Positions 1 through 64,000 of a stretch of 64,000 nt of DNA are shown here, piece by piece (the stretch's first letter is position 1; each line of letters opens with the position of its first letter). The notes beneath the pieces are model-generated. The model made no database searches and was not told the origin of the DNA. It saw nothing but the letters and a program-made list of their open reading frames with translations. Location of the stretch: the NCBI RefSeq assembly GCF_006783905.1, contig NZ_VFPE01000001.1:62001-126000 (forward strand), read 5' to 3'. A program made the position numbers and the translations under genes. This DNA is from Microbacterium kyungheense. Its GTDB lineage: Bacteria > Actinomycetota > Actinomycetes > Actinomycetales > Microbacteriaceae.

Positions 1-2408
1 CCGTACAGCAGGTGTGCCCGCCCCAGATCGGTGCCCGCCCGCGTTCGGGCGAGGTGATCGATCGCGCTCCGGTACGCCTCTTCCGCGACCGAGCCGGAGC
101 TCACAAGCGCGTGGGAACGGGCCCCGACGCCGAGCGCCCACTCCGTGCCGGCCGCCCGCAGCACGCGCGAGAGGGTCTCGTTCGCCTTTGCTGCGACGTC
201 CGTCCTGCCCGTCCTCGTCGCCGCCTCGATCAGCTCGACGAGCCCCCAGGGCAGCGAGGTGAAGGCTTCCGGGTGTTCGACCACGCGTCCGGCCGCTTCG
301 AGGGCTTCGTCGTAGAGTGCCAGGCCGTTGCAGAGCAGTGCGCGGTACCACTCGGTGATGATCACGGCAGCACCCTGACCGCGCGCGGTCGCATCCGCCA
401 GATTCTCGTCGATCAGTGCACGCGCTTCGTGCTCGTGGCCACTGAAGGCCGCGAGCCCCAGGGGCCCGAGGCGTGCTTGGGGGCTTCCGATCGCTTCGCA
501 GACGGTCTTGGCCTCGTCGATGAGGGCGGAGGCGGCTGCCAGCTCACCGGCGAACAGATGGACGGTCGTGAGCGCGTCGATCGCGGGCGGCAGCTCGCTG
601 AGCGCTCCGGCCTCGCGGACGACGACGACGTGCCGGGCCGTCGTGGCACGCCACCCGTCGAAGTCCCACAGTTCGGAGGCCAGCACCGACCCGAACAACA
701 GCCAGCGAAGGCTGTCGGTGACCGGCAGACGGTCATCGTTCAGCTCTTCGAAGACGGCGGCCATGTGCGGAGCGCCCGCTGCGTAGCCCTCCGTGAGCCG
801 GATCGACAGCGCGTCGAGCAGCCGGTCGGGAAGGGCCGGCACGTCGGGCCTCGGCGCTTCGCGTCCCGCTTCACCGGCTTCGCGGAGCCCGGGACCGCGT
901 GCGAGGTGACTGGCGAACAACGCCGCCCCGATCGCATCCAGATACGTCTGCCGAGCGAGTGAGACGTCCACCTCTTGGAGCCGGTGCGCGGCCGAGAGCA
1001 GGAGGGGCGTCGCCTCATTGGCCCGGTTCTGCGCGAACGCGATCTGGGCATTGAGCAGGTCGATGCGAGCTCGCCCGAGATCGTCGGACGGCGCGACCTC
1101 CGCCATCGCCACCAGACCCGCGGCTTGATCGAATGCGCCGGAGAGCAGCTTCGCTTGGGCGGCGTCCAGTGCGCGCGAGGACCGTTGCGCGGGCTCGGGT
1201 GTCAGGGTCGCGGCGCGGTCGAGGAAGGCCGCCATCGCGGCCACGCCCCCGCGTTCGCCGGCCTTCTCGGCCGATCTCACCAACTCCGCAGCGATGTCTT
1301 CTTGCGGCCCGGCGGCGGCCTGGGCGCGGTGCCACGCGTGGCGGTCGGGATCCGAGTGCTGGTCGATGGACTCGGCGAGCGCTCGATGTGCGTCCAGGAG
1401 CTCGGCGTGCGACGCGGCGCGATACGTGGCCGAGCGGACGAGCGGATGCCGAAAATGAACCTGGGCGTCCAGCGAGAGCAGACCCTCGGCCTCGCCTCTC
1501 GCCAGCACATGGTCGGCGTCGATCCCGAGCCGCCGGGTCGCGCGCCGGAGCAGCCGGACATCGCCGAGCGGGTCGGATGCCGCGACCACGAGGATCTGCC
1601 GGGCGTCGTCCGGCAGCGCCTGTACGCGGCGGAGGAAATCGTCTTCGATCTGATTCGGCACGCGATGGGCTTCGATGCCGATGAACCCGCTCGCCAGTTC
1701 CGGCGGGGTCAACCCACGCGGCAGCTCCAGAAGGGCCAGCGGGTTGCCGGCGGCTTCGGTCAGGATCCGTTCGCGCACCAGTCGATCGATGCGTCCTGGT
1801 ACGACGGTGCGCAGCAGGTCTCGGGACGCGCCATCGGGCAGACCCGTCACGTGCAGCTCCGGAAGCCCCGTCAGCATCGGGTGCTCGGATGGATCCCGCT
1901 CGGCGAAGACCAGGAGCACCGCCTCCGCCAGCAGCCGGCGCGCGACGAAGGCCAAGGTCAGGGCGGATGCTTCATCGAGCCACTGCACATCGTCGACCAC
2001 GCAGAGCAGCGGCTGATCGGCAGCCGCGTCGGCGAGGAGGTTGAGCACCGCCAGCCCCACCATGAATCGATCGGGCGGGCCGCCGTCGCGCAGGCCGAAT
2101 GCGCCGGCGAGGGCGTTCTTCTGCGGATCGGGCAGATCCTCGAGACCGGAGAGGAGGGGCGCACAGAGGAGGTGCAGCCCGGCGTACGACAGCTCCATCT
2201 CGGATTGCACCCCGGCGACCCGCAGGACGCGGCATCCGCTCGCTGTCGAGGTCATGTGGTCCAACAGGGCGGTCTTGCCGATCCCGGGTTCTCCGCGCAC
2301 GACCAAGGCAGCGCTCGTTCCGGTCCTCGCGCCTGCCAACAGGTCGTCGAGGACCTGGCACTCCCGTTGTCGTCCGAGCAGTTCGACGCCTGAACCGCTG
2401 TGAGTCAC
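1..2408 (-). CDS. LuxR-family ATPase transcriptional regulator (C-terminus off window)
   Basis: The minus strand is open from a GTG at 2408 to the window edge (802 codons, no stop). The N-terminus has a STAND/AAA ATPase fold: a Walker A motif (GEPGIGKTALL) near residue 45 and a Walker B-like CVVDDVQWLDEAS near residue 140. A long helical TPR-like region follows. This is the layout of large LuxR-type regulators (about 900 residues) whose C-terminal LuxR helix-turn-helix would lie beyond base 1. The family binds ATP and a ligand or partner protein and activates transcription; the target is unknown. The opposite strand is also open over long stretches, but that frame has no recognisable domains and is a codon-bias shadow. 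The assignment to the LuxR class is inferred because the DNA-binding domain is not visible. Confidence 0.85.
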   Translation of the reverse strand, partial: MTHSGSGVELLGRQRECQVLDDLLAGARTGTSAALVVRGEPGIGKTALLDHMTSTASGCRVLRVAGVQSEMELSYAGLHLLCAPLLSGLEDLPDPQKNALAGAFGLRDGGPPDRFMVGLAVLNLLADAAADQPLLCVVDDVQWLDEASALTLAFVARRLLAEAVLLVFAERDPSEHPMLTGLPELHVTGLPDGASRDLLRTVVPGRIDRLVRERILTEAAGNPLALLELPRGLTPPELASGFIGIEAHRVPNQIEDDFLRRVQALPDDARQILVVAASDPLGDVRLLRRATRRLGIDADHVLARGEAEGLLSLDAQVHFRHPLVRSATYRAASHAELLDAHRALAESIDQHSDPDRHAWHRAQAAAGPQEDIAAELVRSAEKAGERGGVAAMAAFLDRAATLTPEPAQRSSRALDAAQAKLLSGAFDQAAGLVAMAEVAPSDDLGRARIDLLNAQIAFAQNRANEATPLLLSAAHRLQEVDVSLARQTYLDAIGAALFASHLARGPGLREAGEAGREAPRPDVPALPDRLLDALSIRLTEGYAAGAPHMAAVFEELNDDRLPVTDSLRWLLFGSVLASELWDFDGWRATTARHVVVVREAGALSELPPAIDALTTVHLFAGELAAASALIDEAKTVCEAIGSPQARLGPLGLAAFSGHEHEARALIDENLADATARGQGAAVIITEWYRALLCNGLALYDEALEAAGRVVEHPEAFTSLPWGLVELIEAATRTGRTDVAAKANETLSRVLRAAGTEWALGVGARSHALVSSGSVAEEAYRSAIDHLARTRAGTDLGRAHLLY

Positions 2409-2502
2409 GTGGCCTCCGGTCGGATGCTACACCCGCCGAAGCAGCGCCATCAGGGCGGCGTCGAGCCGGTCCGCCGGTCAGCGGCCGGCCCGGCGCCGTC
2501 GA

Positions 2503-3270
2503 CTATGCCACGGTCACGTCGGCGCGGACGGCCTCTTCGATGACGTGGACCACGACCTTGGACTCGGACAGCAGCCCGAGGTGCCCCGCGTCGTATTCCG
2601 TCACGACCGAGCCGGCACGGTCGGCCATGGCGCGCTGCGCCGCCGGCGGGATGATCTGATCCTTCACCCCGAGCACGTACCACGACGGGATCGACCTCCA
2701 CGCGGGTTCGCCCGAGGGTTCCGTGAGCGCACCGAACGCCGCCGGTCGCTGCGTCGCGTAGACGAGCGCCTTGTCGTCGCGGCCGAGCCCTGCCGCGAAG
2801 GGACCGAAGACGGCGGATTCCTTCAGGTAGACGGCGCTGTCCGCGGTCGGCGGCAAGGCCGGCGGCACCAGGTCGAACACCGTCGTCGGGTCGGGCACGG
2901 CCAGGGCCGAGTCCGGTCCGGCGAGCTGGAACGCCGATTCGCCCTCGGCCGGGACGAAGGCGTTGACGTAGACGAGCGCGACGACGTTGTTGAGGCCGGT
3001 CGCCGCGTTCGTGATCACCGCGCCGCCGTACGAGTGCGCGACGAGCGCGACAGGACCGGGGACGGCCTCGACGAACGCCCGCACGACGGCGGCGTCGCCC
3101 GCGAGCGACCGCAGCTCATTCGGAATGGCCCGCACCACGAAACCGTCGTGCTCGAGGCGCGGGATGACCTCGGACCAGCTGGATGCGTCGGCCCACGACC
3201 CGTGGACCAGAACGACGGTGGGCTTGCCGCCGTTCTGGGCGGTCGACGCGGTGAGTGGCGTGTCGGTCAT
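2503..3270 (-). CDS. alpha/beta hydrolase
   Basis: A 255-residue alpha/beta-hydrolase of the small esterase group. Visible features are the oxyanion-hole strand (VVLVHGSWADASSW, about residues 19-32), the nucleophile elbow AHSYGG with Ser80, a late acidic strand (VLGVKDQIIP) and a C-terminal His in AGHLGLL, giving a complete Ser-Asp-His triad. The ATG at 3270 is preferred over an upstream in-frame start at 3396 because a good AAGGAG ribosome site lies about 7 bases before it and the upstream extension is low-complexity and unrelated to the fold. No signal peptide is seen, so it is probably cytosolic. The substrate cannot be told. It is divergent from the sigma factor at 3499, with palindromic CACGTGG sites between them. 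Confidence 0.85.
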   Translation of the reverse strand: MTDTPLTASTAQNGGKPTVVLVHGSWADASSWSEVIPRLEHDGFVVRAIPNELRSLAGDAAVVRAFVEAVPGPVALVAHSYGGAVITNAATGLNNVVALVYVNAFVPAEGESAFQLAGPDSALAVPDPTTVFDLVPPALPPTADSAVYLKESAVFGPFAAGLGRDDKALVYATQRPAAFGALTEPSGEPAWRSIPSWYVLGVKDQIIPPAAQRAMADRAGSVVTEYDAGHLGLLSESKVVVHVIEEAVRADVTVA

Positions 3271-3388
3271 GGCTTGCTCCTTGCGTTGAGGTACCTGCTT
3301 CACCTGGACGACCGGACCGCCGGACCAGGCGTGACATGTTCCGCAGATTCGACGTCGCGATGGGGCCGTCGCCGCCGACTTCTCCGCG

Positions 3389-3421
3389 GTGACCACGTGG
3401 TCGACTACGCGGTCACGTGGT
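3389..3421. promoter_or_regulatory. paired CACGTGG palindromes between divergent genes
   Basis: The 228-base divergent spacer carries a perfect 12-bp palindrome GACCACGTGGTC (3391-3402). A second near-copy, GGTCACGTGGT, begins at 3411, so the CACGTGG cores are spaced 20 bp (two helical turns). This looks like a cooperative operator for the hydrolase, the ECF sigma factor or both. The binding protein is unknown. Confidence 0.45.
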
Positions 3422-3498
3422 GCGAGCGGGAGTCCGATGAGCCGAGAGTGAGGTCGTCGCCCTCACACGACAGCGGCAGCCCGGCAGGAGGAACCGTC

Positions 3499-4236
3499 AT
3501 GGCTTCACTCGATATCGCCATCCGCGCGGGCGACGACACGGACCAGAGCGGCGGGGGCGCTCGGCCGGCCAGAAGCGAGCTGGCACGTGCGCTCGACACC
3601 TTCCTCGAAGAACGCCCCTCGCTGATGCGCATCGCCCTTCGCATCACGCGTGATGCGCCACGGGCCGAGGATTGCGTGCAAGAGGCATGGCTCCGCTGGC
3701 AGCTGACGGACCGCGACGCCATCGTGAACCCGTCGGCGTTCCTCGCGACCACCGTGACCCATCTTGCGATCAACGCCATCCAGAGCGCGCCCCACCGTCA
3801 CGAGATCACCTCGGAGTGGCTGCACGACGAGCCCGCGCTCCACGGTGCGGACCCGTCGCGGCCTGTCGAAGAACGTGCGGCCGTGACCGAGATACTCGCT
3901 GTGCTCATGGCGCGACTGTCGGCGGCCCAGCTCGCGGCGTACCTGCTGCGCAAGTGCTTCGACTACCCCTATGCCGAGATCGCACGTCTGCTGCGGACGA
4001 CCTCCCCCAACGCCCGGCAGCTCATCCGGCGGGCGCAGGCCCGGGCGACCTCGGGTCGCGAACGCCCCGTAGCCCCCGCATCCCACCGTCTGCTGGTCGA
4101 CGCCTTCCTCGCAGCCGCGAGGGTGGGGGATCTGAACGGCCTTGAACGGGTCCTCTTGATACAGGGACATGCCCGCGCGGTGCCGGCGCGAGCACGTCTC
4201 CCGAGACCGAGCTGCCGCACGACGCAGTTCGCCTGA
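3499..4236 (+). CDS. ECF-type RNA polymerase sigma factor, C-terminal domain missing
   Basis: A 245-residue sigma-70 family factor of the ECF group. Region 2 is seen around residues 25-90 (ALRITRDAPRAEDCVQEAWLRW) and region 4 around residues 125-185 (LLRKCFDYPYAEIARLLRTT followed by NARQLIRRAQAR). The start has a strong AGGAGG site 7 bases upstream. After region 4 the protein begins the linker typical of SigJ/ECF41-like factors (LLVDAFLAAARVGDLNGLERVLL), which normally runs into a SnoaL-like regulatory domain. Here it diverges at once into an arginine/proline-rich tail of about 25 residues. The SnoaL domain that modulates activity in that group therefore appears to be lost. No anti-sigma gene is adjacent. 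Confidence 0.85.
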   Translation: MASLDIAIRAGDDTDQSGGGARPARSELARALDTFLEERPSLMRIALRITRDAPRAEDCVQEAWLRWQLTDRDAIVNPSAFLATTVTHLAINAIQSAPHRHEITSEWLHDEPALHGADPSRPVEERAAVTEILAVLMARLSAAQLAAYLLRKCFDYPYAEIARLLRTTSPNARQLIRRAQARATSGRERPVAPASHRLLVDAFLAAARVGDLNGLERVLLIQGHARAVPARARLPRPSCRTTQFA

Positions 4237-4240
4237 GGCC

Positions 4241-4279
4241 CTCCTTGCCCGCTCAGGACGCCTCTGGGCGGGCAAGGAG
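4241..4279 (+). terminator. hairpin terminator after the sigma gene
   Basis: A perfect 12-bp inverted repeat, CTCCTTGCCCGC (4241-4252) and GCGGGCAAGGAG (4268-4279), lies just downstream of the sigma-factor stop codon. There is no long T tract, as is common in high-GC actinobacteria. Confidence 0.6.
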
Positions 4280-4356
4280 CTTCGTTCGGCGATGGCGGCC
4301 GCAGACGACGCCGGTCCAGCCGGCCCGGCGCAGTGGGCTCGGCTAGCATTTCGACC

Positions 4357-4584
4357 ATGACGAGCCCGGCACCGATCGACGACGTCTCCATCGGGGGCGA
4401 GGTCATCCGCCTCGGCCAGTTCCTGAAGTTCGCGGGGCTGTTCGACTCGGGCGGCGACGTCAAGGAGGCCGTCATCGACGGCTACGTGACGGTGAACGGC
4501 GAGGTCGACCGCCGCCGCGGACGGCAGCTCCACCCGGGAGACGTCGTCGGCTTCGACGGCCGACGCGTCCGCGTCCTCGCCTGA
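4357..4584 (+). CDS. S4-domain RNA-binding protein (YbcJ/YaaA-like)
   Basis: A 75-residue protein that is essentially one S4 RNA-binding domain: IRLGQFLKFAGLFDSGGDVK, then AVIDGYVTVNGEVDRRRGRQL and HPGDVVGF. This is the canonical alpha-L motif seen in YbcJ and in RluA/RsuA-type enzymes, without any catalytic part. It probably binds structured RNA or ribosomes. The ATG at 4357 is preferred over one at 4333. There is no ribosome site, but a TAGCAT -10 hexamer sits at about 4343-4348, so transcription would begin near the ATG and the mRNA is likely leaderless. Confidence 0.8.
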   Translation: MTSPAPIDDVSIGGEVIRLGQFLKFAGLFDSGGDVKEAVIDGYVTVNGEVDRRRGRQLHPGDVVGFDGRRVRVLA

Positions 4585-4641
4585 TCACCCGACCGGCCTA
4601 TCCGCCGGTGAAGGCCACCGTGCCGATCCTGGGCGCCCGGG

Positions 4642-5031
4642 TCATGCCAGGCGCTCGAAGACCATGGTCGCCTGGATCCGGTCGCCGCCGCCGAAGCCGC
4701 CGCTCCCCGACGAGGTGGTGCTGATCGTGTGCAGCCGGTACCCGAGCGAGGCCTGCTTGTTGATGACCTTCTCCAGCTCGGTGAGGTTTCCCGACCCGGT
4801 GCCGAAGAACTTCTCCTTGAGCACGACCTGCAGGACGACGTAGCTCATCCCGGTGGGCGCAGGCCGCGGCTGCGCGCCCGCGACGGCGTCCGCCTGAGCA
4901 CGGCTGATCATGCCGTCCAGCCCCGGCGCCTTGGGCGGCGGCGGCTGGATCGACTCGGTCCAGTTCTGCCCGTCCCACCACCGCATGGTTCCCGAACCGT
5001 CGTCGTACCAGCCCGCCTGCGTGTCCGTCAC
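4642..5031 (-). CDS. DUF2510 / DUF4177 domain protein
   Basis: A 129-residue protein with an N-terminal DUF2510 motif (GWYDDGSGTMRWWDGQNWTE, about residues 6-25), a short Pro/Ala-rich linker, and a C-terminal DUF4177-like domain (YVVLQVVLKEKFFGTGSGNL, then a GYRLHTISTT strand and IQATMVFERL). DUF2510 is an actinobacterial motif of unknown function, often at the N-terminus of membrane proteins; no membrane helix is seen here. The GTG at 5031 was chosen because DUF2510 begins directly after it and a GAGG site precedes it. Function unknown. Confidence 0.75.
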   Translation of the reverse strand: MTDTQAGWYDDGSGTMRWWDGQNWTESIQPPPPKAPGLDGMISRAQADAVAGAQPRPAPTGMSYVVLQVVLKEKFFGTGSGNLTELEKVINKQASLGYRLHTISTTSSGSGGFGGGDRIQATMVFERLA

Positions 5032-5120
5032 CGAATCCTCGTCTCTGGGCGGAACTTCGGCGATCCGCCCTCCCAGACGCCAACGGTAGTGGTCGCCGAG
5101 GCGGTGCGCCGCCGCGGGGG

Positions 5121-5480
5121 TCAGCCCGGCCCCTCCGGGTGGGCGAGGTCGTAGGCGCGCGAGACCTTGACGGGCACGACCATCCGCCACGCGTCGACGA
5201 CGAGTTCGCGCGCCTCGGCGGGCTCCAGCGCCGACAGCTGCGCACGGACCCAGTGGAATCGCATGTCGCTCGGAGCGGGAAGGCTGAACTTCTCGGGCTG
5301 ACCGCCGACCAGCGCTTCGCGCTCCTCTCGGGGGAACGCGAACTCCATCACCGTCTCGTCGTGCGAGAACGCGACGTAGACGATCTGCTTGACGCGGAAC
5401 TTCAGACGTCCGTACACGTGGACCGGGTAGGAGCGCTCCAGCTCCGAGCCCAGCGCGAGGACGTCCTCAATCGTCGCCAC
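5121..5480 (-). CDS. MmcQ/YjbR family protein
   Basis: A 119-residue protein of the MmcQ/YjbR family (double-wing fold, function not firmly known). Matches are GRLKFRVKQIVYVAFSHDET, the FPREEREALVG stretch and the C-terminal RELVVDAWRMVVP helix. The GTG at 5480 lies inside the last codons of the acetyltransferase gene (14-base overlap), so the two are probably translationally coupled. Confidence 0.75.
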   Translation of the reverse strand: MATIEDVLALGSELERSYPVHVYGRLKFRVKQIVYVAFSHDETVMEFAFPREEREALVGGQPEKFSLPAPSDMRFHWVRAQLSALEPAEARELVVDAWRMVVPVKVSRAYDLAHPEGPG

Positions 5481-6063
5481 GGGCGGGAACCGTCTTGCGC
5501 ACGACGGTCTTGTTCTTGCCGATGTGCCGCTCGAACGTGAAGCCGGCCTTCTCGAACATGGCTCGCGTGCCGTTGTGCAGGAACGACGATGACGTCTTCT
5601 TGTCGGTCGGCACCTCATTCGGGAACGACACCACCTCGCCGCCGCCCGCCTGCGCGATGAGGTCCAGGGCGCCGTCCAGTGCCTCTCGCGCCACGCCGGA
5701 GCGCCGGTGGTCGCGGTCGACGAAGAAGCACGTGATCCGCCACGGCGCCGGATGGGCCTCACCGGCGTCGTACTCCTTGCGGTGGTAGATGCCCGGCAGC
5801 TCGTCCGGGCTGCCGTACTCGCACCACGCAATGGCGTGGTCGCCCTCGAAGACGAGCGCCGCGTGCGCGACGCCCTCCTCGACCAGCCGCTGCTTGAACG
5901 TCGCCCGGTCGTACTCGCTCTTGACGGTCTGCGCGGTGTCGCCGTGGAAGTACGAGCAGTAGCATCCACCCCACACCCCGTTGTGCTTCTGCGCGAGCGC
6001 CAGCCATGCCGGGAAGGTCTCGGGCGTCAGCGGCTTGATCACGTGTGTCGTCGACACGTCCAC
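5467..6063 (-). CDS. GNAT-family N-acetyltransferase
   Basis: A 198-residue acetyl-CoA-dependent GNAT enzyme. The acetyl-CoA-binding signature is the strand-loop ITCFFVDRDHRRSGVAREAL (about residues 109-128, R-x-x-G-V/A type). It is preceded by an acceptor region (ALVFEGDHAIAWCEYGSPDE) and followed by the C-terminal AMFEKAGFTFERHIGKNKTV. The GTG start at 6063 has a GAGGAGG site 6 bases upstream. The long N-terminal part, with WGGCYCSYFHG, is typical of a subgroup of unknown substrate. It is first in a two-gene unit with the YjbR-like gene. Confidence 0.8.
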   Translation of the reverse strand: MDVSTTHVIKPLTPETFPAWLALAQKHNGVWGGCYCSYFHGDTAQTVKSEYDRATFKQRLVEEGVAHAALVFEGDHAIAWCEYGSPDELPGIYHRKEYDAGEAHPAPWRITCFFVDRDHRRSGVAREALDGALDLIAQAGGGEVVSFPNEVPTDKKTSSSFLHNGTRAMFEKAGFTFERHIGKNKTVVRKTVPARGDD

Positions 6064-6197
6064 GGCAGCCTCCTCGCGTCGGTGGTGCCATTGTCCGACG
6101 GAGGGCCGACATCGCGCGAGAGCGGTGTCGGACAGGGGGTCGAGGCTTTCATATCCTGACCAGCCATCTCTCCCGGCCCGCGAGCAGTGGCGCCGCT

Positions 6198-6226
6198 ACT
6201 CGTGTTTAACGTGTTTAAACACGAGT
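6198..6226 (+). promoter_or_regulatory. palindromic operator overlapping the fic promoter
   Basis: Perfect 11-bp inverted repeats ACTCGTGTTTA (6198-6208) and TAAACACGAGT (6216-6226) abut a TAAAGT -10 hexamer (6226-6231). A CGTGTTTA direct repeat is nested inside. The AT-rich block stands out in this GC-rich DNA. The placement fits a repressor site for the Fic gene; the Fic protein has a C-terminal winged-helix-like region and may autoregulate. Confidence 0.55.
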
Positions 6227-6246
6227 AAAGTGTGAGACACTCAGGC

Positions 6247-7479
6247 ATGGACACGACTGCGAGGAGCGCGGCCGCCGACCCGTGGCCGGCGCATGGTGTG
6301 GAGACGCTTCCGTGGCGCCAACGCGTGCGCGGCGGCACGCGGGCAGACCGGACCATCTCGTCGGTCGATGCGACGATTCCGCCGCTGATCGCGGGACTCG
6401 ACTTCATGCCGTCGGTGCAGTCGGTGGTCGACTCAGAACTGGCCCTGTTGGCCGTCGCGCAGGCCGACACGGACGCCGAGGGCCACTCCGCCGCCCTGAG
6501 CCGCTTCATGATACGGACGGAGTCCGTGGCCTCGTCCAAGATCGAGCGCATCACCGCGGGAGCCATCGACTACGCCAAAGCTCTAGGGGGAAACCGTTCG
6601 AACAGTTCGGCGACGAGCATGGTGGCCGCCAGCACGGCCCTCCACAGTCTCGTGACCGGCGTGGGTGAGCGCGGGCAGTTCGAGCTCGACGACCTGCTGG
6701 TCGCGCACCGCGCGTTGATGAAGGACGATCCGAGCGAGTCCGACTACGCGGGACGCCTGCGCGATGTGCAGAACTGGATCGGCGGCAGCGACTACTCGCC
6801 GCGCGATGCCCTCTACGTCCCACCCGCTCCCGAACGCGTGCCCGCGCTCATGCGCGACATGATCGACTATCTCAATCGCGACGACGTCCCCGTGCTCGTG
6901 CAGGCTGCGATCGCCCACGCGCAGTTCGAATCCATCCATGCGTTCACGGACGGCAACGGTCGCATCGGCCGCGCGCTGGTGTCTGCCGTTTTCCGGCGCC
7001 GCGGCGTGACCCGGAACGCCGTCGTGCCCCTCGCCAGCGGACTCCTGGCTCGGCGGAACGAGTACTTCGCCGCGCTGGGCAGTTATCGCCTCGGCGATCC
7101 GGCGCCGCTGATCGACCTGTTCGCCCGATCCGCTCGCATCGCGGCGACGGCGTCCCGCGAGTCCATCGCGCGTCTCACAGCGTTGCCCGCGGAATGGGCG
7201 GCCGAGCTACGGCCCCGCGCAGGGTCGGCGGTCGCATCGCTCATCCCAGCGTTCTACGACCATCCCGTGATGTCAGCCGCCGAGATCGAGGAGCGCTCGG
7301 GGTCGTCCGAGCAGCAGGCGTACAAGGCGATCGCGAAGCTTGTCGAGGCGGGCTTCATCCAAGAGGTGACTGGACGCAAACGGGACCGCGTCTGGGTGGC
7401 GTCGGAGCTGCTCGCCGAACTCGAGGATCTGGACCGGCGCATTCAGGCCGCGATGACGGCTGAGCGCAACGTGGTGTGA
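6247..7479 (+). CDS. Fic-family protein (putative AMP transferase)
   Basis: A 410-residue Fic/DOC protein. The catalytic loop HAFTDGNGRIGR begins at His231, with all core residues present (His, Asp, GNGR, Arg). This predicts transfer of AMP or another nucleotide to a target protein. The N-terminal segment SSKIER (residues 96-101) is at the place of the autoinhibitory helix (S/T-x-x-x-E-G/N), but the Gly/Asn is replaced by Arg. The C-terminus (about residues 330-400: MSAAEIEERSGSSEQQAYKA, then VEAGFIQEVTGRKRDRVW) is a winged-helix DNA-binding region as in Fic proteins that repress themselves. The ATG at 6247 has no clear ribosome site. It follows the -10 box within about 16 bases, so the leader is very short. 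Confidence 0.88.
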   Translation: MDTTARSAAADPWPAHGVETLPWRQRVRGGTRADRTISSVDATIPPLIAGLDFMPSVQSVVDSELALLAVAQADTDAEGHSAALSRFMIRTESVASSKIERITAGAIDYAKALGGNRSNSSATSMVAASTALHSLVTGVGERGQFELDDLLVAHRALMKDDPSESDYAGRLRDVQNWIGGSDYSPRDALYVPPAPERVPALMRDMIDYLNRDDVPVLVQAAIAHAQFESIHAFTDGNGRIGRALVSAVFRRRGVTRNAVVPLASGLLARRNEYFAALGSYRLGDPAPLIDLFARSARIAATASRESIARLTALPAEWAAELRPRAGSAVASLIPAFYDHPVMSAAEIEERSGSSEQQAYKAIAKLVEAGFIQEVTGRKRDRVWVASELLAELEDLDRRIQAAMTAERNVV

Positions 7480-7487
7480 CGGTGGAC

Positions 7488-7518
7488 GAGTGGATGCCGG
7501 CGGCCGCGGCATCCACTC
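7488..7518. terminator. bidirectional hairpin terminator (GGATGCCG type)
   Basis: Perfect 12-bp arms GAGTGGATGCCG (7488-7499) and CGGCATCCACTC (7507-7518) with a 7-base loop lie between the convergent Fic and vWA genes. Confidence 0.65.
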
Positions 7519-7527
7519 CTCCGAGGA

Positions 7528-9291
7528 TCAGCCGCAGCTGGGTCGGCAGCCGCGCTGGGTCACGGCGTCGATCAGCACCGTGCCGATGTCGGTCGGCTGG
7601 AGCGCCTGGTACGCGGCGCCGTCGGTGGCGGCGGCGATCTGCTCCAGAGCCGACTGGTCGGTGTCGGGACCGTAGCCGATCGCGATGACGGCGACGGGCT
7701 TCGACGGGTCGCGCAGCTTCTCGAGCTCGGCGAGCAGGCCGGGCAGGTCGAGCCCGTCGTCGTCCTCGTTGACGCCGTCGGTGTTGAGCAGCACCAGGTT
7801 GATCTTGCCGGGCTCGTACGTCTGCCGCATGTAGGTCACGGCGGCGAGCACGCTGTCGTACAGGCCGGTCCCGCCCCCGACGAGGCTGTCGAGGTTGTTC
7901 GCCGTGTCGATGGTGAGCTGCTTGTGCGCGGGGTCGCCGAGTGAGCCGAAGGGCACGATCTCTTGCCAGTCCTGGCCGCCGATGCGCCGGCTCGAGAAGA
8001 CCCAGGTGGCCAGCGACGACTCCGTCGACAGTGAGTTGACGGCGCGGACCGCCGCCTGCTCGAACAGGTCGATGCGTCGCATGTCGGCCGTCGCCGGCTG
8101 CAGCATCGATCCCGAGACGTCGTTGAGCGACAGCATGCGCGACGGTGCCGTGATGACCTGCCAGGTCCGCAGCGCCTCGGCCTGGTTGGCGCTGTCGGCT
8201 GCCGCCGGCGCGGCGATGGTGGTCTCGGCGTCGCCGGTCGCCGTCGCGGGCGGGTTGCCCTCGGCGTTGCGCAGTCCGTACTCGGCGAGCACGTCGCCCG
8301 CCTCGGCCATGGCGGCCGAGAGCGACTCGACGGCCGCCGTCGTCGTGTCATCGGCGCTGGCGAGCGTCACGAGAGGCACGCCCACCGAGGGCTTCACGTC
8401 GGCGGGGAAGACGGCCACGAGCGGCGTGCTGGCGGCCTCGTCGTACATCTGCACCGCCTGCTCGGTGGTCACTGCGATCGTCGGCGTGGTCGCCGCCGAC
8501 ACCGCGTCGAGCGCGGCAGTCGCGGTCGGGACGACGCCGGGGTCGAGGCCGAGTGCGAGCGCCGTGAACGTGCGCGCGTCGCCGTTCAGGGCGGTCTGCA
8601 GCGCGAGCAGAGCGGACGAGCTGGCCGCGACCGCAGACGGGTCGGGCAGGACGACGGCGACCGTGCGCTGCGTCAGGCTCGAGAAGCCGGCGCCGCTGCT
8701 GCCGACCGCGGCGGAAGTGGGCTCGGTCGCGGCGAAGACGACGGGCGTGCTGGCGACGGGGTCGCTGACCACGAGTTCCGCCGCCTCGACGCCGGTGCGC
8801 TCGGCCTGACCGGTCGCGCGTGCGGGCCACATCGCCGAATCCGGCACCCAGATGTCAAAGTCGGGCTCTGCTCCGGTCGACAGCGCCGTCGCCGTGACGG
8901 CGCTGTCTTCGGTGTGGATCGTGAGGTCGGCGCAGTCCGAGCCCATGCCGGCGGCCACCGCCTCGAGGGCTTCGGCGACCGCAGGGTCGGCAGTGATGCG
9001 CAGATCGGCCGGCACGCACGAGCCGGTCGCCGCGGGCTGCTGCTGCTCGGACTGGGGGTCATCACCTGCGCCGCGGGCGAAGACGACGCCCACCACGACG
9101 ACGATCGCGACGACGAGAAGGACGACGACGCCGAGCAGGATCAGCGCGCGCCTGCGCTGCTTCGCGGCGCGTGTGGCCGCACGCGTCGGGGCGTTGTCGC
9201 CTGCGGGCGTGTTCGGCTGCACTCGAACCACTTGCACTCCGATGGACGGCGGGTCGGGGCCCGCTGTGGGATACGACAGCGTATCTTGCAC
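7528..9291 (-). CDS. membrane-anchored protein with substrate-binding-like and von Willebrand A domains
   Basis: A 587-residue protein with a short basic cytosolic N-terminus (about residues 1-47), one strong transmembrane helix (ALILLGVVVLLVVAIVVVVG, about 49-68), an extracellular region resembling a periplasmic solute-binding fold (about 90-385), and a C-terminal von Willebrand factor A domain (about 395-575). The MIDAS motif is present as DVSGSM, followed by a conserved Thr-Asp in LLNTDG and GTGLYDSV. vWA domains bind partners through a metal ion. This combination resembles exported actinobacterial proteins annotated as substrate-binding and vWA proteins, of unknown role. It ends in a two-Cys tail (RGCRPSCG). 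The GTG start has no strong ribosome site. Confidence 0.8.
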   Translation of the reverse strand: MQDTLSYPTAGPDPPSIGVQVVRVQPNTPAGDNAPTRAATRAAKQRRRALILLGVVVLLVVAIVVVVGVVFARGAGDDPQSEQQQPAATGSCVPADLRITADPAVAEALEAVAAGMGSDCADLTIHTEDSAVTATALSTGAEPDFDIWVPDSAMWPARATGQAERTGVEAAELVVSDPVASTPVVFAATEPTSAAVGSSGAGFSSLTQRTVAVVLPDPSAVAASSSALLALQTALNGDARTFTALALGLDPGVVPTATAALDAVSAATTPTIAVTTEQAVQMYDEAASTPLVAVFPADVKPSVGVPLVTLASADDTTTAAVESLSAAMAEAGDVLAEYGLRNAEGNPPATATGDAETTIAAPAAADSANQAEALRTWQVITAPSRMLSLNDVSGSMLQPATADMRRIDLFEQAAVRAVNSLSTESSLATWVFSSRRIGGQDWQEIVPFGSLGDPAHKQLTIDTANNLDSLVGGGTGLYDSVLAAVTYMRQTYEPGKINLVLLNTDGVNEDDDGLDLPGLLAELEKLRDPSKPVAVIAIGYGPDTDQSALEQIAAATDGAAYQALQPTDIGTVLIDAVTQRGCRPSCG

Positions 9292-9388
9292 ACGGCATCG
9301 TACGTTGGGGGGATACTCCGCGCGAGTATAGGCGACGTCCGCGCAGACCCGAAACGGGGCGCAGTTTCGCGAGCGACCTGGGAGAAGT

Positions 9389-9411
9389 GGATGCCGGCGG
9401 CCGCGGCATCC
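9389..9411. repeat. GGATGCCG hairpin in a divergent spacer
   Basis: Arms GGATGCCG (9389-9396) and CGGCATCC (9404-9411) are a copy of the hairpin used elsewhere as a terminator. Here it lies between two divergently read genes (starts at 9291 and 9497), so it would not end either transcript unless an unseen short RNA is made from this spacer. Confidence 0.5.
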
Positions 9412-9496
9412 CCTCGCCGGGGTTCTGCGCCGCCGGGGGCTTCACGTGCCCCGCCGTTCGCACCATATTGGAGAAGGCGAATTCACGGAGGTACGG

Positions 9497-10414
9497 ATGA
9501 AGGCGATCGTCGCGACGGATCCCTCGGCGGCTGCGGCCGGGATCACCCTGGCCGATGTTCCGGAACCGGCGGCGGCGATCAACGACGTCGTCGTCGAGGT
9601 CCACGCGTCGGGTTTCGTGCCCGCGGAATGGGACTGGCCGTCGACCTGGGTCGACCGCGCGGGCCAGGAACGGCGACGGCCCGTCATCGGGCACGAGTTC
9701 GCCGGCGTGGTGAGCGCGCTCGGCTACGGCACCACCGGGCTCTCGCTCGGCCAGCGGGTCTTCGGCATCGCCGACTGGCATCGCGACGGCACGCTGGCCG
9801 AATACGTGGCGGTCGAGGCGCGCAACCTGGCGCCGCTGCCCGGCGACGTCGACTTCACCGTCGGGGCGAGTCTGCCGATCTCGGGTCTGACGGCCTGGCA
9901 GGGGCTGGTGCAGCACGGCCGTCTGCAGGCGGGACAGGCGGTGCTCGTGCACGGCGCGGCCGGAGCGGTCGGGTCGGTCGTGACGCAGCTGGCGCGGGAG
10001 CTCGGCGCCTATGTCATCGGCACCGGGAGGGCTTCCGGACGCCAGGCCGCCCTCGACTTCGGTGCGAACGAGTTCGTCGATCTCGAGAAAGAGAGCCTCG
10101 ACGACGTCGGAGGCGTCGACCTCGTGTTCGACGTCATCGGCGGCGGCATCCAGGAGCAGTCGGCGCGGATCATCCGGCCCGGGGGGACCCTCGTGTCGAT
10201 CGTCGGCCCGGTCGAGGCCCGACCGGTCGACGGGCGCGCGGTGGACTTCGTGGTCGAGTCGGTTCCGGCTCACCTGACCGAGATCGTGCAGCGGGTGCGT
10301 GACGGGCGACTTCGCCCGCACGTGGGCACGGTCGCGCCCCTCGACGACGCCGTCGCGGTGCTCGACCCGGCGGTGCGACGGTCGGGCAAGACCGTGATCC
10401 GCGTGCGCGACTGA
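9497..10414 (+). CDS. zinc-less quinone oxidoreductase-type medium-chain dehydrogenase
   Basis: A 305-residue NADP-dependent oxidoreductase of the quinone oxidoreductase branch of the MDR superfamily. The N-terminal GroES-like domain (about 1-115) has GHEFAGVVSALG but lacks the zinc-ligand set of alcohol dehydrogenases. The Rossmann domain (about 125-270) shows VLVHGAAGAVGSVVTQLARE and the short second strand YVIGTGRASGR, consistent with NADPH binding. The ATG at 9497 has a GGAGGT site 4 bases upstream. Substrate unknown; candidates are quinones or enones. Confidence 0.85.
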   Translation: MKAIVATDPSAAAAGITLADVPEPAAAINDVVVEVHASGFVPAEWDWPSTWVDRAGQERRRPVIGHEFAGVVSALGYGTTGLSLGQRVFGIADWHRDGTLAEYVAVEARNLAPLPGDVDFTVGASLPISGLTAWQGLVQHGRLQAGQAVLVHGAAGAVGSVVTQLARELGAYVIGTGRASGRQAALDFGANEFVDLEKESLDDVGGVDLVFDVIGGGIQEQSARIIRPGGTLVSIVGPVEARPVDGRAVDFVVESVPAHLTEIVQRVRDGRLRPHVGTVAPLDDAVAVLDPAVRRSGKTVIRVRD

Positions 10415-10419
10415 GCGGC

Positions 10420-10809
10420 TCAGCCGGCCTGGACGTTCAGCTCCGCCGCCTCTTCGACGAGTGCCGCGATCGCCCGCGCATCGACGCTGCTCGTCTCGGA
10501 GAAGTCGATGGCGCGCACGACCTTGCTGTCCAGTCGGGTGTTGAAGAGTGCGTCGTCCGTCAGGCGGGCGCCCTTCGAGAACGTGAGCCTCACCGCGCTC
10601 TTGAGCACATCGATGAAGCAGACGTCGCCCTCGTGCGTCCAGAACGCCACGCCCTCGGGCTTGGAGGGCTTCTTGTACTTGACCACCTCGACGGCGGCCG
10701 GATCGCCGGCTCTGATCGCCGCGCGGAGCGCGACGTACACGTCGTGCTTCCAGCCGCTCTGCTGCGCGATGATGTCATCGATCTGCTCGGAGTCCGGCTT
10801 GTCGCTCAT
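10420..10809 (-). CDS. DUF1801 family protein
   Basis: A 129-residue protein of the DUF1801/YdhG-like group. Markers are VEVVKYKKPSKPEGVAFWTH, the central CFIDVLKSAVRLTFSKGARL and a C-terminal LVEEAAELN helix. The family has an iron-chaperone-like fold and no firmly assigned function. It is convergent with the oxidoreductase, with only 5 bases between stop codons. The ATG at 10809 is chosen over an upstream start because the conserved domain begins there. Confidence 0.75.
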   Translation of the reverse strand: MSDKPDSEQIDDIIAQQSGWKHDVYVALRAAIRAGDPAAVEVVKYKKPSKPEGVAFWTHEGDVCFIDVLKSAVRLTFSKGARLTDDALFNTRLDSKVVRAIDFSETSSVDARAIAALVEEAAELNVQAG

Positions 10810-10866
10810 GGGCGCATACTCGCGGACGGTCCGCACGAAATCAACCGCTGATGCCGTCGGCGCCGT

Positions 10867-11154
10867 TCAACGCGCCAGGCGTGCGGGCGGCGCCACGTGG
10901 GGGATGGGAACCGGCTTGCGCGACGGCACGCGCGAGGGATGACCGGCCACTCGGATGACGTCGTCGAGCACCCGTCGGGGTGAGGAGTAGGTCACCGGCA
11001 GTGCGAGATGGCGCAGCCAGACGGCCTCGTATTCGGCGGACCCGATCTCGCGGATGCACACGACCGTGCGGTGCGGGTCGTGAGGCTCGCAGCACGCGTC
11101 GACGATGATCCACTCGACGGGCGTCAGCTGCTGCAGGACGAACCGTTCGTTCAT
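10867..11154 (-). CDS. hypothetical protein
   Basis: A 95-residue protein that I do not recognise. Its first 60 residues look like a folded domain (MNERFVLQQLTPVEWIIVDA, then VCIREIGSAEYEAVWLRHL), followed by a basic, proline-rich tail (PSRVPSRKPVPIPH). It lies directly downstream of the MerR/HspR-like gene on the same strand (68-base gap). The start at 11154 was preferred over a longer reading frame because the extra N-terminus is only arginine and histidine repeats. Confidence 0.55.
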   Translation of the reverse strand: MNERFVLQQLTPVEWIIVDACCEPHDPHRTVVCIREIGSAEYEAVWLRHLALPVTYSSPRRVLDDVIRVAGHPSRVPSRKPVPIPHVAPPARLAR

Positions 11155-11222
11155 GGTGTGCCCTCTCCGCCGTCGGTGTCGCTGTCGTGGCGGCGTTCGG
11201 TGCGTTCGAGGTTCACTGGTGC

Positions 11223-11498
11223 TCATTCCTGGGCGCGCAGCCGGCTGTTCTCGTCCTGCAGGGGGATGACCATGGCGATGCCTGCGAGGTTCAGCCCCGC
11301 TTCGAGCAGATCGCCGATCCGGCGCAGCATCACGACATCGTTCGTGCTGTAGCGCCGCGTGCCGCCGGTCGAGCGATCGGGCAGCAGCAGTCCGCGTGCC
11401 TCGTAGGCGCGCAGGTTCTGGACTCCCGTACCCGCCAGCTCGGCTGCGACCGAGATGCCGTAGACGCCCCGGTCGGGATCGTGCTCAATACCGGCCAT
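11223..11498 (-). CDS. MerR-family regulator, HspR-like
   Basis: A 91-residue MerR-type regulator. The helix-turn-helix and wing are clear: YGISVAAELAGTGVQNLRAY, then GLLLPDRSTGGTRRYST and DVVMLRRIGDLLEAGLNLAG. The NLAGI segment and small size are typical of HspR, the heat-shock repressor of actinobacteria. It is divergent from the small heat-shock gene at 11640, which supports that role. The C-terminus is short (LQDENSRLRAQE), like HspR and unlike longer effector-binding MerR proteins. The ATG at 11498 was chosen where the conserved domain begins. Confidence 0.8.
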   Translation of the reverse strand: MAGIEHDPDRGVYGISVAAELAGTGVQNLRAYEARGLLLPDRSTGGTRRYSTNDVVMLRRIGDLLEAGLNLAGIAMVIPLQDENSRLRAQE

Positions 11499-11639
11499 GG
11501 CCTCGTCTCCGTCAAGAACATCCAGCTGGTCTCTTGCATCAGCATGCCACGAGTGGTACAAAAAATCTATGGCGACCGATGTAGATAACTGATCGGAGTC
11601 GCCACAGCATCAACTCAACAAGAAGACGGAGGTGGAACG
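11499..11639. promoter_or_regulatory. divergent heat-shock control region
   Basis: The spacer between the HspR-like and Hsp20 genes holds an inverted repeat, GGCGACCGAT (11571-11580) against ATCGGAGTCGCC (11592-11603; one unpaired base), with a TAGATA -10-like hexamer (11582-11587) in its centre. A repressor bound here would block the promoter. The classical HAIR consensus (CTTGAGT-N7-ACTCAAG) is not seen intact, so the site is only a candidate. An AGACGGAGGTGG ribosome site precedes Hsp20. Confidence 0.45.
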
Positions 11640-12068
11640 ATGTTGATGCGCACTGATCCGTTTCGCGAACTGGACCGACTCGCGCAGCAGATGCTCGGTT
11701 CGGACGGGACGCTGGCACGACCGGCGGTGATGCCGCTCGATGCGTGGAGGGATGAGGACACCTTCCACGTCGAGTTCGACCTGCCGGGGGTCGATCCGGA
11801 GTCGATCGATCTCGATGTCGAACGGAACGTGGTCACCGTCCGCGCGGAGCGCCCGCATCGGGCGAGCGACGCCGAGCTGATCGCCGCCGAACGCCCCCGC
11901 GGCATCTTCAGCCGTCAGCTGGTGCTCGGGGACAACCTCGACACCGAGCACATCAGCGCGAGCTATGACGCGGGCGTCCTGGCGCTGCGGATCCCGGTTG
12001 CCGAGCAGGCGAAACCGCGCAGGATCCCGGTCGCGGGCAGTCGGACGCAGCAGGCGATCGACGCCTGA
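11640..12068 (+). CDS. small heat-shock protein, Hsp20 family
   Basis: A 142-residue alpha-crystallin-type chaperone that holds unfolded proteins in an ATP-independent way. The N-terminus ([14 protein letters not shown]) is the usual amphipathic arm. The alpha-crystallin domain spans about residues 35-125, with [32 protein letters not shown] and the A-x-x-x-x-G-V-L signature [13 protein letters not shown]. An I-x-I/V-like tail (RRIPVAG) follows. A strong GGAGG site precedes the ATG. It probably shares heat-induced control with the divergent HspR-like gene. Confidence 0.92.
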
Positions 12069-12083
12069 CCGCGAGGAGCCGAC

Positions 12084-12344
12084 ATGCCTGCGCGTGGCAC
12101 CGGCCGGAGCGTCGACGAGGAGTTCTTCGAGATCGTCTACGGCGACGAGGAGCTTCTCGCGGAGGAGTTCGACGCGATCATCGCGGCGAACTGGCCCGCG
12201 GCGCCGGCCGGACCGACGAGTGGTGCCTCGCGTCCGGTACGCGGAAGGTCGCCGTCGGGCGGTCGCGTCGTGCGTCGTCGAGGCGACCTGAGCGACTCCG
12301 GACGAGCGGGGGCGCGGGAGCGCTCACCGCCTCGCGAGCCGTGA
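12084..12344 (+). CDS. small hypothetical protein downstream of hsp20
   Basis: An 86-residue protein, 15 bases after hsp20 and preceded by a GAGGAG site, so probably cotranscribed with it. The N-terminal half is acidic and looks folded (DEEFFEIVYGDEELLAEEFD, then AIIAANWP). The C-terminal half is basic and disordered. I do not recognise the family, but similar short acidic proteins with EEFDAIIAANWP occur in related actinobacteria, by memory. Function unknown. Confidence 0.55.
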   Translation: MPARGTGRSVDEEFFEIVYGDEELLAEEFDAIIAANWPAAPAGPTSGASRPVRGRSPSGGRVVRRRGDLSDSGRAGARERSPPREP

Positions 12345-12413
12345 GTGCGGCATCCGTCGTCTCCCGTGCCGTCCTCACCTACGCTGTGAGCAACACGGAA
12401 CGAAGGAGCCGCG

Positions 12414-12581
12414 GTGTCCGCTCACGACCCACATCCCACCCCGGATCACGTCCCGGATGCCGGTGAGCCGAGTATCCCGGAACTGGAGGAGGACGAGAAC
12501 ATCGCGCCCCGTCCGGAGGAGGAGATCGCCGACGTGCTGCGGGCGAAGCCCGACGTCGAAGACCACAGCCGGCATCCCTGA
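12414..12581 (+). CDS. small acidic hypothetical protein (55 aa)
   Basis: A 55-codon frame from GTG 12414 with a good GAAGGAG site 6 bases upstream. The product is very acidic and low in hydrophobic residues (IPELEEDENIAPRPEEEIAD), so probably disordered. No family recognised. Its last codons form one arm of the hairpin at 12569-12608, so coding and terminator overlap. Confidence 0.5.
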   Translation: MSAHDPHPTPDHVPDAGEPSIPELEEDENIAPRPEEEIADVLRAKPDVEDHSRHP

Positions 12582-12608
12582 CGAGCCGTCGCCCGCCGGG
12601 GATGCCGG
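12569..12608 (+). terminator. GGCATCC-type hairpin
   Basis: Arms CCGGCATCCC (12569-12578) and GGGGATGCCGG (12598-12608) form a 10-bp stem. The left arm lies within the stop region of the 55-residue gene. Confidence 0.5.
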
Positions 12609-12712
12609 CTGGTCGGCGCGGGGCGCGCCGCCGGGCGGATAAAAGCGGTCTCAGACAGCGCGATGAGACCTCCGAGTACCGTGGGCCGAGACGACCGATG
12701 AAGGAGGCGCTC

Positions 12713-13384
12713 ATGGACGAGTCGACGAGCGGACCGGGCCGGCTCACGCCGGCCGGTTTCCATCGAGCGCCGGGTGTCTCGGACTGGCGCGTCACGGGGA
12801 CGGGTCCGCAAGCGGTCTTCACCGCGACCTCACTATCGCACGCGGCGGAGCTCGTCCGCCCGGTCGCCCTCGCGGCGGATCGCTGCGGTGTGCTGCCCGA
12901 CATCGACGTCCGCCCGGAGGGCGTGGTGGTCCGCATCCCGATCCGCGACCCGGAGGGCATCCCCGAGGGGGCCGCGGCGTTCGCCGCCGCCGTCTCCGAG
13001 GCAGCCGCCGAGCTGCGGCTCATCGCTGCGCCGTCGCGCGTGCAGTCGATCGGCATCTACGTCGCGCAGCACTCCGGTGCCGACGCGCGGCCGTTCTTCA
13101 GAGCCGCCCTGGGCTACGAGGATCTCGGCGACACCGACGCCGTCGATCCGTTGCGATGCGGTCCGCCGCTCGCCTTCAATCCGATCTCGGGCGACGTGCC
13201 GGCGCGCGGCCGCACGCACTTCGACGTCTTCGTTCCCGCTGACCAGGCGAGGGCGCGAGTGGATGCCGCACTCGCCGCCGGCGGCAGACTCGCCGACGAC
13301 TCGCACGCACCCGCCTGGTGGTCGCTGGCGTCGCCCGACAACCACGGCGTCGACATCGCGTCGTGGACCGACACCTCCGACTGA
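12713..13384 (+). CDS. pterin-4a-carbinolamine dehydratase-like / VOC domain fusion
   Basis: A 223-residue two-domain protein. The N-terminal half (about 10-90) resembles 4a-hydroxytetrahydrobiopterin dehydratase: DWRVTGTGPQAVFTATSLSH, then AALAADRCGVLPDIDVRPEG VV, though the usual H-H-P motif is not evident. The C-terminal half (about 105-218) is a VOC (glyoxalase/bleomycin-resistance) fold: IGIYVAQHSGADARPFFRAA, GYEDLGDTDAVDPL and HFDVFVPADQARARVDAALA. Such fusions are annotated in actinobacteria without a proven reaction. A GAAGGAGG site precedes the ATG. Confidence 0.7.
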   Translation: MDESTSGPGRLTPAGFHRAPGVSDWRVTGTGPQAVFTATSLSHAAELVRPVALAADRCGVLPDIDVRPEGVVVRIPIRDPEGIPEGAAAFAAAVSEAAAELRLIAAPSRVQSIGIYVAQHSGADARPFFRAALGYEDLGDTDAVDPLRCGPPLAFNPISGDVPARGRTHFDVFVPADQARARVDAALAAGGRLADDSHAPAWWSLASPDNHGVDIASWTDTSD

Positions 13385-13401
13385 ACGTCAGCGGTCTCGC
13401 G

Positions 13402-13926
13402 TCAGGAGTTGATCTGCTCCACGACGTCGTCGGCCGACTGCTCGAGAGCCTTGCGCAGCTTCTCGTAGTCGTCGGAATCGATCGCCTTGCTGATCCGCTT
13501 CTCGGAGCGCGTGAGCGCCTTCTCGACCTTATCGGCCCACTTGTCGTCGACGACCGCGACGACGGCGGAGGTTCCGGGGGCGAGGTACTCGTCCACGTCG
13601 ACGCCGAACTTCTTCTCGTCGTTGCTCTTCTTGATCTTGCCGAGCACCGCACCGATGCCGGCGCCGATCGCCGTGGCGGCCAGGAGCGGCGGTGCGAAGA
13701 GCCCGACGACCACACCGGCACCGGCGCCCCACGCGGCACCGTGGCCGACCGACTTGTCACCGTGCTCGTGCACCTGCACCTTGCCGTCCTTGCCGCGGAC
13801 GAGCACCACGGCTCCGACGACCTCGTATCCACCGGAGTCCTGGCCGCTGCGGAGGTCGTCGTAATCCTCCGCCGCCGACGTCACGTCGTCGTACGAGCCG
13901 ACCACCAGTACAAGGTTCTTTCCCAT
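13402..13926 (-). CDS. DUF1269-type membrane-associated protein
   Basis: A 174-residue protein with an N-terminal alpha/beta unit (LVLVVGSYDDVTSAAEDYDD, then GGYEVVGAVVLVRGKDGKVQ) and a Gly/Ala-rich hydrophobic centre (about 75-105: GAAWGAGAGVVVGLFAPPLL, then AATAIGAGIGAVLGKI) able to insert in the membrane. A C-terminal alpha/beta and helical part follows (SAVVAVVDDKWADKVEKALT). This matches DUF1269, of unknown function and often stress-linked. The ATG at 13926 has a GGAGCT site 6 bases upstream; earlier in-frame starts give only Arg-rich extension. Confidence 0.75.
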   Translation of the reverse strand: MGKNLVLVVGSYDDVTSAAEDYDDLRSGQDSGGYEVVGAVVLVRGKDGKVQVHEHGDKSVGHGAAWGAGAGVVVGLFAPPLLAATAIGAGIGAVLGKIKKSNDEKKFGVDVDEYLAPGTSAVVAVVDDKWADKVEKALTRSEKRISKAIDSDDYEKLRKALEQSADDVVEQINS

Positions 13927-14300
13927 CGACAGCTCCTTCGGTCGCGTCCGAAGCCCTCGGCCCAGCGCCCCCTGCTCGGCTTGCGGACGGTGCTGTGATC
14001 GTAGCGCCGGTGACGCCGCCGTGGGCAGGTGATCAAGAGGCATTTCGCTGAGTGTTCCGGAGCCGCTCAGTTCGCGACCGACACCGAGGTGCGGATCGAC
14101 TCGCGATCTACCTCGGCGTCCTCACCGAACGGCTCGGCGGGTTCGACCTGGTGCCGGAGGCCACCGACGATCCGCGTACCGACTTCGCCACGGTGGGCGC
14201 GCGGCTGATGACCTTCTACGCCGCCTCGCGACCTGAGGGTTCGGCCCGGGCGGCCGGGCTTAGCGGGGGTGGCGGTCGAAGCCGGGCCGGCGTGGGGCCG
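13927..14300. other. 374-base gap with possible gene remnant
   Basis: No intact gene is supported. On the plus strand, 14092-14240 encodes a protein-like stretch (LAIYLGVLTERLGGFDLVPE followed by a conserved-looking DFATVGARLMTFYA) without a start or ribosome site; it could be a relic of a lost gene. I could not assign it to a family. Confidence 0.3.
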
Positions 14301-15125
14301 TCAGTCGCTGACCTCGCGTCGGCGGCTCAGCGCCGCGACCTGCCCGGCGTGGACATCGGCGACCCACTCCCACCCCGCACGCGCGTCGGGACCGATCCGG
14401 GCGTCGTCGGGCGAGCGACCGTCGCGCAGCGCCTCCACGTACGCGCGGTCGTGAGCGACGCGCGCCGGGACGGCGCCGGGCCCGCCGACCGAGCCGTGGC
14501 CGGGGACGAGGACGGCGGCGTCCGCCGCCGCCTCCTCCAGCAGGCCGAGGGCCGTGAGGTGGTCGGCGAAAGGATCTGCCGTGCCGTCGAAGTCGAGCAT
14601 CGGCACGAGCACGTCCGACAGCATGTCGCCGGCGACGAGGACGGACCGGTCCTCGATCCACAGGGCCGCATGGCCCGGTGCGTGGGCCGCGTGCTCGATG
14701 ATCCGCACGCGGGGGCCGTCCCACGGCACCTCGGCCGCGCCCTCGGGCAGTCCGCTCACCAGGCCGAAGAGCTCCATCGGGACGTCGTCCTCGATGCCGG
14801 TGCCGTCGAGGTGCGCGATGATCTCGGCCTTCGCCTCGGGTGCCAGCTGTGTACGCGCCGATGCGGCGCAGCCTGCCGTGCCGTACCGCGGGACGTCGCC
14901 GAACCGGGCGTCCCACAGCAGGTGGTCCCAGTGCGGATGCGTAGAGAAGGCCGCGACGACGCGGAGCCCGAGGTCGTCGAGGTCCGATGCGATGGACGAG
15001 AGCTCAGCGCGCGTGATCCCGGGGTCGATGAGCAGTGCGCCATCGCGACCTCGCACGATCACGCTGTTGCTCTGCACGAACTCGGCCTCGTGCACGAACA
15101 CGCCGTCGGCGACTTCGGTCAGCAC
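14301..15125 (-). CDS. metallo-beta-lactamase-fold hydrolase
   Basis: A 274-residue MBL-fold enzyme. The metal site motif H-x-H-x-D-H is seen as THPHWDH (about residues 62-68), with further ligands expected in EHAAHAPGHAAL, LVAGDMLSD and the late LVPGHGSVGG. The family includes thioesterases, lactonases and related hydrolases; the substrate is not evident. It lies 3 bases after the SRPBCC gene in a three-gene unit starting with an ArsR regulator. Confidence 0.85.
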   Translation of the reverse strand: MLTEVADGVFVHEAEFVQSNSVIVRGRDGALLIDPGITRAELSSIASDLDDLGLRVVAAFSTHPHWDHLLWDARFGDVPRYGTAGCAASARTQLAPEAKAEIIAHLDGTGIEDDVPMELFGLVSGLPEGAAEVPWDGPRVRIIEHAAHAPGHAALWIEDRSVLVAGDMLSDVLVPMLDFDGTADPFADHLTALGLLEEAAADAAVLVPGHGSVGGPGAVPARVAHDRAYVEALRDGRSPDDARIGPDARAGWEWVADVHAGQVAALSRRREVSD

Positions 15126-15128
15126 GGC

Positions 15129-15608
15129 TCAGCCCTCCCGCAGCAGGTCGTCGAGGGCGCGGTAGCCGGTCTCCATGCCCTCGGTCATGCCGTCGTCGAG
15201 CATCGACCGCAGGTTGTCGAGCGAGGGGAACACGCTCCGCCCCACGATGCGCGAACGCCCGCCGGGCAGATCCTCGAAGCGCATGATGTCGAGGCTCACC
15301 TGGTCGGGCGCGCCCTCCCATTCGAAGGTCTGGATGATGAGCTCGCCCGGACGCGCGGTGTGGATCGCCCCGCGGAAGGCGTACTCGCCCAGGCGGCCGG
15401 GCTCGCGCTGCACGAAGCGGTACGCGCCGCCCGAGCGGTGGTCCCACGCGGTGACGGCGGTCTCGTAGGTGGTCGGGCCGACCCAGCGGACGTACACGTC
15501 GGGATCGGCGTGCGCGGTGTAGACCGCCGCCGCCGGCGCCTCGAACTCGCGCACGAAGTCGACGATGGGCTGACCGGGCAGGGTCTCGACGAAGAGGCCG
15601 GTGCTCAT
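15129..15608 (-). CDS. SRPBCC (AHSA1-like) domain protein
   Basis: A 159-residue START/AHSA1-type protein: VDFVREFEAPAAAVYTAHAD, then VRWVGPTTYETAV, the core YRFVQREPGRLGEYAFRG and IIQTFEWEGAPDQVSL. Members bind hydrophobic ligands. Its ATG overlaps the stop of the ArsR gene (ATGA at 15605-15608). ArsR plus AHSA1 pairs are very common in actinobacteria and usually form a self-regulated unit. Confidence 0.85.
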   Translation of the reverse strand: MSTGLFVETLPGQPIVDFVREFEAPAAAVYTAHADPDVYVRWVGPTTYETAVTAWDHRSGGAYRFVQREPGRLGEYAFRGAIHTARPGELIIQTFEWEGAPDQVSLDIMRFEDLPGGRSRIVGRSVFPSLDNLRSMLDDGMTEGMETGYRALDDLLREG

Positions 15609-15943
15609 GATTCCTTCTCCTCGGTGATGGATGCCGCCAGCACGACGTCGAGCCGGCGGTAGGCCGCCTCACCCTGGAGCCGGTAGCGGTCGATCCAGGC
15701 GGTGAGGCGCTCCAGTGCGGCGGGGTCGAGGTGGACGGGACGGCGCTGCGCGTCGCGCGAGCGCGTGACGAGGCCCGCCGCCTCGAGCACGGCGATGTGC
15801 CGCGACACCGCCTGTTTGGTGATGGCGAACGGCTCGGCCAGCTCGTTGACGGTGGCCGAGCCGGTGCTGAGGCGCGCGATGATCGCCCGCCGCACCGGGT
15901 CGGCCAGCGCCAGGAACGCCTGGTCGAGAGGATCGTCCGACAT
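15605..15943 (-). CDS. ArsR-family transcriptional regulator
   Basis: A 112-residue winged-helix repressor: DQAFLALADPVRRAIIARLS, then the recognition helix NELAEPFAITKQAVSRHIAV and wing GLVTRSRDAQRRPVHLD. No metal-binding Cys cluster is present, so it is the non-metal type usually paired with AHSA1 proteins. The ATG at 15943 is chosen where the family begins; upstream AT-rich DNA (about 15950-15990, with TGCATTTATCAAC) probably holds the promoter. Confidence 0.88.
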   Translation of the reverse strand: MSDDPLDQAFLALADPVRRAIIARLSTGSATVNELAEPFAITKQAVSRHIAVLEAAGLVTRSRDAQRRPVHLDPAALERLTAWIDRYRLQGEAAYRRLDVVLAASITEEKES

Positions 15944-16031
15944 TGAACAACCTTTGCATTTATCAACGGAGATGTTGATTACATTACGGGTCGGAATCGC
16001 TCGTGTCAATGGTTGCGGGACTCCCCGGACG

Positions 16032-16877
16032 CTACCGGGCCGCTCGGGCGGCCCGGTACGCCGTCGGGCTCCTGCCGTGCAGCTTCGAGAAGCGGCGCGA
16101 GAAGTAGAGCGGATCGTTCCAGCCGACGTCGCGTGCGATCTCGGCGACGGCCCGATCGGTCGAGGCGAGCAGCTGCGCGGCCCGCGTGAGGCGTTCCCGC
16201 TCCACGTACTGCTGCGGCGGCATGCCGAGGCGCTCGGTGAACAGGTGCGTCAGACGCGACGGCGAGAGGGTGGCGACACGGGCCAGCGCGGAGACGCCGA
16301 GTTCCGCGGTGAGGTCGGCGCCGATGTGCTCCACGACGCGCAGCAGGCGTTCGTCCATGGCTCCGCGCAGCGGGTTCTGCGTGTCGAGCCACAGCAGGGC
16401 CGACTCGAGCGCGTTGACGGCGAAGAGCTCGGACTGCGGCAGTGATCCGGCCGAGGCCCGCGCGCACGCGCGCAGCCCCAGGAGCACGCGCGGGCGGATG
16501 TCTCCGGGCACGTGGATCACCCCCACGCCATCCGCTCGCTGCGGCCAGTCCAGCAGCGGGCTCCATTCGGCCCGCGGGTGGAAGTGGGCGAACGCGAGCG
16601 ACCACGACCCGGCGTCCGGGTCGGTGGCGTAGTCGTGGCGCACGTGCGGGCGCAGCAGGATGCTGTCGCCCGCGCGGGTGATGACGTCACCTGTCGGGCC
16701 GCCGACGCGGCCGGACCCAGCGACGGTGTGGATGAGGAGCCAGTCGGTGGTGCCTCGGGTACGCCACGTGGAGTAGTCGCCGCCTCCCGTGAACTCGCCG
16801 GCGACGACCCGGACGACCTGGGGATGGGACGTCTCGCGGGGGTCCACCGACGCCGGCATCACAGCAGGATGTTCCAT
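16032..16877 (-). CDS. AraC-family transcriptional regulator
   Basis: A 281-residue regulator with an N-terminal cupin-like sensor (about 20-120: GEFTGGGDYSTWRTRG, DSILLRPHVRHDYATDP) and a C-terminal double helix-turn-helix (about 180-275: VSALARVATLSPSRLTHLFT, then AVAEIARDVGWNDPLYFSRR and FSKLHGRSPTAYR). The cupin part resembles sugar-sensing AraC members. It is divergent from the dioxygenase at 16925 across a 47-base spacer, so it probably controls that gene. Confidence 0.9.
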   Translation of the reverse strand: MEHPAVMPASVDPRETSHPQVVRVVAGEFTGGGDYSTWRTRGTTDWLLIHTVAGSGRVGGPTGDVITRAGDSILLRPHVRHDYATDPDAGSWSLAFAHFHPRAEWSPLLDWPQRADGVGVIHVPGDIRPRVLLGLRACARASAGSLPQSELFAVNALESALLWLDTQNPLRGAMDERLLRVVEHIGADLTAELGVSALARVATLSPSRLTHLFTERLGMPPQQYVERERLTRAAQLLASTDRAVAEIARDVGWNDPLYFSRRFSKLHGRSPTAYRAARAAR

Positions 16878-16924
16878 GTCATCGCCCGATCATCCCATGG
16901 CCCGCAGGCGCGTGGGGGAGCAGA

Positions 16925-17746
16925 GTGACCGTCATGTCCATCATCGCCAGCACCGCACCCGCGATCGCCCTCGACTACGAGCAGCACGGCGTCGTGCAGC
17001 TGCGCGGCCTGCTCACCCCCGCCGAGGTCGCCGAGATCCGCGACGTCTTCATGGAGCAGGTCGACCGTGACCGCAGCATCGGGCACGACGACAGCATCCC
17101 CGACGACGACATCCTCGCGCGGTACCCCCGGTTCATCCACCCGCACCGGCGCACCGACCTCGCCATGGGCGAGCTCGCGCGTCGCTGGATGCTCGACCCC
17201 CGTATCGTCGGCCGCGTCACCGACATGGTCGGCCCCGTGTACGCGGCGCAGTCGATGTTCTACTTCAAGCCGCCGACCGCGCGCGGCCAGGCGCTGCACC
17301 AGGACAACATCTTCTTGCAGGCGCACCCCGAGACCTGCATCGCCGCCTGGGTGGCGATCGACGACTGCGACGCCGAGAACGGCGGACTCAAGGTCGTGCC
17401 CGGATCGCACCGCTACGAGATCGTCTGCCCGGACGAGGCCGATCCCGAGGAGTCGTTCACGACCACCGAGATCACGCTGCCCGACGGGTTCTCGACCGTG
17501 CAGACCGAGCTCTCCGCGGGTGATGTGCTGTTCTTCCACGGCAGCATGGTGCACGGCTCAGGGCCGAACCGGTCGGCCGACCGCTTCCGCCGATCGCTGA
17601 TCTTCCACTACGTGCCGGTCGACAGCACCGAGATCTCGCGGTTCTACAACCCGCTGCTGCGCCTCGACGGCACCGAGGTCACGATCGCCGAGACCGCCGA
17701 CGGCGGCGCGTGCGGGGACGGATGGATGCCGGCGGCCCCGCACTGA
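16925..17746 (+). CDS. phytanoyl-CoA dioxygenase (PhyH) family protein
   Basis: A 273-residue Fe(II)/2-oxoglutarate oxygenase. The facial triad is in ALHQDNIFLQ (His-x-Asp) and the later MVHGSGPN (His), with an Arg in RFRRSLIFHYVP for 2-oxoglutarate. The N-terminus (LDYEQHGVVQLRGLLTPAEV) is typical of PhyH. The reaction is presumably hydroxylation of a small molecule; the substrate is unknown. The C-terminal DGWMPAAPH is encoded by half of a GGATGCCGGC hairpin element, so the gene has read into an intergenic repeat. The GTG at 16925 fits GGGGGAG; an ATG at 16934 is an alternative. Confidence 0.85.
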   Translation: MTVMSIIASTAPAIALDYEQHGVVQLRGLLTPAEVAEIRDVFMEQVDRDRSIGHDDSIPDDDILARYPRFIHPHRRTDLAMGELARRWMLDPRIVGRVTDMVGPVYAAQSMFYFKPPTARGQALHQDNIFLQAHPETCIAAWVAIDDCDAENGGLKVVPGSHRYEIVCPDEADPEESFTTTEITLPDGFSTVQTELSAGDVLFFHGSMVHGSGPNRSADRFRRSLIFHYVPVDSTEISRFYNPLLRLDGTEVTIAETADGGACGDGWMPAAPH

Positions 17747-17797
17747 GCCCGGCGCGGCCGGCAGCGTTGGCCCGGCGGGCGGCGTTGAGCCCGGCGC

Positions 17798-18235
17798 TCA
17801 GCGCTCCGCGAGCACGCGGTCGAGCTTGGCGAACGTGCGGCGCCAGCCGTCCGCGTAGTCGTGGCCGGACGCACCGCGGAGCTCGCTGTGCACGAACCGC
17901 ATCTCGGTGTCGCCGCCGTCGGCCGAGAGGGCCACGGTGACCCGTGACGTGTTGCCGGGCTCGCTCGCCCACGACCACGTGAAGCCGAGGGCTGCCGGCG
18001 GCTCGACGTGGAGGTAGGTGCCCTCGGACGTGTGCGCATCGCCCGTGGCATCCCGGAACGAGACGGCGAACCGGCCGCCGACCCGTACGTCGAGGGTGGC
18101 GGCCGTCACGACCCCGTCGGGATCCGATCCCCACCATCGCCCGACGAGCTCCGGCTCCGTCCAGGCGCTCCACACCGCGTCCCGCGGCGCGCGGAACCGG
18201 TGCAGGATCTCGATCGACGACGGCTGCTCGGGCAT
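17798..18235 (-). CDS. SRPBCC (AHSA1-like) domain protein
   Basis: A 145-residue AHSA1-type protein: IEILHRFRAPRDAVWSAWTE, ELVGRWWGSDPDGVVT, FAVSFRDATGDAHTSEGTYL and the closing DGWRRTFAKLDRVL. Ligand unknown. No ArsR neighbour is present here, unlike the 15129 gene. The ATG at 18235 begins the family homology; the longer GTG/ATG upstream adds only MPARGTLWR. Confidence 0.85.
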   Translation of the reverse strand: MPEQPSSIEILHRFRAPRDAVWSAWTEPELVGRWWGSDPDGVVTAATLDVRVGGRFAVSFRDATGDAHTSEGTYLHVEPPAALGFTWSWASEPGNTSRVTVALSADGGDTEMRFVHSELRGASGHDYADGWRRTFAKLDRVLAER

Positions 18236-18264
18236 GCGCCACAGAGTACCGCGCGCCGGCATCC

Positions 18265-18351
18265 GTTCACAGACTTCGCAGACACCGACGGACTTCGCAG
18301 GGAATCGGGCGGATCCTGCGATTCCCGCGCGATTGTGCGAAGTCTGTGAAC
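18265..18351. repeat. two-tier intergenic palindrome
   Basis: Perfect 16-bp arms GTTCACAGACTTCGCA (18265-18280) and TGCGAAGTCTGTGAAC (18336-18351) enclose an inner perfect 8-bp stem GGGAATCG (18300-18307) / CGATTCCC (18319-18326). GACTTCGCAG is repeated directly at 18291-18300. It lies between two genes read on the minus strand, so it would act as a terminator for the acyl-CoA dehydrogenase or as a mobile palindromic repeat. Confidence 0.65.
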
Positions 18352-18371
18352 GCGGTGCCGAGGCTCTCGCG

Positions 18372-20096
18372 TCAGGTGACCTCGCCGCCGGCGACGGTCT
18401 CGGCCAGCGCGTGCACGCGGGGCAGGTGGTGGGCGCCGTAGAAGTCCGCCGACGTCAGGCGTGCGGCATCCGCCTCGCTCGTGGCGTCGTGCGCGAGCAC
18501 GGCGTTGACCGCGAGGCCGTGCATCCAGCCGCCGGCGAGCGTGCCGAGCAGCAGCAGGTAAGGCACGCTGACCGCGTACGCATCACGGGGCGAGTCGGCG
18601 AAGCCGAGCACGTCGGCGGTGGCGCGGCGGGATGCCGCGACCGCCCGCTCGAGGCGGTCCGCGGTGCGCGCGGCGACGGGGTCGTCGTTCCCGCGGAGTG
18701 CGGCGATGGTCGCGTCGATCTGGACGAACAGCTGCTCGGCCGCCGCACCGCCGTCGCGGATCACCTTCCGGCCGACGAGGTCGTTGGACTGGATCGCCGT
18801 CGTGCCCTCGTAGATGGGGGTGATGCGGATGTCGCGGTAGTGCTGGGCGGCGCCGGTCTCTTCGATGAAGCCCATTCCGCCGTAGACCTGGATGCCCTCG
18901 CTCGTGGTCTGCACCGCGTCCTCGGTGGTCCATCCCTTGAGCACCGGCACGAAGAAGTCGGCGAGTGCGGCGATCGACTCGTCGTGCTCCGCGCGGTCGA
19001 GCAGGTCGGCGGCGTACACGCCGAGCGCACGCATGGCGAAGATCTTGCTCGACATCGACAGCAGCAGCCGGCGCACGTCGGGGTGCTCGGCGATGGGCGA
19101 CCGGCCGTCGCGGCCGAGCACGCGGCCCTGCACGCGGTCGGCGGCGTACGCGGCCGCCTCCTGGTACGCGCGGTCGGCGATGCCGGTGGCCTGGAAGCCC
19201 ATGCCGGCGCGTGCCGAGTTCATCATGACGAACATGCCGGCCAGGCCGCCGCCGAGCTCGCCGACGAGGTAGCCGGTGGCGTCCTCGTAGGCGAGCACGC
19301 ACGTGGGGGAGCCGTGGATGCCGAGCTTGTGCTCGATCGACACCGTCGTCACGCCGTTGCGCTCGCCGAGGCTGCCGTCCTCGTTCACGAGGAACTTCGG
19401 CGCGACGAACAGCGAGAGGCCCTTCGCGCCCTCGGGCGCGCCCGGCGTGCGCGCGAGCACGAGGTGGACGATGTTCTCGGCGACGTCGTGGTCGCCCCAC
19501 GTGATGAAGATCTTCTGACCGCGGATGCTCCAGCTGCCGTCCTCGCGCTGTGTCGCCGTGGTGCGGATCGCACCGAGGTCCGTGCCGGCGTCGGGCTCGG
19601 TGAGGTTCATGGTGCCGGTCCACTCGCCAGACACGAGCTTGGTCAGGTAGGTCTCGCGGATCTCGTCGGATGCCGCGGCGTCGAGGGCGTGGATCTGCCC
19701 GGCCGTCAGCAGCCAGCACAGGGCGAACGCGGCGTTCGAGCCGTTCCAGATCTCGCCGAGGCCCGCGCGGATCGCGCCGGGCAGGCCGTCGCCGCCCGCC
19801 GAGACCGGCGCCTCGGCCGTGACCCAGCCGGCCTCGACGAAGGCCTGGTACGCCTCGGCGAAGCCCTCGGGCAGGCGCACCTCGCCGTTCTCGAGGCGTG
19901 CGCCGACGCGGTCGCCGACGGTCTCGAGCGGTGCGATGACGGATGCCGCGAACTCGCCCGCTCCGGCGACGATCTCGGTGGCGTCCTCTGCCGTCAGCTC
20001 GCCGCCGGTCGCGCGGGCGACGACGTCGATGCCGAACGCCTCGCCGAACAGGAACGAGTAGTCGTCGACGGGGGCGGTGTAAGAGGTGTCGGCCAT
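18372..20096 (-). CDS. acyl-CoA dehydrogenase, DmdC-like
   Basis: A 574-residue flavin acyl-CoA dehydrogenase of the long form. Typical segments are MNLTEPDAGTDLGAIRTTAT (FAD/substrate), IRGQKIFITWGDHD, the IEHKLGIHGSPTCVLAYEDA stretch, GFQATGIADRAYQEA and the flavin loop YGGMGFIEETGAAQHYRDIR with ITPIYEGTTAIQ. The length and C-terminal domain match 3-methylmercaptopropionyl-CoA dehydrogenase (DmdC) and related fatty-acyl enzymes; without the rest of the DMSP pathway nearby, the substrate is open. Just upstream is a -10-like TAGAAT (reverse strand, 20155-20160) with overlapping palindromes, suggesting TetR-type control. Confidence 0.88.
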   Translation of the reverse strand: MADTSYTAPVDDYSFLFGEAFGIDVVARATGGELTAEDATEIVAGAGEFAASVIAPLETVGDRVGARLENGEVRLPEGFAEAYQAFVEAGWVTAEAPVSAGGDGLPGAIRAGLGEIWNGSNAAFALCWLLTAGQIHALDAAASDEIRETYLTKLVSGEWTGTMNLTEPDAGTDLGAIRTTATQREDGSWSIRGQKIFITWGDHDVAENIVHLVLARTPGAPEGAKGLSLFVAPKFLVNEDGSLGERNGVTTVSIEHKLGIHGSPTCVLAYEDATGYLVGELGGGLAGMFVMMNSARAGMGFQATGIADRAYQEAAAYAADRVQGRVLGRDGRSPIAEHPDVRRLLLSMSSKIFAMRALGVYAADLLDRAEHDESIAALADFFVPVLKGWTTEDAVQTTSEGIQVYGGMGFIEETGAAQHYRDIRITPIYEGTTAIQSNDLVGRKVIRDGGAAAEQLFVQIDATIAALRGNDDPVAARTADRLERAVAASRRATADVLGFADSPRDAYAVSVPYLLLLGTLAGGWMHGLAVNAVLAHDATSEADAARLTSADFYGAHHLPRVHALAETVAGGEVT

Positions 20097-20163
20097 GACA
20101 GGCTCCTCAGCTCAGGGAGTCGCGGAGGATGGGACCGCGATGAAACTGAGGATCATTCTATAC

Positions 20164-20182
20164 GAGACTGAGTCTCACTCAG
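20164..20182. promoter_or_regulatory. overlapping palindromic operators for the acyl-CoA dehydrogenase
   Basis: GAGACTGAGTCTC (20164-20176) and CTGAGTCTCACTCAG (20168-20182) are two perfect palindromes that share bases. They sit just upstream of the -10-like TAGAAT for the minus-strand gene at 20096 and overlap the stop codon of the gene at 20175. The form is typical of TetR-type operators in lipid metabolism; the regulator is not in the window. Confidence 0.5.
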
Positions 20183-20639
20183 CGGTGCTGAGGTGCGCCC
20201 CCACCCGGTCGGCGAAGGCGGGGCAGCCCGCGGCCACCAGCGCCTCGGTGAGGGAGGCGGACGGGATGCCGTCCTGACGGCGCCGGTCCAGGTCTCCCTG
20301 CCGGCGGAGCGTCACGGCCCGCACGCTCGCGGTCTCTTCGTCGTCGACCAGGCACAGGAACTCGTCGGGGCTCAAGATGTCATCGCGCGCGCCATCGGGC
20401 GTCACCTCGTCGAGGACGGCCCTCAGCAGCTCCTCGCGTCGTGCCGAGGCGGTGCTTCCGGCGGCTGGGTGCTGCTCGCGCCACTCATGCGTCGCGGCCG
20501 CGAGGGTGTCGGCCGAGGTGAACAGCCGGAAGGCGCCGTCGGTCTCATCTCGCAGCATCGCCAGCCAGCAGAACGGCGTGCGCGTGGCGAGGACGTCGGC
20601 ACCGACGAACACGCGTGGCGGCACGGGGGGTTGCAGCAC
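20175..20639 (-). pseudogene. PIN-domain toxin, internally deleted and lacking active-site acids
   Basis: A 154-residue frame related to PIN ribonuclease toxins paired with excisionase-type antitoxins. The N-terminus (RVFVGADVLATRTPFCWLAM) aligns with the family start V-F-V-D-A-N-V-L, but the first metal-binding Asp is Gly. The C-terminus (SPDEFLCLVDDEETASVRAV, then LTEALVAAGCPAFADRV) also matches. The central segment that holds the other acids (D-P-N-D-x-H-V and L-L-T-D-D in the family, from memory) is missing: the frame jumps from EELLRAVLDEV to the SPDEFL part. It is open and in frame but very unlikely to be an active nuclease. It may still bind the antitoxin. Confidence 0.6.
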
Positions 20640-20666
20640 GGGGGACAGACTACCGAGCGCAGCCTG

Positions 20667-21104
20667 TCAGTCGGCTCCGAATTCCTCGTCGAACCGCAGG
20701 AGCGCCTCGAACGCCTCACGGCGCTCACGCGCCCGCTCGCGTCGGAGCGCCAGCACGTCGGCGGTGCGCAGCCGGGTGTGGCTGCCGACCTGGTGCGAGG
20801 GAAGGATGCCGTCGCGCACCAACTTCATGAGGGTCGGACGTGAGACGCCGATGAGCTCCGCGGCGACAGTCGTGGTCAGCTCGTCCGGAAGAGCGGTCAC
20901 CGACACCGGGCCGCGCGCGAGGCCGGCGAGCACCTGCAGCACCAGCGCGCTGAGATCCGGCGCGAGCTCCCCGGGCGCCGCGTCGTCGCAGACCAGCGCG
21001 AGTCCTCGCACTCCCGGCTCCTGCGCGCGCTGCACGAACTCCGCGGCCTGCGCACGCAGATCGTCGTCGACGAAGACGGTTCCGTTCGTCAAGAGCACGG
21101 TCAT
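20667..21104 (-). CDS. excisionase-type HTH antitoxin-like protein
   Basis: A 145-residue protein with an N-terminal unclassified part and a C-terminal MerR/excisionase helix-turn-helix (about 80-125: LTTTVAAELIGVSRPTLMKL, VRDGILPSHQVGSHTRLRTA, DVLALRRERARERREAFEAL). This is the usual partner of a downstream PIN toxin in type II toxin-antitoxin modules; the toxin-like gene follows after 27 bases. It probably represses its own promoter, since the upstream spacer has a CTTGCA...TGCAAG inverted pair (about 21162-21196). Confidence 0.75.
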   Translation of the reverse strand: MTVLLTNGTVFVDDDLRAQAAEFVQRAQEPGVRGLALVCDDAAPGELAPDLSALVLQVLAGLARGPVSVTALPDELTTTVAAELIGVSRPTLMKLVRDGILPSHQVGSHTRLRTADVLALRRERARERREAFEALLRFDEEFGAD

Positions 21105-21248
21105 GAGGCCCCCCAGCCTGAGTGCCCGGTCGCGGGCGCTTGCGCGTCCATGATATGCCCTTGCACTTACAGGTGAAGGCTTTGCGGATGCAAGTGGAAC
21201 GTACTAGCGTCGCCCCTACCGACTCGCCGACGATGGGACACGACACAG
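21105..21248. promoter_or_regulatory. divergent promoter region of antitoxin and flavohemoglobin
   Basis: The spacer holds CTTGCA and TGCAAG arms about 30 bases apart (around 21162 and 21190), and the sequence GGAACGTACTAGCG with a TACTAG -10-like hexamer pointing to the flavohemoglobin. No NsrR-type site is obvious. No clear ribosome site precedes GTG 21249. Confidence 0.3.
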
Positions 21249-22451
21249 GTGGATGCGGATGCACTCAAGCGGACCTGGGCGCAGGTAGCGGCGTACGGGG
21301 ACGCGGTTCCCGGGTACTTCTACGCGCACCTCTTCCTGGCCCACCCTGAGACGCGCGACCTGTTCCCCGTGGCCATGGCGAATCAGCGCGATCGCCTGGT
21401 GAAGGCGCTCGGCCACATGGTCAGCAACGTCGACCACGTCGGAGACGTCGTCGGCTACATCGAGGACCTCGGACGCGACCACCGCAAGTTCGGCACGATC
21501 GCCGGCCACTACCCGGCCGTCGGCGCCTCGCTCCTGGCCACCCTGAAGCACTTCCTCGGCTCGGCCTGGACGCCGGAGCTGGCCGCCGACTGGGCCGCGG
21601 CGTACAACCTCATCGCCACGACGATGATCACCGCCGCAGAGTCCGTCGAGTCCCAGCCGGCCACGTGGGCGGGCGAAGTCGTCTCGACGGAGCGTCGCGG
21701 GATGGACATCGGCACCATCACGGTCCGCGTGGCCGACCGCTACCGCTACCAGGCCGGCCAGTCGCTCGCGCTCGAGATCCCCCAGCGGCCCCGGCAGTGG
21801 CGGTACTACTCGCCCACGCACGCCCCGCGCGCCGACGGCACCGTCACCTTCCACGTCCAGCTGGTCGCCGGCGGCCAGGTCAGCGGCGCGCTGCTGCGCG
21901 ACGTCAAGACGGGCGACAAGGTGCGCCTCGGCCCGCCGATCGGCGAGCTGCTGACCCTGCCCTTCGACAGCGAGTGGCCGGATCTGGTGCTCGTGGCCGG
22001 CGGCACCGGGATCGCGCCGCTACTGGCCGTGCTCGACCAGGTCGCCGCGCGCCACGCGTCTCGCGGGAGCGGCCCGAACGTGACCCTGTACCACGGCGTG
22101 CGGCATCCCTGGGGCTTCTACGCCAAGCCCGAGCTGGAGCGATTCGCGGACGCACCCTGGCTGACCGTCGTCTACGCCGTCTCGGACGACCCGTCGTTCC
22201 CTGGGCGTCAGGGACTGATCGGCGACTTCGCCGCAGCCGACGGTCCCGGGGACGGACGGCTCGCAATGGTCTGCGGCTCGCCGCGCATGGTCGAGCACAC
22301 CATCGCCGCCCTGCGCCGTGCCGGGTTCGATGAGCAGTCCATCCGCGCGGAGAAGTACGAAGACCCGTTCACGCAACAACCCAGCGCCACCGGCGTCCAG
22401 GCGGCTACCCCCGAGCTCGCCCGCTCCGGCGCCGGGCAGGGAATCCAGTAG
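21249..22451 (+). CDS. hmp: flavohemoglobin (nitric oxide dioxygenase)
   Basis: A 400-residue flavohemoglobin. The globin domain (about 1-135) keeps the B10 Tyr (PGYFYAHLFLAHPE), E7 Gln (AMANQRDRLVKAL) and proximal His (GRDHRKFG). The FAD domain (about 140-245) has R-x-Y-S in RQWRYYSP and a GQVSGALL phosphate loop. The NAD domain (about 250-380) has VLVAGGTGIAPLLAVL and CGSPRMVEHT. The family oxidises NO to nitrate using O2 and NAD(P)H. The first of three genes in a run with a DivIVA-like and a truncated-globin gene. The C-terminus (about 375-400) is a disordered tail not found in E. coli Hmp. Confidence 0.9.
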   Translation: MDADALKRTWAQVAAYGDAVPGYFYAHLFLAHPETRDLFPVAMANQRDRLVKALGHMVSNVDHVGDVVGYIEDLGRDHRKFGTIAGHYPAVGASLLATLKHFLGSAWTPELAADWAAAYNLIATTMITAAESVESQPATWAGEVVSTERRGMDIGTITVRVADRYRYQAGQSLALEIPQRPRQWRYYSPTHAPRADGTVTFHVQLVAGGQVSGALLRDVKTGDKVRLGPPIGELLTLPFDSEWPDLVLVAGGTGIAPLLAVLDQVAARHASRGSGPNVTLYHGVRHPWGFYAKPELERFADAPWLTVVYAVSDDPSFPGRQGLIGDFAAADGPGDGRLAMVCGSPRMVEHTIAALRRAGFDEQSIRAEKYEDPFTQQPSATGVQAATPELARSGAGQGIQ

Positions 22452-22465
22452 AGGGCAGAGACGAA

Positions 22466-23173
22466 ATGACCCCGACCCAGTCCGTATCCATCACCCCCGA
22501 GCTGCTGCGCACGGTCTCGTTCGCCGACGAGCGCAACGGCTACGCGCACGGCGAGGTCCACGCCCTGCTGGCCGCTGCCGCCGATGCCCTCGAGCTGGCG
22601 TGGCGCGACAACGACGCGTTGACCGCCAGCGCGGTGGCCGGCGAAGAGGGTGAGATCTCCAGCCGGGCGGTGCTCCTGCTCAGCAAGGCGCAGCGCATCG
22701 CCGATGACGCGGTCGCCGAGGCCGAGTCGTACGCCAAAGACCTGATCGAGACCGCCCGCAAGCAGTACCGCGAGATCATCGAGCGCGCGCAGCATGTCGC
22801 CCACTCGATCGAGAGCCAGGCCGCGGCGAATCCTGCGCAGGCCGTCGCCCCGGCTGCCGCTGCGCCCGGCGCACCCGCTCCGACGGCGTCGCCGTACACC
22901 GCCGACCGTTCGCCCGCGCTGGCCTTCGCGACCGATGACCTCGTCGCGGCCGGTCCGGCGTCGCCCGACGATGTCGTCCGCGCCCGCCAGTTCGCGCGCA
23001 TGGCCTCGGCACAGGTGCACTCGCTGCTCGAGTCGATCGAGCGCGAACTGGGCAGGCTCGGCGCCACCCCGGCCGCGGGAGCGCAGCCTGCGACGCCGAC
23101 CCAGGCGGCGCCTGCCGAGGCTCAGCCGCAGCCCGCCCGCGCCGAGTGGCGCCCGGGCGACACCGAGTACTGA
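22466..23173 (+). CDS. DivIVA-like coiled-coil protein
   Basis: A 235-residue protein. The N-terminus (about 1-35: SITPELLRTVSFADERNGYA, then HGEVHALLAAAADALE) resembles the DivIVA lipid-binding N-domain. A long heptad-rich helix follows (about 70-115: LLSKAQRIADDAVAEAESYA, LIETARKQYREIIERAQHV), then a Pro/Ala-rich linker, a second helix (RARQFARMASAQVHSLLESI) and a tail. DivIVA proteins mark curved membrane and poles; this one is not Wag31 itself. It is 14 bases after the flavohemoglobin and 48 bases before a truncated globin gene, suggesting an unusual link between globins and a polar scaffold. Confidence 0.75.
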   Translation: MTPTQSVSITPELLRTVSFADERNGYAHGEVHALLAAAADALELAWRDNDALTASAVAGEEGEISSRAVLLLSKAQRIADDAVAEAESYAKDLIETARKQYREIIERAQHVAHSIESQAAANPAQAVAPAAAAPGAPAPTASPYTADRSPALAFATDDLVAAGPASPDDVVRARQFARMASAQVHSLLESIERELGRLGATPAAGAQPATPTQAAPAEAQPQPARAEWRPGDTEY

Positions 23174-23221
23174 CGCTTTCACCGACGAAACCATCCCCAC
23201 CTTCACGATCGGAGCACGCAC

Positions 23222-23614
23222 ATGACCGACACCACCGAAGCGACCTTGTACCAGCGACTCGGCGAGGGCGCCGGCATCGCCGCCGTCGTCGACGGGCTGT
23301 ACACGCGCATCCTCGGCGACGAGACCCTCGCGCCGTACTTCACCGAGACCCGCATGGTCGATCAGAAGCGCCACATGGCGCTGTTCCTGGCCGCCGCGGC
23401 CGGCGGGCCGGACGGCTACAAGGGCAAGGACCTCGGGGTCGCCCACGCCGGCCGGGGCATCTCGGGCGAGGACTTCGACCGCGTCATCGGCCACGCCGCC
23501 TCCGCGCTCGCCGAGGCGGGCGTCGACGCCGACGCGATCAACCAGGTCGCCGGCGCGCTCATGCCGCTGCGTCCGGTGATCACGAACGAGGTCGCCGCCG
23601 AGCAGACCGCGTAA
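23222..23614 (+). CDS. glbN: group I truncated hemoglobin
   Basis: A 130-residue truncated globin of the trHbN group: LYQRLGEGAGIAAVVDGLYT (start of the 2-on-2 fold with the GxGA-like GEGAGIAAVV and distal-side Tyr), FTETRMVDQKRHMALFLAAA, and the proximal His in LGVAHAGRGISGEDF. The family binds O2 and oxidises NO and often gets electrons from partner reductases; the flavohemoglobin two genes upstream could serve that role. Good GGAGC site before the ATG. Confidence 0.88.
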   Translation: MTDTTEATLYQRLGEGAGIAAVVDGLYTRILGDETLAPYFTETRMVDQKRHMALFLAAAAGGPDGYKGKDLGVAHAGRGISGEDFDRVIGHAASALAEAGVDADAINQVAGALMPLRPVITNEVAAEQTA

Positions 23615-23630
23615 CGCCTTCACGAAGAAC

Positions 23631-23668
23631 GAGTGGATGCCGGCGGCCCGGGCCGCCGGCATCCACTC
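23631..23668. terminator. perfect 38-bp palindromic terminator
   Basis: The 38 bases are a perfect palindrome: GAGTGGATGCCGGCGGCCC and its reverse complement (19-bp arms), followed by TCTTTT. It separates the globin operon from the convergent reductase gene and would work in both directions. Confidence 0.75.
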
Positions 23669-23679
23669 GTCTTTTCGCG

Positions 23680-24282
23680 TCAGGGCGCCGGGTACGGGTG
23701 CTCGGCGAGGAGCGCGGCCAGGTGCGCGCTGTTGCGCGCCAGGGTCGCGGTGGCGGAGGCGACCTCGTCGGGCGTCGAGCCGAGGTCGTTGTAGTCCACC
23801 GTGTGCATCGCCTCGCCGTTCCAGTACGTGCCCGCCTGTGCGGCGACGGTGAAGCCGACGTCGCCCAGCGCCTGGTACAGGTCGGCGGTGATCTTGTGCG
23901 CACCGTCCTCGTTGCCGACCACGCACGTCGCCGCGACCTTTCCGGTGAGGATCGGCCGGCCCGCGTCGTCGGTCTCGGACAGCTCGGCGTCGAGCCGCTC
24001 CAGCACTCGCTGGGCCACGCTGGACATGTGGCCCATCCAGGTGGGCGTCCCGAAGACGAGGATGTCGGCATCGAGCACGCGCCGCCGGATCGCGGGCCAC
24101 TCGTCGCCGTCGCCCATGTCGGCGAGGACGCCGGGCCGCACGTCGAAGTCGACGACGCGCAGCTGCTCGCCCGTGACCCCGTGCTCGCCGAGCGCGTCCA
24201 GCACCTGCTGGAGCAGCAGGTCGGTGCTCGAGGACTCCGGCGACGGCTTGAGGCTGCAGTTGAGTGCCAGTGCGGTGGTCAT
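23680..24282 (-). CDS. flavodoxin/NADPH-dependent FMN reductase-fold protein
   Basis: A 200-residue flavodoxin-fold protein. The FMN phosphate loop region is ALNCSLKPSPESSSTDLLLQ; ILVFGTPTWMGHMSSVAQRV gives the conserved T-P-T-W-x-G turn, and TCVVGNEDGAHKITADLYQA the G-N-E-D-G-A segment. It is NAD(P)H-dependent oxidoreductase-like (iron-sulfur flavoprotein/WrbA relatives). The ATG at 24282 fits a GGAG site; a GTG at 24288 overlapping the CBS-gene stop is the alternative. Likely translated together with the CBS protein. Confidence 0.82.
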   Translation of the reverse strand: MTTALALNCSLKPSPESSSTDLLLQQVLDALGEHGVTGEQLRVVDFDVRPGVLADMGDGDEWPAIRRRVLDADILVFGTPTWMGHMSSVAQRVLERLDAELSETDDAGRPILTGKVAATCVVGNEDGAHKITADLYQALGDVGFTVAAQAGTYWNGEAMHTVDYNDLGSTPDEVASATATLARNSAHLAALLAEHPYPAP

Positions 24283-24284
24283 GC

Positions 24285-24698
24285 TCACTCCGAGATCTCG
24301 GCGACGGTCTCGCCGGTGTCGGCCGGAGCAAGGGCGAGGGCGACGTCCGCCTGGCTGATGATGCCCACCAGGTCATGGCCGTCGATCACCGGAAGCCGGC
24401 GGATCTGATGCTGCTTCATCAGCTGCAGCGCCTCGTTCACGTCGTCGTCGGCGCCGATGGTGACGGGCTTGCCCTCGGCCAGCGAGCCGGCCGTCGTCGT
24501 GGCGGGGTCGCCGCCGTCGGCGAGGCACTTCACCACGATGTCGCGATCGGTGAGCATGCCCTTGAGCCGCTTGTCGTCACCGCAGATGGGCAGGGCGCCC
24601 ACATCCAGCGAGGCCATGAGCCTGGCGGCGTCGACGAGGGTGTCGTTCTCGCCCACGCAGCGGGGAGCGGTGGTCATGATGTCGCGTGCGACAGTCAT
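24285..24698 (-). CDS. CBS-domain pair protein
   Basis: A 137-residue protein consisting of two CBS motifs: ARDIMTTAPRCVGENDTLVD with ALPICGDDKRLKGMLTDRDI, and AEGKPVTIGADDDVNEALQL with RRLPVIDGHDLVGIISQADV. Such free-standing CBS pairs bind adenine nucleotides and act as energy sensors. ATG at 24698 with an AAGGAGGAAG site. Upstream ATGs lie in a non-conserved arginine-rich stretch. Confidence 0.87.
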   Translation of the reverse strand: MTVARDIMTTAPRCVGENDTLVDAARLMASLDVGALPICGDDKRLKGMLTDRDIVVKCLADGGDPATTTAGSLAEGKPVTIGADDDVNEALQLMKQHQIRRLPVIDGHDLVGIISQADVALALAPADTGETVAEISE

Positions 24699-24844
24699 CT
24701 TCTTCCTCCTTCGTCTCAGGTGACCGACGCTAGGCGCGCGGGCGCCGGCCCTGCAGGGGGTTGACAGGTTCTCGCGCAGGCGTGGGAGCACCCGTTCGTC
24801 AACCCCCTCGCCGGATCGCGCCGCCCGCGCGAGGGTGGAAGGCG

Positions 24845-25603
24845 ATGGACACCGTCGCGCACCTCCGACTCTCGCCGGGAGAGGTCCGGATCGGCACGTC
24901 GGGGTGGAGCTACGACCACTGGCGGGACGTGCTGTACCCCCGCGGCACCGGGTCGCGGAGGCTGGAGGAGTTCGCGCAGTCCTTCGACACCGTCGAGCTC
25001 AATTCGAGCTTCTACCACTGGCCGCGGCGGTCGTCGTTCGAGTCGTGGGCGAGCCGGGTGCCACCGGGCTTCCTCATGGCGGTCAAGGCGCCCCGGGGCC
25101 TCACGCACGCGCGCAAGCTCGCCTCAGCACAGGCGTGGTCCGATCGGCTCGCCGAGGGCAGTGCCGGGCTGGGCGAGGTGCGGGGCCCGCTGCTGCTGCA
25201 GCTGCCGCCCGACCTCGAGCGCGACGACGAGCGCCTCTCCGCCGCGCTCGATGCGATGCCACCGGACTGCCGCGTCGTCGTCGAGCTGCGCCACCCGTCG
25301 TGGGTGGCCGATGACGTCTTCGCGCTGCTGCAGGACCGGGATGCCGCGTACTGCGTGACCAGCGGAGCGCACATGCCGCTGGAGCCGAGGGTGACCACCG
25401 ACTTCGTGTACGTGCGGTTCCACGGCCCCGATCCCGAGCGGCTCTACGTCGGCAGCTACGACGACGCAGCGCTGGCCTGGTGGGCGGGGCGGATCGCCGA
25501 GTGGCGGGATGCCGGACTCGCGGTGCTGTGCTACTTCAACAACGACGGCGGCGGGGCCGCCGTGCGCGATGCCCGGCGGCTGCGCGACGAGATGCTGGGG
25601 TGA
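24845..25603 (+). CDS. DUF72 family protein (YecE-like)
   Basis: A 252-residue TIM-barrel protein of DUF72. Markers are VRIGTSGWSYDHWRDVLYPR, FDTVELNSSFYHWPRRSSFE, FLMAVKAPRGLTHARKL, RVVVELRHPSWVADD and the end VLCYFNNDGGGAAVRDARRL. Function not known; the fold resembles endonuclease IV/AP-type barrels. ATG at 24845 is where the homology begins. Confidence 0.85.
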   Translation: MDTVAHLRLSPGEVRIGTSGWSYDHWRDVLYPRGTGSRRLEEFAQSFDTVELNSSFYHWPRRSSFESWASRVPPGFLMAVKAPRGLTHARKLASAQAWSDRLAEGSAGLGEVRGPLLLQLPPDLERDDERLSAALDAMPPDCRVVVELRHPSWVADDVFALLQDRDAAYCVTSGAHMPLEPRVTTDFVYVRFHGPDPERLYVGSYDDAALAWWAGRIAEWRDAGLAVLCYFNNDGGGAAVRDARRLRDEMLG

Positions 25604-25702
25604 CGGGATCGGCCGGCGTGACCCGGGGCCATTTGTCGTTGCGCCCGCGAAATGGCGCCGCGCCTCACCGCCACGGCGGCGCGCGCAGGCCAGAATCGCC
25701 TC

Positions 25703-26512
25703 ATGACCAGACCCATCAGAGTCACCGTGTGGGGCGAGAACCGCCACGAGCAGCACGACGAGAGCGTCGCCCGGATCTACCCGGACGGCATGCACAACAC
25801 GATCGCCGAGGGCATCCGTGAGAACCTCGGCGAGGGTGCCGTCGTACGCACGGCCACGCTCGACGAACCCGACCACGGCCTCACCGAGGAGGTGCTGGCC
25901 GACACGGATGTGCTGACGTGGTGGGGACACGTGGCGCACGGCGAGGTGAGCGACGAGGTGGTCGAACGCGTCCACCGGCATGTGCTGTCGGGCATGGGCC
26001 TCATCGTGCTGCACTCGGGGCACTGGTCGAAGATCTTCGTGAAGCTCATGGGCACGAGCTGCACGTTGCGGTGGCGGTCTGACCACGACCGCGAACTCGT
26101 GTGGACGGTCGACCCGACGCATCCGATCGCCCAGGGCGTGCCGCATCCGATCGACATCCCCGAGCAGGAGATGTACGGCGAGTTCTTCGACATCCCGGCG
26201 CCCGACGAGCTCGTCTTCGTCAGCTCGTTCAGCGGGGGCGAGGTGTTCCGGTCGGGCTGCACGTTCCGCCGAGGACACGGTCGGATCTTCTACTTCAGCC
26301 CGGGCGACCAGGAGTACCCCGTGTACCACCACCGCGACGTGCGGCGCGTGATCGCGAACGGTGTCGCATGGGCCGTCAGCGACCGGGCGGAGCGGGCGCT
26401 GCCGACGCTGCTGCGGTACGAGACCGGCGAGTTCTTCCATGGCGCGGACTATGCGCACGCGGCTCCCGAGATCGCCGAGGCCCGTGCCGCCGCAGAGGTC
26501 CGCGACGCATGA
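25703..26512 (+). CDS. ThuA-domain protein (trehalose utilization-like)
   Basis: A 269-residue ThuA/glutamine-amidotransferase-like protein: [72 protein letters not shown] and [18 protein letters not shown]. ThuA is linked to disaccharide catabolism. The stop overlaps the start of the Gfo/Idh/MocA gene (ATGA at 26509-26512), so they form a sugar-derivative oxidation pair. ATG 25703 lies 7 bases beyond a weak ribosome site. Confidence 0.87.
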
Positions 26513-27651
26513 CCTTCGCCGTGCTGCCCGCCGATGCGGGACGCGTCCGGGTCGTCGTCGTCGGCGCCGGCCCGATGGGGCGCGCGTGGCTGCACACGAT
26601 CGTCGCCGACGATGCGATCGAGCTCGTCGGCATCGCCGACCTCGCCGTCGACGTGGCAGACGATGCGGCAGGCGAGATCGGAATGGCGGCGCTGCCGACC
26701 GGACCCGACGGCGTCGAGCTCGCCCGCCGCACCGGCGCGCAGGCGATCGTCGATGTCACCGTTCCTGCCGCGCACCACCCTGTGACGCTCGCTGCGCTGC
26801 GCGCGGGCCTCCCGGTCCTCGGCGAGAAGCCGGCCGCCGCGACCGTCGCCGAGGCGCTCTCGCTCGCCGCCGCCGCCCAGCTGACCGGACAGCTGTTCAT
26901 GGTCAGCCAGTCGCGCCGGTACAACGACCACCTCTTCGCCGCGCGGGCGGCGGCGCAGCGGCTCGGACGTGCCGGCATCCTGTCGGTCGACTTCTTCAAG
27001 GCGCCGCACTTCGGCGGGTTCCGCGACGAGATGGCGAGCCCGCTGCTGCTGGACATGGCGATCCACCAGTTCGACATGGCGCGCTTCGTGCTGGGCGCCG
27101 ACCCGGTGTCGGTGCTGTGCGACGAGTACAACCCGGCCTGGAGCTGGTATGCCGGCGACGCGGCCGCGACGGCGGCCTTCGCGTTCGAAGGCGGCGAACG
27201 CTTCGTCTTCACCGGCAGCTGGTGCAGCCCCGGCCAGGAGACCTCGTGGAACGGGGCATGGCGCCTCTCTGCCGAGCGCGGCACCGTGCTGTGGGACGGC
27301 GACAATCCTCCGACGGTGGATGCCGGCGGCGACGGCGCCGGCGGGGCCGATGGTGCCGGGCGGGTGGCGGCGCCGGCCGCGCCCGGCGACGGTATCGCCG
27401 GATCGCTCCGGGAGTTCGCCGTGGCCTTGCGCACCGGTGCCGAGCCGATGGGGCGCGTGCACGAGAACATCCTGAGCCTCGCGATGGTGGAGGCGGCGAT
27501 GCTCAGTGCTCGGGAGGGACGCCGGGTGACGCTCGACGAGATCCTCGAGGCGTCGCTGGCCACGGCTCTCGGCGTCGAACGCGACCCCGAGGTGCGCGCG
27601 GTGATGGCCGGCTGGGCGTCCCCGCGGGATGCGCTGCGCGCCGGTGTCTGA
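26509..27651 (+). CDS. Gfo/Idh/MocA-family oxidoreductase
   Basis: A 380-residue NAD(P)-dependent sugar dehydrogenase of the Gfo/Idh/MocA family. The Rossmann motif is [20 protein letters not shown], followed by ELVGIADL; the lysine loop is [10 protein letters not shown] (E-K-P), and the substrate side has [20 protein letters not shown] and [16 protein letters not shown] Gly/Ala-rich insertion (about 270-300) precedes the C-terminal helices. Cotranslated with ThuA, which supports action on a sugar or cyclitol. The substrate is unknown. Confidence 0.88.
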
Positions 27652-27728
27652 GCTATGTCGCCGCGGCGATCCGGCATGGCGGGCCGCAGCCCCGGCGAGA
27701 GACCCGTCGGCCGAACGGCCTGCGGGCA

Positions 27729-29129
27729 TCAGCTGCGCAGTGCGATCTGATCCTGTCGCCTGACCGGCGATCTGGTGGCGGGTCGCCACCGCGCTTCGGC
27801 GTCCCACCACGACGGGCCGCGCACATGTGGAGCTCCGTCGACCATGCGGATCTGCCAGCCGCCGGTGTCGATGGTGCGGTGGTGGAATCAGCACAGCAGC
27901 ACTCCGTTGTCGGTGTGTGTCGGCCCGCCCCGGGAATGCTCCTGGACGTGGTGGATCTCGCACCACTGCGGCGGCACGTCGCATCCGGGGATCAGGCACT
28001 CGCCGTCTCGGAGAGTGATCGCCCGCCGCTGATGGTGGGTGAAGATCCGGTCGAGCGTCCCGATCGACAAGATGCGGCCGCTCTCGCCCGTCACCACTCG
28101 CTGCACCGCACCCGCACACGCGAGATGACGAGCCGCAGCGATCGAGATCGGCACGTCGTCGCCGGGCAGATGTGCGTAGCCGCTCCCCGACGCGAGGTCT
28201 TCTTCCCGCACGTGCACCACCAAGGTCGGGGCCGCACCGCCCAGCATCGGCAGCTGTCCCGACGACGAAGCCGCCCCCAGCAGCACCGCCAACTCGTCAT
28301 GCCGCCTCTGCGCGGCCGTCCGCGTGTCCGCAGCGGCCTCGACGGGCCCGTCTGGCTCAGCCGCCTCGGCGAAGCACGGCGCTGGATCGTTCGCCTTCGG
28401 GTTCAGCACACTGTCGAACCCGAGTTGCAGCTGAGCCGCGACCTCGGGCAACAGGGCGCCCCGCAGCGGCACCAGCCCGTCCGCACCTTGTCGGCCGATG
28501 GTCAGCCCGCGCTTGCGCATCGCCCGCGTCTCGGCGGGCTCGGCGCCGTCCGGATCGAGGAACGCCGCCCACACCTGCGCCATCGCTCGCAGTTCATCGG
28601 CTGACACCGGCCCCGCCTCACTGCCCCGAGCCGCGGACGCGAGTTCGACGTCGGCAGCCAGAAGTGCTTCACGCCCCACCAGGCTGCCCCGGAACACCGA
28701 GGTCACCGCCGCGATCCCGTCGAGCCCGGCATCTCCGGCCACGAGCGCATCGCGCATCGCGGGGAACTGGGGTGGCAGCGTCTCACCCGTCGACGGCGCC
28801 GTCGACCGGCGGACCGCCTTCGCCGCCGTCACGACGTCGGCTGCCGTCCGGCCCGAGACGCGCGTGGCCCGTTGCACGAGCTCGCCCAGGTTGCGGCATC
28901 CATAGCGCGTCGTCACCCGGTCCGCGTGCGGGGCCGTCTCGTCGCGCTCGACGATCACCGCGGTCGCCTCGACCACCACAGCCTCGGCCAGGCGCCGGAT
29001 GCGTGCGGCAGCCGCGAGGGCGCTCAGCACGTCGGCATCGCCTGCACCCCGCAGTGCTTCGCAGCCCGACGCACTCAGACCTGCGAGTGCATCGCCGAGC
29101 TCGGCGAGAGCATCGGCGAGGTGTGTCAT
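27729..29129 (-). pseudogene. DUF222/HNH endonuclease gene with in-frame TGA
   Basis: The frame would give 466 residues: DUF222 (about 1-380) and a C-terminal HNH nuclease. The HNH core reads CEIHHVQEHSRGGPTHTDNG VLLC, then TGA at 27888-27890 where the family has Trp (C-W-F-H-H), then FHHRTIDTGGWQIRM and a normal tail ending at TGA 27729. So a TGG-to-TGA change stops translation after residue 413 and removes the last metal/DNA-binding His and the C-terminus. The part before the stop is otherwise normal. Start ATG 29129 follows an AGAAT -10-like box by few bases and is probably leaderless. Sequencing error, pseudogene or stop readthrough remain possible. Confidence 0.75.
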
Positions 29130-29316
29130 GAGTCGATTCTGGCGAGGGGTTACGACATCGAAATGCCCAGATCCCACAGAGTTTTCCACCTGTGGACAAC
29201 CCCGAGTCCGCCGTCCGGACCGGCCGCTGGGGAGGAGGTGCGCACGCCGCGGGATGCCGGTGTCGGGGGCGGGGCGTAGCATCCCGAGCGGACGACCCAG
29301 CGAACGGAGCCGTGGC

Positions 29317-30129
29317 ATGACAGCGAACGTCGACCGGGCGGCCGCGCTGCTCGCCCTGCACCAGGGCCGCGGCTTCGTCATCCCGAACGTGTGGGATGCC
29401 GGAACCGCGCGCATCCTCGAACAGCAGGGCTTCGTGGCCATCGCGACGACCAGCGCCGGCATCGCGTGGTCGTGCGGAATCCCCGACGGCGGACCGCTGA
29501 GCGTGGACACGATGTTCGCCCGCGTGGCCGAGATCGTCGCCGCGGTGGACGTGCCGGTATCGGCCGACCTCGAGGCGGGGTACGGCGACACGCCATCCGA
29601 GGTCGGGGCGACCGTCGCACGGGCCGTGTCGCTCGGCATCGTCGGCGCCAACATCGAGGACGCGGCAGGTGGTCGGCTGTTCGACGTCGACACGGCGACG
29701 GCGCGTCTCGCGGCGGCGCGGGGTGCGGCATCCACGGGTTCGTTCGTGCTCAACGCGCGCACCGACGCGTTCTTCGTCGGCGGGGTCGACGATCCGTTCG
29801 CCGAGACGGTGTCGCGAGCGCGGCGCTACCTCGACGCGGGAGCCGACTGCATCTTCGTCCCCGGCGTGCGCGATGCCGAGACCATCCGGCGGCTCGTCGA
29901 CGAGATCGGGGCGCCGGTCAACATGGTCGCGGGACTGACGGCGCCGGTGATCGACGCGCCGACGCTGTTCTCGCTCGGCGTGACACGGGTGAGCGTCGGG
30001 GGCAGCATCGCCCGCGCCGCCTTCAGCGCCGTCGAGCAGGCCGGCCGCGAGCTGCTCGAGCACGGCACGCTCGGGTTCCTCGACGGCGCCGTGTCGTACG
30101 CCGGTCTGCAGCAGCGCTTCGGCGCCTGA
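29317..30129 (+). CDS. isocitrate lyase/PEP-mutase family protein
   Basis: A 270-residue TIM-barrel enzyme of the PEP-mutase/isocitrate lyase superfamily: FVIPNVWDAGTARILEQQGF, FVAIATTSAGIAWSCGIPDG, PVSADLEAGYGDTPSEVGAT, GANIEDAAGGRLFDV, NARTDAFFVGG and ADCIFVPGVRDAETIRRLVD. Metal-binding acids are in DLEAGYG and IED. The likely reaction is C-C or C-P bond cleavage of a 2-hydroxy- or oxo-acid; the exact one is unknown. It ends just before a large palindromic block that separates it from the convergent MFS gene. Confidence 0.87.
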   Translation: MTANVDRAAALLALHQGRGFVIPNVWDAGTARILEQQGFVAIATTSAGIAWSCGIPDGGPLSVDTMFARVAEIVAAVDVPVSADLEAGYGDTPSEVGATVARAVSLGIVGANIEDAAGGRLFDVDTATARLAAARGAASTGSFVLNARTDAFFVGGVDDPFAETVSRARRYLDAGADCIFVPGVRDAETIRRLVDEIGAPVNMVAGLTAPVIDAPTLFSLGVTRVSVGGSIARAAFSAVEQAGRELLEHGTLGFLDGAVSYAGLQQRFGA

Positions 30130-30214
30130 ATCCCGGGGCCTGGCCCGCCTGGGCGACGCCGCTTCGCGGTGCTGGGGCGTCGCGCGGGTATCCCCCGTTG
30201 CGCGGCATCCCGAT

Positions 30215-30330
30215 CCTCAACTGAGGACGCGCGCCGAGATGCGGGGCCGATACGGCGTACCGGTCCGCATCTCGGCGCTGGTCCTCGTTTGAGGACGCGC
30301 CTCGCCGGAGGGCGTGCCTCAACTGAGGAC
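30215..30330. repeat. multi-unit palindromic intergenic element
   Basis: An inner perfect 14-bp stem GCGCCGAGATGCGG (30231-30244) / CCGCATCTCGGCGC (30265-30278) is flanked by three short hairpin units: CCTCAACTGAGGAC at 30215-30228, GTCCTCGTTTGAGGAC at 30281-30296 and CCTCAACTGAGGAC at 30317-30330. Outer GAGGAC (30223-30228) can also pair with GTCCTC (30281-30286). It lies between convergent genes and may end transcription both ways. Confidence 0.65.
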
Positions 30331-30340
30331 ACGCCTCGGG

Positions 30341-32041
<1,701 letters not shown>

Positions 32042-32683
32042 TCAGCGCCGGCTGGACGTCAGCGCGGTCTGCGTGCTGAAGAGGTCGCGCGCCGCGCCGA
32101 TGCGTCGCTCGAAGATCTTTATGAAGCTGCCGGCGTCATCCGTGCCGAGGAACTCGCCGGCGGCGGAGCGGACGACCGCGCCCACGATCTGCGCGGCCAC
32201 CTCGGCGCGCAGGTCTCCCGGCTGGAGGCGCTCTCGCTGCTCGATGAGCTGCGCGTCGTAGCGCTCGCCGTCGGCGCCGAGCTCGAGCATGCGCCCGAGC
32301 AGCCGAGGCTCCTTCTCGACAGCGCGGAACAGGTCGTGCACGGTGTCGGGGGCGATGTCGAGGGCGCGCCAGCGCTCCTCGGCGAGCACGGCCAGATCGG
32401 TCAGCAGGTTCGCCGACAGGCCCGGCCCGTCGGAGCCGCCGGCGACGAAGCGGGCGACGGCGGCGGCATCCGCTCTCTCGATCGGGACGCCGAGCACGGC
32501 GTCGTCCTTCGAGGCGAAGTAGTTGAAGAACGTGCGACGAGAGACGTCGGCCTCGGCGCAGAGCTCTTCGACGGTGAAGCCGGCGAGCCCGTGCTCAGCG
32601 GTGAATCGCCGTGCGGCGCGGATGAGAGCGCGCGTCGTCTCGGCGCGGCGCCTCTCACGCAGTCCGTCTGCACTATCTGTCAC
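32042..32683 (-). CDS. TetR-family transcriptional regulator
   Basis: A 213-residue TetR-type repressor with a clear N-terminal helix-turn-helix (RRAETTRALIRAARRFTAEH, GFTVEELCAEADVSRRTFFN, YFASKDDAVLG). The ligand-binding half is unspecific. It starts (GTG 32683) one base after the preceding gene's stop. AGTGCA and ACTGCA half-sites at about 32688-32702 lie just before the start and could be the operator for this gene and the MFS gene. Confidence 0.88.
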   Translation of the reverse strand: MTDSADGLRERRRAETTRALIRAARRFTAEHGLAGFTVEELCAEADVSRRTFFNYFASKDDAVLGVPIERADAAAVARFVAGGSDGPGLSANLLTDLAVLAEERWRALDIAPDTVHDLFRAVEKEPRLLGRMLELGADGERYDAQLIEQRERLQPGDLRAEVAAQIVGAVVRSAAGEFLGTDDAGSFIKIFERRIGAARDLFSTQTALTSSRR

Positions 32684-32684
32684 A

Positions 32685-33815
32685 TCATGCAGTTTTGCAC
32701 TGAACGACTAATCGTGCAAAGCGGCCACCACTGGAGGCGCGCGGCTGCAGCTCGGGCAGCACCGTCGTGCGCCGGACCGGCAGTCGCTGGCCGCTGGCGA
32801 GGCGATCGACCATCATCTCCACGGCGAGCCGGCCGATGTCCTGCTTCGGTGGCCGCAGGGCGGTGATCGGCGGCTCGGCGCTCTCGGCGACCTCGTCGTC
32901 GTACGCGACGATCGCGAGGTCGCCGGGGATCGCCCAGCCGTGGTCGAGCGCGTACTGCTCCAGCAGCACGGCCTGCGGGTCGTTGTGGATGAGGAGAGCA
33001 GTGGTGGCGGTCTCGCGGCACCGCCGCAGCACGTCGGCGATGAGCTCCTCGCGCGCGACCCCGTCGAGCGCATCGAGGGTCGCGTCGACGTCGACGAGGC
33101 AGTCGAGCCCCAGCTCGGAGACCGCACGGTCCCAGCCGCGCCGCAGCTGCCACGAGGTCGGAGATCCCTCGGAGGTGAGGATGCCGACACGCCGATGCCC
33201 GAGCGACTCCAGGTGCGCGGCGGCCAGCGAGCCGCCGAAGACGTGGTCGGTCGTCACCCACTCCAGGCTCGTGAGTGCGAGCGCCGACGGCACGCGCCGC
33301 TCGGCCAGGACGACGGGGATCGGCAGCGCCTCGAGCCAGTGCAGCAGCGCGCGTCCGTCCGGACCCAGTGTCTCGGGCGCCACGATGAGCCCGTGCAGGC
33401 TGCCGGACTCGACGAGCGAGGAGATCTGCCGGCGCTGGTCGTCGACAGAGTAGCTCGCCCCTCGAAGGATCAGCTGCACGCCGAGCTCGGTGGCCGCTGC
33501 ACGCGCGCCGATGATGATGTGCGGCCAGTAGTAGCTCAGCGACGGCACGATCATGCCGACGCGATAGCGGATGCCGCGTTCCGGGGCGCCGGGGACGCTG
33601 GTGTCGAGCCGGCTGCGCAGCGTCGCGCCACCGTGCACGCGGGTGACGAGGCCCCGGTCGGCGAGGTGGGCGATGTCCCGCCGGATCGTGAGCTCCGACA
33701 CACCCAGTTCGCGCGCGAGGTCGGCCACCCGCACCGAACCGCTGCGGCGCAGCTCGTCCAGGATGTGCTCGCGACGCGAGAGGCCGAAGGTGGGCGGCTC
33801 GGAAGACTGCTCCAT
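32685..33815 (-). CDS. DeoR/LacI chimeric sugar-type repressor
   Basis: A 376-residue regulator that joins a DeoR-type N-terminal winged helix (about 10-70: REHILDELRRSGSVRVADLA, RELGVSELTIRRDIAHLADR, GLVTRVHGGATL) to a LacI-type periplasmic-binding domain (about 85-365: RVGMIVPSLSYYWPHIIIGA, HLESLGHRRVGILTSEGSPT, ALLIHNDPQAVLLEQYAL, DLAIVAYDDEVAESAEPPIT). Such hybrids usually sense a sugar. It is divergent from the large secreted GH59 gene, which it probably controls through the phased GTTC repeats upstream. ATG 33815 begins the conserved helix-turn-helix. Confidence 0.85.
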   Translation of the reverse strand: MEQSSEPPTFGLSRREHILDELRRSGSVRVADLARELGVSELTIRRDIAHLADRGLVTRVHGGATLRSRLDTSVPGAPERGIRYRVGMIVPSLSYYWPHIIIGARAAATELGVQLILRGASYSVDDQRRQISSLVESGSLHGLIVAPETLGPDGRALLHWLEALPIPVVLAERRVPSALALTSLEWVTTDHVFGGSLAAAHLESLGHRRVGILTSEGSPTSWQLRRGWDRAVSELGLDCLVDVDATLDALDGVAREELIADVLRRCRETATTALLIHNDPQAVLLEQYALDHGWAIPGDLAIVAYDDEVAESAEPPITALRPPKQDIGRLAVEMMVDRLASGQRLPVRRTTVLPELQPRASSGGRFARLVVQCKTA

Positions 33816-33837
33816 GATCGACTCAGCGTACAGATGT

Positions 33838-33871
33838 GTTCGAATGCGTTCAAGGATGAACGAATCTGTTC
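33838..33871. promoter_or_regulatory. 10-bp phased GTTC operator
   Basis: GTTC occurs at 33838 and 33848, its complement GAAC at 33858 and GTTC again at 33868: four sites at exact 10-bp steps, on one face of the helix. The block includes TTCA...TGAA and lies between the DeoR/LacI regulator and the GH59 gene. DeoR-family proteins bind such repeats, so this is the likely operator for both. Confidence 0.55.
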
Positions 33872-33967
33872 GGTTTGCTACCGGCATCCCTCGTCAAAGG
33901 GCAGGATTTCGCTGCGGGCACGTGGTCGTGCCCGATCTGCATGCCAGCGCCCGAAGGAGAAGTGCAC

Positions 33968-36900
33968 ATGCCGCAGGCAAGGATGCCGCGTCCGAACGAC
34001 GGACAGAAGACCCGGCGGATCCGCACCACCGTCGTCGCCGCGGTCACCGCGGCTGTCATCGCCGCCCCGCTCACGGTGCCCGCGATGGCCCAGGCCGCGG
34101 GAGCCGACCCGGTCACCGTCAACGTCACGGGCGCGGATGTCGCCGCGGCGGCGCTCAACCAGAACGGACTCACGTTCAAGGGGTTCGGCGTGCTGTCGGC
34201 CAACTCGACGAGCGCGCTGCTGCTGGACTACAAGTCGCAGCACCCCGACAAGTACTGGGAGCTCATCGAGACGCTGTTCGGCGGGGATCACCCGATCATG
34301 AACACCGTCAAGATCGAGATGGGCAACGACCGCAACACGTCGACCGGCCCGAACGCCGCGACGATGCGCTCGCGCGACGAGTACCCCAACGTGCTGCGCG
34401 AGCCCGGCTTCCAACTGGCAGCGGACGCGCAGCTGGTCGCGCACGGCGACATCCACCTGAGCCTGCTGCGCTGGAACCGTCCCGCGTGGGTGGCGAATGA
34501 CGCCGACCAGTACATCTGGTTCAAGAACACCCTGCTCGCCGCCTACCGCGAGTACGGCGTCATGGTCGACTCGATCAACCCCGACACCAACGAGACCGGC
34601 AGCCCGAACATCCAGCTGTACAAGGACTTCGCCGGCTGGATCGCCAATGAGACGAAGGGGTACGAGGGCGCCGCGGCGGGCGACCCGAACAACGGGTTCG
34701 CCACGCAGCAGGAGTCCGACCTCTTCCACGCGATCCGCACGATCGCCGCCGACACGGTCGGGACGCCGCCGCTCTCGTTCGGCAACGCCATGACCTCGGC
34801 CACCGATTCGTCGCTGCGCGACGCCGTCGACATCGTCGGCTTCCACTACTCCAGCGCGGACGACAGCGCCGGCAACATGAAGAAGATCGCCGAGCAGCTC
34901 GACCAGGAGGTGTGGAACTCCGAAGGTCAGTCGACGTTCTCCAGCTCGGCCGACCGGCCCAACAACAACGCCAGCGACGAGCAGGGCGGCAGCGGCACCG
35001 AGTTCGGCGGCACCAACAGCGCGCTCGAGATGGGCAACTGGATCACGACCGGGTTCGCCGCCTCGCGTCGCACCATGAACATCTTCCAGCCGGCCATCGG
35101 CTCGTTCTACGACGGGTTCCAGTACTCCTCGAAGGAGCTCGTGAACGCCCGCGACCCGTGGTCGGGGTGGCTGTACTACGACGGCGGCCTGGCCGTGCTC
35201 GAGCAGTTCACGCAGTTCGCGACCCTCGGATGGGAGAACGCCGACAACACCGCCGGCATCTGGCGGGCGATCCCGCAGGCGTCCAAGAGCGAGCTGGGCA
35301 CCGGCAACCCGCCGGGCGGTGCGCGGGCCGGCGGTGCGTCGTACACGACGCTGGCCGCGCCCGATGCGTCGGACTTCTCGACGGTCGTCATCAACGACTC
35401 GAAATTCAGCAAGACGTACCGCGTCGTCACGAGTGGCCTGAGCCTGGGCGACGACAAGACGGCCGAGGTGTGGGAGACGCGCGCGGCCGATGCCGGCCAG
35501 GCGTACGACGCCAATTACCTGAAGCCGGTCGGCGAGCTGCAGCCCGCGGCCGACGGTTCGTACACGGTCACGGTGAAGCCCTGGTCGGCCCTCACGCTCA
35601 CGACGCTCGACCACGCGACCACGAAGGCCGACGGCTCGGTCGTGGCGAAGGACGGCTACGGCTCGAGCCTGCCGACCTCGCCCGAGTACACCGCCGCCGA
35701 CGGCGGCCGCGACGTGCTCGACACGGACGCCACCGGAAACGTCAACGGTGTGACCGACGACGCGTTCCTCTACGCCGACGACTTCGACTACCGCGAAGAG
35801 GGCACGATCCAGGGCTACGACCCGGCGACCGGGCAGCTCGTCGACAGCGGCGTGAGCTACCTCGCCGCCCGCGGCGACGGGGCGGCGCCGGCCGGCACCC
35901 CTGCCGTGCAGAGCGAGGACAACGGGGCGACGCCGCGCTACACGAACGACACCAACGGCGCCTTCGAATCGGTCGCCGCCGGTTCCTCAGGAACGGTGGA
36001 TGCCGCACACGGCCGCGTCCTGCGCCAGCAGGTCGGCCCCGGAATGGCCGGCGGTGCGTGGAACAGCGGCGACCCGAAGACCACGATCGGCGACGCCCGC
36101 TGGGCGAACTACACCATCTCGGCCGACGTGCTGTTCGAGGCGATTGGATCGCAGTACGCGACGATCGGCGCGCGCGAGCAGGGCGGCACGGCCAACGGGC
36201 AGAGCGTCTCGGCGGCCGAGTTCAAGATCGACCCCGCAGGCGCATGGACCTTCATGCGCTTCGGCTCGACCGTGTCCAGTGGCACGGTTCCCGCGAACGC
36301 GGCCTTCAAGACCGGCGCCGGCGTGTGGAACACCGTCGCCGTGACTGTGGCGGGAGCCGTGTACACGGCCTCCGTCAACGGCGTGCAGGTCGCGACCTAC
36401 ACCGATGCCGCACCGCAGGCGACCGGGCGCATCCAGCTCGGCTCGAGCTTCAACTTCGTCCAGTTCGACAACCTCAAGGTCCAGACGGTGCCCGGTTACA
36501 CGCCGTACTACGCGGCGATGATCGACGGCATGCATCAGACCAGCTGGGCGGATTCGTCCGTCCCGGTGCTGCAGTTCGACGCGAACTGGAGCCACGTCAA
36601 CGGCCAGGGCATGTTCGAGTGGCAGCGCACGGCATCCAAGAGCACCGCCAAGGGTGCGGCCATGACGTACGCGTTCACCGGTACGGGGCTCGACATCATC
36701 GGCACGAACTCGGGCGGTCCGACGCTCGACGTCGTGGTCGATGGCGTTCCGGTCGTGGCCGGCGCCCCGACCTACAGCGCCGGCAGCGAGCGCACCGCGT
36801 TCCAGCTGCGCGGCCTCTCGAACGCGGAGCACACCGTGGTCATCAAGACCGCGAACGACAGCTCGATCAACGTCGACGCCGTCGGAGTGGTCACCGCGAA

Positions 36901-39427
36901 CGCCGACTCGTCGAAGGTCGACACCGCGGCCCTCGCCGCCGTGGTGGACTCCGTCGACGGTCTCGATGAGGGCGAGTACACCGCCGAGACGTGGCAGGTG
37001 TTCGCCGCCGTCAAGGCGGATGCGCAGGCTGCGGCATCCGATCCGGTCGCCTACGGCCTGGACGCCGAGGGCGCGACCGCGCTCGCCGCGCGCCTGACCG
37101 CCGCGGCTGACCGGCTCACCCCCAAGGATGTGAGCCCGGATGTCATCGACCTCGGAGTGGTGGCCGTCACGGCGACCGATCGCACGCTGCCGTCGCACCT
37201 CGAGCTGCTCGGCGCGGACGAGAAGGTGACGTGGTCGGCCGGCTCGGTCGATGCCGCCAAGACCGCGCCCGAGCTCGGCACGTTCGCGGCGACCGGCCGC
37301 TCGACCGACAAGCTGTCGTCGGGGCTGTACCAGCGGTTCAGCGCGACCGTGCTCGTGGTGCCCGCCGATCTGGAGTACTTCGTCGACTCCGGCTCGTCGG
37401 GCGCGGCGGACGGGTCCGCGTACGCGGCCGTGGCGACGGCGTTCCCGGATCTGCGCAACGACAGCGCCGATCAGAAGTGGGACGGCACGGCCTCCGGCAA
37501 GACGTGGGGCTACTCCACGACGGCGACCACGCTGGCCGCGGGGTCACCGGCGGACTGGGGCTCGTCGTACGTCGGCGCGGACTACAACAAGCCGGTCACG
37601 TACCACCTGGCGCTGCCGGCCGGCTCGTACAACCTGGTCGGCGTCCAGGCGCCGCGTGCAGGGCTGACGACCAACGTGTACTCCAAGGTGACCGCCGCGG
37701 GCGTGTCGACCACGAAGACCGCGACCTCCACCGGCGCCTTCACGCCGGTGGCGCAGACGCTGACGCTCGACCAGGACGCGGTCGTCGATCTGGAGTTCGG
37801 CACCAACGGCACGAGCGGCTACAACGCCCGCCTCGCGCTCGTCTACGTGCAGAGCCTCCCGCGTGACCTCGGGGTGCAGGGCGCACTCGGCGTCGCCGAC
37901 GACCTGCCCGACACGGTGGTGGTCGCCGGTGCCGAGAAGGACGTCGAATGGGATGCCGCGTCCGCCGAGCAGCCGCGCACCGAGTATGCGGCGCTCACCG
38001 TGACGGGGCGCCTGACCGCCACGGATCAGGCTGTCGTCGCCCGGTACGAGATCGTGCCTCCGGCGCTCGTGTACTACATCGACTCGGGCACGAACGGTGT
38101 CGCCTCGCCGCAGTACACGGCGGTGGCGGGCGCGGTGCAGCTGCGCAACGAGAGCGTCGATCGGGTGTCGACCGCCGCCGACCGGTGGGGATATGTCGCT
38201 GACGGCATGAAGACCAAGGGCACGACCGACATCGACGACAAGTACTCGACGGGGCTCTACCAGGACACCACGAAGCTGGTCTACCGCCTGCCGCTGGACG
38301 CCGGCACGTACACGCTGACCGGTGGTTTCACCGAGTGGTGGAACATCAACCGCGCGATGTACCAGACGGTCTCGGTCGCCGGCACGGAGCTCGCCAAGGG
38401 CACCGTCCCGCTGTCGGGTTCGAGCACCCCGCTCGCGGCGGCGCTCACGTTCACGCTGACGGAACCGGCCACGGTCGACTACGTCGTGACGAACGAGGGC
38501 GCGGGCAGCGAGAAGCCGGTGATCTCGTGGCTCGCGGTCGCCGACACCACCCAGGCCGCCGCGCCGCAGAACGCGACCGCCGTCGCTGCGGGCGACACGT
38601 CGATCACGGTGTCGTGGGATGCCTCGTCCCCGGCCGGTCCCGGATTCACGGGGTACCGCGTGTACGAGGCGGGCGGCACCGAGCCGGTGTGCGAGACGAC
38701 CAAGACGACGTGCACCATCACTGCGCTGGAGCTGGGCAGCACGCACGCGTACGAGGTCGCCGGGGTGAACGTGCTCGGCGAAGGCGACAGGTCGGGCGTG
38801 ACGGCATCCATCACCCTCCCGGAGGTCTCTTCGGGTGACGGTGCGCGGACGGCGCCGGGCAAGGGCGTGCTGTCGTCGAACGACGGGTGGGACACCGGCC
38901 TCAAGGACGGCATCTTCCAGGTCTCGATGGACCTCTGGTGGGGTGAGAACGGCCAGCTGTTCAAGCTCTACCGCGACGGCGAGCTCGTCGCCAAGGTGCC
39001 GTTGACGATGATGACCCCGGGCGCGCAGCACGCGGTCGTCGACGTCGCGGGGCTGCCGAACGGCACGTACGTCTTCACCGGCGAGCTGGTGAACTCGAAG
39101 GGCACGACGGCCACGCAGCCGCTCACGGTCAAGGTCACCGACGCGTCGCCCGGCAAGCCCGTGCTGTCGGCGCCGAACAAGGACGGCGACGGCGCCTACA
39201 CCGTCACCGCCGACCTGTGGTGGGGCACCAATGCCACGTCGTACCGGTTCCTCGAGAACGGGAGCGAGGTCGGCTCGGGAACGCTCACCGCGGCGACGCC
39301 CGGCGCGCAGCGTGCCACCCTTCCGGTGTCGGGCAAGGCGAAGGGCACGTACATCTACACGGTCGAGTTCACGAATGCCGCAGGCAGCACGGTGAGCGCA
39401 CCGCTGAAGGTGACCGTCTCGAAGTAG
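33968..39427 (+). CDS. secreted multidomain GH59 beta-galactosidase-type glycosidase
   Basis: An 1819-residue exported protein. A signal peptide (about 1-41: a basic start, then TTVVAAVTAAVIAAPLTVPA and AMA) precedes a galactosylceramidase-like catalytic region (about 45-555): GFGVLSANSTSALLLDY, VKIEMGNDRNTSTGPNAATM, proton donor Glu209 in NPDTNETG, nucleophile Glu319 in VWNSEGQSTF, and DPWSGWLYYDGGLAVLEQFT. A lectin-like domain (about 685-845) has IGSQYATIGAREQGG. Beyond lie a carbohydrate-binding-like part (847-975), a helical FIVAR-like part (981-1049), two Big4/jelly-roll modules (about 1055-1294 and 1298-1529), fibronectin III (about 1531-1620) and two ChiA-N-like Ig modules (about 1628-1726 and 1731-1819, each with DLWWG). 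No sortase motif. Expected to release galactose from beta-galactosides outside the cell. ATG 33968 has a GAAGGAG site. Confidence 0.85.
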   Translation: MPQARMPRPNDGQKTRRIRTTVVAAVTAAVIAAPLTVPAMAQAAGADPVTVNVTGADVAAAALNQNGLTFKGFGVLSANSTSALLLDYKSQHPDKYWELIETLFGGDHPIMNTVKIEMGNDRNTSTGPNAATMRSRDEYPNVLREPGFQLAADAQLVAHGDIHLSLLRWNRPAWVANDADQYIWFKNTLLAAYREYGVMVDSINPDTNETGSPNIQLYKDFAGWIANETKGYEGAAAGDPNNGFATQQESDLFHAIRTIAADTVGTPPLSFGNAMTSATDSSLRDAVDIVGFHYSSADDSAGNMKKIAEQLDQEVWNSEGQSTFSSSADRPNNNASDEQGGSGTEFGGTNSALEMGNWITTGFAASRRTMNIFQPAIGSFYDGFQYSSKELVNARDPWSGWLYYDGGLAVLEQFTQFATLGWENADNTAGIWRAIPQASKSELGTGNPPGGARAGGASYTTLAAPDASDFSTVVINDSKFSKTYRVVTSGLSLGDDKTAEVWETRAADAGQAYDANYLKPVGELQPAADGSYTVTVKPWSALTLTTLDHATTKADGSVVAKDGYGSSLPTSPEYTAADGGRDVLDTDATGNVNGVTDDAFLYADDFDYREEGTIQGYDPATGQLVDSGVSYLAARGDGAAPAGTPAVQSEDNGATPRYTNDTNGAFESVAAGSSGTVDAAHGRVLRQQVGPGMAGGAWNSGDPKTTIGDARWANYTISADVLFEAIGSQYATIGAREQGGTANGQSVSAAEFKIDPAGAWTFMRFGSTVSSGTVPANAAFKTGAGVWNTVAVTVAGAVYTASVNGVQVATYTDAAPQATGRIQLGSSFNFVQFDNLKVQTVPGYTPYYAAMIDGMHQTSWADSSVPVLQFDANWSHVNGQGMFEWQRTASKSTAKGAAMTYAFTGTGLDIIGTNSGGPTLDVVVDGVPVVAGAPTYSAGSERTAFQLRGLSNAEHTVVIKTANDSSINVDAVGVVTANADSSKVDTAALAAVVDSVDGLDEGEYTAETWQVFAAVKADAQAAASDPVAYGLDAEGATALAARLTAAADRLTPKDVSPDVIDLGVVAVTATDRTLPSHLELLGADEKVTWSAGSVDAAKTAPELGTFAATGRSTDKLSSGLYQRFSATVLVVPADLEYFVDSGSSGAADGSAYAAVATAFPDLRNDSADQKWDGTASGKTWGYSTTATTLAAGSPADWGSSYVGADYNKPVTYHLALPAGSYNLVGVQAPRAGLTTNVYSKVTAAGVSTTKTATSTGAFTPVAQTLTLDQDAVVDLEFGTNGTSGYNARLALVYVQSLPRDLGVQGALGVADDLPDTVVVAGAEKDVEWDAASAEQPRTEYAALTVTGRLTATDQAVVARYEIVPPALVYYIDSGTNGVASPQYTAVAGAVQLRNESVDRVSTAADRWGYVADGMKTKGTTDIDDKYSTGLYQDTTKLVYRLPLDAGTYTLTGGFTEWWNINRAMYQTVSVAGTELAKGTVPLSGSSTPLAAALTFTLTEPATVDYVVTNEGAGSEKPVISWLAVADTTQAAAPQNATAVAAGDTSITVSWDASSPAGPGFTGYRVYEAGGTEPVCETTKTTCTITALELGSTHAYEVAGVNVLGEGDRSGVTASITLPEVSSGDGARTAPGKGVLSSNDGWDTGLKDGIFQVSMDLWWGENGQLFKLYRDGELVAKVPLTMMTPGAQHAVVDVAGLPNGTYVFTGELVNSKGTTATQPLTVKVTDASPGKPVLSAPNKDGDGAYTVTADLWWGTNATSYRFLENGSEVGSGTLTAATPGAQRATLPVSGKAKGTYIYTVEFTNAAGSTVSAPLKVTVSK

Positions 39428-39441
39428 GGCGCGATCCAGCG

Positions 39442-39475
39442 AGCGGGTGGGGCCGGCCCGAGGGCCCCACCCGCT
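39442..39475 (+). terminator. hairpin terminator after the GH59 gene
   Basis: Perfect 13-bp arms AGCGGGTGGGGCC (39442-39454) and GGCCCCACCCGCT (39463-39475) with an 8-base loop lie just after the stop. Confidence 0.7.
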
Positions 39476-39551
39476 GACCTCGTGGCGCGTCGCCGGGCAT
39501 AGACTCCCGACCGGTCGCGACGTCGCGGCCGTCGAACGAAAGCAGAAGAGT

Positions 39552-40487
39552 ATGAAGACCATCGGCCTCGCAGGCATCGATCGCCCCGCACCCGAGGTGG
39601 TGCTCGGCCTGATGCGGATCCAGGACCTCGACGACGACGCCGTGCAGGAGCTGGTGCACACGGCCCGCGATGCCGGCATCGACTTCATCGACCACGCCGA
39701 CATCTACGGCACAGAGCTGCACGGCTGCGAGCGGCGGTTCGCCGAGGCCATGCAGCTCAGCCCGTCCGAGCGCGAGCAGCTCACGATCCAGACCAAGGCC
39801 GGCATCGTGCGCGAGGGGCCGTACTTCGACTTCTCGTACGAGCACATCGTCGAATCGGTCGAGGGATCGCTGCGCGCCCTCGACACCGACTACGTCGACA
39901 TCCTGCTGCTGCATCGTCCCGACGCGCTCGTCGAGCCCGACGAGGTCGCGCGGGCCTTCGACGACCTCGAAGCCGCGGGCAAGGTGCGCGCCTTCGGGGT
40001 CTCGAACCACACGCCGCGTCAGATCGATCTGCTCAAGAAGTCGGTGCGCCAGCCCCTCGTCGCGAATCAGATCCAGCTGTCCATCACCCACGCGCCGTCG
40101 ATCGCGCAGGGCGTGGCGGCCAACATGCAGGGCGAGGACCAGTCCCTCACCCTCGACGCCGGCGGCATCGTGGACTACTGCCGGCTGCACGACATCGCCA
40201 TCCAGGCGTGGTCGCCGTTCCAGGCCGGCTTCTTCACCGGCGTCTTCCTGGACTCGCCCGACTACCCCGAGCTCAACGCCGTGATCGACCGCCTCGCCGC
40301 GGAGTACGACGTGCCGCCCATCGCGATCGCCGTGGCGTGGATCACGCGCCACCCGGCGATGATGCAGGTCGTGCTCGGCACCACGACGCCCGAGCGCGTG
40401 CGCGGGGCGGCGCAGGGCTCCGACGTGACCCTCACGCGGGCCGAGTGGTACGAGCTGTTCCGCGCCGCGGGCTATCGCGTGCCCTGA
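39552..40487 (+). CDS. aldo/keto reductase
   Basis: A 311-residue NADP-linked aldo/keto reductase: VLGLMRIQDLDDDAVQELVH, the catalytic HADIYG (Tyr) with a Lys in QTKAGIV and a His in LLLHRPDAL, and KVRAFGVSNHTPRQIDLLKK. It lies between the GH59 gene and the sugar-acid dehydratase, so a role in sugar oxidation or reduction is likely. An AGAAGAG site precedes ATG 39552. No signal peptide. Confidence 0.88.
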   Translation: MKTIGLAGIDRPAPEVVLGLMRIQDLDDDAVQELVHTARDAGIDFIDHADIYGTELHGCERRFAEAMQLSPSEREQLTIQTKAGIVREGPYFDFSYEHIVESVEGSLRALDTDYVDILLLHRPDALVEPDEVARAFDDLEAAGKVRAFGVSNHTPRQIDLLKKSVRQPLVANQIQLSITHAPSIAQGVAANMQGEDQSLTLDAGGIVDYCRLHDIAIQAWSPFQAGFFTGVFLDSPDYPELNAVIDRLAAEYDVPPIAIAVAWITRHPAMMQVVLGTTTPERVRGAAQGSDVTLTRAEWYELFRAAGYRVP

Positions 40488-40498
40488 GGCCTCGGCCG

Positions 40499-40635
40499 GC
40501 GGCATCCACTCTCCGCGGCGGGTCGGTGTCGCCGGCTCGACAGGTCAACCGGCGTTGCGCAGGAGGAACGGGCTGGATCGGTCCTGTTGAGGTGCGGTTG
40601 ACCTGTTTAAGGGGTGAGGGATGCCGGGGCCGCGG
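40499..40635. repeat. GGTTGACC composite palindrome, copy 1
   Basis: Inner perfect 12-bp arms ACAGGTCAACCG (40540-40551) and CGGTTGACCTGT (40595-40606), with loop start GCGTTGCGCAGGAGG, are framed by an outer GGCATCC (40501-40507) and GGGATGCC (about 40618-40625). This is one of three copies in the window. Confidence 0.7.
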
Positions 40636-40672
40636 CGTGGGGAAGTCACCGAGTCGCGGCATCCACTTGCTC

Positions 40673-40790
40673 CGGGTTGCCGTCGGTGCCGTCTGTTCAA
40701 CAGGTCAACCGGCGTTGCGCAGGAGGGATCTCCGCGATTCGGCCTGTGGAAGTGCGGTTGACCTGTTGAACGGGTGAGGGATGCCGGGGG
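40673..40790. repeat. GGTTGACC composite palindrome, copy 2
   Basis: Inner perfect 17-bp arms GTTCAACAGGTCAACCG (40695-40711) and CGGTTGACCTGTTGAAC (40755-40771). The loop again begins GCGTTGCGCAGGAGG. Outer GGCATCC/GGGATGCC arms frame it. Longest-stemmed of the three copies. Confidence 0.72.
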
Positions 40791-40913
40791 CCGCGGTCGG
40801 CGCCCGAAGCAGACCACTTGTTACCGGGCCGGACTTCGGGCGCGCGTCGCTGGAGGATCGGGGAGGATGGCGGAAGGCCCGCGGTTGCGCGCGGGCGGAA
40901 CGAGAGGTCGACG

Positions 40914-42626
40914 ATGACGCTTCGCAGTTCGCAGTGGTATGCGGGGGATGACCGGAACGCCTACATCCATCGGGCGTGGATGCGCCGCGGTGTGCCGGAT
41001 TCGGCGTTCACCGGGCGTCCGCAGATCGCGATCGCGAATACCGCGTCGGACCTGACGCCGTGCAATGCGCACCTCACGGAGGTGGCGCAGTCGGTGAAAA
41101 ACGGCGTGTACGAGGCGGGCGGGATCCCGTTGGAGCTGCCGGTGGTGTCGCTGGGTGAGACGAACGTGCGGCCGACGGCGATGCTGTGGCGCAACATGGC
41201 GGCGATGGCCACCGAGGAGATGCTGCGGGCGAACCCGATCGACGGGGTGGTGCTGCTGGGCGGGTGTGACAAGACGATCCCGTCGCTGCTGATGGCGGCG
41301 GCCTCGGTCGATCTGCCGGCGGTGGTGGTGCCGGGCGGGCCGATGCTCACCGGCCACTTCCGCGGCGAGGCGCTCGGGTGCGGCACCGACGTGTGGCGCC
41401 TGTCCGAGGAAGTGCGGGCGGGGACGCTGAGCGAGACGATGTTCTTGAAGTCCGAGTCGTCGATGATCCGCTCCAAGGGGCATTGCAACACGATGGGCAC
41501 CGCGTCGACGATGGCGCTGGTGGCCGAGGCGCTCGGGACGGTGATCCCGGGGCTTGCCGGCACGCCGGCGGCGGATGCGCGGCTGCTGGAGGCGGCGCAC
41601 GACACGGGCCGGTTCGCGGTTCAGCTGGTGGCAGAGGATCGGCGCCCGTCGTCGTTCCTGACGAAGGGGAGCTTCCACAACGCGATCGTGGCGTTGGCGG
41701 CGATCGGCGGGTCGACGAACGCGGTGGTGCATCTGCTGGCGATCGCGGGGAGGCTGGGCATCGACCTGTCGATCGACGACTTCGACCGGATCGGCGCGGA
41801 GGTGCCGCTGCTGGTGAATCTGCAGCCGGCGGGCAGGTATCTGATGGACGACCTGTTCCGAGCGGGAGGGTTCCTGGCGGTGCTGCGCGAGGTGCGCGAC
41901 CTGCTCGACCCCGAGGCGCTGACCATCACGGGGAAGCCGCTGGTGGACTACCTCGACGATGCCCGGATCTGGGATGCCGACGTGATCACGCCGCGCGAGT
42001 CGCCGTTGCAGCCGCACGCCGGCATCTCGGTGCTGCGCGGGTCGCTCGCGCCCGGCGGGGCGCTGATCAAGCCCGCGGCGGCGTCCCCGCACCTGTTGAA
42101 GCACCGGGGCCGGGCGGTGGTGTTCGACTCGATCGAGGACTTCCACGCCCGCATCGACGATCCCGACCTCGACATCGACGAGAACAGCGTGATGGTGCTG
42201 CGCGGCTGCGGGCCGAAGGGGTATCCGGGCATGCCGGAGGTGTCGAACATGCCGTTGCCGACCAAGCTGCTGGAGAAGGGCGTGCGGGACATGGTGCGCA
42301 TCTGCGACGGCCGCATGTCGGGCACCGCGTACGGGACGGTCGTGCTGCACGTGACCCCCGAGGCCGCCGCCGGGGGACCGCTCGCCCTCGTACGCACCGG
42401 GGACTGGGTCAGCCTGGATGTGCGTGCGCGGCGGCTGGACCTCGACGTGCCTGCCGATGAGCTCGCCCGCCGCACCCCCAACGCTGCGACCGTCGACGGG
42501 TACGCGAACCCGTCCCGCGGGTGGGAGCGGCTCTACGTCGACCACGTGCTGCAGGCTGACCGCGGCGCCGACCTCGACTTCCTCGTCGGTGCGTCCGGGG
42601 CGGAGGTCACCCGTGAATCCCACTGA
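40914..42626 (+). CDS. IlvD/Edd-family dehydratase (probable sugar-acid dehydratase)
   Basis: A 570-residue dehydratase of the IlvD/Edd family. Iron-sulfur cysteines are in [16 protein letters not shown] and the [11 protein letters not shown] region. Other markers are [60 protein letters not shown] and [20 protein letters not shown]. The Edd/arabonate-type (pentonate and galactonate) members have this length and context; classical IlvD is usually with valine genes. Zinc alcohol dehydrogenase downstream and an aldo/keto reductase upstream suggest a sugar-acid pathway. ATG 40914 follows GAGAGG. Confidence 0.85.
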
Positions 42627-42653
42627 CCCACAGCTGCTCCGGCGGGCGGGCCG

Positions 42654-43661
42654 GTGAGGGCCCTCGTCATCACCGCACCCGGTCGTGCCGAGGTGCAGGA
42701 CGTCGCCGAGCCGGCCGCCGAGCCCGGCGAGGTCATCGTCGAGGTGCGTCGGGCCGGCATCTGCGGCACCGACGTCGAGTTCTTCACGGGCGAGATGGCG
42801 TACCTGCATTCCGGGCACGCCGCCTATCCGATGCGCATCGGCCACGAGTGGATGGGCACGGTGACGGCGGTCGGAGCCGGCGTCGACGGCTCATGGATCG
42901 GACGCCGCGTCACGGGCGACACGATGCTCGGCTGCGGCGCGTGCCGTCGCTGCGAGCACGGACGGCAGCACGTGTGCGATCAGCGGCTCGAGCTCGGCAT
43001 CCGCGGCGGCAAGGCCGGAGCGCTCGCTGAGCGCGTCGCGACGCCGGCGCGGTCACTGCACCGGCTTCCTGACACGGTCGACGACGCGATGGGCGCGCTG
43101 GTCGAGCCGGGCGGCAACGCGTTCCGCGCGGTGCAGGGCGCGGCACTGCGCCCCGGTGACCGGTGCCTCGTGCTGGGGCCGGGCACGATCGGCCTGCTGT
43201 GCGCGCTGTTCGCCCGCGCTGCCGGTGCCGAGGTGCACCTCCTCGCCCGCGACGCCGGCTCCGCGGCGTTCGCACGATCGCTCGGGTTCGACGACGTCTG
43301 GACCGACGGCGACCTGCCCGGGCTGCCGTGGGACGCCGTGATCGAGGCATCCAATTCCCCGGCGCTGCCGGCCCGCGCGCTCGACCTCGTCGAACCGGGC
43401 GGGCGCGTCGTCTACATCGGCCTCGCCGGTACGCCGAGCCTCATCGACACGCGCGATCTCGCCCTCAAGGACGTGACGGCCGTGGGCGTGCTGAGCGCGT
43501 CACCGGGTCTCGCCGGCACCATCGCCGCGTACGCCGCGGGCGTCGTCGACCCGCGCCCGCTCGTCGCCGCGACCGTCGCGCTCGACGACCTGCCCGCGAT
43601 CCTCGCCGGCTCGCGTCCGTCCGGTGCGGGGCCGGGCCCGAAGTTCCACGTCACCATGTAG
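42654..43661 (+). CDS. zinc-dependent medium-chain alcohol/sugar dehydrogenase
   Basis: A 335-residue MDR enzyme. Catalytic zinc ligands: Cys in GICGTDVE, His in GHEWMG and Glu in LVEPGGNAF. Structural zinc Cys: GCGACRRCEHGRQHVC. The Rossmann motif is LVLGPGTIGLLCALFARAAG. Similar to sugar (threonine/galactitol/arabinose) dehydrogenases. It starts at GTG 42654, 27 bases after the dehydratase stop; no better start is seen, and a GGCGGGCC stretch is the only upstream candidate for a ribosome site. Confidence 0.85.
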   Translation: MRALVITAPGRAEVQDVAEPAAEPGEVIVEVRRAGICGTDVEFFTGEMAYLHSGHAAYPMRIGHEWMGTVTAVGAGVDGSWIGRRVTGDTMLGCGACRRCEHGRQHVCDQRLELGIRGGKAGALAERVATPARSLHRLPDTVDDAMGALVEPGGNAFRAVQGAALRPGDRCLVLGPGTIGLLCALFARAAGAEVHLLARDAGSAAFARSLGFDDVWTDGDLPGLPWDAVIEASNSPALPARALDLVEPGGRVVYIGLAGTPSLIDTRDLALKDVTAVGVLSASPGLAGTIAAYAAGVVDPRPLVAATVALDDLPAILAGSRPSGAGPGPKFHVTM

Positions 43662-43702
43662 GCGAGGCGCCGCATGACCGAGCCGTCGGGTCGGGCCGGG
43701 TG

Positions 43703-43812
43703 GCGGCATCCCTCGCCTGCTTTCGACAGGTCGACCGCTGTTGTGCAGGAGGAATGCGGCGCGAGCGTCCTGCGCGGGCGCGGTTGACCTGTGGGAGGAG
43801 CGGGGATGCCGC
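43703..43812. repeat. GGTTGACC composite palindrome, copy 3
   Basis: Outer perfect 10-bp arms GCGGCATCCC (43703-43712) and GGGATGCCGC (43803-43812). Inner arms ACAGGTCGACCGC (43726-43738) and GCGGTTGACCTGT (43780-43792) differ at one position, which would be a G-U pair in RNA. The loop begins TGTTGTGCAGGAGG, as in copies 1 and 2. It separates the convergent dehydrogenase and exporter genes. Confidence 0.7.
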
Positions 43813-43815
43813 GGC

Positions 43816-44838
43816 TCACGCCAGCCGGCCGGTGAAGGCCAGCGCCACCAGCGCCGTCGCCGTGACCAGCAGCGACAGCACCGCGCCGAGAGCGAGGGGA
43901 CGCCAGCCGGCGCGGCGGATCGCGCCGAGATCGGTCGACAGGCCGATGCCGGCGAGCGCCGCCGCGATGAGGACGCCGCTCACCGCGAGCAGTCCGGCGC
44001 GCACGGGCTCGGCGATGAGCCCCGCCGTGTTCGCCAGGGTCATCACGACGAACCCGACGATGAACCAGGGCACCAGCGTGGCGATGCGCCACGGATGACG
44101 AAGCAAGCCGCCCTCGCCCGGGCGCGGCTGACGGAGGGCGAGCCCGACGCTGATCGGCACGATCATGAGCGTGCGGACGAGCTTGACCACGACGGCGAAG
44201 CCGAGCGCGCCCGCGCCGAACGTCGTCGCCGCCGCGACCACCGAGCTGGTGTCGTTGATCGCGGTGCCCGCGAGCAGTCCGAAGGCGTGGGCATCCAGTC
44301 CCAGCGCGTGCCCGAGGAGCGGGAACGCGACCGCCGCGGCGATGTTGAACACGAAGATCGTCGACACGGCGTACGCGATCTCGCCGCTCGTCGCCGCGAT
44401 CACGGGTGCGACGGCGGCGATCGCCGAGGCGCCGCAGATGCCGGTGCCCACCCCGATGAGGGTGCGCAGCCGCCCGTCGATCCGCATGGCGCGGCCGAGG
44501 CCCCAGGCGGCGACCAGGCACACGGTCAGGGTGCTGAGCATCACGGGCAGCGATTCGGCGCCGACGGCGACCACGTCCTGCAGCGACAGCTGCGCCCCGA
44601 GCAGCACCACGGCCACCTGCAGCAGCCACTTGCCCGAGAAGGCGATGCCCGGCTGCGTGCGCGCGCCCGGTCGGCGGATCGCCGCCACGGAGACGCCGAT
44701 CGCGATCGCGGGCAGGGCCGTGCCGACGACCGGAGCGGTCCGGCCCACCGCGAGCGACGCGGCCGCGATCGCCACGCACAGCAGCACTCCCGGAACGACG
44801 GCGGCGGTGCGGCGGGCGAGTGGGACGGCGTGGGGCAT
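43816..44838 (-). CDS. YeiH-family putative sulfate/sulfite exporter
   Basis: A 340-residue membrane protein with about 10-11 helices, of the YeiH/PSE family (DUF340-like): GIAFSGKWLLQVAVVLLGAQ, LIGVGTGICGASAIAAVAPV, ATSGEIAYAVSTIFVFNIAA, GLLAGTAINDTSSVVAAATT. The proteins are thought to export sulfate or sulfite-related anions. It is divergent from a LysR gene, like E. coli yeiH and yeiE, where YeiE is a sulfite-responsive LysR. ATG 44838 was chosen; an upstream frame (45087) has no conserved sequence. Confidence 0.85.
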   Translation of the reverse strand: MPHAVPLARRTAAVVPGVLLCVAIAAASLAVGRTAPVVGTALPAIAIGVSVAAIRRPGARTQPGIAFSGKWLLQVAVVLLGAQLSLQDVVAVGAESLPVMLSTLTVCLVAAWGLGRAMRIDGRLRTLIGVGTGICGASAIAAVAPVIAATSGEIAYAVSTIFVFNIAAAVAFPLLGHALGLDAHAFGLLAGTAINDTSSVVAAATTFGAGALGFAVVVKLVRTLMIVPISVGLALRQPRPGEGGLLRHPWRIATLVPWFIVGFVVMTLANTAGLIAEPVRAGLLAVSGVLIAAALAGIGLSTDLGAIRRAGWRPLALGAVLSLLVTATALVALAFTGRLA

Positions 44839-44870
44839 CCTTACACGTTCGGCGATCGGCCGGCTCCCCG

Positions 44871-44897
44871 GTATCCCCACAGGATGCGTAGGGGTAC
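44871..44897. promoter_or_regulatory. LysR-type inverted repeat between the divergent yeiH-like and lysR genes
   Basis: GTATCCCC (44871-44878) and GGGGTAC (44891-44897) form an interrupted palindrome 12 bases apart, in the 78-base spacer. A TAGGCT -10-like hexamer (about 44903-44908) lies just before GTG 44917, so the LysR mRNA may be leaderless. The layout suits LysR autoregulation and control of the exporter. Confidence 0.45.
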
Positions 44898-44916
44898 AGG
44901 CGTAGGCTGTATCTCC

Positions 44917-45831
44917 GTGGGATACGTACCCGATGTCGAGGCGCTGCGCCTGCTGCGCGCCGTGTTCGAGACGGGCTCGATCTCGGCCGCGGCGCGGGAG
45001 CGCGGCGTCACGCAGCAGTCCGCGTCGGCCCGGCTGCGGGCGATGGAGCGTTCGCTCGGGCTCGAGCTGCTGCTGCGCTCGCCGCACGGCGTGACCGCCA
45101 CTCCGGCCGGCGAGGTGTTCGCCTCGTGGGCCGACGACCTGCTACACGCCGCCGACCGGCTCGAGACCGGTGTCGATCAGCTGCGCGGCGAATCAGGGCG
45201 CGAGCTCGCCGTCGCCGCCAGCCAGACCGTCGCCGCGCATCTGCTGCCGCATTGGCTCGTCACCCTGCGGACGACGCAGCAGGCGGCCGGGCGCCCGCCG
45301 ACGGAGGTGCGCCTGCTCACCGCGAACAGCGCCGACACCTGCGAACGGGTGCGCAGCGGTGCGGCATCCATCGGGTTCATCGAGAGTCCCGAGCCGCTGA
45401 CCGACCTGTGGAGCCGGGTCATCGCCCGGGACGAGCTCGTGGTCGTGGTGGCGACCGACCACCCGTGGGCGTCACGCGACGCGGTCGGCCTCGACGAGGT
45501 CGCCGCCACCGGCCTCGTGGCGCGCGAACGCGGCAGCGGCACGCGTCGCGCGTGGGAACTCGTCGTCGAGGGGCGACTCGGCCGCCCACCCGCAGAACCC
45601 GCCATCGTGCTCGCGAACGCCGCGGCGATCCGGTCCGCCGTCGCGGGCGGACTGGCGCCGGCCGTGCTGAGCAGCCGCGTCGTCGCCGACGATCTGCGCC
45701 TCGGCCGCCTCGCGCGTGTGGCGGTCGCGACCGAGCCGATCCTGCGGCCCATCACCGCGATCTGGCGCGGCACCGCCCGCGATCTCACCCCTGTCGCGCG
45801 GGAGCTGCTGGAGGCCGCCCGCGCGGCATGA
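44917..45831 (+). CDS. LysR-family transcriptional regulator, YeiE/CysB-like context
   Basis: A 304-residue LysR-type regulator. N-terminal helix-turn-helix: VEALRLLRAVFETGSISAAA, RERGVTQQSASARLRAMERS, LGLELLLRSPHGVTATPAGE. The effector domain (about 90-300) has VLANAAAIRSAVAGGLAPAV near the ligand cleft. Divergent from YeiH, suggesting control by sulfite or another sulfur signal. GTG 44917 is used. It may also control the monooxygenase operon on its far side; this is inference. Confidence 0.87.
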   Translation: MGYVPDVEALRLLRAVFETGSISAAARERGVTQQSASARLRAMERSLGLELLLRSPHGVTATPAGEVFASWADDLLHAADRLETGVDQLRGESGRELAVAASQTVAAHLLPHWLVTLRTTQQAAGRPPTEVRLLTANSADTCERVRSGAASIGFIESPEPLTDLWSRVIARDELVVVVATDHPWASRDAVGLDEVAATGLVARERGSGTRRAWELVVEGRLGRPPAEPAIVLANAAAIRSAVAGGLAPAVLSSRVVADDLRLGRLARVAVATEPILRPITAIWRGTARDLTPVARELLEAARAA

Positions 45832-45847
45832 CCGCTGGTCCGGCCCG

Positions 45848-46369
45848 TCAGGCGTCGACGCGGGCGGAGTCCAGGGCAGGAGCGAGGCGGTGCCACTCGG
45901 CGTCGAGCCACGCCGACGCGAGCTCGCTGCGGCGCTCGACCTCTCCGGCGGGGAACGCGAGCCCCCGTGTGGGCGTGGATGCTCCGAGCTCGACGAGCAG
46001 CGGCCGCAGCGCGTGCTCGACGGCCAGCGCGTGGGCGGGGCCGCCGATCGTGAGGAGCGGCACCGCCGTCACACCGGCGAGCGCGTTCGCGCCGTACCGG
46101 TCGAGGAAGGACTTGAGCAGTCCCGTGTATGTCGCCTTGTACGTCGGGCTCGCGACGACCAGCACGTCGGCGGCGGTGACGCGCTGGAGGAGCGCGTCGA
46201 CCGTCTCGTCGGGGAACCGGAACAGGCGATCGGCGACGTCGGCGAGGTCGATCGTCGGTTCCACCTCGGCACCGCTGCGCGCCGCGAGCTGCCGCGCGAC
46301 TTCTTCGGCCACGAGCCGCGTGCGGGACGACGGCTGCGGATTCCCGACCAGGACGACGATCGACGACAT
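45848..46369 (-). CDS. NADPH-dependent FMN reductase (SsuE/MsuE-like)
   Basis: A 173-residue flavodoxin-fold flavin reductase: VVLVGNPQPSSRTRLVAEEV, VLVVASPTYKATYTGLLKSF, ALAGVTAVPLLTIGGPAHAL. Two-component LLM monooxygenases need reduced FMN from such enzymes. It is the last gene of the minus-strand run, 23 bases after the monooxygenase at 46393, so it likely feeds all four monooxygenases. An AAAGGAAA site precedes ATG 46369. Confidence 0.87.
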   Translation of the reverse strand: MSSIVVLVGNPQPSSRTRLVAEEVARQLAARSGAEVEPTIDLADVADRLFRFPDETVDALLQRVTAADVLVVASPTYKATYTGLLKSFLDRYGANALAGVTAVPLLTIGGPAHALAVEHALRPLLVELGASTPTRGLAFPAGEVERRSELASAWLDAEWHRLAPALDSARVDA

Positions 46370-46392
46370 GGGCTTTCCTTTCGACACGCGGC

Positions 46393-47718
46393 TCAGAAGG
46401 CCGACAGGTTCGCGCGCAGGCCGCCGGCCGCGTACTCGGAGCGGAGGATGCCCCGCCGGCGCAGGATCGGCACCAGCTCGTCGAGCGTCCGGTGGATCGT
46501 CACGGGGTGCAGATCGCCGGAGAAGATGAGGCCGTCGTTGCCGGCATCCTCTCCGAGCGCCTCGATGAGGTCGGCGAGCTCGTCGGCCGTGCCGACCGTG
46601 CCGCTGATGCCGTCGCCGATCCGGCCGAGCCGTGCCTTGCCGGCGAGGATCGCACGCAGCGGCACGTCGGCGAAGCTGTCGAACCGGCCTCGCAGGCCCT
46701 TGATCGTCCCCTGCGACACGTGGTCGCCGAAGATCGCGGGATCGAGCGGCCGGTCCAGGGCGAGGGCCGTGAGGTCGGTCTCGAGATCGCTCGACCACGC
46801 CTCGGCGACCTCGAGCAGCGCCGCATCCGTCGGCGACTCGGATGCGCGCACGATGCGGTCGGCCTCCTCCCGGCTCGCGGCGACGATCGGCTTGAAGACG
46901 AACAGGGTCTTGATCTCGTCCGCGCCCCGCCCGGCGGCGACCGCCGCCTCGCGGACGCGCTCGCGGTAGGCGCGGATCGCGTCCACGTCGAGGTTCGACA
47001 GCGCGAGCTGGATCTCGGAGTTGCGGCCCGCGAACCCGATGCCGCGCGGGGAGCCGCCCGGCGAGGCGACGATCGGGTCTCCCGCGGGCAACGGCTCCGC
47101 ATTGAGCGGCCCGTCGAACGAGTAGTACTCGCCGCGATGCTGCACCGCGTGGATCTTCGTGCCGTCGGCGTAGATCTGCGTCCGCGCGTCGGCGATGAGA
47201 GCGTCGTCGTCCCAGCTGTGCCACAGGAGCCGGAGTGCGTCGAGCCACTCCTGCGCGCGGTCGTACGCGGCGTCGTGCGGCAGGCGGGACTGGCCGAAGT
47301 GGTGGGCGCTGCCGACGTCTGTGACGACATTGAGGCCGACCCGGCTGCCGCTCAGGTGCTGCAGCGACGCGAACTGCCGCGCCGCCTGGTACGGGTGCAG
47401 CGCGACGGGGTTGGCCGTCGGGATCACGCCGAGATGCTGCGTCGCCGCGAACAGGTAGGGGGCGAGCGTCCAGGGGTCGTGCTTGGGGCCGCCGTACGCC
47501 TTGCGCACGCGCAGGTTCAGGGTCTCGGGCGTGATGCCGACCGACAGGGCGTCCTCGATGAGCACGAAGTCGAATCCGGCCTGCTCGAGTTCGCGTGCGG
47601 ACTGCTGGTACAGGTCGGGGCGCTGCCACGCATAGTTCCACTCGTGGTACGGCCGCGCCCAGCCGTGCGGGCCGAAGCCGCGCGAGAGGAACCAGCCGAA
47701 GTGCTGTGGTCGGGTCAT
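46393..47718 (-). CDS. LLM-class flavin-dependent monooxygenase (NtaA/SnaA/DszA family)
   Basis: A 441-residue FMNH2-dependent TIM-barrel monooxygenase: WNYAWQRPDLYQQSARELEQ, GFDFVLIEDALSVGI, LSGSRVGLNVVTDVGSAHHF, YDRAQEWLDALRLLWHSWDD and ILAGKARLGRIGDGISGTVG. The family oxidises organosulfur or chelate substrates, cleaving C-S or C-N bonds. It overlaps the MetY-like gene upstream (ATGA at 47715-47718). It differs more from the pair at 49040 and 50368 than these do from each other. Confidence 0.87.
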   Translation of the reverse strand: MTRPQHFGWFLSRGFGPHGWARPYHEWNYAWQRPDLYQQSARELEQAGFDFVLIEDALSVGITPETLNLRVRKAYGGPKHDPWTLAPYLFAATQHLGVIPTANPVALHPYQAARQFASLQHLSGSRVGLNVVTDVGSAHHFGQSRLPHDAAYDRAQEWLDALRLLWHSWDDDALIADARTQIYADGTKIHAVQHRGEYYSFDGPLNAEPLPAGDPIVASPGGSPRGIGFAGRNSEIQLALSNLDVDAIRAYRERVREAAVAAGRGADEIKTLFVFKPIVAASREEADRIVRASESPTDAALLEVAEAWSSDLETDLTALALDRPLDPAIFGDHVSQGTIKGLRGRFDSFADVPLRAILAGKARLGRIGDGISGTVGTADELADLIEALGEDAGNDGLIFSGDLHPVTIHRTLDELVPILRRRGILRSEYAAGGLRANLSAF

Positions 47719-49043
47719 GACACTCCTATGGTGCTGAGCAGATCCGCCGCCGCGACGGCTGCCAGTGCATGGTCGAGGTCGGCGATGAGGTCTTCGGGCT
47801 CTTCGAGCCCGATCGACAGGCGCAGCAGCCCCTGCCCGATGCCGCCCGCGGCGAGCTGCTCGTCGTCGCGCAGCACGTGCGTGGTGGTCGCCGGGTGCAG
47901 CACGAGCGACCGCACATCGCCGAGGTGGGTCATGCGCGTGAACAGGTGCAGCGCGTCGGTGAAGATCCGTGCGGCCTCGCGTCCACCGCGGATCGTCACG
48001 GCGAAGACCGATCCCTGCCCGAGCGGCAGGTAGCGCGCCGCCACCGCGTGATGCGGGCTCGACGGCAGGCCGCTGTAGTCGACGCTCTCGACACCCGGCT
48101 GCTGCTCGAGCCAGGTCGCGAGCTGCAGCGCGGTGGCCGACTGCCGGGCGACCCGCAGCGACAGCGTCTCGATCCCCTGGATGATGAGGAACGCGTTGAA
48201 CGGCGAGGGAACCGGGCCGTACCGCATCGCCACGCGGCGGGCGAAGTCGAGGAAGGCGGTGCGGGGCGAGCGCTCCGCGAACGTCAGACCGTCGAGCCCG
48301 CGCTGGCGTGCGAGCTGGGGGTAGGCGTCTGGGTGGTCGGCCCAGGCGAAGGTGCCGCCGTCGACGATCACGCCGCCGAGGACCGTGCCGTGTCCGGCGA
48401 GGAACTTGCTCGCCGAGTGCACGACGATGTCGGCACCGTGCTCGAGCGGGCGCACCAGGTACGGCGTCGCCAGCGTGTTGTCGACGACGAGCGGCAGGCC
48501 GTGACGGTGGGCGACCGTCGCGATCGCGGCGACGTCGAGCACGTCGTTCTTGGGGTTGGGGATGGACTCCGCGAACACGAGCCTCGTGTTCGGCCGGATG
48601 GCGGCATCCCACGCCGCGGCGTCGTTCGGATCGTCGATGAAGTCCACGGCCACGCCCTGGCGCCCCAGGTCGTCGCGCAGGAGTTCGCGCGTGCCCTCGT
48701 AGATGCTCGACGAGGCCAGGACGTGATCGCCGGCAGACACGAGCGCCAGCACGGTGGTCGCCACCGCCGCCTGGCCGCTGCCCAGCAGCAGGGCGCCGAC
48801 ACCCGATTCCAGATCGGCGATGCGCACTTCGGCGGCGACGTTGGTGGGATTGCCGACGCGCGTGTAGCTGAAACCCTCCTCGGTGCCGGCGAAGCGGGCG
48901 TGCGCCTGGTCGAAGTCGTCGAACTCGAAGCCCGCGGTGAGGTAGATGGGCGTGGCGCGGGGCCGGTGCGGACCCGGCGATCGGTCGCCGGCGTGCAGCT
49001 GCCGGGTGGCGAAGGCGAGCCGGGCGTGATCGTCGCGCGTCAT
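47715..49043 (-). CDS. metY: PLP-dependent O-acetylhomoserine sulfhydrylase-like enzyme
   Basis: A 442-residue Cys/Met-metabolism PLP enzyme. PLP lysine is Lys213 in [13 protein letters not shown]; other markers are [60 protein letters not shown], and the carboxylate-binding Arg in [19 protein letters not shown]. MetY joins sulfide or methanethiol to O-acetylhomoserine. Its place inside an operon of sulfur-type monooxygenases, with ATGA overlaps on both sides, suggests it fixes the sulfur they release. No nearby metX or cysK is seen. Confidence 0.87.
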
Positions 49044-50371
49044 GCCGTCACCGGCTCGGGCACGCGGCGGGCCGGACGGGCGAGACCCAGGCGCTCGCGC
49101 AGCGTGGTCTCTTCGTACGAGGTGCGGGTGAGACCGCGGCGCTGCAGCTCGGGCACGACGAGGTCGACGAACGACTCGAACCCGAGGGGCTGCGTGAGCG
49201 CCTGCACGACGAAGCCGTCGGCGGCGCCCGATTCGAAGCGCTCCTGCATGTCGTCGGCGATCGCGGCGGGGCTTCCGACCGACACCGACTCCCAGAACGA
49301 TTCGGCGTACAAGTCGCGCGCGGTGAGCCGCTCGCCCGACAGCAGCCGGGCCAGCCGCCGGTTCGGCGACTTCGACTCGTTCGCGATGTCGGTGTCGGGC
49401 GCCGGGGTGATGGGCGCATCGGGGTCGGCGGGGAGGGTCTGCCCGATGGAGTGCGCGACGTCCTCGACGATGATCGCGTCGGGCGTCGACGCGAGGAGCT
49501 CCGCGGCGAGTGCGCGCGCGTCCGCCTCGGTCTCGGCGACCACCGGCCGCAGCTGCGGCAGGATCGCGACCTCGTCGGGCTGGCGGCCGTGCGCGACGAC
49601 CCGCGCCTTAAGTGCCGCGTAGAACCTCTGCGCCTCGCCGACCGGAAGGGACCGGGCGAACACGGCGTCGGCGGTGGCCGCCGCGAGCTCCTGCCCCGCG
49701 TCCGAGCCGCCGGCCTGGAACAGCACCGGATACCCCTGCGGCGGGCGCGACACGTTGAGCGGCCCCCGCACCGTGAAGTGCCGACCACGGTGGTCGGCGA
49801 CGGCCAGGCCGGCGGCATCCGCGAACAGTCCGCTCTCGCGGTCGGCGAGGATCGCGTCGTCGGCCCAGCTGTCCCACAGCTTGTGGACGACATCGACGAA
49901 CTCCGCCCCGCGCTCGTACCGCAGCGAGTGGTCGAGGTGGTCGTCGCCGCCGAAGTTGCGGGCCTCCTCGTCGTAGCGCGAGGTGACGAGGTTCCACGCT
50001 GCGCGGCCTCGGCTGATGTGGTCGAGCGAGGCGATGGCACGGGCCACGTGGTACGGCTCGTTGTAGGTCGTCGACACGGTCGCGGCCAGGCCGATGCGAC
50101 TGGTGCGGACGGCGAGGGCCGACAGCAGCGTGAGCGGCTCCAGGCGGGTCTGGCCGTAGTGGTCGACACCGGAGGGGAAGCGATCCCAGAAGTACAGGCC
50201 GTCGGCGAGGAAGATGGTGTCGAACACCCCGCGCTCGGCGGTCTGCGCGAAGCGGGTGTAGTACTCGATGTCGACGTGCCGGTGGGGCTCGGCCGACGCG
50301 TGGCGCCAGCCCGACACATGCGAGCCTCCGGGGTGGAAGAGGAACGCTCCGAGGAGCAGTCGGCGGGTCAT
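49040..50371 (-). CDS. LLM-class flavin-dependent monooxygenase
   Basis: A 443-residue monooxygenase of the NtaA/SnaA/DszA group: VDIEYYTRFAQTAERGVFDT, FLADGLYFWDRF, RIGLAATVSTTYNEPYHVAR, SLDHISRGRAAWNLVTSRYD, HLDHSLRYERGAEFVDVVHK and FTVRGPLNVSRPPQGYPVLF. Paralogous to the next gene upstream (50368), suggesting a tandem duplication. ATG 50371 follows a GGAAGGAA site and overlaps the next gene's stop. Confidence 0.88.
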   Translation of the reverse strand: MTRRLLLGAFLFHPGGSHVSGWRHASAEPHRHVDIEYYTRFAQTAERGVFDTIFLADGLYFWDRFPSGVDHYGQTRLEPLTLLSALAVRTSRIGLAATVSTTYNEPYHVARAIASLDHISRGRAAWNLVTSRYDEEARNFGGDDHLDHSLRYERGAEFVDVVHKLWDSWADDAILADRESGLFADAAGLAVADHRGRHFTVRGPLNVSRPPQGYPVLFQAGGSDAGQELAAATADAVFARSLPVGEAQRFYAALKARVVAHGRQPDEVAILPQLRPVVAETEADARALAAELLASTPDAIIVEDVAHSIGQTLPADPDAPITPAPDTDIANESKSPNRRLARLLSGERLTARDLYAESFWESVSVGSPAAIADDMQERFESGAADGFVVQALTQPLGFESFVDLVVPELQRRGLTRTSYEETTLRERLGLARPARRVPEPVTA

Positions 50372-51696
50372 GCGGCGTTCCTTCCAGCGGGGCGGGCGAG
50401 CCCGAGGTTGTCGCGGAGCGTGTCTCCGGCGTACTCGCGCGGATAGACCCCGGCGTCGGTGAGGCGCGGGACGATGTCGTCGACGAACCGCACGAGGGTG
50501 TCGGGGAGCGTCGGCGCCATGAGGATGAACCCGTCGGCGGCGCCCTTCTCGTACCGCTCGACCAGGTGGGCCGCGAGCGTGTCGGGCGTGCCGACGGTGA
50601 AGCGGCGGCGCAGCACCTCCCACGCCAGTTCGCGGATCGTGTAGGGCCGCTGGGCGAGCAGCGCCGCGATCGACTGGTAGCCGGACTTCGACTGGTTGAA
50701 GCCGTCGAGGTCGAACTCGAACGTGAACGGCTCGTCGAGGTCGCGCTCGCCGAGGTCGGCGCCGAGGTAGTGCGACAGCAGGTCGATCTGCACGCGGTCC
50801 GGCGTGAGGGCGGCGAGCGCGCGGAACCGTTCCTCGGCATCGGACTGCGTGTCGCCGATGATCGGCGAGAACCAGGGCAGCACCTTCAGGTCGTCGGCAC
50901 CGCGGCCGGCGGCGACCGCGCGGCGCTTGTAGTCGTCGTACAGGCTCTGCGACGCGTCGAGCGATCCGCCGCCGAGCGTGAAGACGGCGTCGGCGGTGCG
51001 GCCGGCGAGCTCGCGTCCGGCCTCGGAGGCGCCCGCCTGGAAGAGGGGTGGATGCCCCTGCACGGGGCGCGGGATGCTCAGCGGCCCGCGTACGGCGAAG
51101 TGGTCGCCGCGGTGGTCGAGCACGTGCAGCTTGGCGCGGTCGGCGTAATGGCCGGACTCCTTGTCGAAGAGGAACGCGTCGTCCTCCCACCCGTCCCACA
51201 GTCCGTTGACCACATCGACGAACTCGGCGCCGCGGCGGTAGCGCAGGCCGTGCTCGAGGTGGGCGTCGCGGCCGAAGTTGCGCGCCTCTTCGTCGCTCGC
51301 GCTCGTGACGAGGTTCCAGGCGGCCCGGCCGCCGCTGATGTGATCGAGCGAGGCGAGCTTGCGGGCCACGTGGTACGGCTCGTTGTAGGTGGTCGACACG
51401 GTGGCGGCGAGACCGATCCGGCTGGTCACCTGCGACAGTGCGCTCAGCAGCGTGAAGGGCTCCAGCCGCACGTTGACGCCGTGGTCGATGCCGGAGCGGA
51501 AGCGGTCCCACACGTACAGCTCGTCGGCGAGGAACAGCGTGGCGAACCGCCCGGCCTCCGCCGTCTGCGCGAAGCGCGTGTAGTAGTCGAGGTCGAGGTA
51601 CGCGTGCGGCTCCGAGCCGGCGGCCCGCCAGCCGGTGATGTGCTCGCCGCCGGGGTAGAAGATGCCGGCCGCGAGGACGAGCGGTGTGCGGCTCAT
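50368..51696 (-). CDS. LLM-class flavin-dependent monooxygenase
   Basis: A 442-residue paralogue of the 49040 gene: LDLDYYTRFAQTAEAGRFAT, ELYVWDRFRSGIDHGVNVRL, SLDHISGGRAAWNLVTSASD, HLEHGLRYRRGAEFVDVVNG, FAVRGPLSIPRPVQGHPPLF. Both keep the TTYNEPYHVAR and GRAAWNLVTS flavin-side segments. Differences in the C-terminal half suggest different substrates. Overlaps with neighbours by 4 bases on both sides. Confidence 0.88.
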   Translation of the reverse strand: MSRTPLVLAAGIFYPGGEHITGWRAAGSEPHAYLDLDYYTRFAQTAEAGRFATLFLADELYVWDRFRSGIDHGVNVRLEPFTLLSALSQVTSRIGLAATVSTTYNEPYHVARKLASLDHISGGRAAWNLVTSASDEEARNFGRDAHLEHGLRYRRGAEFVDVVNGLWDGWEDDAFLFDKESGHYADRAKLHVLDHRGDHFAVRGPLSIPRPVQGHPPLFQAGASEAGRELAGRTADAVFTLGGGSLDASQSLYDDYKRRAVAAGRGADDLKVLPWFSPIIGDTQSDAEERFRALAALTPDRVQIDLLSHYLGADLGERDLDEPFTFEFDLDGFNQSKSGYQSIAALLAQRPYTIRELAWEVLRRRFTVGTPDTLAAHLVERYEKGAADGFILMAPTLPDTLVRFVDDIVPRLTDAGVYPREYAGDTLRDNLGLARPAGRNAA

Positions 51697-52745
51697 GCGG
51701 CCACCGCCGTCCGGTCGGCGGCCGCCAGCTCCGGGGCGACCTCGCCGGTGAAGAGGGCGAGCGCCTCCTTCTGCTCCTCCACGTCGCGGTACAGCCCGTC
51801 GAGCTGCAGCTGCACGTGGGTGGTGTACGCGAAGGCGGGGTGCTGGGCGATGGATGCCGCGATGTCGGCGGCCGTGCCGTAGTGCAGGTTGAGCCGCTCG
51901 GCCACGTCGGCGGGCGTGCCTGCGGCCGGGAGGAAGTCCTTGGCCCACTCCCACTTGGCGAGGAGGCCTGCCTCGGCCCGGCGCAGCGCGTCCTCGCGCG
52001 AGCGACCCGGGAAGATCCAGGTCGAAAGGCCCAGGCGCGGGGTCGCTCCTTCGCGGAGTCCGCGGTGATACGCGGCGGCCGACACCTCGCCCGGCACGAC
52101 CTGGGTGGTGCCGATCAGCACGCCTTCGCCGCGCCGGCCGGTCTCGAACGCGCTGTGCTCGGTGAGGGTCGCGTGCCAGATGCGCTCCGCGAGAGCCGGC
52201 CGGGCCGGCGCGAGCACCTCGCCGTCGGGTGAGACGGGGTCGCCCCACAACGCGGCGGCGAGCCGGTCCACCGAGGCGAGGTACGCCCGGCGGCTGTGCT
52301 CGCGGTCCTCGATGCGGGTGACGCCGAGAGCGGCCGCCACCTGCGGCTGCCCGCCGTTCGCGAGGCCGAGCTCGACCCGTCCGCCGCTCAGGACGTCGAG
52401 CACCGCGGCGTCTTCGGCCACGCGCAGCTCGCGCTCCAGCGGGAGCGTGATGGCCGCGGTGCCGAGCCGCAGGGCCGTCGTGCGTGCGGCGAGAACGCCC
52501 AGGAACACGAACGGCGACGGCAGACCGCCCAGCCGGCCGGCGTCGGGCTTGGCCAGGTGGAACTGCCGCACCCACGCCGACTCGACCCCGACGGACTCCG
52601 CGTACTCGAAGAGGTCGAGGTAGTCGAGGTAGGTCTGCTCGACGGTGCCGCGGTGCTCGGCGAGATGCGCGAACAGGCCCACCTGCAGCGGAGGACGCGT
52701 GGGCAGCGGAGGACGCACAACGGGTGCGGTGTCGGGCTGAGGCAT
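51693..52745 (-). CDS. LLM-class flavin-dependent oxidoreductase (luciferase-like)
   Basis: A 350-residue member of the shorter luciferase-like group: YLDYLDLFEYAESVGVESAW, VRQFHLAKPDAGRLGGLPSP, LRLGTAAITLPLERELRVAE, DVLSGGRVELGLANGGQPQV, and the late VPGEVSAAAYHRG. It is the first gene of the operon. ATG 52745 was chosen over 52826 because the conserved barrel follows it. The upstream spacer holds a candidate control region. Confidence 0.85.
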   Translation of the reverse strand: MPQPDTAPVVRPPLPTRPPLQVGLFAHLAEHRGTVEQTYLDYLDLFEYAESVGVESAWVRQFHLAKPDAGRLGGLPSPFVFLGVLAARTTALRLGTAAITLPLERELRVAEDAAVLDVLSGGRVELGLANGGQPQVAAALGVTRIEDREHSRRAYLASVDRLAAALWGDPVSPDGEVLAPARPALAERIWHATLTEHSAFETGRRGEGVLIGTTQVVPGEVSAAAYHRGLREGATPRLGLSTWIFPGRSREDALRRAEAGLLAKWEWAKDFLPAAGTPADVAERLNLHYGTAADIAASIAQHPAFAYTTHVQLQLDGLYRDVEEQKEALALFTGEVAPELAAADRTAVAA

Positions 52746-52923
52746 GGCGGTCAGGCTAGGACGCGGCGCAGGAGCCCGTCGCGGGGCGCGTGTCACGCGA
52801 CGGCATGCGTCGTCATACGGGGTCATGTGCGTTCATCGACGGCAACCCTTCGGTCGGCGGAGGGGCTCCGGGGCTTTCATGGTGGCGTCGAACCGCTGCC
52901 GACCCCCGCCTCCAGGAGGAACC
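52746..52923. promoter_or_regulatory. divergent control region of monooxygenase operon and DUF427 gene
   Basis: The 178-base spacer has GTGTCACGCGACGGCATGCG around 52790-52809 and CGTCGTCATACGG after it, giving near-palindromic CGACGGCATGCGTCG. TCACG also occurs near the palindrome upstream of the ABC importer. No riboswitch-like fold (S-box, SAM-IV or cobalamin) was recognised. An AGGAGGAACC site precedes GTG 52924. Confidence 0.35.
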
Positions 52924-53751
52924 GTGTCCGTGACCAGCCCGAACCACACCACCGTCGTCCCTGTCGAGCGCGTCGAGCCCCGCACGGGTCCGACGCTCGC
53001 CCGGCGTGAGCCGGTGCACGCCGCCACGTGGACGTGGGAGCCCAGCGAGCGCTGGGTGCGCGGGTGGGTCGGCGACCTCGCCGTCGTGGACTCCCGGCGT
53101 CCCGTCCTGGTGTGGGAGCCGGGGGCGAAGGTTCCCGAGTACGGATTCCCGCTCGACGACGTCCGGCGCGAGCTGCTCGTGCCGGGTGAGGCGCCCGCCG
53201 CGTCGTACTACCGGCCGCGGACTCCCGCGCGTCAGTGGTTCGACCTCGTCGTCGGCGACCGGCGCATCGAGGCGGCCGCCTGGACGTGGGACGTCGACGC
53301 GCTCGACGGCTTCATCGCCTTCACGTGGTACCCCGGCGTGCTCGACCGCTGGACCGAGGAGGAGGAGCGCGTGTTCGCGCATCCCCGCGACCCGCGCAAC
53401 CGCGTCGACACGCTGCCGTCCACGCGCCGGATCGTGGTGTCCGACGGTGACCGGGTGATCGCCGACTCGACGGCATCCGTCATCGTCTACGAGACCGGGC
53501 TCGTGCCCCGCTACTACCTTCCCCGGGAGGACGTCGACTGGTCGGCCCTGCGCGAGATCAGCAGGTGGAGCGAATGCCCGTACAAGGGCGAGGCGACCGA
53601 GTACTGGGCGGCCGCGGATCGCCCCGAGCGCGAGATCGCCTGGTCGTACCCCGAGCCGCTGCCCGCCGTGGCGGCCATCGCCGGCCGCGTCGCGTTCTAC
53701 TCCGAGCGCGTCACGGTCGAGGTCGACGGCATCCCCGTCGGCTCTGCATGA
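52924..53751 (+). CDS. DUF427 protein (tandem domains)
   Basis: A 275-residue protein with two DUF427 units: about 50-120 (RWVRGWVGDLAVVDSRRPVL, VLVPGEAPAASYYRPR with the TPARQWFDL stretch) and about 155-270 (RRIVVSDGDRVIADSTASVI, VYETGLVPRYYLPREDVDWS, SRWSECPYKGEATEYWAAAD). DUF427 has a beta-barrel fold of unknown function. It lies divergent from the monooxygenase operon and just before the importer, so it probably belongs to the same cluster. Good ribosome site before the GTG. Confidence 0.83.
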   Translation: MSVTSPNHTTVVPVERVEPRTGPTLARREPVHAATWTWEPSERWVRGWVGDLAVVDSRRPVLVWEPGAKVPEYGFPLDDVRRELLVPGEAPAASYYRPRTPARQWFDLVVGDRRIEAAAWTWDVDALDGFIAFTWYPGVLDRWTEEEERVFAHPRDPRNRVDTLPSTRRIVVSDGDRVIADSTASVIVYETGLVPRYYLPREDVDWSALREISRWSECPYKGEATEYWAAADRPEREIAWSYPEPLPAVAAIAGRVAFYSERVTVEVDGIPVGSA

Positions 53752-53846
53752 CGCCGCGTGACAGATCGTGACCGGCGGTGTCGCGGCGCGTCACGCCCCG
53801 CTTGGCGGCGCCGCGGCCCCCGGTCCACGATCGCTCACCACAGCCT

Positions 53847-53865
53847 GCGTCACGTGTCGTGACGC
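53847..53865. promoter_or_regulatory. 19-bp palindrome upstream of the ABC importer
   Basis: GCGTCAC (53847-53853) and GTGACGC (53859-53865) are perfect 7-bp arms, 25 bases before the importer's first start. GCGTGACAG and CGTGACC (about 53757-53770) occur nearby. A candidate operator. Confidence 0.4.
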
Positions 53866-53889
53866 ACCCGCCCCGCCGAGAGGAACACC

Positions 53890-55440
53890 ATGGCCCCTTC
53901 GCTCCACCCCCGACGTCCGCTGCGTGCGGCGCTCGCCGCGCTCGCCGCGGGCGCGCTCGCCCTGAGCCTCACCGCCTGCGCGACCGGCGCCGCCGGCGGC
54001 ACCGCGTCGGATGCGGCATCCGACGACGTCTACCGTCTGCCGATCACCGACCCGGGCAGCGAGATCGACCCGTTGACGGTCGCCGACTACAACGCGCAGA
54101 TCATCTCGGGCCTGGTCACCGAGCCGCTCATCAGCCTCGACGCCGCCGGCGACCTGAATCCGCGCCTGGCGACGGACTGGTCGGCCTCGGACGACGGCCT
54201 CACGTGGACCGTGACGCTGCGCGACGCCGCGGTGTTCAACGACGGCACGCCCGTCACGTCGGCCGACGTGGTCGCGACCTTCCAGTCCATCACCGCCGAA
54301 GACAGCCAGTCGCCGGGGCGCAGCGCGTTCGACGGGATCCTCGACACGGTCGCCCCGGACGGCGACGAGGCGGTCCTGTTCACCCTCGTGCGTCCGTTCT
54401 CGGACTTCCCGCTGCTGCTGACCGGCACGAACACCGGCATCCTGCCCGCCGACTACGAGCCCGGGACATGGCTCGACAATCCTGTCGGGGCGGGCCAGTT
54501 CCTGCTGAAGGACTACACCGTCGGGAAGGGGGCGACCTACGTCAAGAACCCGCAGTATTGGAACGCCGCCGCGATCGAACTGGACGGCGTCGAGCTCAAG
54601 GTCTACGGCGACACGCAGGCGACCCTGCTGGCCTTCCAGGCGGGCGAGATCGACCGCATCGCCCTGACCTCCGACGTCGCGGCCACCGTCGACGCGTCGA
54701 AGTACGACACCATCTCGTCGGGCTACAACAAGATCGACGGCATCTTCCTCGACGTGACCGCCGCGCCCTTCGACGACCCGACGGCGCGCGAGGCGTTCGC
54801 GTGGGCGGTCGACCGGCAGGGCCTCGTCGACGACGTGTACCAGGGCAACGCCGACATCGCCGACGACGTCACCTTCTTCCCGGACTACGAGCCGCAGCCG
54901 GCCGGTCTCGAGCAGCGCGAGCAGGACCTCGACAAGGTCGCCGACCTGCTCGACGGGCGCACCCTGTCGTTCACGATCACGACCGACAACCAGCTGTTCG
55001 GCGAGGTCCTGCAGCAGCAGCTCAACGCCGTGCCGGGCTTCGACGTCGACCTCGACGTGCTGACCGGCGAGCAGTACTACGCCGAGGGAGACGACACCCC
55101 GTGGCTGACGGCCGGCGTGACGGTCACCAACTGGGCCAAGCGCGTGCCGTCGCAGTACGTGTCGCTCATCTACGCGGCGGACTCCGCGTGGAACGCGTCG
55201 CACTACTCCAACCCCGAGCTGGAGCAGCTGACCGCGCAGTTCGACGCGACCACCGATGCGGATGAGCGCCAGCAGCTGGCAGACCGGATCGCCGAGATCC
55301 AGTGGACCGACCTGCCCGTCATCGTCCCGGCCTTCTCGAAGGCGCAGTCGCTGCAGGACAAGCGGGTCCAGGGCGAGTTCGCCGGCGCGCTGGACTTCTA
55401 CACCGGCTACGACTTCTCCGGCATCTCGATCGAGGACTGA
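53890..55440 (+). CDS. ABC transporter solute-binding lipoprotein, peptide/nickel family 5
   Basis: A 516-residue extracellular solute-binding protein of family 5. The lipoprotein signal is ALALSLTAC with the lipidated Cys30. The mature domain has ISGLVTEPLISLDAAGDLNP, DDGLTWTVTLRDAAVFNDGT, AREAFAWAVDRQGLVDDVYQ and HYSNPELEQLTAQFDATTDA. It captures a peptide-like or other small organic solute; in this cluster an organosulfur compound or glutathione-like molecule is possible, by context only. It is first in a four-gene importer operon. Confidence 0.88.
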   Translation: MAPSLHPRRPLRAALAALAAGALALSLTACATGAAGGTASDAASDDVYRLPITDPGSEIDPLTVADYNAQIISGLVTEPLISLDAAGDLNPRLATDWSASDDGLTWTVTLRDAAVFNDGTPVTSADVVATFQSITAEDSQSPGRSAFDGILDTVAPDGDEAVLFTLVRPFSDFPLLLTGTNTGILPADYEPGTWLDNPVGAGQFLLKDYTVGKGATYVKNPQYWNAAAIELDGVELKVYGDTQATLLAFQAGEIDRIALTSDVAATVDASKYDTISSGYNKIDGIFLDVTAAPFDDPTAREAFAWAVDRQGLVDDVYQGNADIADDVTFFPDYEPQPAGLEQREQDLDKVADLLDGRTLSFTITTDNQLFGEVLQQQLNAVPGFDVDLDVLTGEQYYAEGDDTPWLTAGVTVTNWAKRVPSQYVSLIYAADSAWNASHYSNPELEQLTAQFDATTDADERQQLADRIAEIQWTDLPVIVPAFSKAQSLQDKRVQGEFAGALDFYTGYDFSGISIED

Positions 55441-55443
55441 CGC

Positions 55444-56475
55444 ATGACCGCCGACCCCCGCCTCGAGAGCGGTCCCCGCCTCGCGCGGGGGCCGGCGGTG
55501 CCGCGCGTCCGTCGCCGCGGGATCGGACGCCTCGTCGGGCAGCGGGCGATCCAGATCCCCGCGGTGCTGCTCGTCGTGTCGGTGCTGCTGTTCTGGCTCA
55601 TCCAGGTGGTGCCGGGAGACCCCGGACGCAACGCGCTGGGGCAGTACGCGACCGCGGCGCAGGTGCAGGAGTGGAACGCCGCCCACGGCCTGGACGGGAG
55701 CCTCGTCCAGCGCTACCTGTCGTGGCTGGGCGGCTTCGTCACGGGGAACTGGGGAACGAGTCTCGTCTACGGCGAGCCGGTCGCGACGCTCGTGCTCGGT
55801 CGTCTCGGCAACTCGGTGCTGCTCGGGCTGTACGCCTTCGCGATCCTCGTTCCGCTGGCGATCGGGATCGGCGCGTGGCAGGCCCGTCGCGAGGGGTCCC
55901 GGACGGACCGCGCTGCCACCGTCGGGCTGATGTCGCTGGCCTCGGTGCCGGAGTTCGTGGTCGGCGTGCTGCTGCTCATCGTGTTCGCCCTGGTGATCCC
56001 GGTGCTGCCGATCCAGTCCGGCGACGCCGTCGGCGCCGGATTCCTGCCTCAGCTGAGGGCGATGACCCTTCCTGCCGTGACGCTCGCGCTCGGGTACGTG
56101 TCGGTGCTCGCGCGCATGACCCGCGCCGGTGTAGTCGAGGCGACCGGCTCGCAGTTCTACCGCACCGCCGTCATCAAGGGTGCCCACGGCGGTGCCCTGT
56201 TCCATCGGCACGTGGCGCGCAACGCGCTCATCCCGACCCTCTCGCTCATCGGGGTCTACCTCGGAGCGCTGCTGGGCGGCAGCGCCGTGGTCGAGACGCT
56301 CTTCGGCTACCCGGGCCTCGGTGAGCTGCTCGTGACGGCCACCCAGAAGAAGGACGTCTTCATCCTCGCCGCCGGCGTCATGGTGACCGGCCTCATCTCG
56401 CTGTGCGCGCTGCTGCTGACCGACATCGCGTTCATGGTCGTCGACCCGCGCGTGCGGTTCACAGGAGGGGACTGA
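55444..56475 (+). CDS. ABC transporter permease, DppB-like
   Basis: A 343-residue permease with about 6 helices: IQIPAVLLVVSVLLFWLIQV, VPGDPGRNALGQYATAAQVQ, LGRLGNSVLLGLYAFAILVP, and the EAA-type loop QFYRTAVIKGAHGGALFHRH. It pairs with the next gene to form the membrane pore. Starts 3 bases after the binding protein gene. Confidence 0.88.
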   Translation: MTADPRLESGPRLARGPAVPRVRRRGIGRLVGQRAIQIPAVLLVVSVLLFWLIQVVPGDPGRNALGQYATAAQVQEWNAAHGLDGSLVQRYLSWLGGFVTGNWGTSLVYGEPVATLVLGRLGNSVLLGLYAFAILVPLAIGIGAWQARREGSRTDRAATVGLMSLASVPEFVVGVLLLIVFALVIPVLPIQSGDAVGAGFLPQLRAMTLPAVTLALGYVSVLARMTRAGVVEATGSQFYRTAVIKGAHGGALFHRHVARNALIPTLSLIGVYLGALLGGSAVVETLFGYPGLGELLVTATQKKDVFILAAGVMVTGLISLCALLLTDIAFMVVDPRVRFTGGD

Positions 56476-56476
56476 C

Positions 56477-57358
56477 ATGGCCGCCGACGTGCTGCTGGCC
56501 GACCGCATCGACCTCGCGAGGCCGGTGGATGCCGCGCCCCCGCGTTCCCGCGGCGTCTGGGCGGTGCTGCTGCGGCGTCCCACGTTCACACTGTCGGCCG
56601 TCGTGATCGTGTGGTGGCTGTTCGTGGCGATCGCGTGGCGCTGGTTCGGGCTCGATCCGTTCGGGGACACCGGGGTGAAGCTCGCGCCGCCCAGCCCCGA
56701 GCACTGGTTCGGCACGGACCGGATCGGGCGGGACGTCTTCGCGCGCGTCCTGGCGGGCGCCGAGTCCGCACTCCTGATCGGCCCGCTGGGGACTCTCATC
56801 GCGACGGTGCTCGGCACGGCTCTCGGGCTCGTCGCCGGCTACCGGCGCGGGTGGGTGGACCAGCTGTTCATGCGCACGTTCGATGTGTTCCTCGCGCTGC
56901 CGACGCTGATCTTCCTCCTGGTGATCGTGGGGGCGTTCGGCAGCAGCCCGCTCGTCCTGGCCGCCGCGATCGGTGTGCTGTTCGCCCCCGGCATCGCCCG
57001 CATCATCCGGGCCGAGGTGCTGGTCGAGATGGGCAAGGACTACGTCACGAGTGCGCAGGTGCAGGGCGAGCGCACGGGCCGCATCCTCGCGAGGGAGCTG
57101 CTGCCCAACGTCTGGCCGCAGGTCGCCGTGCAGGCGGCGTTGAGCATCGGCGGTGCGGTGTTCGTGGCCTCGTCGCTGTCGTTCCTGGGGCTCGCCGCAG
57201 CCCCGCCGTCGCCGGACTGGGGGCTCGCGGTCAACGAGAACCGCGCGTACCTGCAGGGCGCGTGGTGGACCCTCGTGTTCCCCACCCTCGCGATCGCGTC
57301 GCTCGTCGTCTCGGTCAACCTCGTGGCCGACAACCTCAAGGAGGTGCTGCGCGGATGA
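56477..57358 (+). CDS. ABC transporter permease, DppC-like
   Basis: A 293-residue permease: EHWFGTDRIGRDVFARVLAG, LLIGPLGTLIATVLGTALGL, EAA loop KDYVTSAQVQGERTGRILAR, ELLPNVWPQVAVQAALSIGG, and SFLGLAAAPPSPDWGLAVNE. The D-x-x-G-R-D-x-x-x-R motif is typical of DppC. Its end overlaps the ATPase gene by 4 bases (ATGA). Confidence 0.88.
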   Translation: MAADVLLADRIDLARPVDAAPPRSRGVWAVLLRRPTFTLSAVVIVWWLFVAIAWRWFGLDPFGDTGVKLAPPSPEHWFGTDRIGRDVFARVLAGAESALLIGPLGTLIATVLGTALGLVAGYRRGWVDQLFMRTFDVFLALPTLIFLLVIVGAFGSSPLVLAAAIGVLFAPGIARIIRAEVLVEMGKDYVTSAQVQGERTGRILARELLPNVWPQVAVQAALSIGGAVFVASSLSFLGLAAAPPSPDWGLAVNENRAYLQGAWWTLVFPTLAIASLVVSVNLVADNLKEVLRG

Positions 57359-58899
57359 GCGGACTCGTCTCGGTGCGCGGACTCACGGTCGAGCATCGCG
57401 TCGCCGGCGGGCGGCGCACCGCCGTGGACGGCGTCGACCTCGACATCGCCGAGGGCGAGGCGCACGGACTGGTGGGGGAGTCGGGATCGGGCAAGAGCAC
57501 GATCGCGCTGGCCCTCACGAGGTATCTGCCCAAGGGCGCCCGCGTGCGTGCCGACCAGCTGCGGGTCGCCGGTCGCGATGTGCTGTCGCTGGATGCCGCC
57601 GGCCTCAGGCAGTACCGCCGCGACGACATCGGCGTGGTCTTCCAGGAGCCGTCGCGTGCGCTCAATCCGACGGCATCCATCGGCTCGCAGGTCGCCGAGG
57701 CGCACCGCCTGCGTGGGCTGTCGGCGACGGCGACCCGCGACGCGACGGTGGCGTCGCTGGCCGAGGTGGGCCTGCCCGACCCCGAGCGTCTGACCGCGCG
57801 GTACCCGCACGAGCTGTCGGGAGGGCAGCAGCAACGCGTCATGATCGCGATGGCGCTCGCCGCCCGGCCGCGTCTGCTGATCCTCGACGAGCCGACGACG
57901 GGGCTCGACAGCCAGGTGCAGGCCGAGGTGCTGGCGCTCATCACACGCCTGCAGCACCAGCTCGGGTTCGCGAGCCTGCTGATCAGCCACGACCTGCCGC
58001 TCGTCGCCGCGCACAGCGACCGCGTCGGCGTCCTCGAGCGCGGTCGTCTCCTCGAGACCACCACGTCATCCGGCCTCGTCGCGGCGCCCGCACACGACTA
58101 CACGCGACGTCTGGTCGCCGCGATCCCCGCGCTGGACGGGCCCGTGAGAGAGGCAGTGGATGCCGCCTCCCCGCCCCTGCTCGTCGCCTCGGGCCTGCGC
58201 AAGCACTACGGAGGCCACGCGGCGCTCGACGGCGTCGATCTGCGCATCGGCCGCGGCGAGACGCTGGGGATCGTCGGCGAGTCGGGCAGCGGCAAGACCA
58301 CGCTCGGGCGCGTCGTGGCCGGCGTCACCGCCTTCGACGGCGAGCTCGCGCTGGACGCCCCGACCACCCCGCCGCCGGTGCAGATCGTGTTCCAGAGCCC
58401 CGATGCGTCGCTCAACCCGCGCCGCACGGTGCGCCAGACGCTCAGACGGGCGATCGAGCTGCTGCACGGCGACGAGAGTCCCGAGCGACTGGCCGCGCAG
58501 ACCGGTCTTCCGGCCGAGGTCCTCGACAAGCTCCCCCATCAGCTGTCGGGCGGGCAGAAGCAGCGCGTCGCGATCGCGCGTGCGTTCGCCGGCCGCTCGC
58601 CGCTGATCGTGTGCGACGAGCCGACGTCGGCACTGGACGTGACGGTTCAGGCGACCGTCATCGATCTGCTGATCGACCTGCAGGAGCGCACCGGCGTGTC
58701 GTACCTGTTCATCTCTCACGACCTGGCCGTGGTGCGCCGGGTCTCGCACCGGGTCGCCGTGATGCAGCGCGGCCGGCTGGTCGAGACGGCGTCCGCCGCC
58801 GAGATCTTCGGCGGCGCACGCCATCCGTACACGCAGAGCCTCATCGCCGCGGCGCGTCTCGGCCGCCGCGACGAACCGACTGCGGCCGCACCGGCGTGA
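57355..58899 (+). CDS. ABC transporter ATPase, fused DppD-DppF type
   Basis: A 514-residue protein with two complete nucleotide-binding domains. The first has Walker A GESGSGKST (41-49), the Q-loop VVFQEPSRALNPTASI, signature LSGGQQQR and Walker B LLILDEPTTGLD. The second has Walker A GESGSGKTT, Q-loop IVFQSPDASLNPRRT, signature LSGGQKQR and LIVCDEPTSALD. Each ends with a His switch (LLISHDLPLV and LFISHDLAVV). It powers the importer. No separate DppF-like gene is needed. Confidence 0.9.
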   Translation: MSGLVSVRGLTVEHRVAGGRRTAVDGVDLDIAEGEAHGLVGESGSGKSTIALALTRYLPKGARVRADQLRVAGRDVLSLDAAGLRQYRRDDIGVVFQEPSRALNPTASIGSQVAEAHRLRGLSATATRDATVASLAEVGLPDPERLTARYPHELSGGQQQRVMIAMALAARPRLLILDEPTTGLDSQVQAEVLALITRLQHQLGFASLLISHDLPLVAAHSDRVGVLERGRLLETTTSSGLVAAPAHDYTRRLVAAIPALDGPVREAVDAASPPLLVASGLRKHYGGHAALDGVDLRIGRGETLGIVGESGSGKTTLGRVVAGVTAFDGELALDAPTTPPPVQIVFQSPDASLNPRRTVRQTLRRAIELLHGDESPERLAAQTGLPAEVLDKLPHQLSGGQKQRVAIARAFAGRSPLIVCDEPTSALDVTVQATVIDLLIDLQERTGVSYLFISHDLAVVRRVSHRVAVMQRGRLVETASAAEIFGGARHPYTQSLIAAARLGRRDEPTAAAPA

Positions 58900-58955
58900 G
58901 TGGCCGATCCCGGATTCTCTGCCCGTTCACAGTGGTTCGGGGGCAACCTGGATGA

Positions 58956-60587
58956 GTGAGCGTCTCACCGGAGAGGTTCGAGCGGGGCCCGGTCACCGCC
59001 ACCGATTCGCCGACGGCGGACCGGACGCCGGCGGCGAACTCCGCGCGGGAGCGCGCGGCGGCGCCGCATGAAGCGCCCGGCGTCGACCCCCTCCGGCTGG
59101 GACGCGCCGCCGCGATCGTCGGGGTCGTCGCCGCGCTCGTGAGCCTGGCGGGGTCGTGGATCCCGTCTCTGTGGGGCGACGAGGCGGCCAGCGTGCTGTC
59201 GGCGACGCGGCCGGTCGGCAGCCTGTTCGCGATGTTCCTCCACGTCGACGCCGTCCACGGCGCGTACTACCTGGGCCTGCACGAGTGGGTGCAGCTGTTC
59301 GGCTCCAGCCCCTTCGCGGTGCGCCTGCCGTCGGCGCTCGCGATCGGCGTATGCGCCGCGGCCGTCACCTGGCTCTGCGGGCGGCTCGCCGGTGGCGGTC
59401 GGGAGCCGTCGGCCCGCTTCGCCGTCCTCGCCGGCCTCGTCACGGCGATCCTGCCGCGGCTCACCTACGCCGGCGAAGAGGCCCGCAGCTACGCGTTCTC
59501 GGCGATGCTCGCGACGCTGCTGTGGGTCGTGGTCGTCGAGACGCTGCGTCGAGGGATGCCGTCACGCCGCGGCTGGGCGGTGTACGCGGTCGTACTGGCC
59601 GTCGGCATCTATGTCTTCCTGTACACGGTCCTGCTCGCGGCCGTGGTGGGCGTCGTGCTCGCCGTGTCGGCGGCGCGCCGGAGGCATCTTCGCCACTGGG
59701 CGATCGCGTCCGGCGTGGGGCTCCTCGCGACGACTCCGCTCCTGGTGCTGGCCGCCATCGAGCACAAGCAGATCGCGTTCCTCGCCGAGCGCGACCGGGT
59801 CTCGGTCGACATGGTGCTCGTCAAGATGTGGTTCGGAGCCTGGCCGTTCGCGCTGATCGCATGGGCACTGATCCTCACGGCGGTGGTGCTGTGGGTACGC
59901 GACCTGATCCGCCGGCGGTCGACGGCCGAGAGCCTCGACCTCGAGACTCTCGCCGTCGCATGGCTCGTGATCCCGAGCGGCACGCTGCTGGTGGTCAACG
60001 CCCTCATCCCCGGCTACACCCCGCGCTACGGCACCTTCGTGGCGCCGGCCGCCGCGATCCTCGTGGCTCTGGGCATACGACGGGTCGGCGGCAGCCCCTT
60101 CTCGAACCGGATGCCGGGGCCCCTCCTCGCCACGATCGCCCTGGTCGCGGTGCTCGCCGCCGCGGCACCCGTCTACGTCGGGCAGCGCACCCCCCACGCG
60201 AAGAACCAGTCGGACTGGAACGACATCGCCGCGACCGTGCAGGAGCATGCCCGGGCGGGTGACGCCATCGTGTTCGACGCCTCGGTGCGACCGTCTCGCC
60301 GGCCGCGGCTCGCGCTCGACACCAACCCCGCGGCGTTCGCGGGGCTCCGCGACGTGCTCTTGGAGACGCCGTACACCGAGAGCCCCCTGTGGGACGCGAC
60401 GACGTACGACATCCCCGATGCCGCACTGCGCGGCCGCTTCGCCGGCGTCACGCGCGTGTGGCTGGTCGAGTACGAGAGCGGCCCGGCGCCCGACACCTGG
60501 GGCGTCGCGGAGCTGGAGGCTCTGGGCTTCCGCGTGACAGAGCATGTGGACCTGCACCGCAGCGACGTGTACCTGCTGACCCGCTGA
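58956..60587 (+). CDS. GT-C family glycosyltransferase (PMT/GT39-like)
   Basis: A 543-residue membrane glycosyltransferase with about 10-12 helices. The N-terminal cytosolic part (1-50) is disordered. The D-E motif in the first extracellular loop is PSLWGDEAASVLSATRPVG; a second loop motif is HGAYYLGLHEWVQLFGSSPF. The C-terminal extracytoplasmic domain (about 410-543) has NQSDWNDIAATVQEHARAGD. It probably moves a mannosyl or other sugar from polyprenyl phosphate to a cell-surface acceptor. It follows the importer by 56 bases and may be independent. The GTG start has only a weak ribosome site. Confidence 0.8.
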   Translation: MSVSPERFERGPVTATDSPTADRTPAANSARERAAAPHEAPGVDPLRLGRAAAIVGVVAALVSLAGSWIPSLWGDEAASVLSATRPVGSLFAMFLHVDAVHGAYYLGLHEWVQLFGSSPFAVRLPSALAIGVCAAAVTWLCGRLAGGGREPSARFAVLAGLVTAILPRLTYAGEEARSYAFSAMLATLLWVVVVETLRRGMPSRRGWAVYAVVLAVGIYVFLYTVLLAAVVGVVLAVSAARRRHLRHWAIASGVGLLATTPLLVLAAIEHKQIAFLAERDRVSVDMVLVKMWFGAWPFALIAWALILTAVVLWVRDLIRRRSTAESLDLETLAVAWLVIPSGTLLVVNALIPGYTPRYGTFVAPAAAILVALGIRRVGGSPFSNRMPGPLLATIALVAVLAAAAPVYVGQRTPHAKNQSDWNDIAATVQEHARAGDAIVFDASVRPSRRPRLALDTNPAAFAGLRDVLLETPYTESPLWDATTYDIPDAALRGRFAGVTRVWLVEYESGPAPDTWGVAELEALGFRVTEHVDLHRSDVYLLTR

Positions 60588-60614
60588 CGCCGTTCCGCGT
60601 CGGCTGCCGCTTCG

Positions 60615-60704
60615 CCGAGACCGGGGATTCCGGCCGAGACCGAGGGTGACGCTCTCGGTCTCGGCCAGGATCCTGGGGCTCAGCGACAGGATCCCCGGTC
60701 TCGG
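60615..60704. terminator. two-tier palindromic terminator between convergent genes
   Basis: Outer perfect 14-bp arms CCGAGACCGGGGAT (60615-60628) and ATCCCCGGTCTCGG (60691-60704); inner perfect 13-bp arms GGCCGAGACCGAG (60632-60644) and CTCGGTCTCGGCC (60654-60666). The right outer arm overlaps the last codons of the GH110-like gene. Confidence 0.68.
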
Positions 60705-62386
60705 ACGGCGGCATCCACGCGGATGACGGGCCGGTCGCCGCCGGGGCCGTGCACATGGTTGGCGCGCGCGACGAACGTGCGCAGGCCGCGCAGGTCGGCC
60801 AGGAGCGGGTCGGTGAGCTCGACGTCGTTGTCTTCGAACCGCACCGTGCCGTGGACCGGGGCGCTGCCCGCCGCGATGCCGGGAGCCACCTCGAGCACGC
60901 CCGCCGTGACGTCGCGGAACGTGTTGCCGACGATCGTCACGTCGGTCACCGGACCGGACTCCCACCAGTCCGACGCGTCGGCGGCGATCTGGATGCAGGG
61001 CATCGCGATGCTCTCGAAACGGCACCCCTCGATGCGCACCGGCCGCCGTGTGGTGACCAGGATCGCGCGCGTCGGGACGCGCCGGAACGTGCACCCGGTG
61101 ATCGACACCTCGGGCGTGCGCGTGACGTTCTCGGCGGCGAGCATGCCCTCGCGCGCAGCCGCGTGCACCTCGGGCGGCAGCGGATCGGCGAGGCCCACGC
61201 GGGTCGGCGCAGAGGCCGACGCGAGGTCGCGCCCGGTGGGGCCGGTGACGTCGTGGACGGACGTGGTGTGCACCGGCTGCAGCGTGCGCCGGTCGACGAG
61301 CTCGATCACATCGCCGTCGCCGAAAGCGGCGAATCCCGCGGTCTCACTGTGGCGGTACTCCAGCGTCAGGCGCGTGGGCTCCGCCTCGGTGACCGCGAGG
61401 TAGGTTCCGTGCACGTTGACGGGATCGTCGTGCGGTCCGTCGAACTCGCAGCCGCGGATGTCGACGCGTCCACGCACGCCTGAGCACTGCACGAAGTCCG
61501 CGAACCCGGCGGTCACGCGGCCGGTGCCTTCGGGCGCGCGGAAGACCACGCCGTCCAGCGTGACGTCCGCGCTGTTCTGCGCCAGCAGCCCGAATCCGTG
61601 CAGGAAGTCCACCCGCAGGCGGCGCAGCGCCACGTCGGCGGAGTCGAGCACGAGCATGCCGGGGTGGTCCCGATCGGTCTCGCGCAGCTGGTAGACCAGG
61701 CCGCGGTCGCCGGGGGAGGATGCCGTCGCGTACGAGATCCGCAGGGTCCAGGCATCCAGGCGCACCACGTCGACGACCTCGTCGAAGAGCGGGCACGGCT
61801 CGCGCCGCACGCGGCCCGTGGCCGGATCGCAGACCTGGCTGTAGGCGAGTGCGTTGCGGCCGGACCAGTACCGCACCCCCGCGTAGGGCGAGAGTTCGGA
61901 GAGCCACACGACGTCGGTGCCGTCGATCGTGAAGTCGTTCTGCTGCGGCACGGTGAGCACGCGCCAGGCGCCGTCCGCGTCGACACCGGTGTCGGCGACC
62001 GTCACATCGATCACGGTGGGCACCGCCCAGTCCACCTCGAGCCCCTCCACCGTGACGCCGCGGCCGTCCACGACGGCCAGTGCGGTCTGCCGGCCGTGCA
62101 CGACGAGCCGTGCGCCGGCGGCGATGACGGTGAGATCCCGCACGTCGTCGAGCAGCATCCCGATCGACTTCGTCGTGTAGCGGGGATCGATGCCGACGGT
62201 GTTCGAGACGAACAGCTCACGGTGGATCGACGTCTCGGGCCACACGTGGAAATCCCCCGGCGGCAGCAGCAATCGGGCGCCGGGGCCCGCTGTGCGCGCG
62301 GCGCCGATCGCGCCCTGGAGGGCTTCACCTGCGTCGGGCGCGCCCGGCCGCCAGCCGAGATCGCGCACGTCGATGAGAGCGGTCAC
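60680..62386 (-). CDS. GH110-like alpha-1,3-galactosidase (right-handed beta-helix)
   Basis: A 568-residue beta-helix protein resembling GH110 alpha-galactosidases. The catalytic-type acids lie in FDGPHDDPVNVHGTYL (Asp320, Asp321). Other markers are LLLPPGDFHVWPETSIHREL, FVSNTVGIDPRYTTKSIGML, GVTVEGLEVDWAVPTVIDVT and DFLHGFGLLAQNSADVTLDG. No signal peptide is seen, so it may act on imported oligosaccharides. GTG 62386 is chosen over 62401 because a GAGGAGG site precedes it at the right distance. Divergent from sugar permeases at 62506, which may share its control region. Confidence 0.78.
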   Translation of the reverse strand: MTALIDVRDLGWRPGAPDAGEALQGAIGAARTAGPGARLLLPPGDFHVWPETSIHRELFVSNTVGIDPRYTTKSIGMLLDDVRDLTVIAAGARLVVHGRQTALAVVDGRGVTVEGLEVDWAVPTVIDVTVADTGVDADGAWRVLTVPQQNDFTIDGTDVVWLSELSPYAGVRYWSGRNALAYSQVCDPATGRVRREPCPLFDEVVDVVRLDAWTLRISYATASSPGDRGLVYQLRETDRDHPGMLVLDSADVALRRLRVDFLHGFGLLAQNSADVTLDGVVFRAPEGTGRVTAGFADFVQCSGVRGRVDIRGCEFDGPHDDPVNVHGTYLAVTEAEPTRLTLEYRHSETAGFAAFGDGDVIELVDRRTLQPVHTTSVHDVTGPTGRDLASASAPTRVGLADPLPPEVHAAAREGMLAAENVTRTPEVSITGCTFRRVPTRAILVTTRRPVRIEGCRFESIAMPCIQIAADASDWWESGPVTDVTIVGNTFRDVTAGVLEVAPGIAAGSAPVHGTVRFEDNDVELTDPLLADLRGLRTFVARANHVHGPGGDRPVIRVDAAVRDRGSCR

Positions 62387-62401
62387 GCTGCGCCTCCTCA
62401 C

Positions 62402-62505
62402 CGGCGTCCGGGAACGGTGTCCGCAAAAAACATCGGATCATTCGGTAGCGGAATCGAGATCGACAACATAATATTACGGCGTAAAGTAACTCCCGGAGGA
62501 TCGAG
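62402..62505. promoter_or_regulatory. divergent AT-rich control region with a TTACG-G-CGTAA palindrome
   Basis: TTACGGCGTAA (62474-62484) is a perfect 11-bp palindrome in an AT-rich block with TAATAT (62469-62474) and TAAAGT (62482-62487) -10-like hexamers for the permease genes. It likely controls both the GH110-like gene and the transporter. A GGAGGAT site precedes ATG 62506. Confidence 0.5.
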
Positions 62506-63480
62506 ATGACGCTCAGTGTCGAGCCGGCGCCGCCCGTCGAGGCGGTGATCGAGCAGCCGAGGCGCGTGACGAATCGCAGCAGATTCACCCGCAGCCTGCG
62601 GCGCTACTGGCAGCTGTACCTGCTCCTGCTGCTGCCCATCGTGTGGTTCATCGTGTTCCGGTACGTGCCGATGGCCAACGCGGTGATCGCGTTCAAGAAC
62701 TACAACCCGATCGACGGAGTGTGGGGGAGCCCGTGGGTCGGGTTCGACAACTTCGAGCGGCTGTTCCGCAACCCGGTGTTCCCTCGCCTGGTCGCCAACA
62801 CGTTCATCCTCGCCGCGTACACGCTGATCGCGAGCCTGCCGCTGCCCATCGTGCTGGCCCTCGCGCTCAACGAGGTGCGGCTGCGATTCTTCACGCGCAC
62901 CGTGCAGCTGGTGACGTACGCGCCCTACTTCATCTCGACCGTCGTGATCGTGTCGATGACGATCCTGCTGCTCTCGCCCCGCGTGGGACTGCTCGGCCGC
63001 ACCTTCAGCTTCTTCGGCGCCGGACAGGTGGACCTGCTGGCCGACGCCGACTTCTTCCGGCACATCTACGTCGCGACCGACCTGTGGACGACCACCGGCT
63101 ACTCGGCGGTGATCTACCTCGCGGCGCTCGCGTCGGTCGACGTGTCGCTGTACGAGGCGGCGAAGATCGACGGGGCATCGCGCCTGCAGAAGATCCGCCA
63201 CGTCGACCTGCCGGCGCTCATGCCGACGGCGACGATCATCCTCATCCTCGGCGTCGGCAACATCATGGCCATCGGCTTCGAGAAGGCGTTCCTGTTCCAG
63301 AACGCCCTCAACCTCTCGACGTCCGAGATCATCCCCACGTACGTCTACAAGACGGGCATCCTCAACGCCAACTTCAGCCTCGGGGCGACGATCGGGCTCT
63401 TCAACGCCGTGATCAGCCTCGTGCTGCTGCTCGTCGTCAACACCGTGTCCAAGCGGGTCACAGGAAGCGGGCTGTGGTGA
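62506..63480 (+). CDS. sugar ABC transporter permease, LplB-like
   Basis: A 324-residue permease with 6 helices: WQLYLLLLLPIVWFIVFRYV, VPMANAVIAFKNYNPIDGVW, FVRLFRNPVFPRL-like FERLFRNPVFPRL, LNEVRLRFFTRTVQLVTYAP, and the EAA loop LYEAAKIDGASRLQKIRHVD. The long N-terminus and this EAA loop are typical of the LplB/YtcP/YteP branch, which imports oligogalacturonate- or rhamnogalacturonan-type sugars. The partner binding protein and ATPase are not in the window. Confidence 0.88.
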   Translation: MTLSVEPAPPVEAVIEQPRRVTNRSRFTRSLRRYWQLYLLLLLPIVWFIVFRYVPMANAVIAFKNYNPIDGVWGSPWVGFDNFERLFRNPVFPRLVANTFILAAYTLIASLPLPIVLALALNEVRLRFFTRTVQLVTYAPYFISTVVIVSMTILLLSPRVGLLGRTFSFFGAGQVDLLADADFFRHIYVATDLWTTTGYSAVIYLAALASVDVSLYEAAKIDGASRLQKIRHVDLPALMPTATIILILGVGNIMAIGFEKAFLFQNALNLSTSEIIPTYVYKTGILNANFSLGATIGLFNAVISLVLLLVVNTVSKRVTGSGLW

Positions 63481-64000
63481 GCAGCGTCATCAGCAAGCAG
63501 GCCGAGCTCGTCGAAGAGGCGGCCGTCGGTGCCGCCGCCGCGTCCTCGCTGTCCGGTGCGCGCGGCCGCGGCCGACGCGCCCCGCGAGGCGTGAAGATCA
63601 AAGAGACCCGCGCCGACCGCGCCTTCGTGACGGTGGCCTACGTGCTGCTGACCGTGTTCCTGCTGGTCGTGCTGCTTCCGCTGCTCAACATCGTCGCGAG
63701 CTCGCTGTCGAGCCCGCACGCGGTGTCGTCCGGTCAGGTTCTCTTCTGGCCCATCGACATCACGTTCCGCGGATACACCGAGGCCCTCGGCAATCCGGCG
63801 ATCGTCCGGGGCTTCGCCAACTCGGTCTTCTACACCGTCGTCGGCACGGTGATCAGCGTCGCCGGCACCGTCGCCATCGCCTACCCCCTGTCGCGGCAGA
63901 ACCTCTTCGGCCGCAAGGTGCTCACCGGCGCCGTCGTGTTCACGATGCTCTTCAGCGGCGGCGTGATCCCCATGTACCTCGTGGTGCAGTCCCTCGGTCT
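63477..64000 (+). CDS. sugar ABC transporter permease, YtcP-like (partial)
   Basis: The first 174 codons of a second permease, starting with GTG 63477 which overlaps the preceding stop (GTGA). A disordered N-terminus (about 1-45) precedes the first helix (FVTVAYVLLTVFLLVVLLPL), NIVASSLSSPHAVSSGQVLF, a family-typical FWPIDITFRGYTEAL, the second helix, and TMLFSGGVIPMYLVVQSLGL. It runs off the window. Confidence 0.88.
   Translation, partial: MSSVISKQAELVEEAAVGAAAASSLSGARGRGRRAPRGVKIKETRADRAFVTVAYVLLTVFLLVVLLPLLNIVASSLSSPHAVSSGQVLFWPIDITFRGYTEALGNPAIVRGFANSVFYTVVGTVISVAGTVAIAYPLSRQNLFGRKVLTGAVVFTMLFSGGVIPMYLVVQSLG

Follow-up and report, generated by a model that had tools for sequence, protein, structure and literature searches.

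Palindromic DNA repeats scattered through Microbacterium genomes as the probable sites of a resident DUF559 nuclease

The three palindromes found in a 64,000-nucleotide stretch of the Microbacterium kyungheense genome (hereafter the window) belong to a family of palindromic DNA repeats of about 67 bases that are scattered through Microbacterium genomes. At one conserved site these repeats bracket one nuclease gene, the hub gene, which combines an AbiEi-type winged helix with a DUF559 (EDxHD/Vsr-fold) domain. We consider it probable that this resident AbiEi-HTH/DUF559 nuclease has the palindrome as its cognate DNA site, and that the repeat is a non-autonomous passenger that spreads like REPINs with their RAYT. 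The arrangement looks like a partnership of nuclease and repeat that parallels REPIN/RAYT but employs an unrelated enzyme, and like an analogue of the REP/RAYT pairs that has not been described before. Among the papers listed by a literature search that covered no preprints and few subscription papers, there was no earlier report of DUF559-linked palindromes.

All three copies claimed by an earlier, sequence-only reading were confirmed in the window. Copy 1 lies at 40534-40612 (core 40540-40606; G000:C1:102534-102612, E 5.0e-12) with CAGG/CCTG words at 40541, 40560, 40583 and 40602, copy 2 at 40694-40772 (core 40700-40766; G000:C1:102694-102772, E 4.7e-15) and copy 3 at 43720-43798 (core 43726-43792; G000:C1:105720-105798, E 1.5e-14). 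That reading had located all three, except that its second copy starts at about 40657 and not at 40673. When one mismatch was allowed, ACAGGTCAACCG or its reverse complement was found at 6 places in the window, against 0.28 expected. Copies 1 and 2 sit in the two units of a local tandem duplication (40522-40629 with copy 1, and 40682-40789), which are offset by 160 bp and 82% identical. Both copies stand between an aldo/keto reductase gene upstream (39447-40487, + strand; PF00248) and a dihydroxy-acid dehydratase (ilvD/edd) family gene downstream (40914-42626, + strand, start codon assumed; PF00920, PF24877). At this site M. jejuense also has two copies and M. helvum has one. Copy 3 is enclosed by converging genes, a zinc alcohol dehydrogenase gene on its left (42654-43661, + strand; PF08240, PF00107) and a PF03601 (conserved hypothetical protein 698) gene on its right (43816-45087, - strand).

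The internal structure of the palindrome differs from what had been proposed. The outer GGCATCC/GGATGCC arms do exist at all three copies (40501-40507 with its GGATGCC partner at 40619-40625, 40658-40664 with 40779-40785, and 43705-43711 with 43804-43810) but are incidental. We rejected them as part of the element because this 7-mer is over-abundant, with 84 occurrences of GGATGCC/GGCATCC in the window where about 14 would be predicted from dinucleotides, and is no feature of the dispersed family. The supposed conserved loop is mostly a second arm pair, in which GCAGGA pairs with TCCTG(T/C) opposite. The conserved GCAGGA is this arm word and neither a functional loop nor an SD, and conservation of the GG that looks SD-like is poor. 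The "compensated" G-U of copy 3 is a change on one side only, accommodated as a wobble, with no compensated double change.

Nor are the palindromes local tandem copies only, the outcome that the sequence-only reading had named as fatal to its proposal: their own genome holds 14 copies at E<1e-10. Repeat matches were found in 49 of 247 Microbacterium genomes, and a GTDB pattern scan returned 51 stretches, 43 of them with a two-armed copy and every one of these from Microbacterium. M. timonense carries multi-copy arrays of the repeat, and a second repeat class is likewise dispersed. Across 116 copies the half-site TTCRACAGGTCAACCGnGCTTCnRCAGGAG is present in both arms, spacer bases vary independently between the arms and wobble pairs favour neither strand, a pattern of variation that fits recognition of double-stranded DNA rather than RNA. 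In 28 of 40 half-sites of this repeat clade (that of the hub nuclease) a short word is repeated 19 nt further in; at nuclease paralogs the spacing is 18 nt, seen in 75 of 114 half-sites. An element thus has up to four words. The 91 placed sites of dispersed copies lie in convergent (31), tandem (40) and divergent (20) gene gaps, convergent gaps being slightly favoured (31/91 versus 27/119 for controls). We rejected a plasmid or phage part as the identity of the repeat, since no plasmid or phage copy was matched and the nuclease protein is all but missing from such records (2 of 72,556 for plasmids and 1 of 50,697 for phages); no relative of the nuclease was confirmed on viral contigs. An integron attC was considered on account of GTTCAAC/GTTGAAC, which resemble its core sites, and was set aside since the copies do not conserve the AAC/GTT triplet.

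The partner gene encodes an EDxHD/DUF559 nuclease. Two of its proteins scored 28.4 and 27.2 bits against PF04480 (curated cut-off 20.6), and at E<=0.001 PF04480 was matched in 9/9 proteins and PF13338 in 2/9. E189, D215, D227, H231, H242 and D243, which we infer to occupy the EDxHD positions, are invariant in all 44 aligned proteins. The C-terminal part of a structure model (weak overall, pLDDT 58) resembles I-Bth0305I with Z 9.9. The same model gave Z 7.7 for Vsr and Z 7.1 for AbiEi, both tied with unrelated rows. Foldseek alone returned nothing at E<=0.001, and the Z scores come from a re-examination of Foldseek's own list with VIA-align. NCBIfam had no match for the nuclease, PADLOC gave only a weak AbiEi match, and two distant relatives bear the AbiEi name in the database. 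The hub gene has as neighbours a gene for a class-V aminotransferase (serC-like) and one for an iron-dependent repressor. AbiEii was not annotated at two Tsukamurella loci or found among the neighbours seen.

Repeat and gene occur together across the genus. With the hub gene type defined by a score of at least 480 bits (the next paralog reaches 417), the gene is present in 11 of 247 Microbacterium genomes. At least 11 repeat hits, with 18 scored, were found in 11/11 gene-bearing genomes versus 2/236 others (Fisher 2e-17, relatedness ignored), while any repeat hit occurred in 11/11 gene-bearing and 38/236 gene-less genomes (Fisher 7e-9, relatedness ignored). Repeat counts do overlap, with 8 hits in the gene-bearing G116 and 17 and 18 in the gene-less G043 and G180, and the repeats of G180 are not explained by two DUF559 loci examined there.

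The association extends to paralogs of the nuclease, where matching palindromes bracket 27 of 39 genes versus 0 of 170 control genes. Each pair of brackets matches within its own locus but usually differs in spelling from those of other paralogs. Matching brackets were also seen at 5/10 loci of a second paralog set and at 5/17 DUF559 loci in other genera; 12/39, 5/10 and 12/17 paralogs, respectively, missed the bracket criterion, and two Tsukamurella loci had no clear bracket on both sides. A locus's own bracket partner ranked first at 33 of 50 loci (0/10000 permutations), these first 50 nuclease loci having been picked by hub-profile score and not at random. Protein similarity correlates with repeat similarity (rho 0.40, 0/1000), most strongly at about residues 81-140. 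At empty sites neither palindrome is present, as judged by eye; L099 was discarded as an empty site because it gave no clean alignment. A search for target-site duplications had been proposed, and of the 50 nuclease loci compared, G000 alone has its unit flanked by a direct duplication, which is 48-49 bp long. We rejected flank duplication as a general feature, the score of L224 being due to another repeat copy.

These data bring the repeats close to the "new miniature mobile element" that had been suggested, as they are dispersed, mostly extragenic and patchily distributed across Microbacterium and, as at REP/RAYT loci, border a nuclease gene on both sides. Like REPIN/RAYT systems, they flank an enzyme gene and are dispersed outside genes as short extragenic palindromes that form inverted doublets, with the DUF559 gene replacing RAYT. 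In the GI doublet the first residues of the invariant 16-mers have been placed 71 bp apart (PMC3116915), and the REPIN/RAYT enzyme and repeat have been described as co-evolved (PMC8266576). REPIN/RAYT proper was rejected because RAYT is absent: PF01797 (IS200/IS605-like Y1 HUH transposase) was found in 0/13 genomes, with 5/14 control genomes positive. Here the enzyme is an EDxHD/Vsr-fold DUF559 protein instead of an HUH tyrosine transposase, the variation fits duplex sites and not a folded single strand, the word recurs 18-19 nt inward in most half-sites, and the consensus of 116 copies has no GTAG-type tag. Dispersed palindromes without GTAG or CGTC tags were described by Di Nocera et al. 2013, who ask whether untagged classes pair with particular proteins (PMC3733652); the words "Microbacterium", "Actinobacteria" and "Clavibacter" do not appear in that paper.

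On the enzyme side, the predicted C-terminal fold and the PF04480 matches suggest a likeness to the EDxHD homing endonuclease I-Bth0305I, which is described as dimerising on a very long target of nearly 60 bp (PMC3943268), and the EDxHD family has been said to include DUF559 (PMC9403480). In contrast to I-Bth0305I, no intron or intein host was seen and an N-terminal AbiEi-type winged helix is present; unlike EDxHD homing endonucleases, the gene lies between intact palindromes and not inside its own target, and copies of the site are genome-wide. The predicted winged helix likewise resembles the AbiEi antitoxin of type IV toxin-antitoxin systems, although a nuclease domain follows it and no AbiEii toxin gene was noted among the neighbours seen.

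We infer that the nuclease binds, cuts and copies the palindrome. A dimer, or a dimer of dimers, would bind the duplex site of about 67 bp and nick or cut either an existing copy of the site or a target not yet occupied, and new copies could then be placed through repair from another copy or by strand transfer. Tandem arrays may arise by local slippage, and a nuclease gene that is mostly inherited vertically but sometimes lost would leave orphan repeats. A homing endonuclease normally destroys its own site on insertion. The intact sites that flank the nuclease gene are unlike such an insertion, an observation that counts against our preferred explanation, as does the fact that no repeat was observed to move.

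Another explanation, which we regard as unlikely, is that the palindromes serve the AbiEi-like winged helix as operators for repressing its own gene, that dispersed copies regulate or insulate neighbouring genes and that the nuclease domain has some other role. The half-sites do resemble protein sites with fixed word spacing, and the N-terminal fold is compatible with the AbiEi antitoxin (Z 7.1 across 52 residues, a score that other winged helices equal), as are the two PF13338 matches. However, an operator fits poorly with palindromes that stand 3' as well as 5' of the nuclease gene, with dispersed copies in convergent and tandem as well as divergent gaps, with the M. timonense arrays and with the invariance of the nuclease residues. 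Further, among the sites listed, those that are shared (the nuclease site aside) are shared between close relatives.

We find it very improbable that the hairpin works in the transcript, as an RNA element or a transcription terminator. The hairpins are predicted to be strong, with z scores against shuffles of -4.7, -5.0 and -8.6 for the + strands of the three copies and -4.7, -3.6 and -5.7 for the - strands, but both strands fold above shuffles because any long palindrome does so. The stated pairing holds in 80.2% of cells versus at most 44% for slid versions, as would be expected of any palindrome, and with 81.7% paired in shuffles (41 copies) the arms do not covary beyond that level. Copy 3 between converging genes and the slight preference for convergent gaps would suit a terminator, but divergent genes border 20 of the 91 placed sites and the T runs after the three window copies are never longer than three. 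Given also the lack of any Rfam gathering-score match in the window, the wobble pairs without strand bias and the independently varying spacers, we rejected the structured RNA of the sequence-only reading together with a terminator or small RNA; its interpretation is overall partly supported. Least probable of all are MITEs or decayed ends of ordinary insertion sequences with ACAGGTCAACCG terminal repeats, since dyad-symmetric ends, dispersed copies, a patchy distribution and the direct duplication in G000 are set against a recurrent linked gene that is a DUF559 nuclease (the transposase search being limited to PF01797), a word that recurs within each arm unlike simple terminal repeats, flank duplication that is not general at nuclease loci and no copy on plasmid or phage.

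Taking the nuclease-palindrome partnership further, we tentatively propose that a second class of nuclease-palindrome co-replicators, independent in evolutionary origin, may exist in actinomycetes. Its members would be AbiEi-HTH/DUF559 (EDxHD) enzymes, of which a genome often has several, and the private specificity of each would be determined by the middle of the protein, roughly residues 81-140. Each enzyme would recognise, as duplex DNA, a palindrome with four words and a length of about 60-75 bp, and would place copies of it between genes through break-and-repair and not by single-strand transposition. DUF559, a family of "unknown function" that is also named in databases after the AbiEi antitoxin, is thereby matched with a definite partner in the form of a private palindrome next to many of the genes. 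Should the partnership prove to replicate DNA, it would be a second, unrelated solution to the REPIN/RAYT task and an independent system for asking why cells retain a resident palindrome-spreading enzyme. With dozens of enzyme-site pairs whose sites are readable and a predicted specificity region, specificity could be tested by simple binding and cutting assays.

All three palindrome copies that the sequence-only reading had described in the window are present, as imperfect intergenic palindromes at 40534-40612 (copy 1), 40694-40772 (copy 2) and 43720-43798 (copy 3), and the arm ACAGGTCAACCG with its complement occurs 6 times in the window at up to one mismatch against 0.28 expected. The sequence taken by that reading for a conserved loop, GCAGGAGG, is for the most part inner arm. 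Copies 1 and 2 form a tandem duplication with a step of 160 bp, flanked by genes for an aldo/keto reductase and a dihydroxy-acid dehydratase family protein, and at this site M. jejuense has two copies and M. helvum one. Copy 3 lies where an alcohol dehydrogenase gene and a PF03601 gene converge. An Rfam search of the window returned no matches.

The copies had been proposed to be a new miniature mobile element or a structured RNA, and a covariance model built on 41 copies did reveal a dispersed family, with 14 copies at E<1e-10 in the 4.28-Mb M. kyungheense genome (plus one marginal at 2.5e-4 and two weaker) and matches at E<=0.001 in 49 of 247 Microbacterium genomes, where at most 18 candidates were scored per genome and each palindrome counts on both strands. 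A fixed-pattern scan of GTDB with one genome per species found 51 stretches, 6 of them in unrelated taxa; the other 45 come from Microbacterium (M. jejuense, M. timonense, M. trichothecenolyticum, M. yannicii, M. helvum, M. ureisolvens and others). A two-armed copy is present in 43 of the 51 and in none of the 6. The retrieved loci contain 117 distinct sites, of which 103 lie off the genes called by a crude gene caller and 14 on one, the former falling in 20 divergent, 40 tandem and 31 convergent gaps and 12 at locus edges, compared with 38, 54 and 27 control gaps, respectively. M. timonense carries tandem arrays of six copies (L059, 70-807) and four copies (L066, 1186-1715) with steps of ~127-157 bp. 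Immediately left of one M. kyungheense copy (L014 ~1420-1495, contig C4), lies an inverted pair made up of CGAGACGAAA and TTTCGTCTCG, a candidate for a further intergenic repeat in Microbacterium.

Comparison of the flanks led to one recurring site, with a serC-like class-V aminotransferase gene on one side and a dtxR-like iron-dependent repressor gene on the other, both assigned by Pfam. Here palindromes bracket a gene of ~280-300 codons, hereafter the hub gene, in M. kyungheense (C2:195080-195910), M. yannicii, M. trichothecenolyticum, Leaf288, M. timonense and others. Its product matches PF04480 (DUF559) above cut-off, with 9 of 9 members matching at E<=0.001, and its N-terminus is near PF13338 (AbiEi_4), below cut-off in one protein and at E<=0.001 in 2 of 9 members. 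An AlphaFold2 model from four input sequences, weak overall (pLDDT 58), aligns in its C-terminal part with I-Bth0305I (Z 9.9, rmsd 3.3, 91 aligned) and NGO0050 (Z 9.6); the matches to Vsr (Z 7.7) and of the N-terminal part to AbiEi (Z 7.1, rmsd 1.4, 52 aligned) are level with unrelated rows. A review (PMC3943268) describes I-Bth0305I as binding, as a dimer, a target almost 60 bp long. Residues E189, D215, D227, H231, H242 and D243 are invariant in 44 of 44 aligned proteins, so the nuclease chemistry appears to be kept.

Sister DUF559 genes elsewhere in Microbacterium are also bracketed. We counted a gene as bracketed when each flank scored 19 of 28 or higher and its two palindromes aligned with each other at a score of at least 30. 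Among 50 loci chosen, non-randomly, as best matches to the hub profile, 36 were bracketed, including 27 of 39 non-hub paralogs, versus none of 170 control genes taken from the window and from GTDB-scan loci (Fisher 6e-25); flank scores by themselves pass 5 of the 170 controls. The 5' palindrome found its best match in its own gene's 3' palindrome at 33 of 50 loci, and the observed mean matching was reached in 0 of 10000 permutations. In a second set of ten paralog loci from genomes of interest 5 were bracketed, as were 5 of 17 DUF559 loci in other genera (L291, L295, L299, L304, L305), so bracketing extends beyond Microbacterium without being universal. Three paralogs within the single genome G049 each have a palindrome spelling of their own (L288, L303, L309). 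A second repeat class, CGAGGAGATGKCG..GAGGA, matched in 19 of 247 genomes (one match for the reversed control pattern); 12 of 30 inspected places had a palindrome score of at least 21, many others had no clear palindrome, and in G094 and G152 such palindromes lie far from the nuclease gene. The word GGATGCC/GGCATCC, found within many DUF559-linked palindromes, occurs 84 times in the whole window against ~14 expected from dinucleotides, an excess that may reflect codon use or a recognition motif.

The hub gene occurs in 11 of 247 genomes (at least 480 bits; next paralog 417 bits), once with an internal stop. All 11 are repeat-rich, with 11 to 18 matches when 18 were scored, versus 38 of the 236 other genomes with any match and two (G043, G180) with at least 11 (Fisher 7e-9 and 2e-17, respectively, ignoring relatedness). 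When matches were counted more deeply in 39 chosen genomes, the hub-bearing ones had 28, 12, 26, 33, 32, 41, 13, 25, 8, 30 and 18, ten gene-less genomes with survey matches had 17, 8, 2, 8, 8, 18, 6, 11, 3 and 9, and of 18 gene-less genomes without survey matches 17 had 0 and one had 2; the ranges thus overlap. Repeats in M. jejuense (G043) and M. helvum (G213) are likely orphaned, since these relatives of M. kyungheense lack the gene at that site. Neither of two inspected G180 DUF559 loci accounts for its repeats. At L187 (G115:C20) the hub gene has an in-frame TGA and the genome retains ~12 copies (25 matches, both strands).

Both neighbour genes are found without the palindrome-gene-palindrome unit in G043, G241, G238, G001, G180 and G204, and in G043 the breaks fall outside the palindromes, 10 bp from one and 17 bp from the other. 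In M. kyungheense a 48-49-bp near-identical direct repeat flanks the unit (contig C2; L109 ~1440-1500 and ~2660-2720), of which M. jejuense has a single copy. Such an arrangement would be expected if the unit had inserted and duplicated a long target, or had later been lost precisely; this stays a hint because the repeat is absent at the other nuclease loci (50 loci tested). In G101 (L330/L263, C33) the same site is occupied by a truncated DUF559 gene and a palindrome of another spelling, which favours an old resident gene subject to repeated loss.

Within each half-site a word recurs inward, by 19 nt in the hub clade (28 of 40 half-sites with 5 of 6 letters the same; z 14) and by 18 nt in the paralogs (75 of 114; z 18), counts in which the two halves of one palindrome are non-independent. 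The recurrence is independent of word spelling, and the remaining shifts within 16-21 give 0 to 8. A wider scan of hub half-sites showed smaller peaks at 11 (z 5.7) and 22 (z 4.2); control-window palindromes peak at 15 (z 4.4) and 21 (z 8.4) and show hardly any signal at 18 (z 2.4) and 19 (z 2.3). Further, protein and repeat similarity correlate (rho 0.40, 0 of 1000 permutations as high) across 44 of 50 loci, the broken gene and loci without a palindrome scoring 20 being left out, and across 34 non-hub loci (rho 0.37), with a sliding-window maximum of 0.44 at residues 101-140. The main rival explanation is a DNA-binding protein that regulates its own gene and whose sites are dispersed by coincidence; palindromes on the 3' side too, palindrome arrays and the invariant active site argue against regulation alone.

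A structured RNA is disfavoured by arms that do not covary beyond shuffles, independent spacer columns and wobble-type mismatches without strand preference. In 41 copies the paired fraction was 80.2%, versus 81.7% with partners shuffled, and each of five pairing measures was reached by at least 475 of 500 shuffles; the pairing does score above shifted versions of the same pairing (at most 44%), an outcome expected of every palindrome. Across 116 copies, collected with patterns that fix word positions and leave variable positions free, both arms read inward share the consensus TTCRACAGGTCAACCGnGCTTCnRCAGGAG. Their agreement (0.737 versus 0.719 by chance; 0 of 2000 shuffles as high) is in slight excess because conserved word columns change together in divergent subfamilies (z up to 7.4), and in the spacer and the remaining variable columns the arms are independent (z -1.6 to 2.0). 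G-T/A-C mismatches show no strand preference (1.08 versus 1.01 +/- 0.11; 476 of 2000 simulations as high). Judged from these alignments, such variation is as expected for two half-sites that a protein recognises in duplex DNA.

Among the papers listed by our literature searches, which covered few subscription papers and no preprints, none described a link between DUF559 nucleases and palindromes. The best-supported reading is a REPIN/RAYT-like partnership built on an unrelated enzyme, for which we infer binding, cutting and copying: the DUF559 enzyme would recognise a site of several words in duplex DNA and, by cutting or nicking, may let palindrome copies spread.
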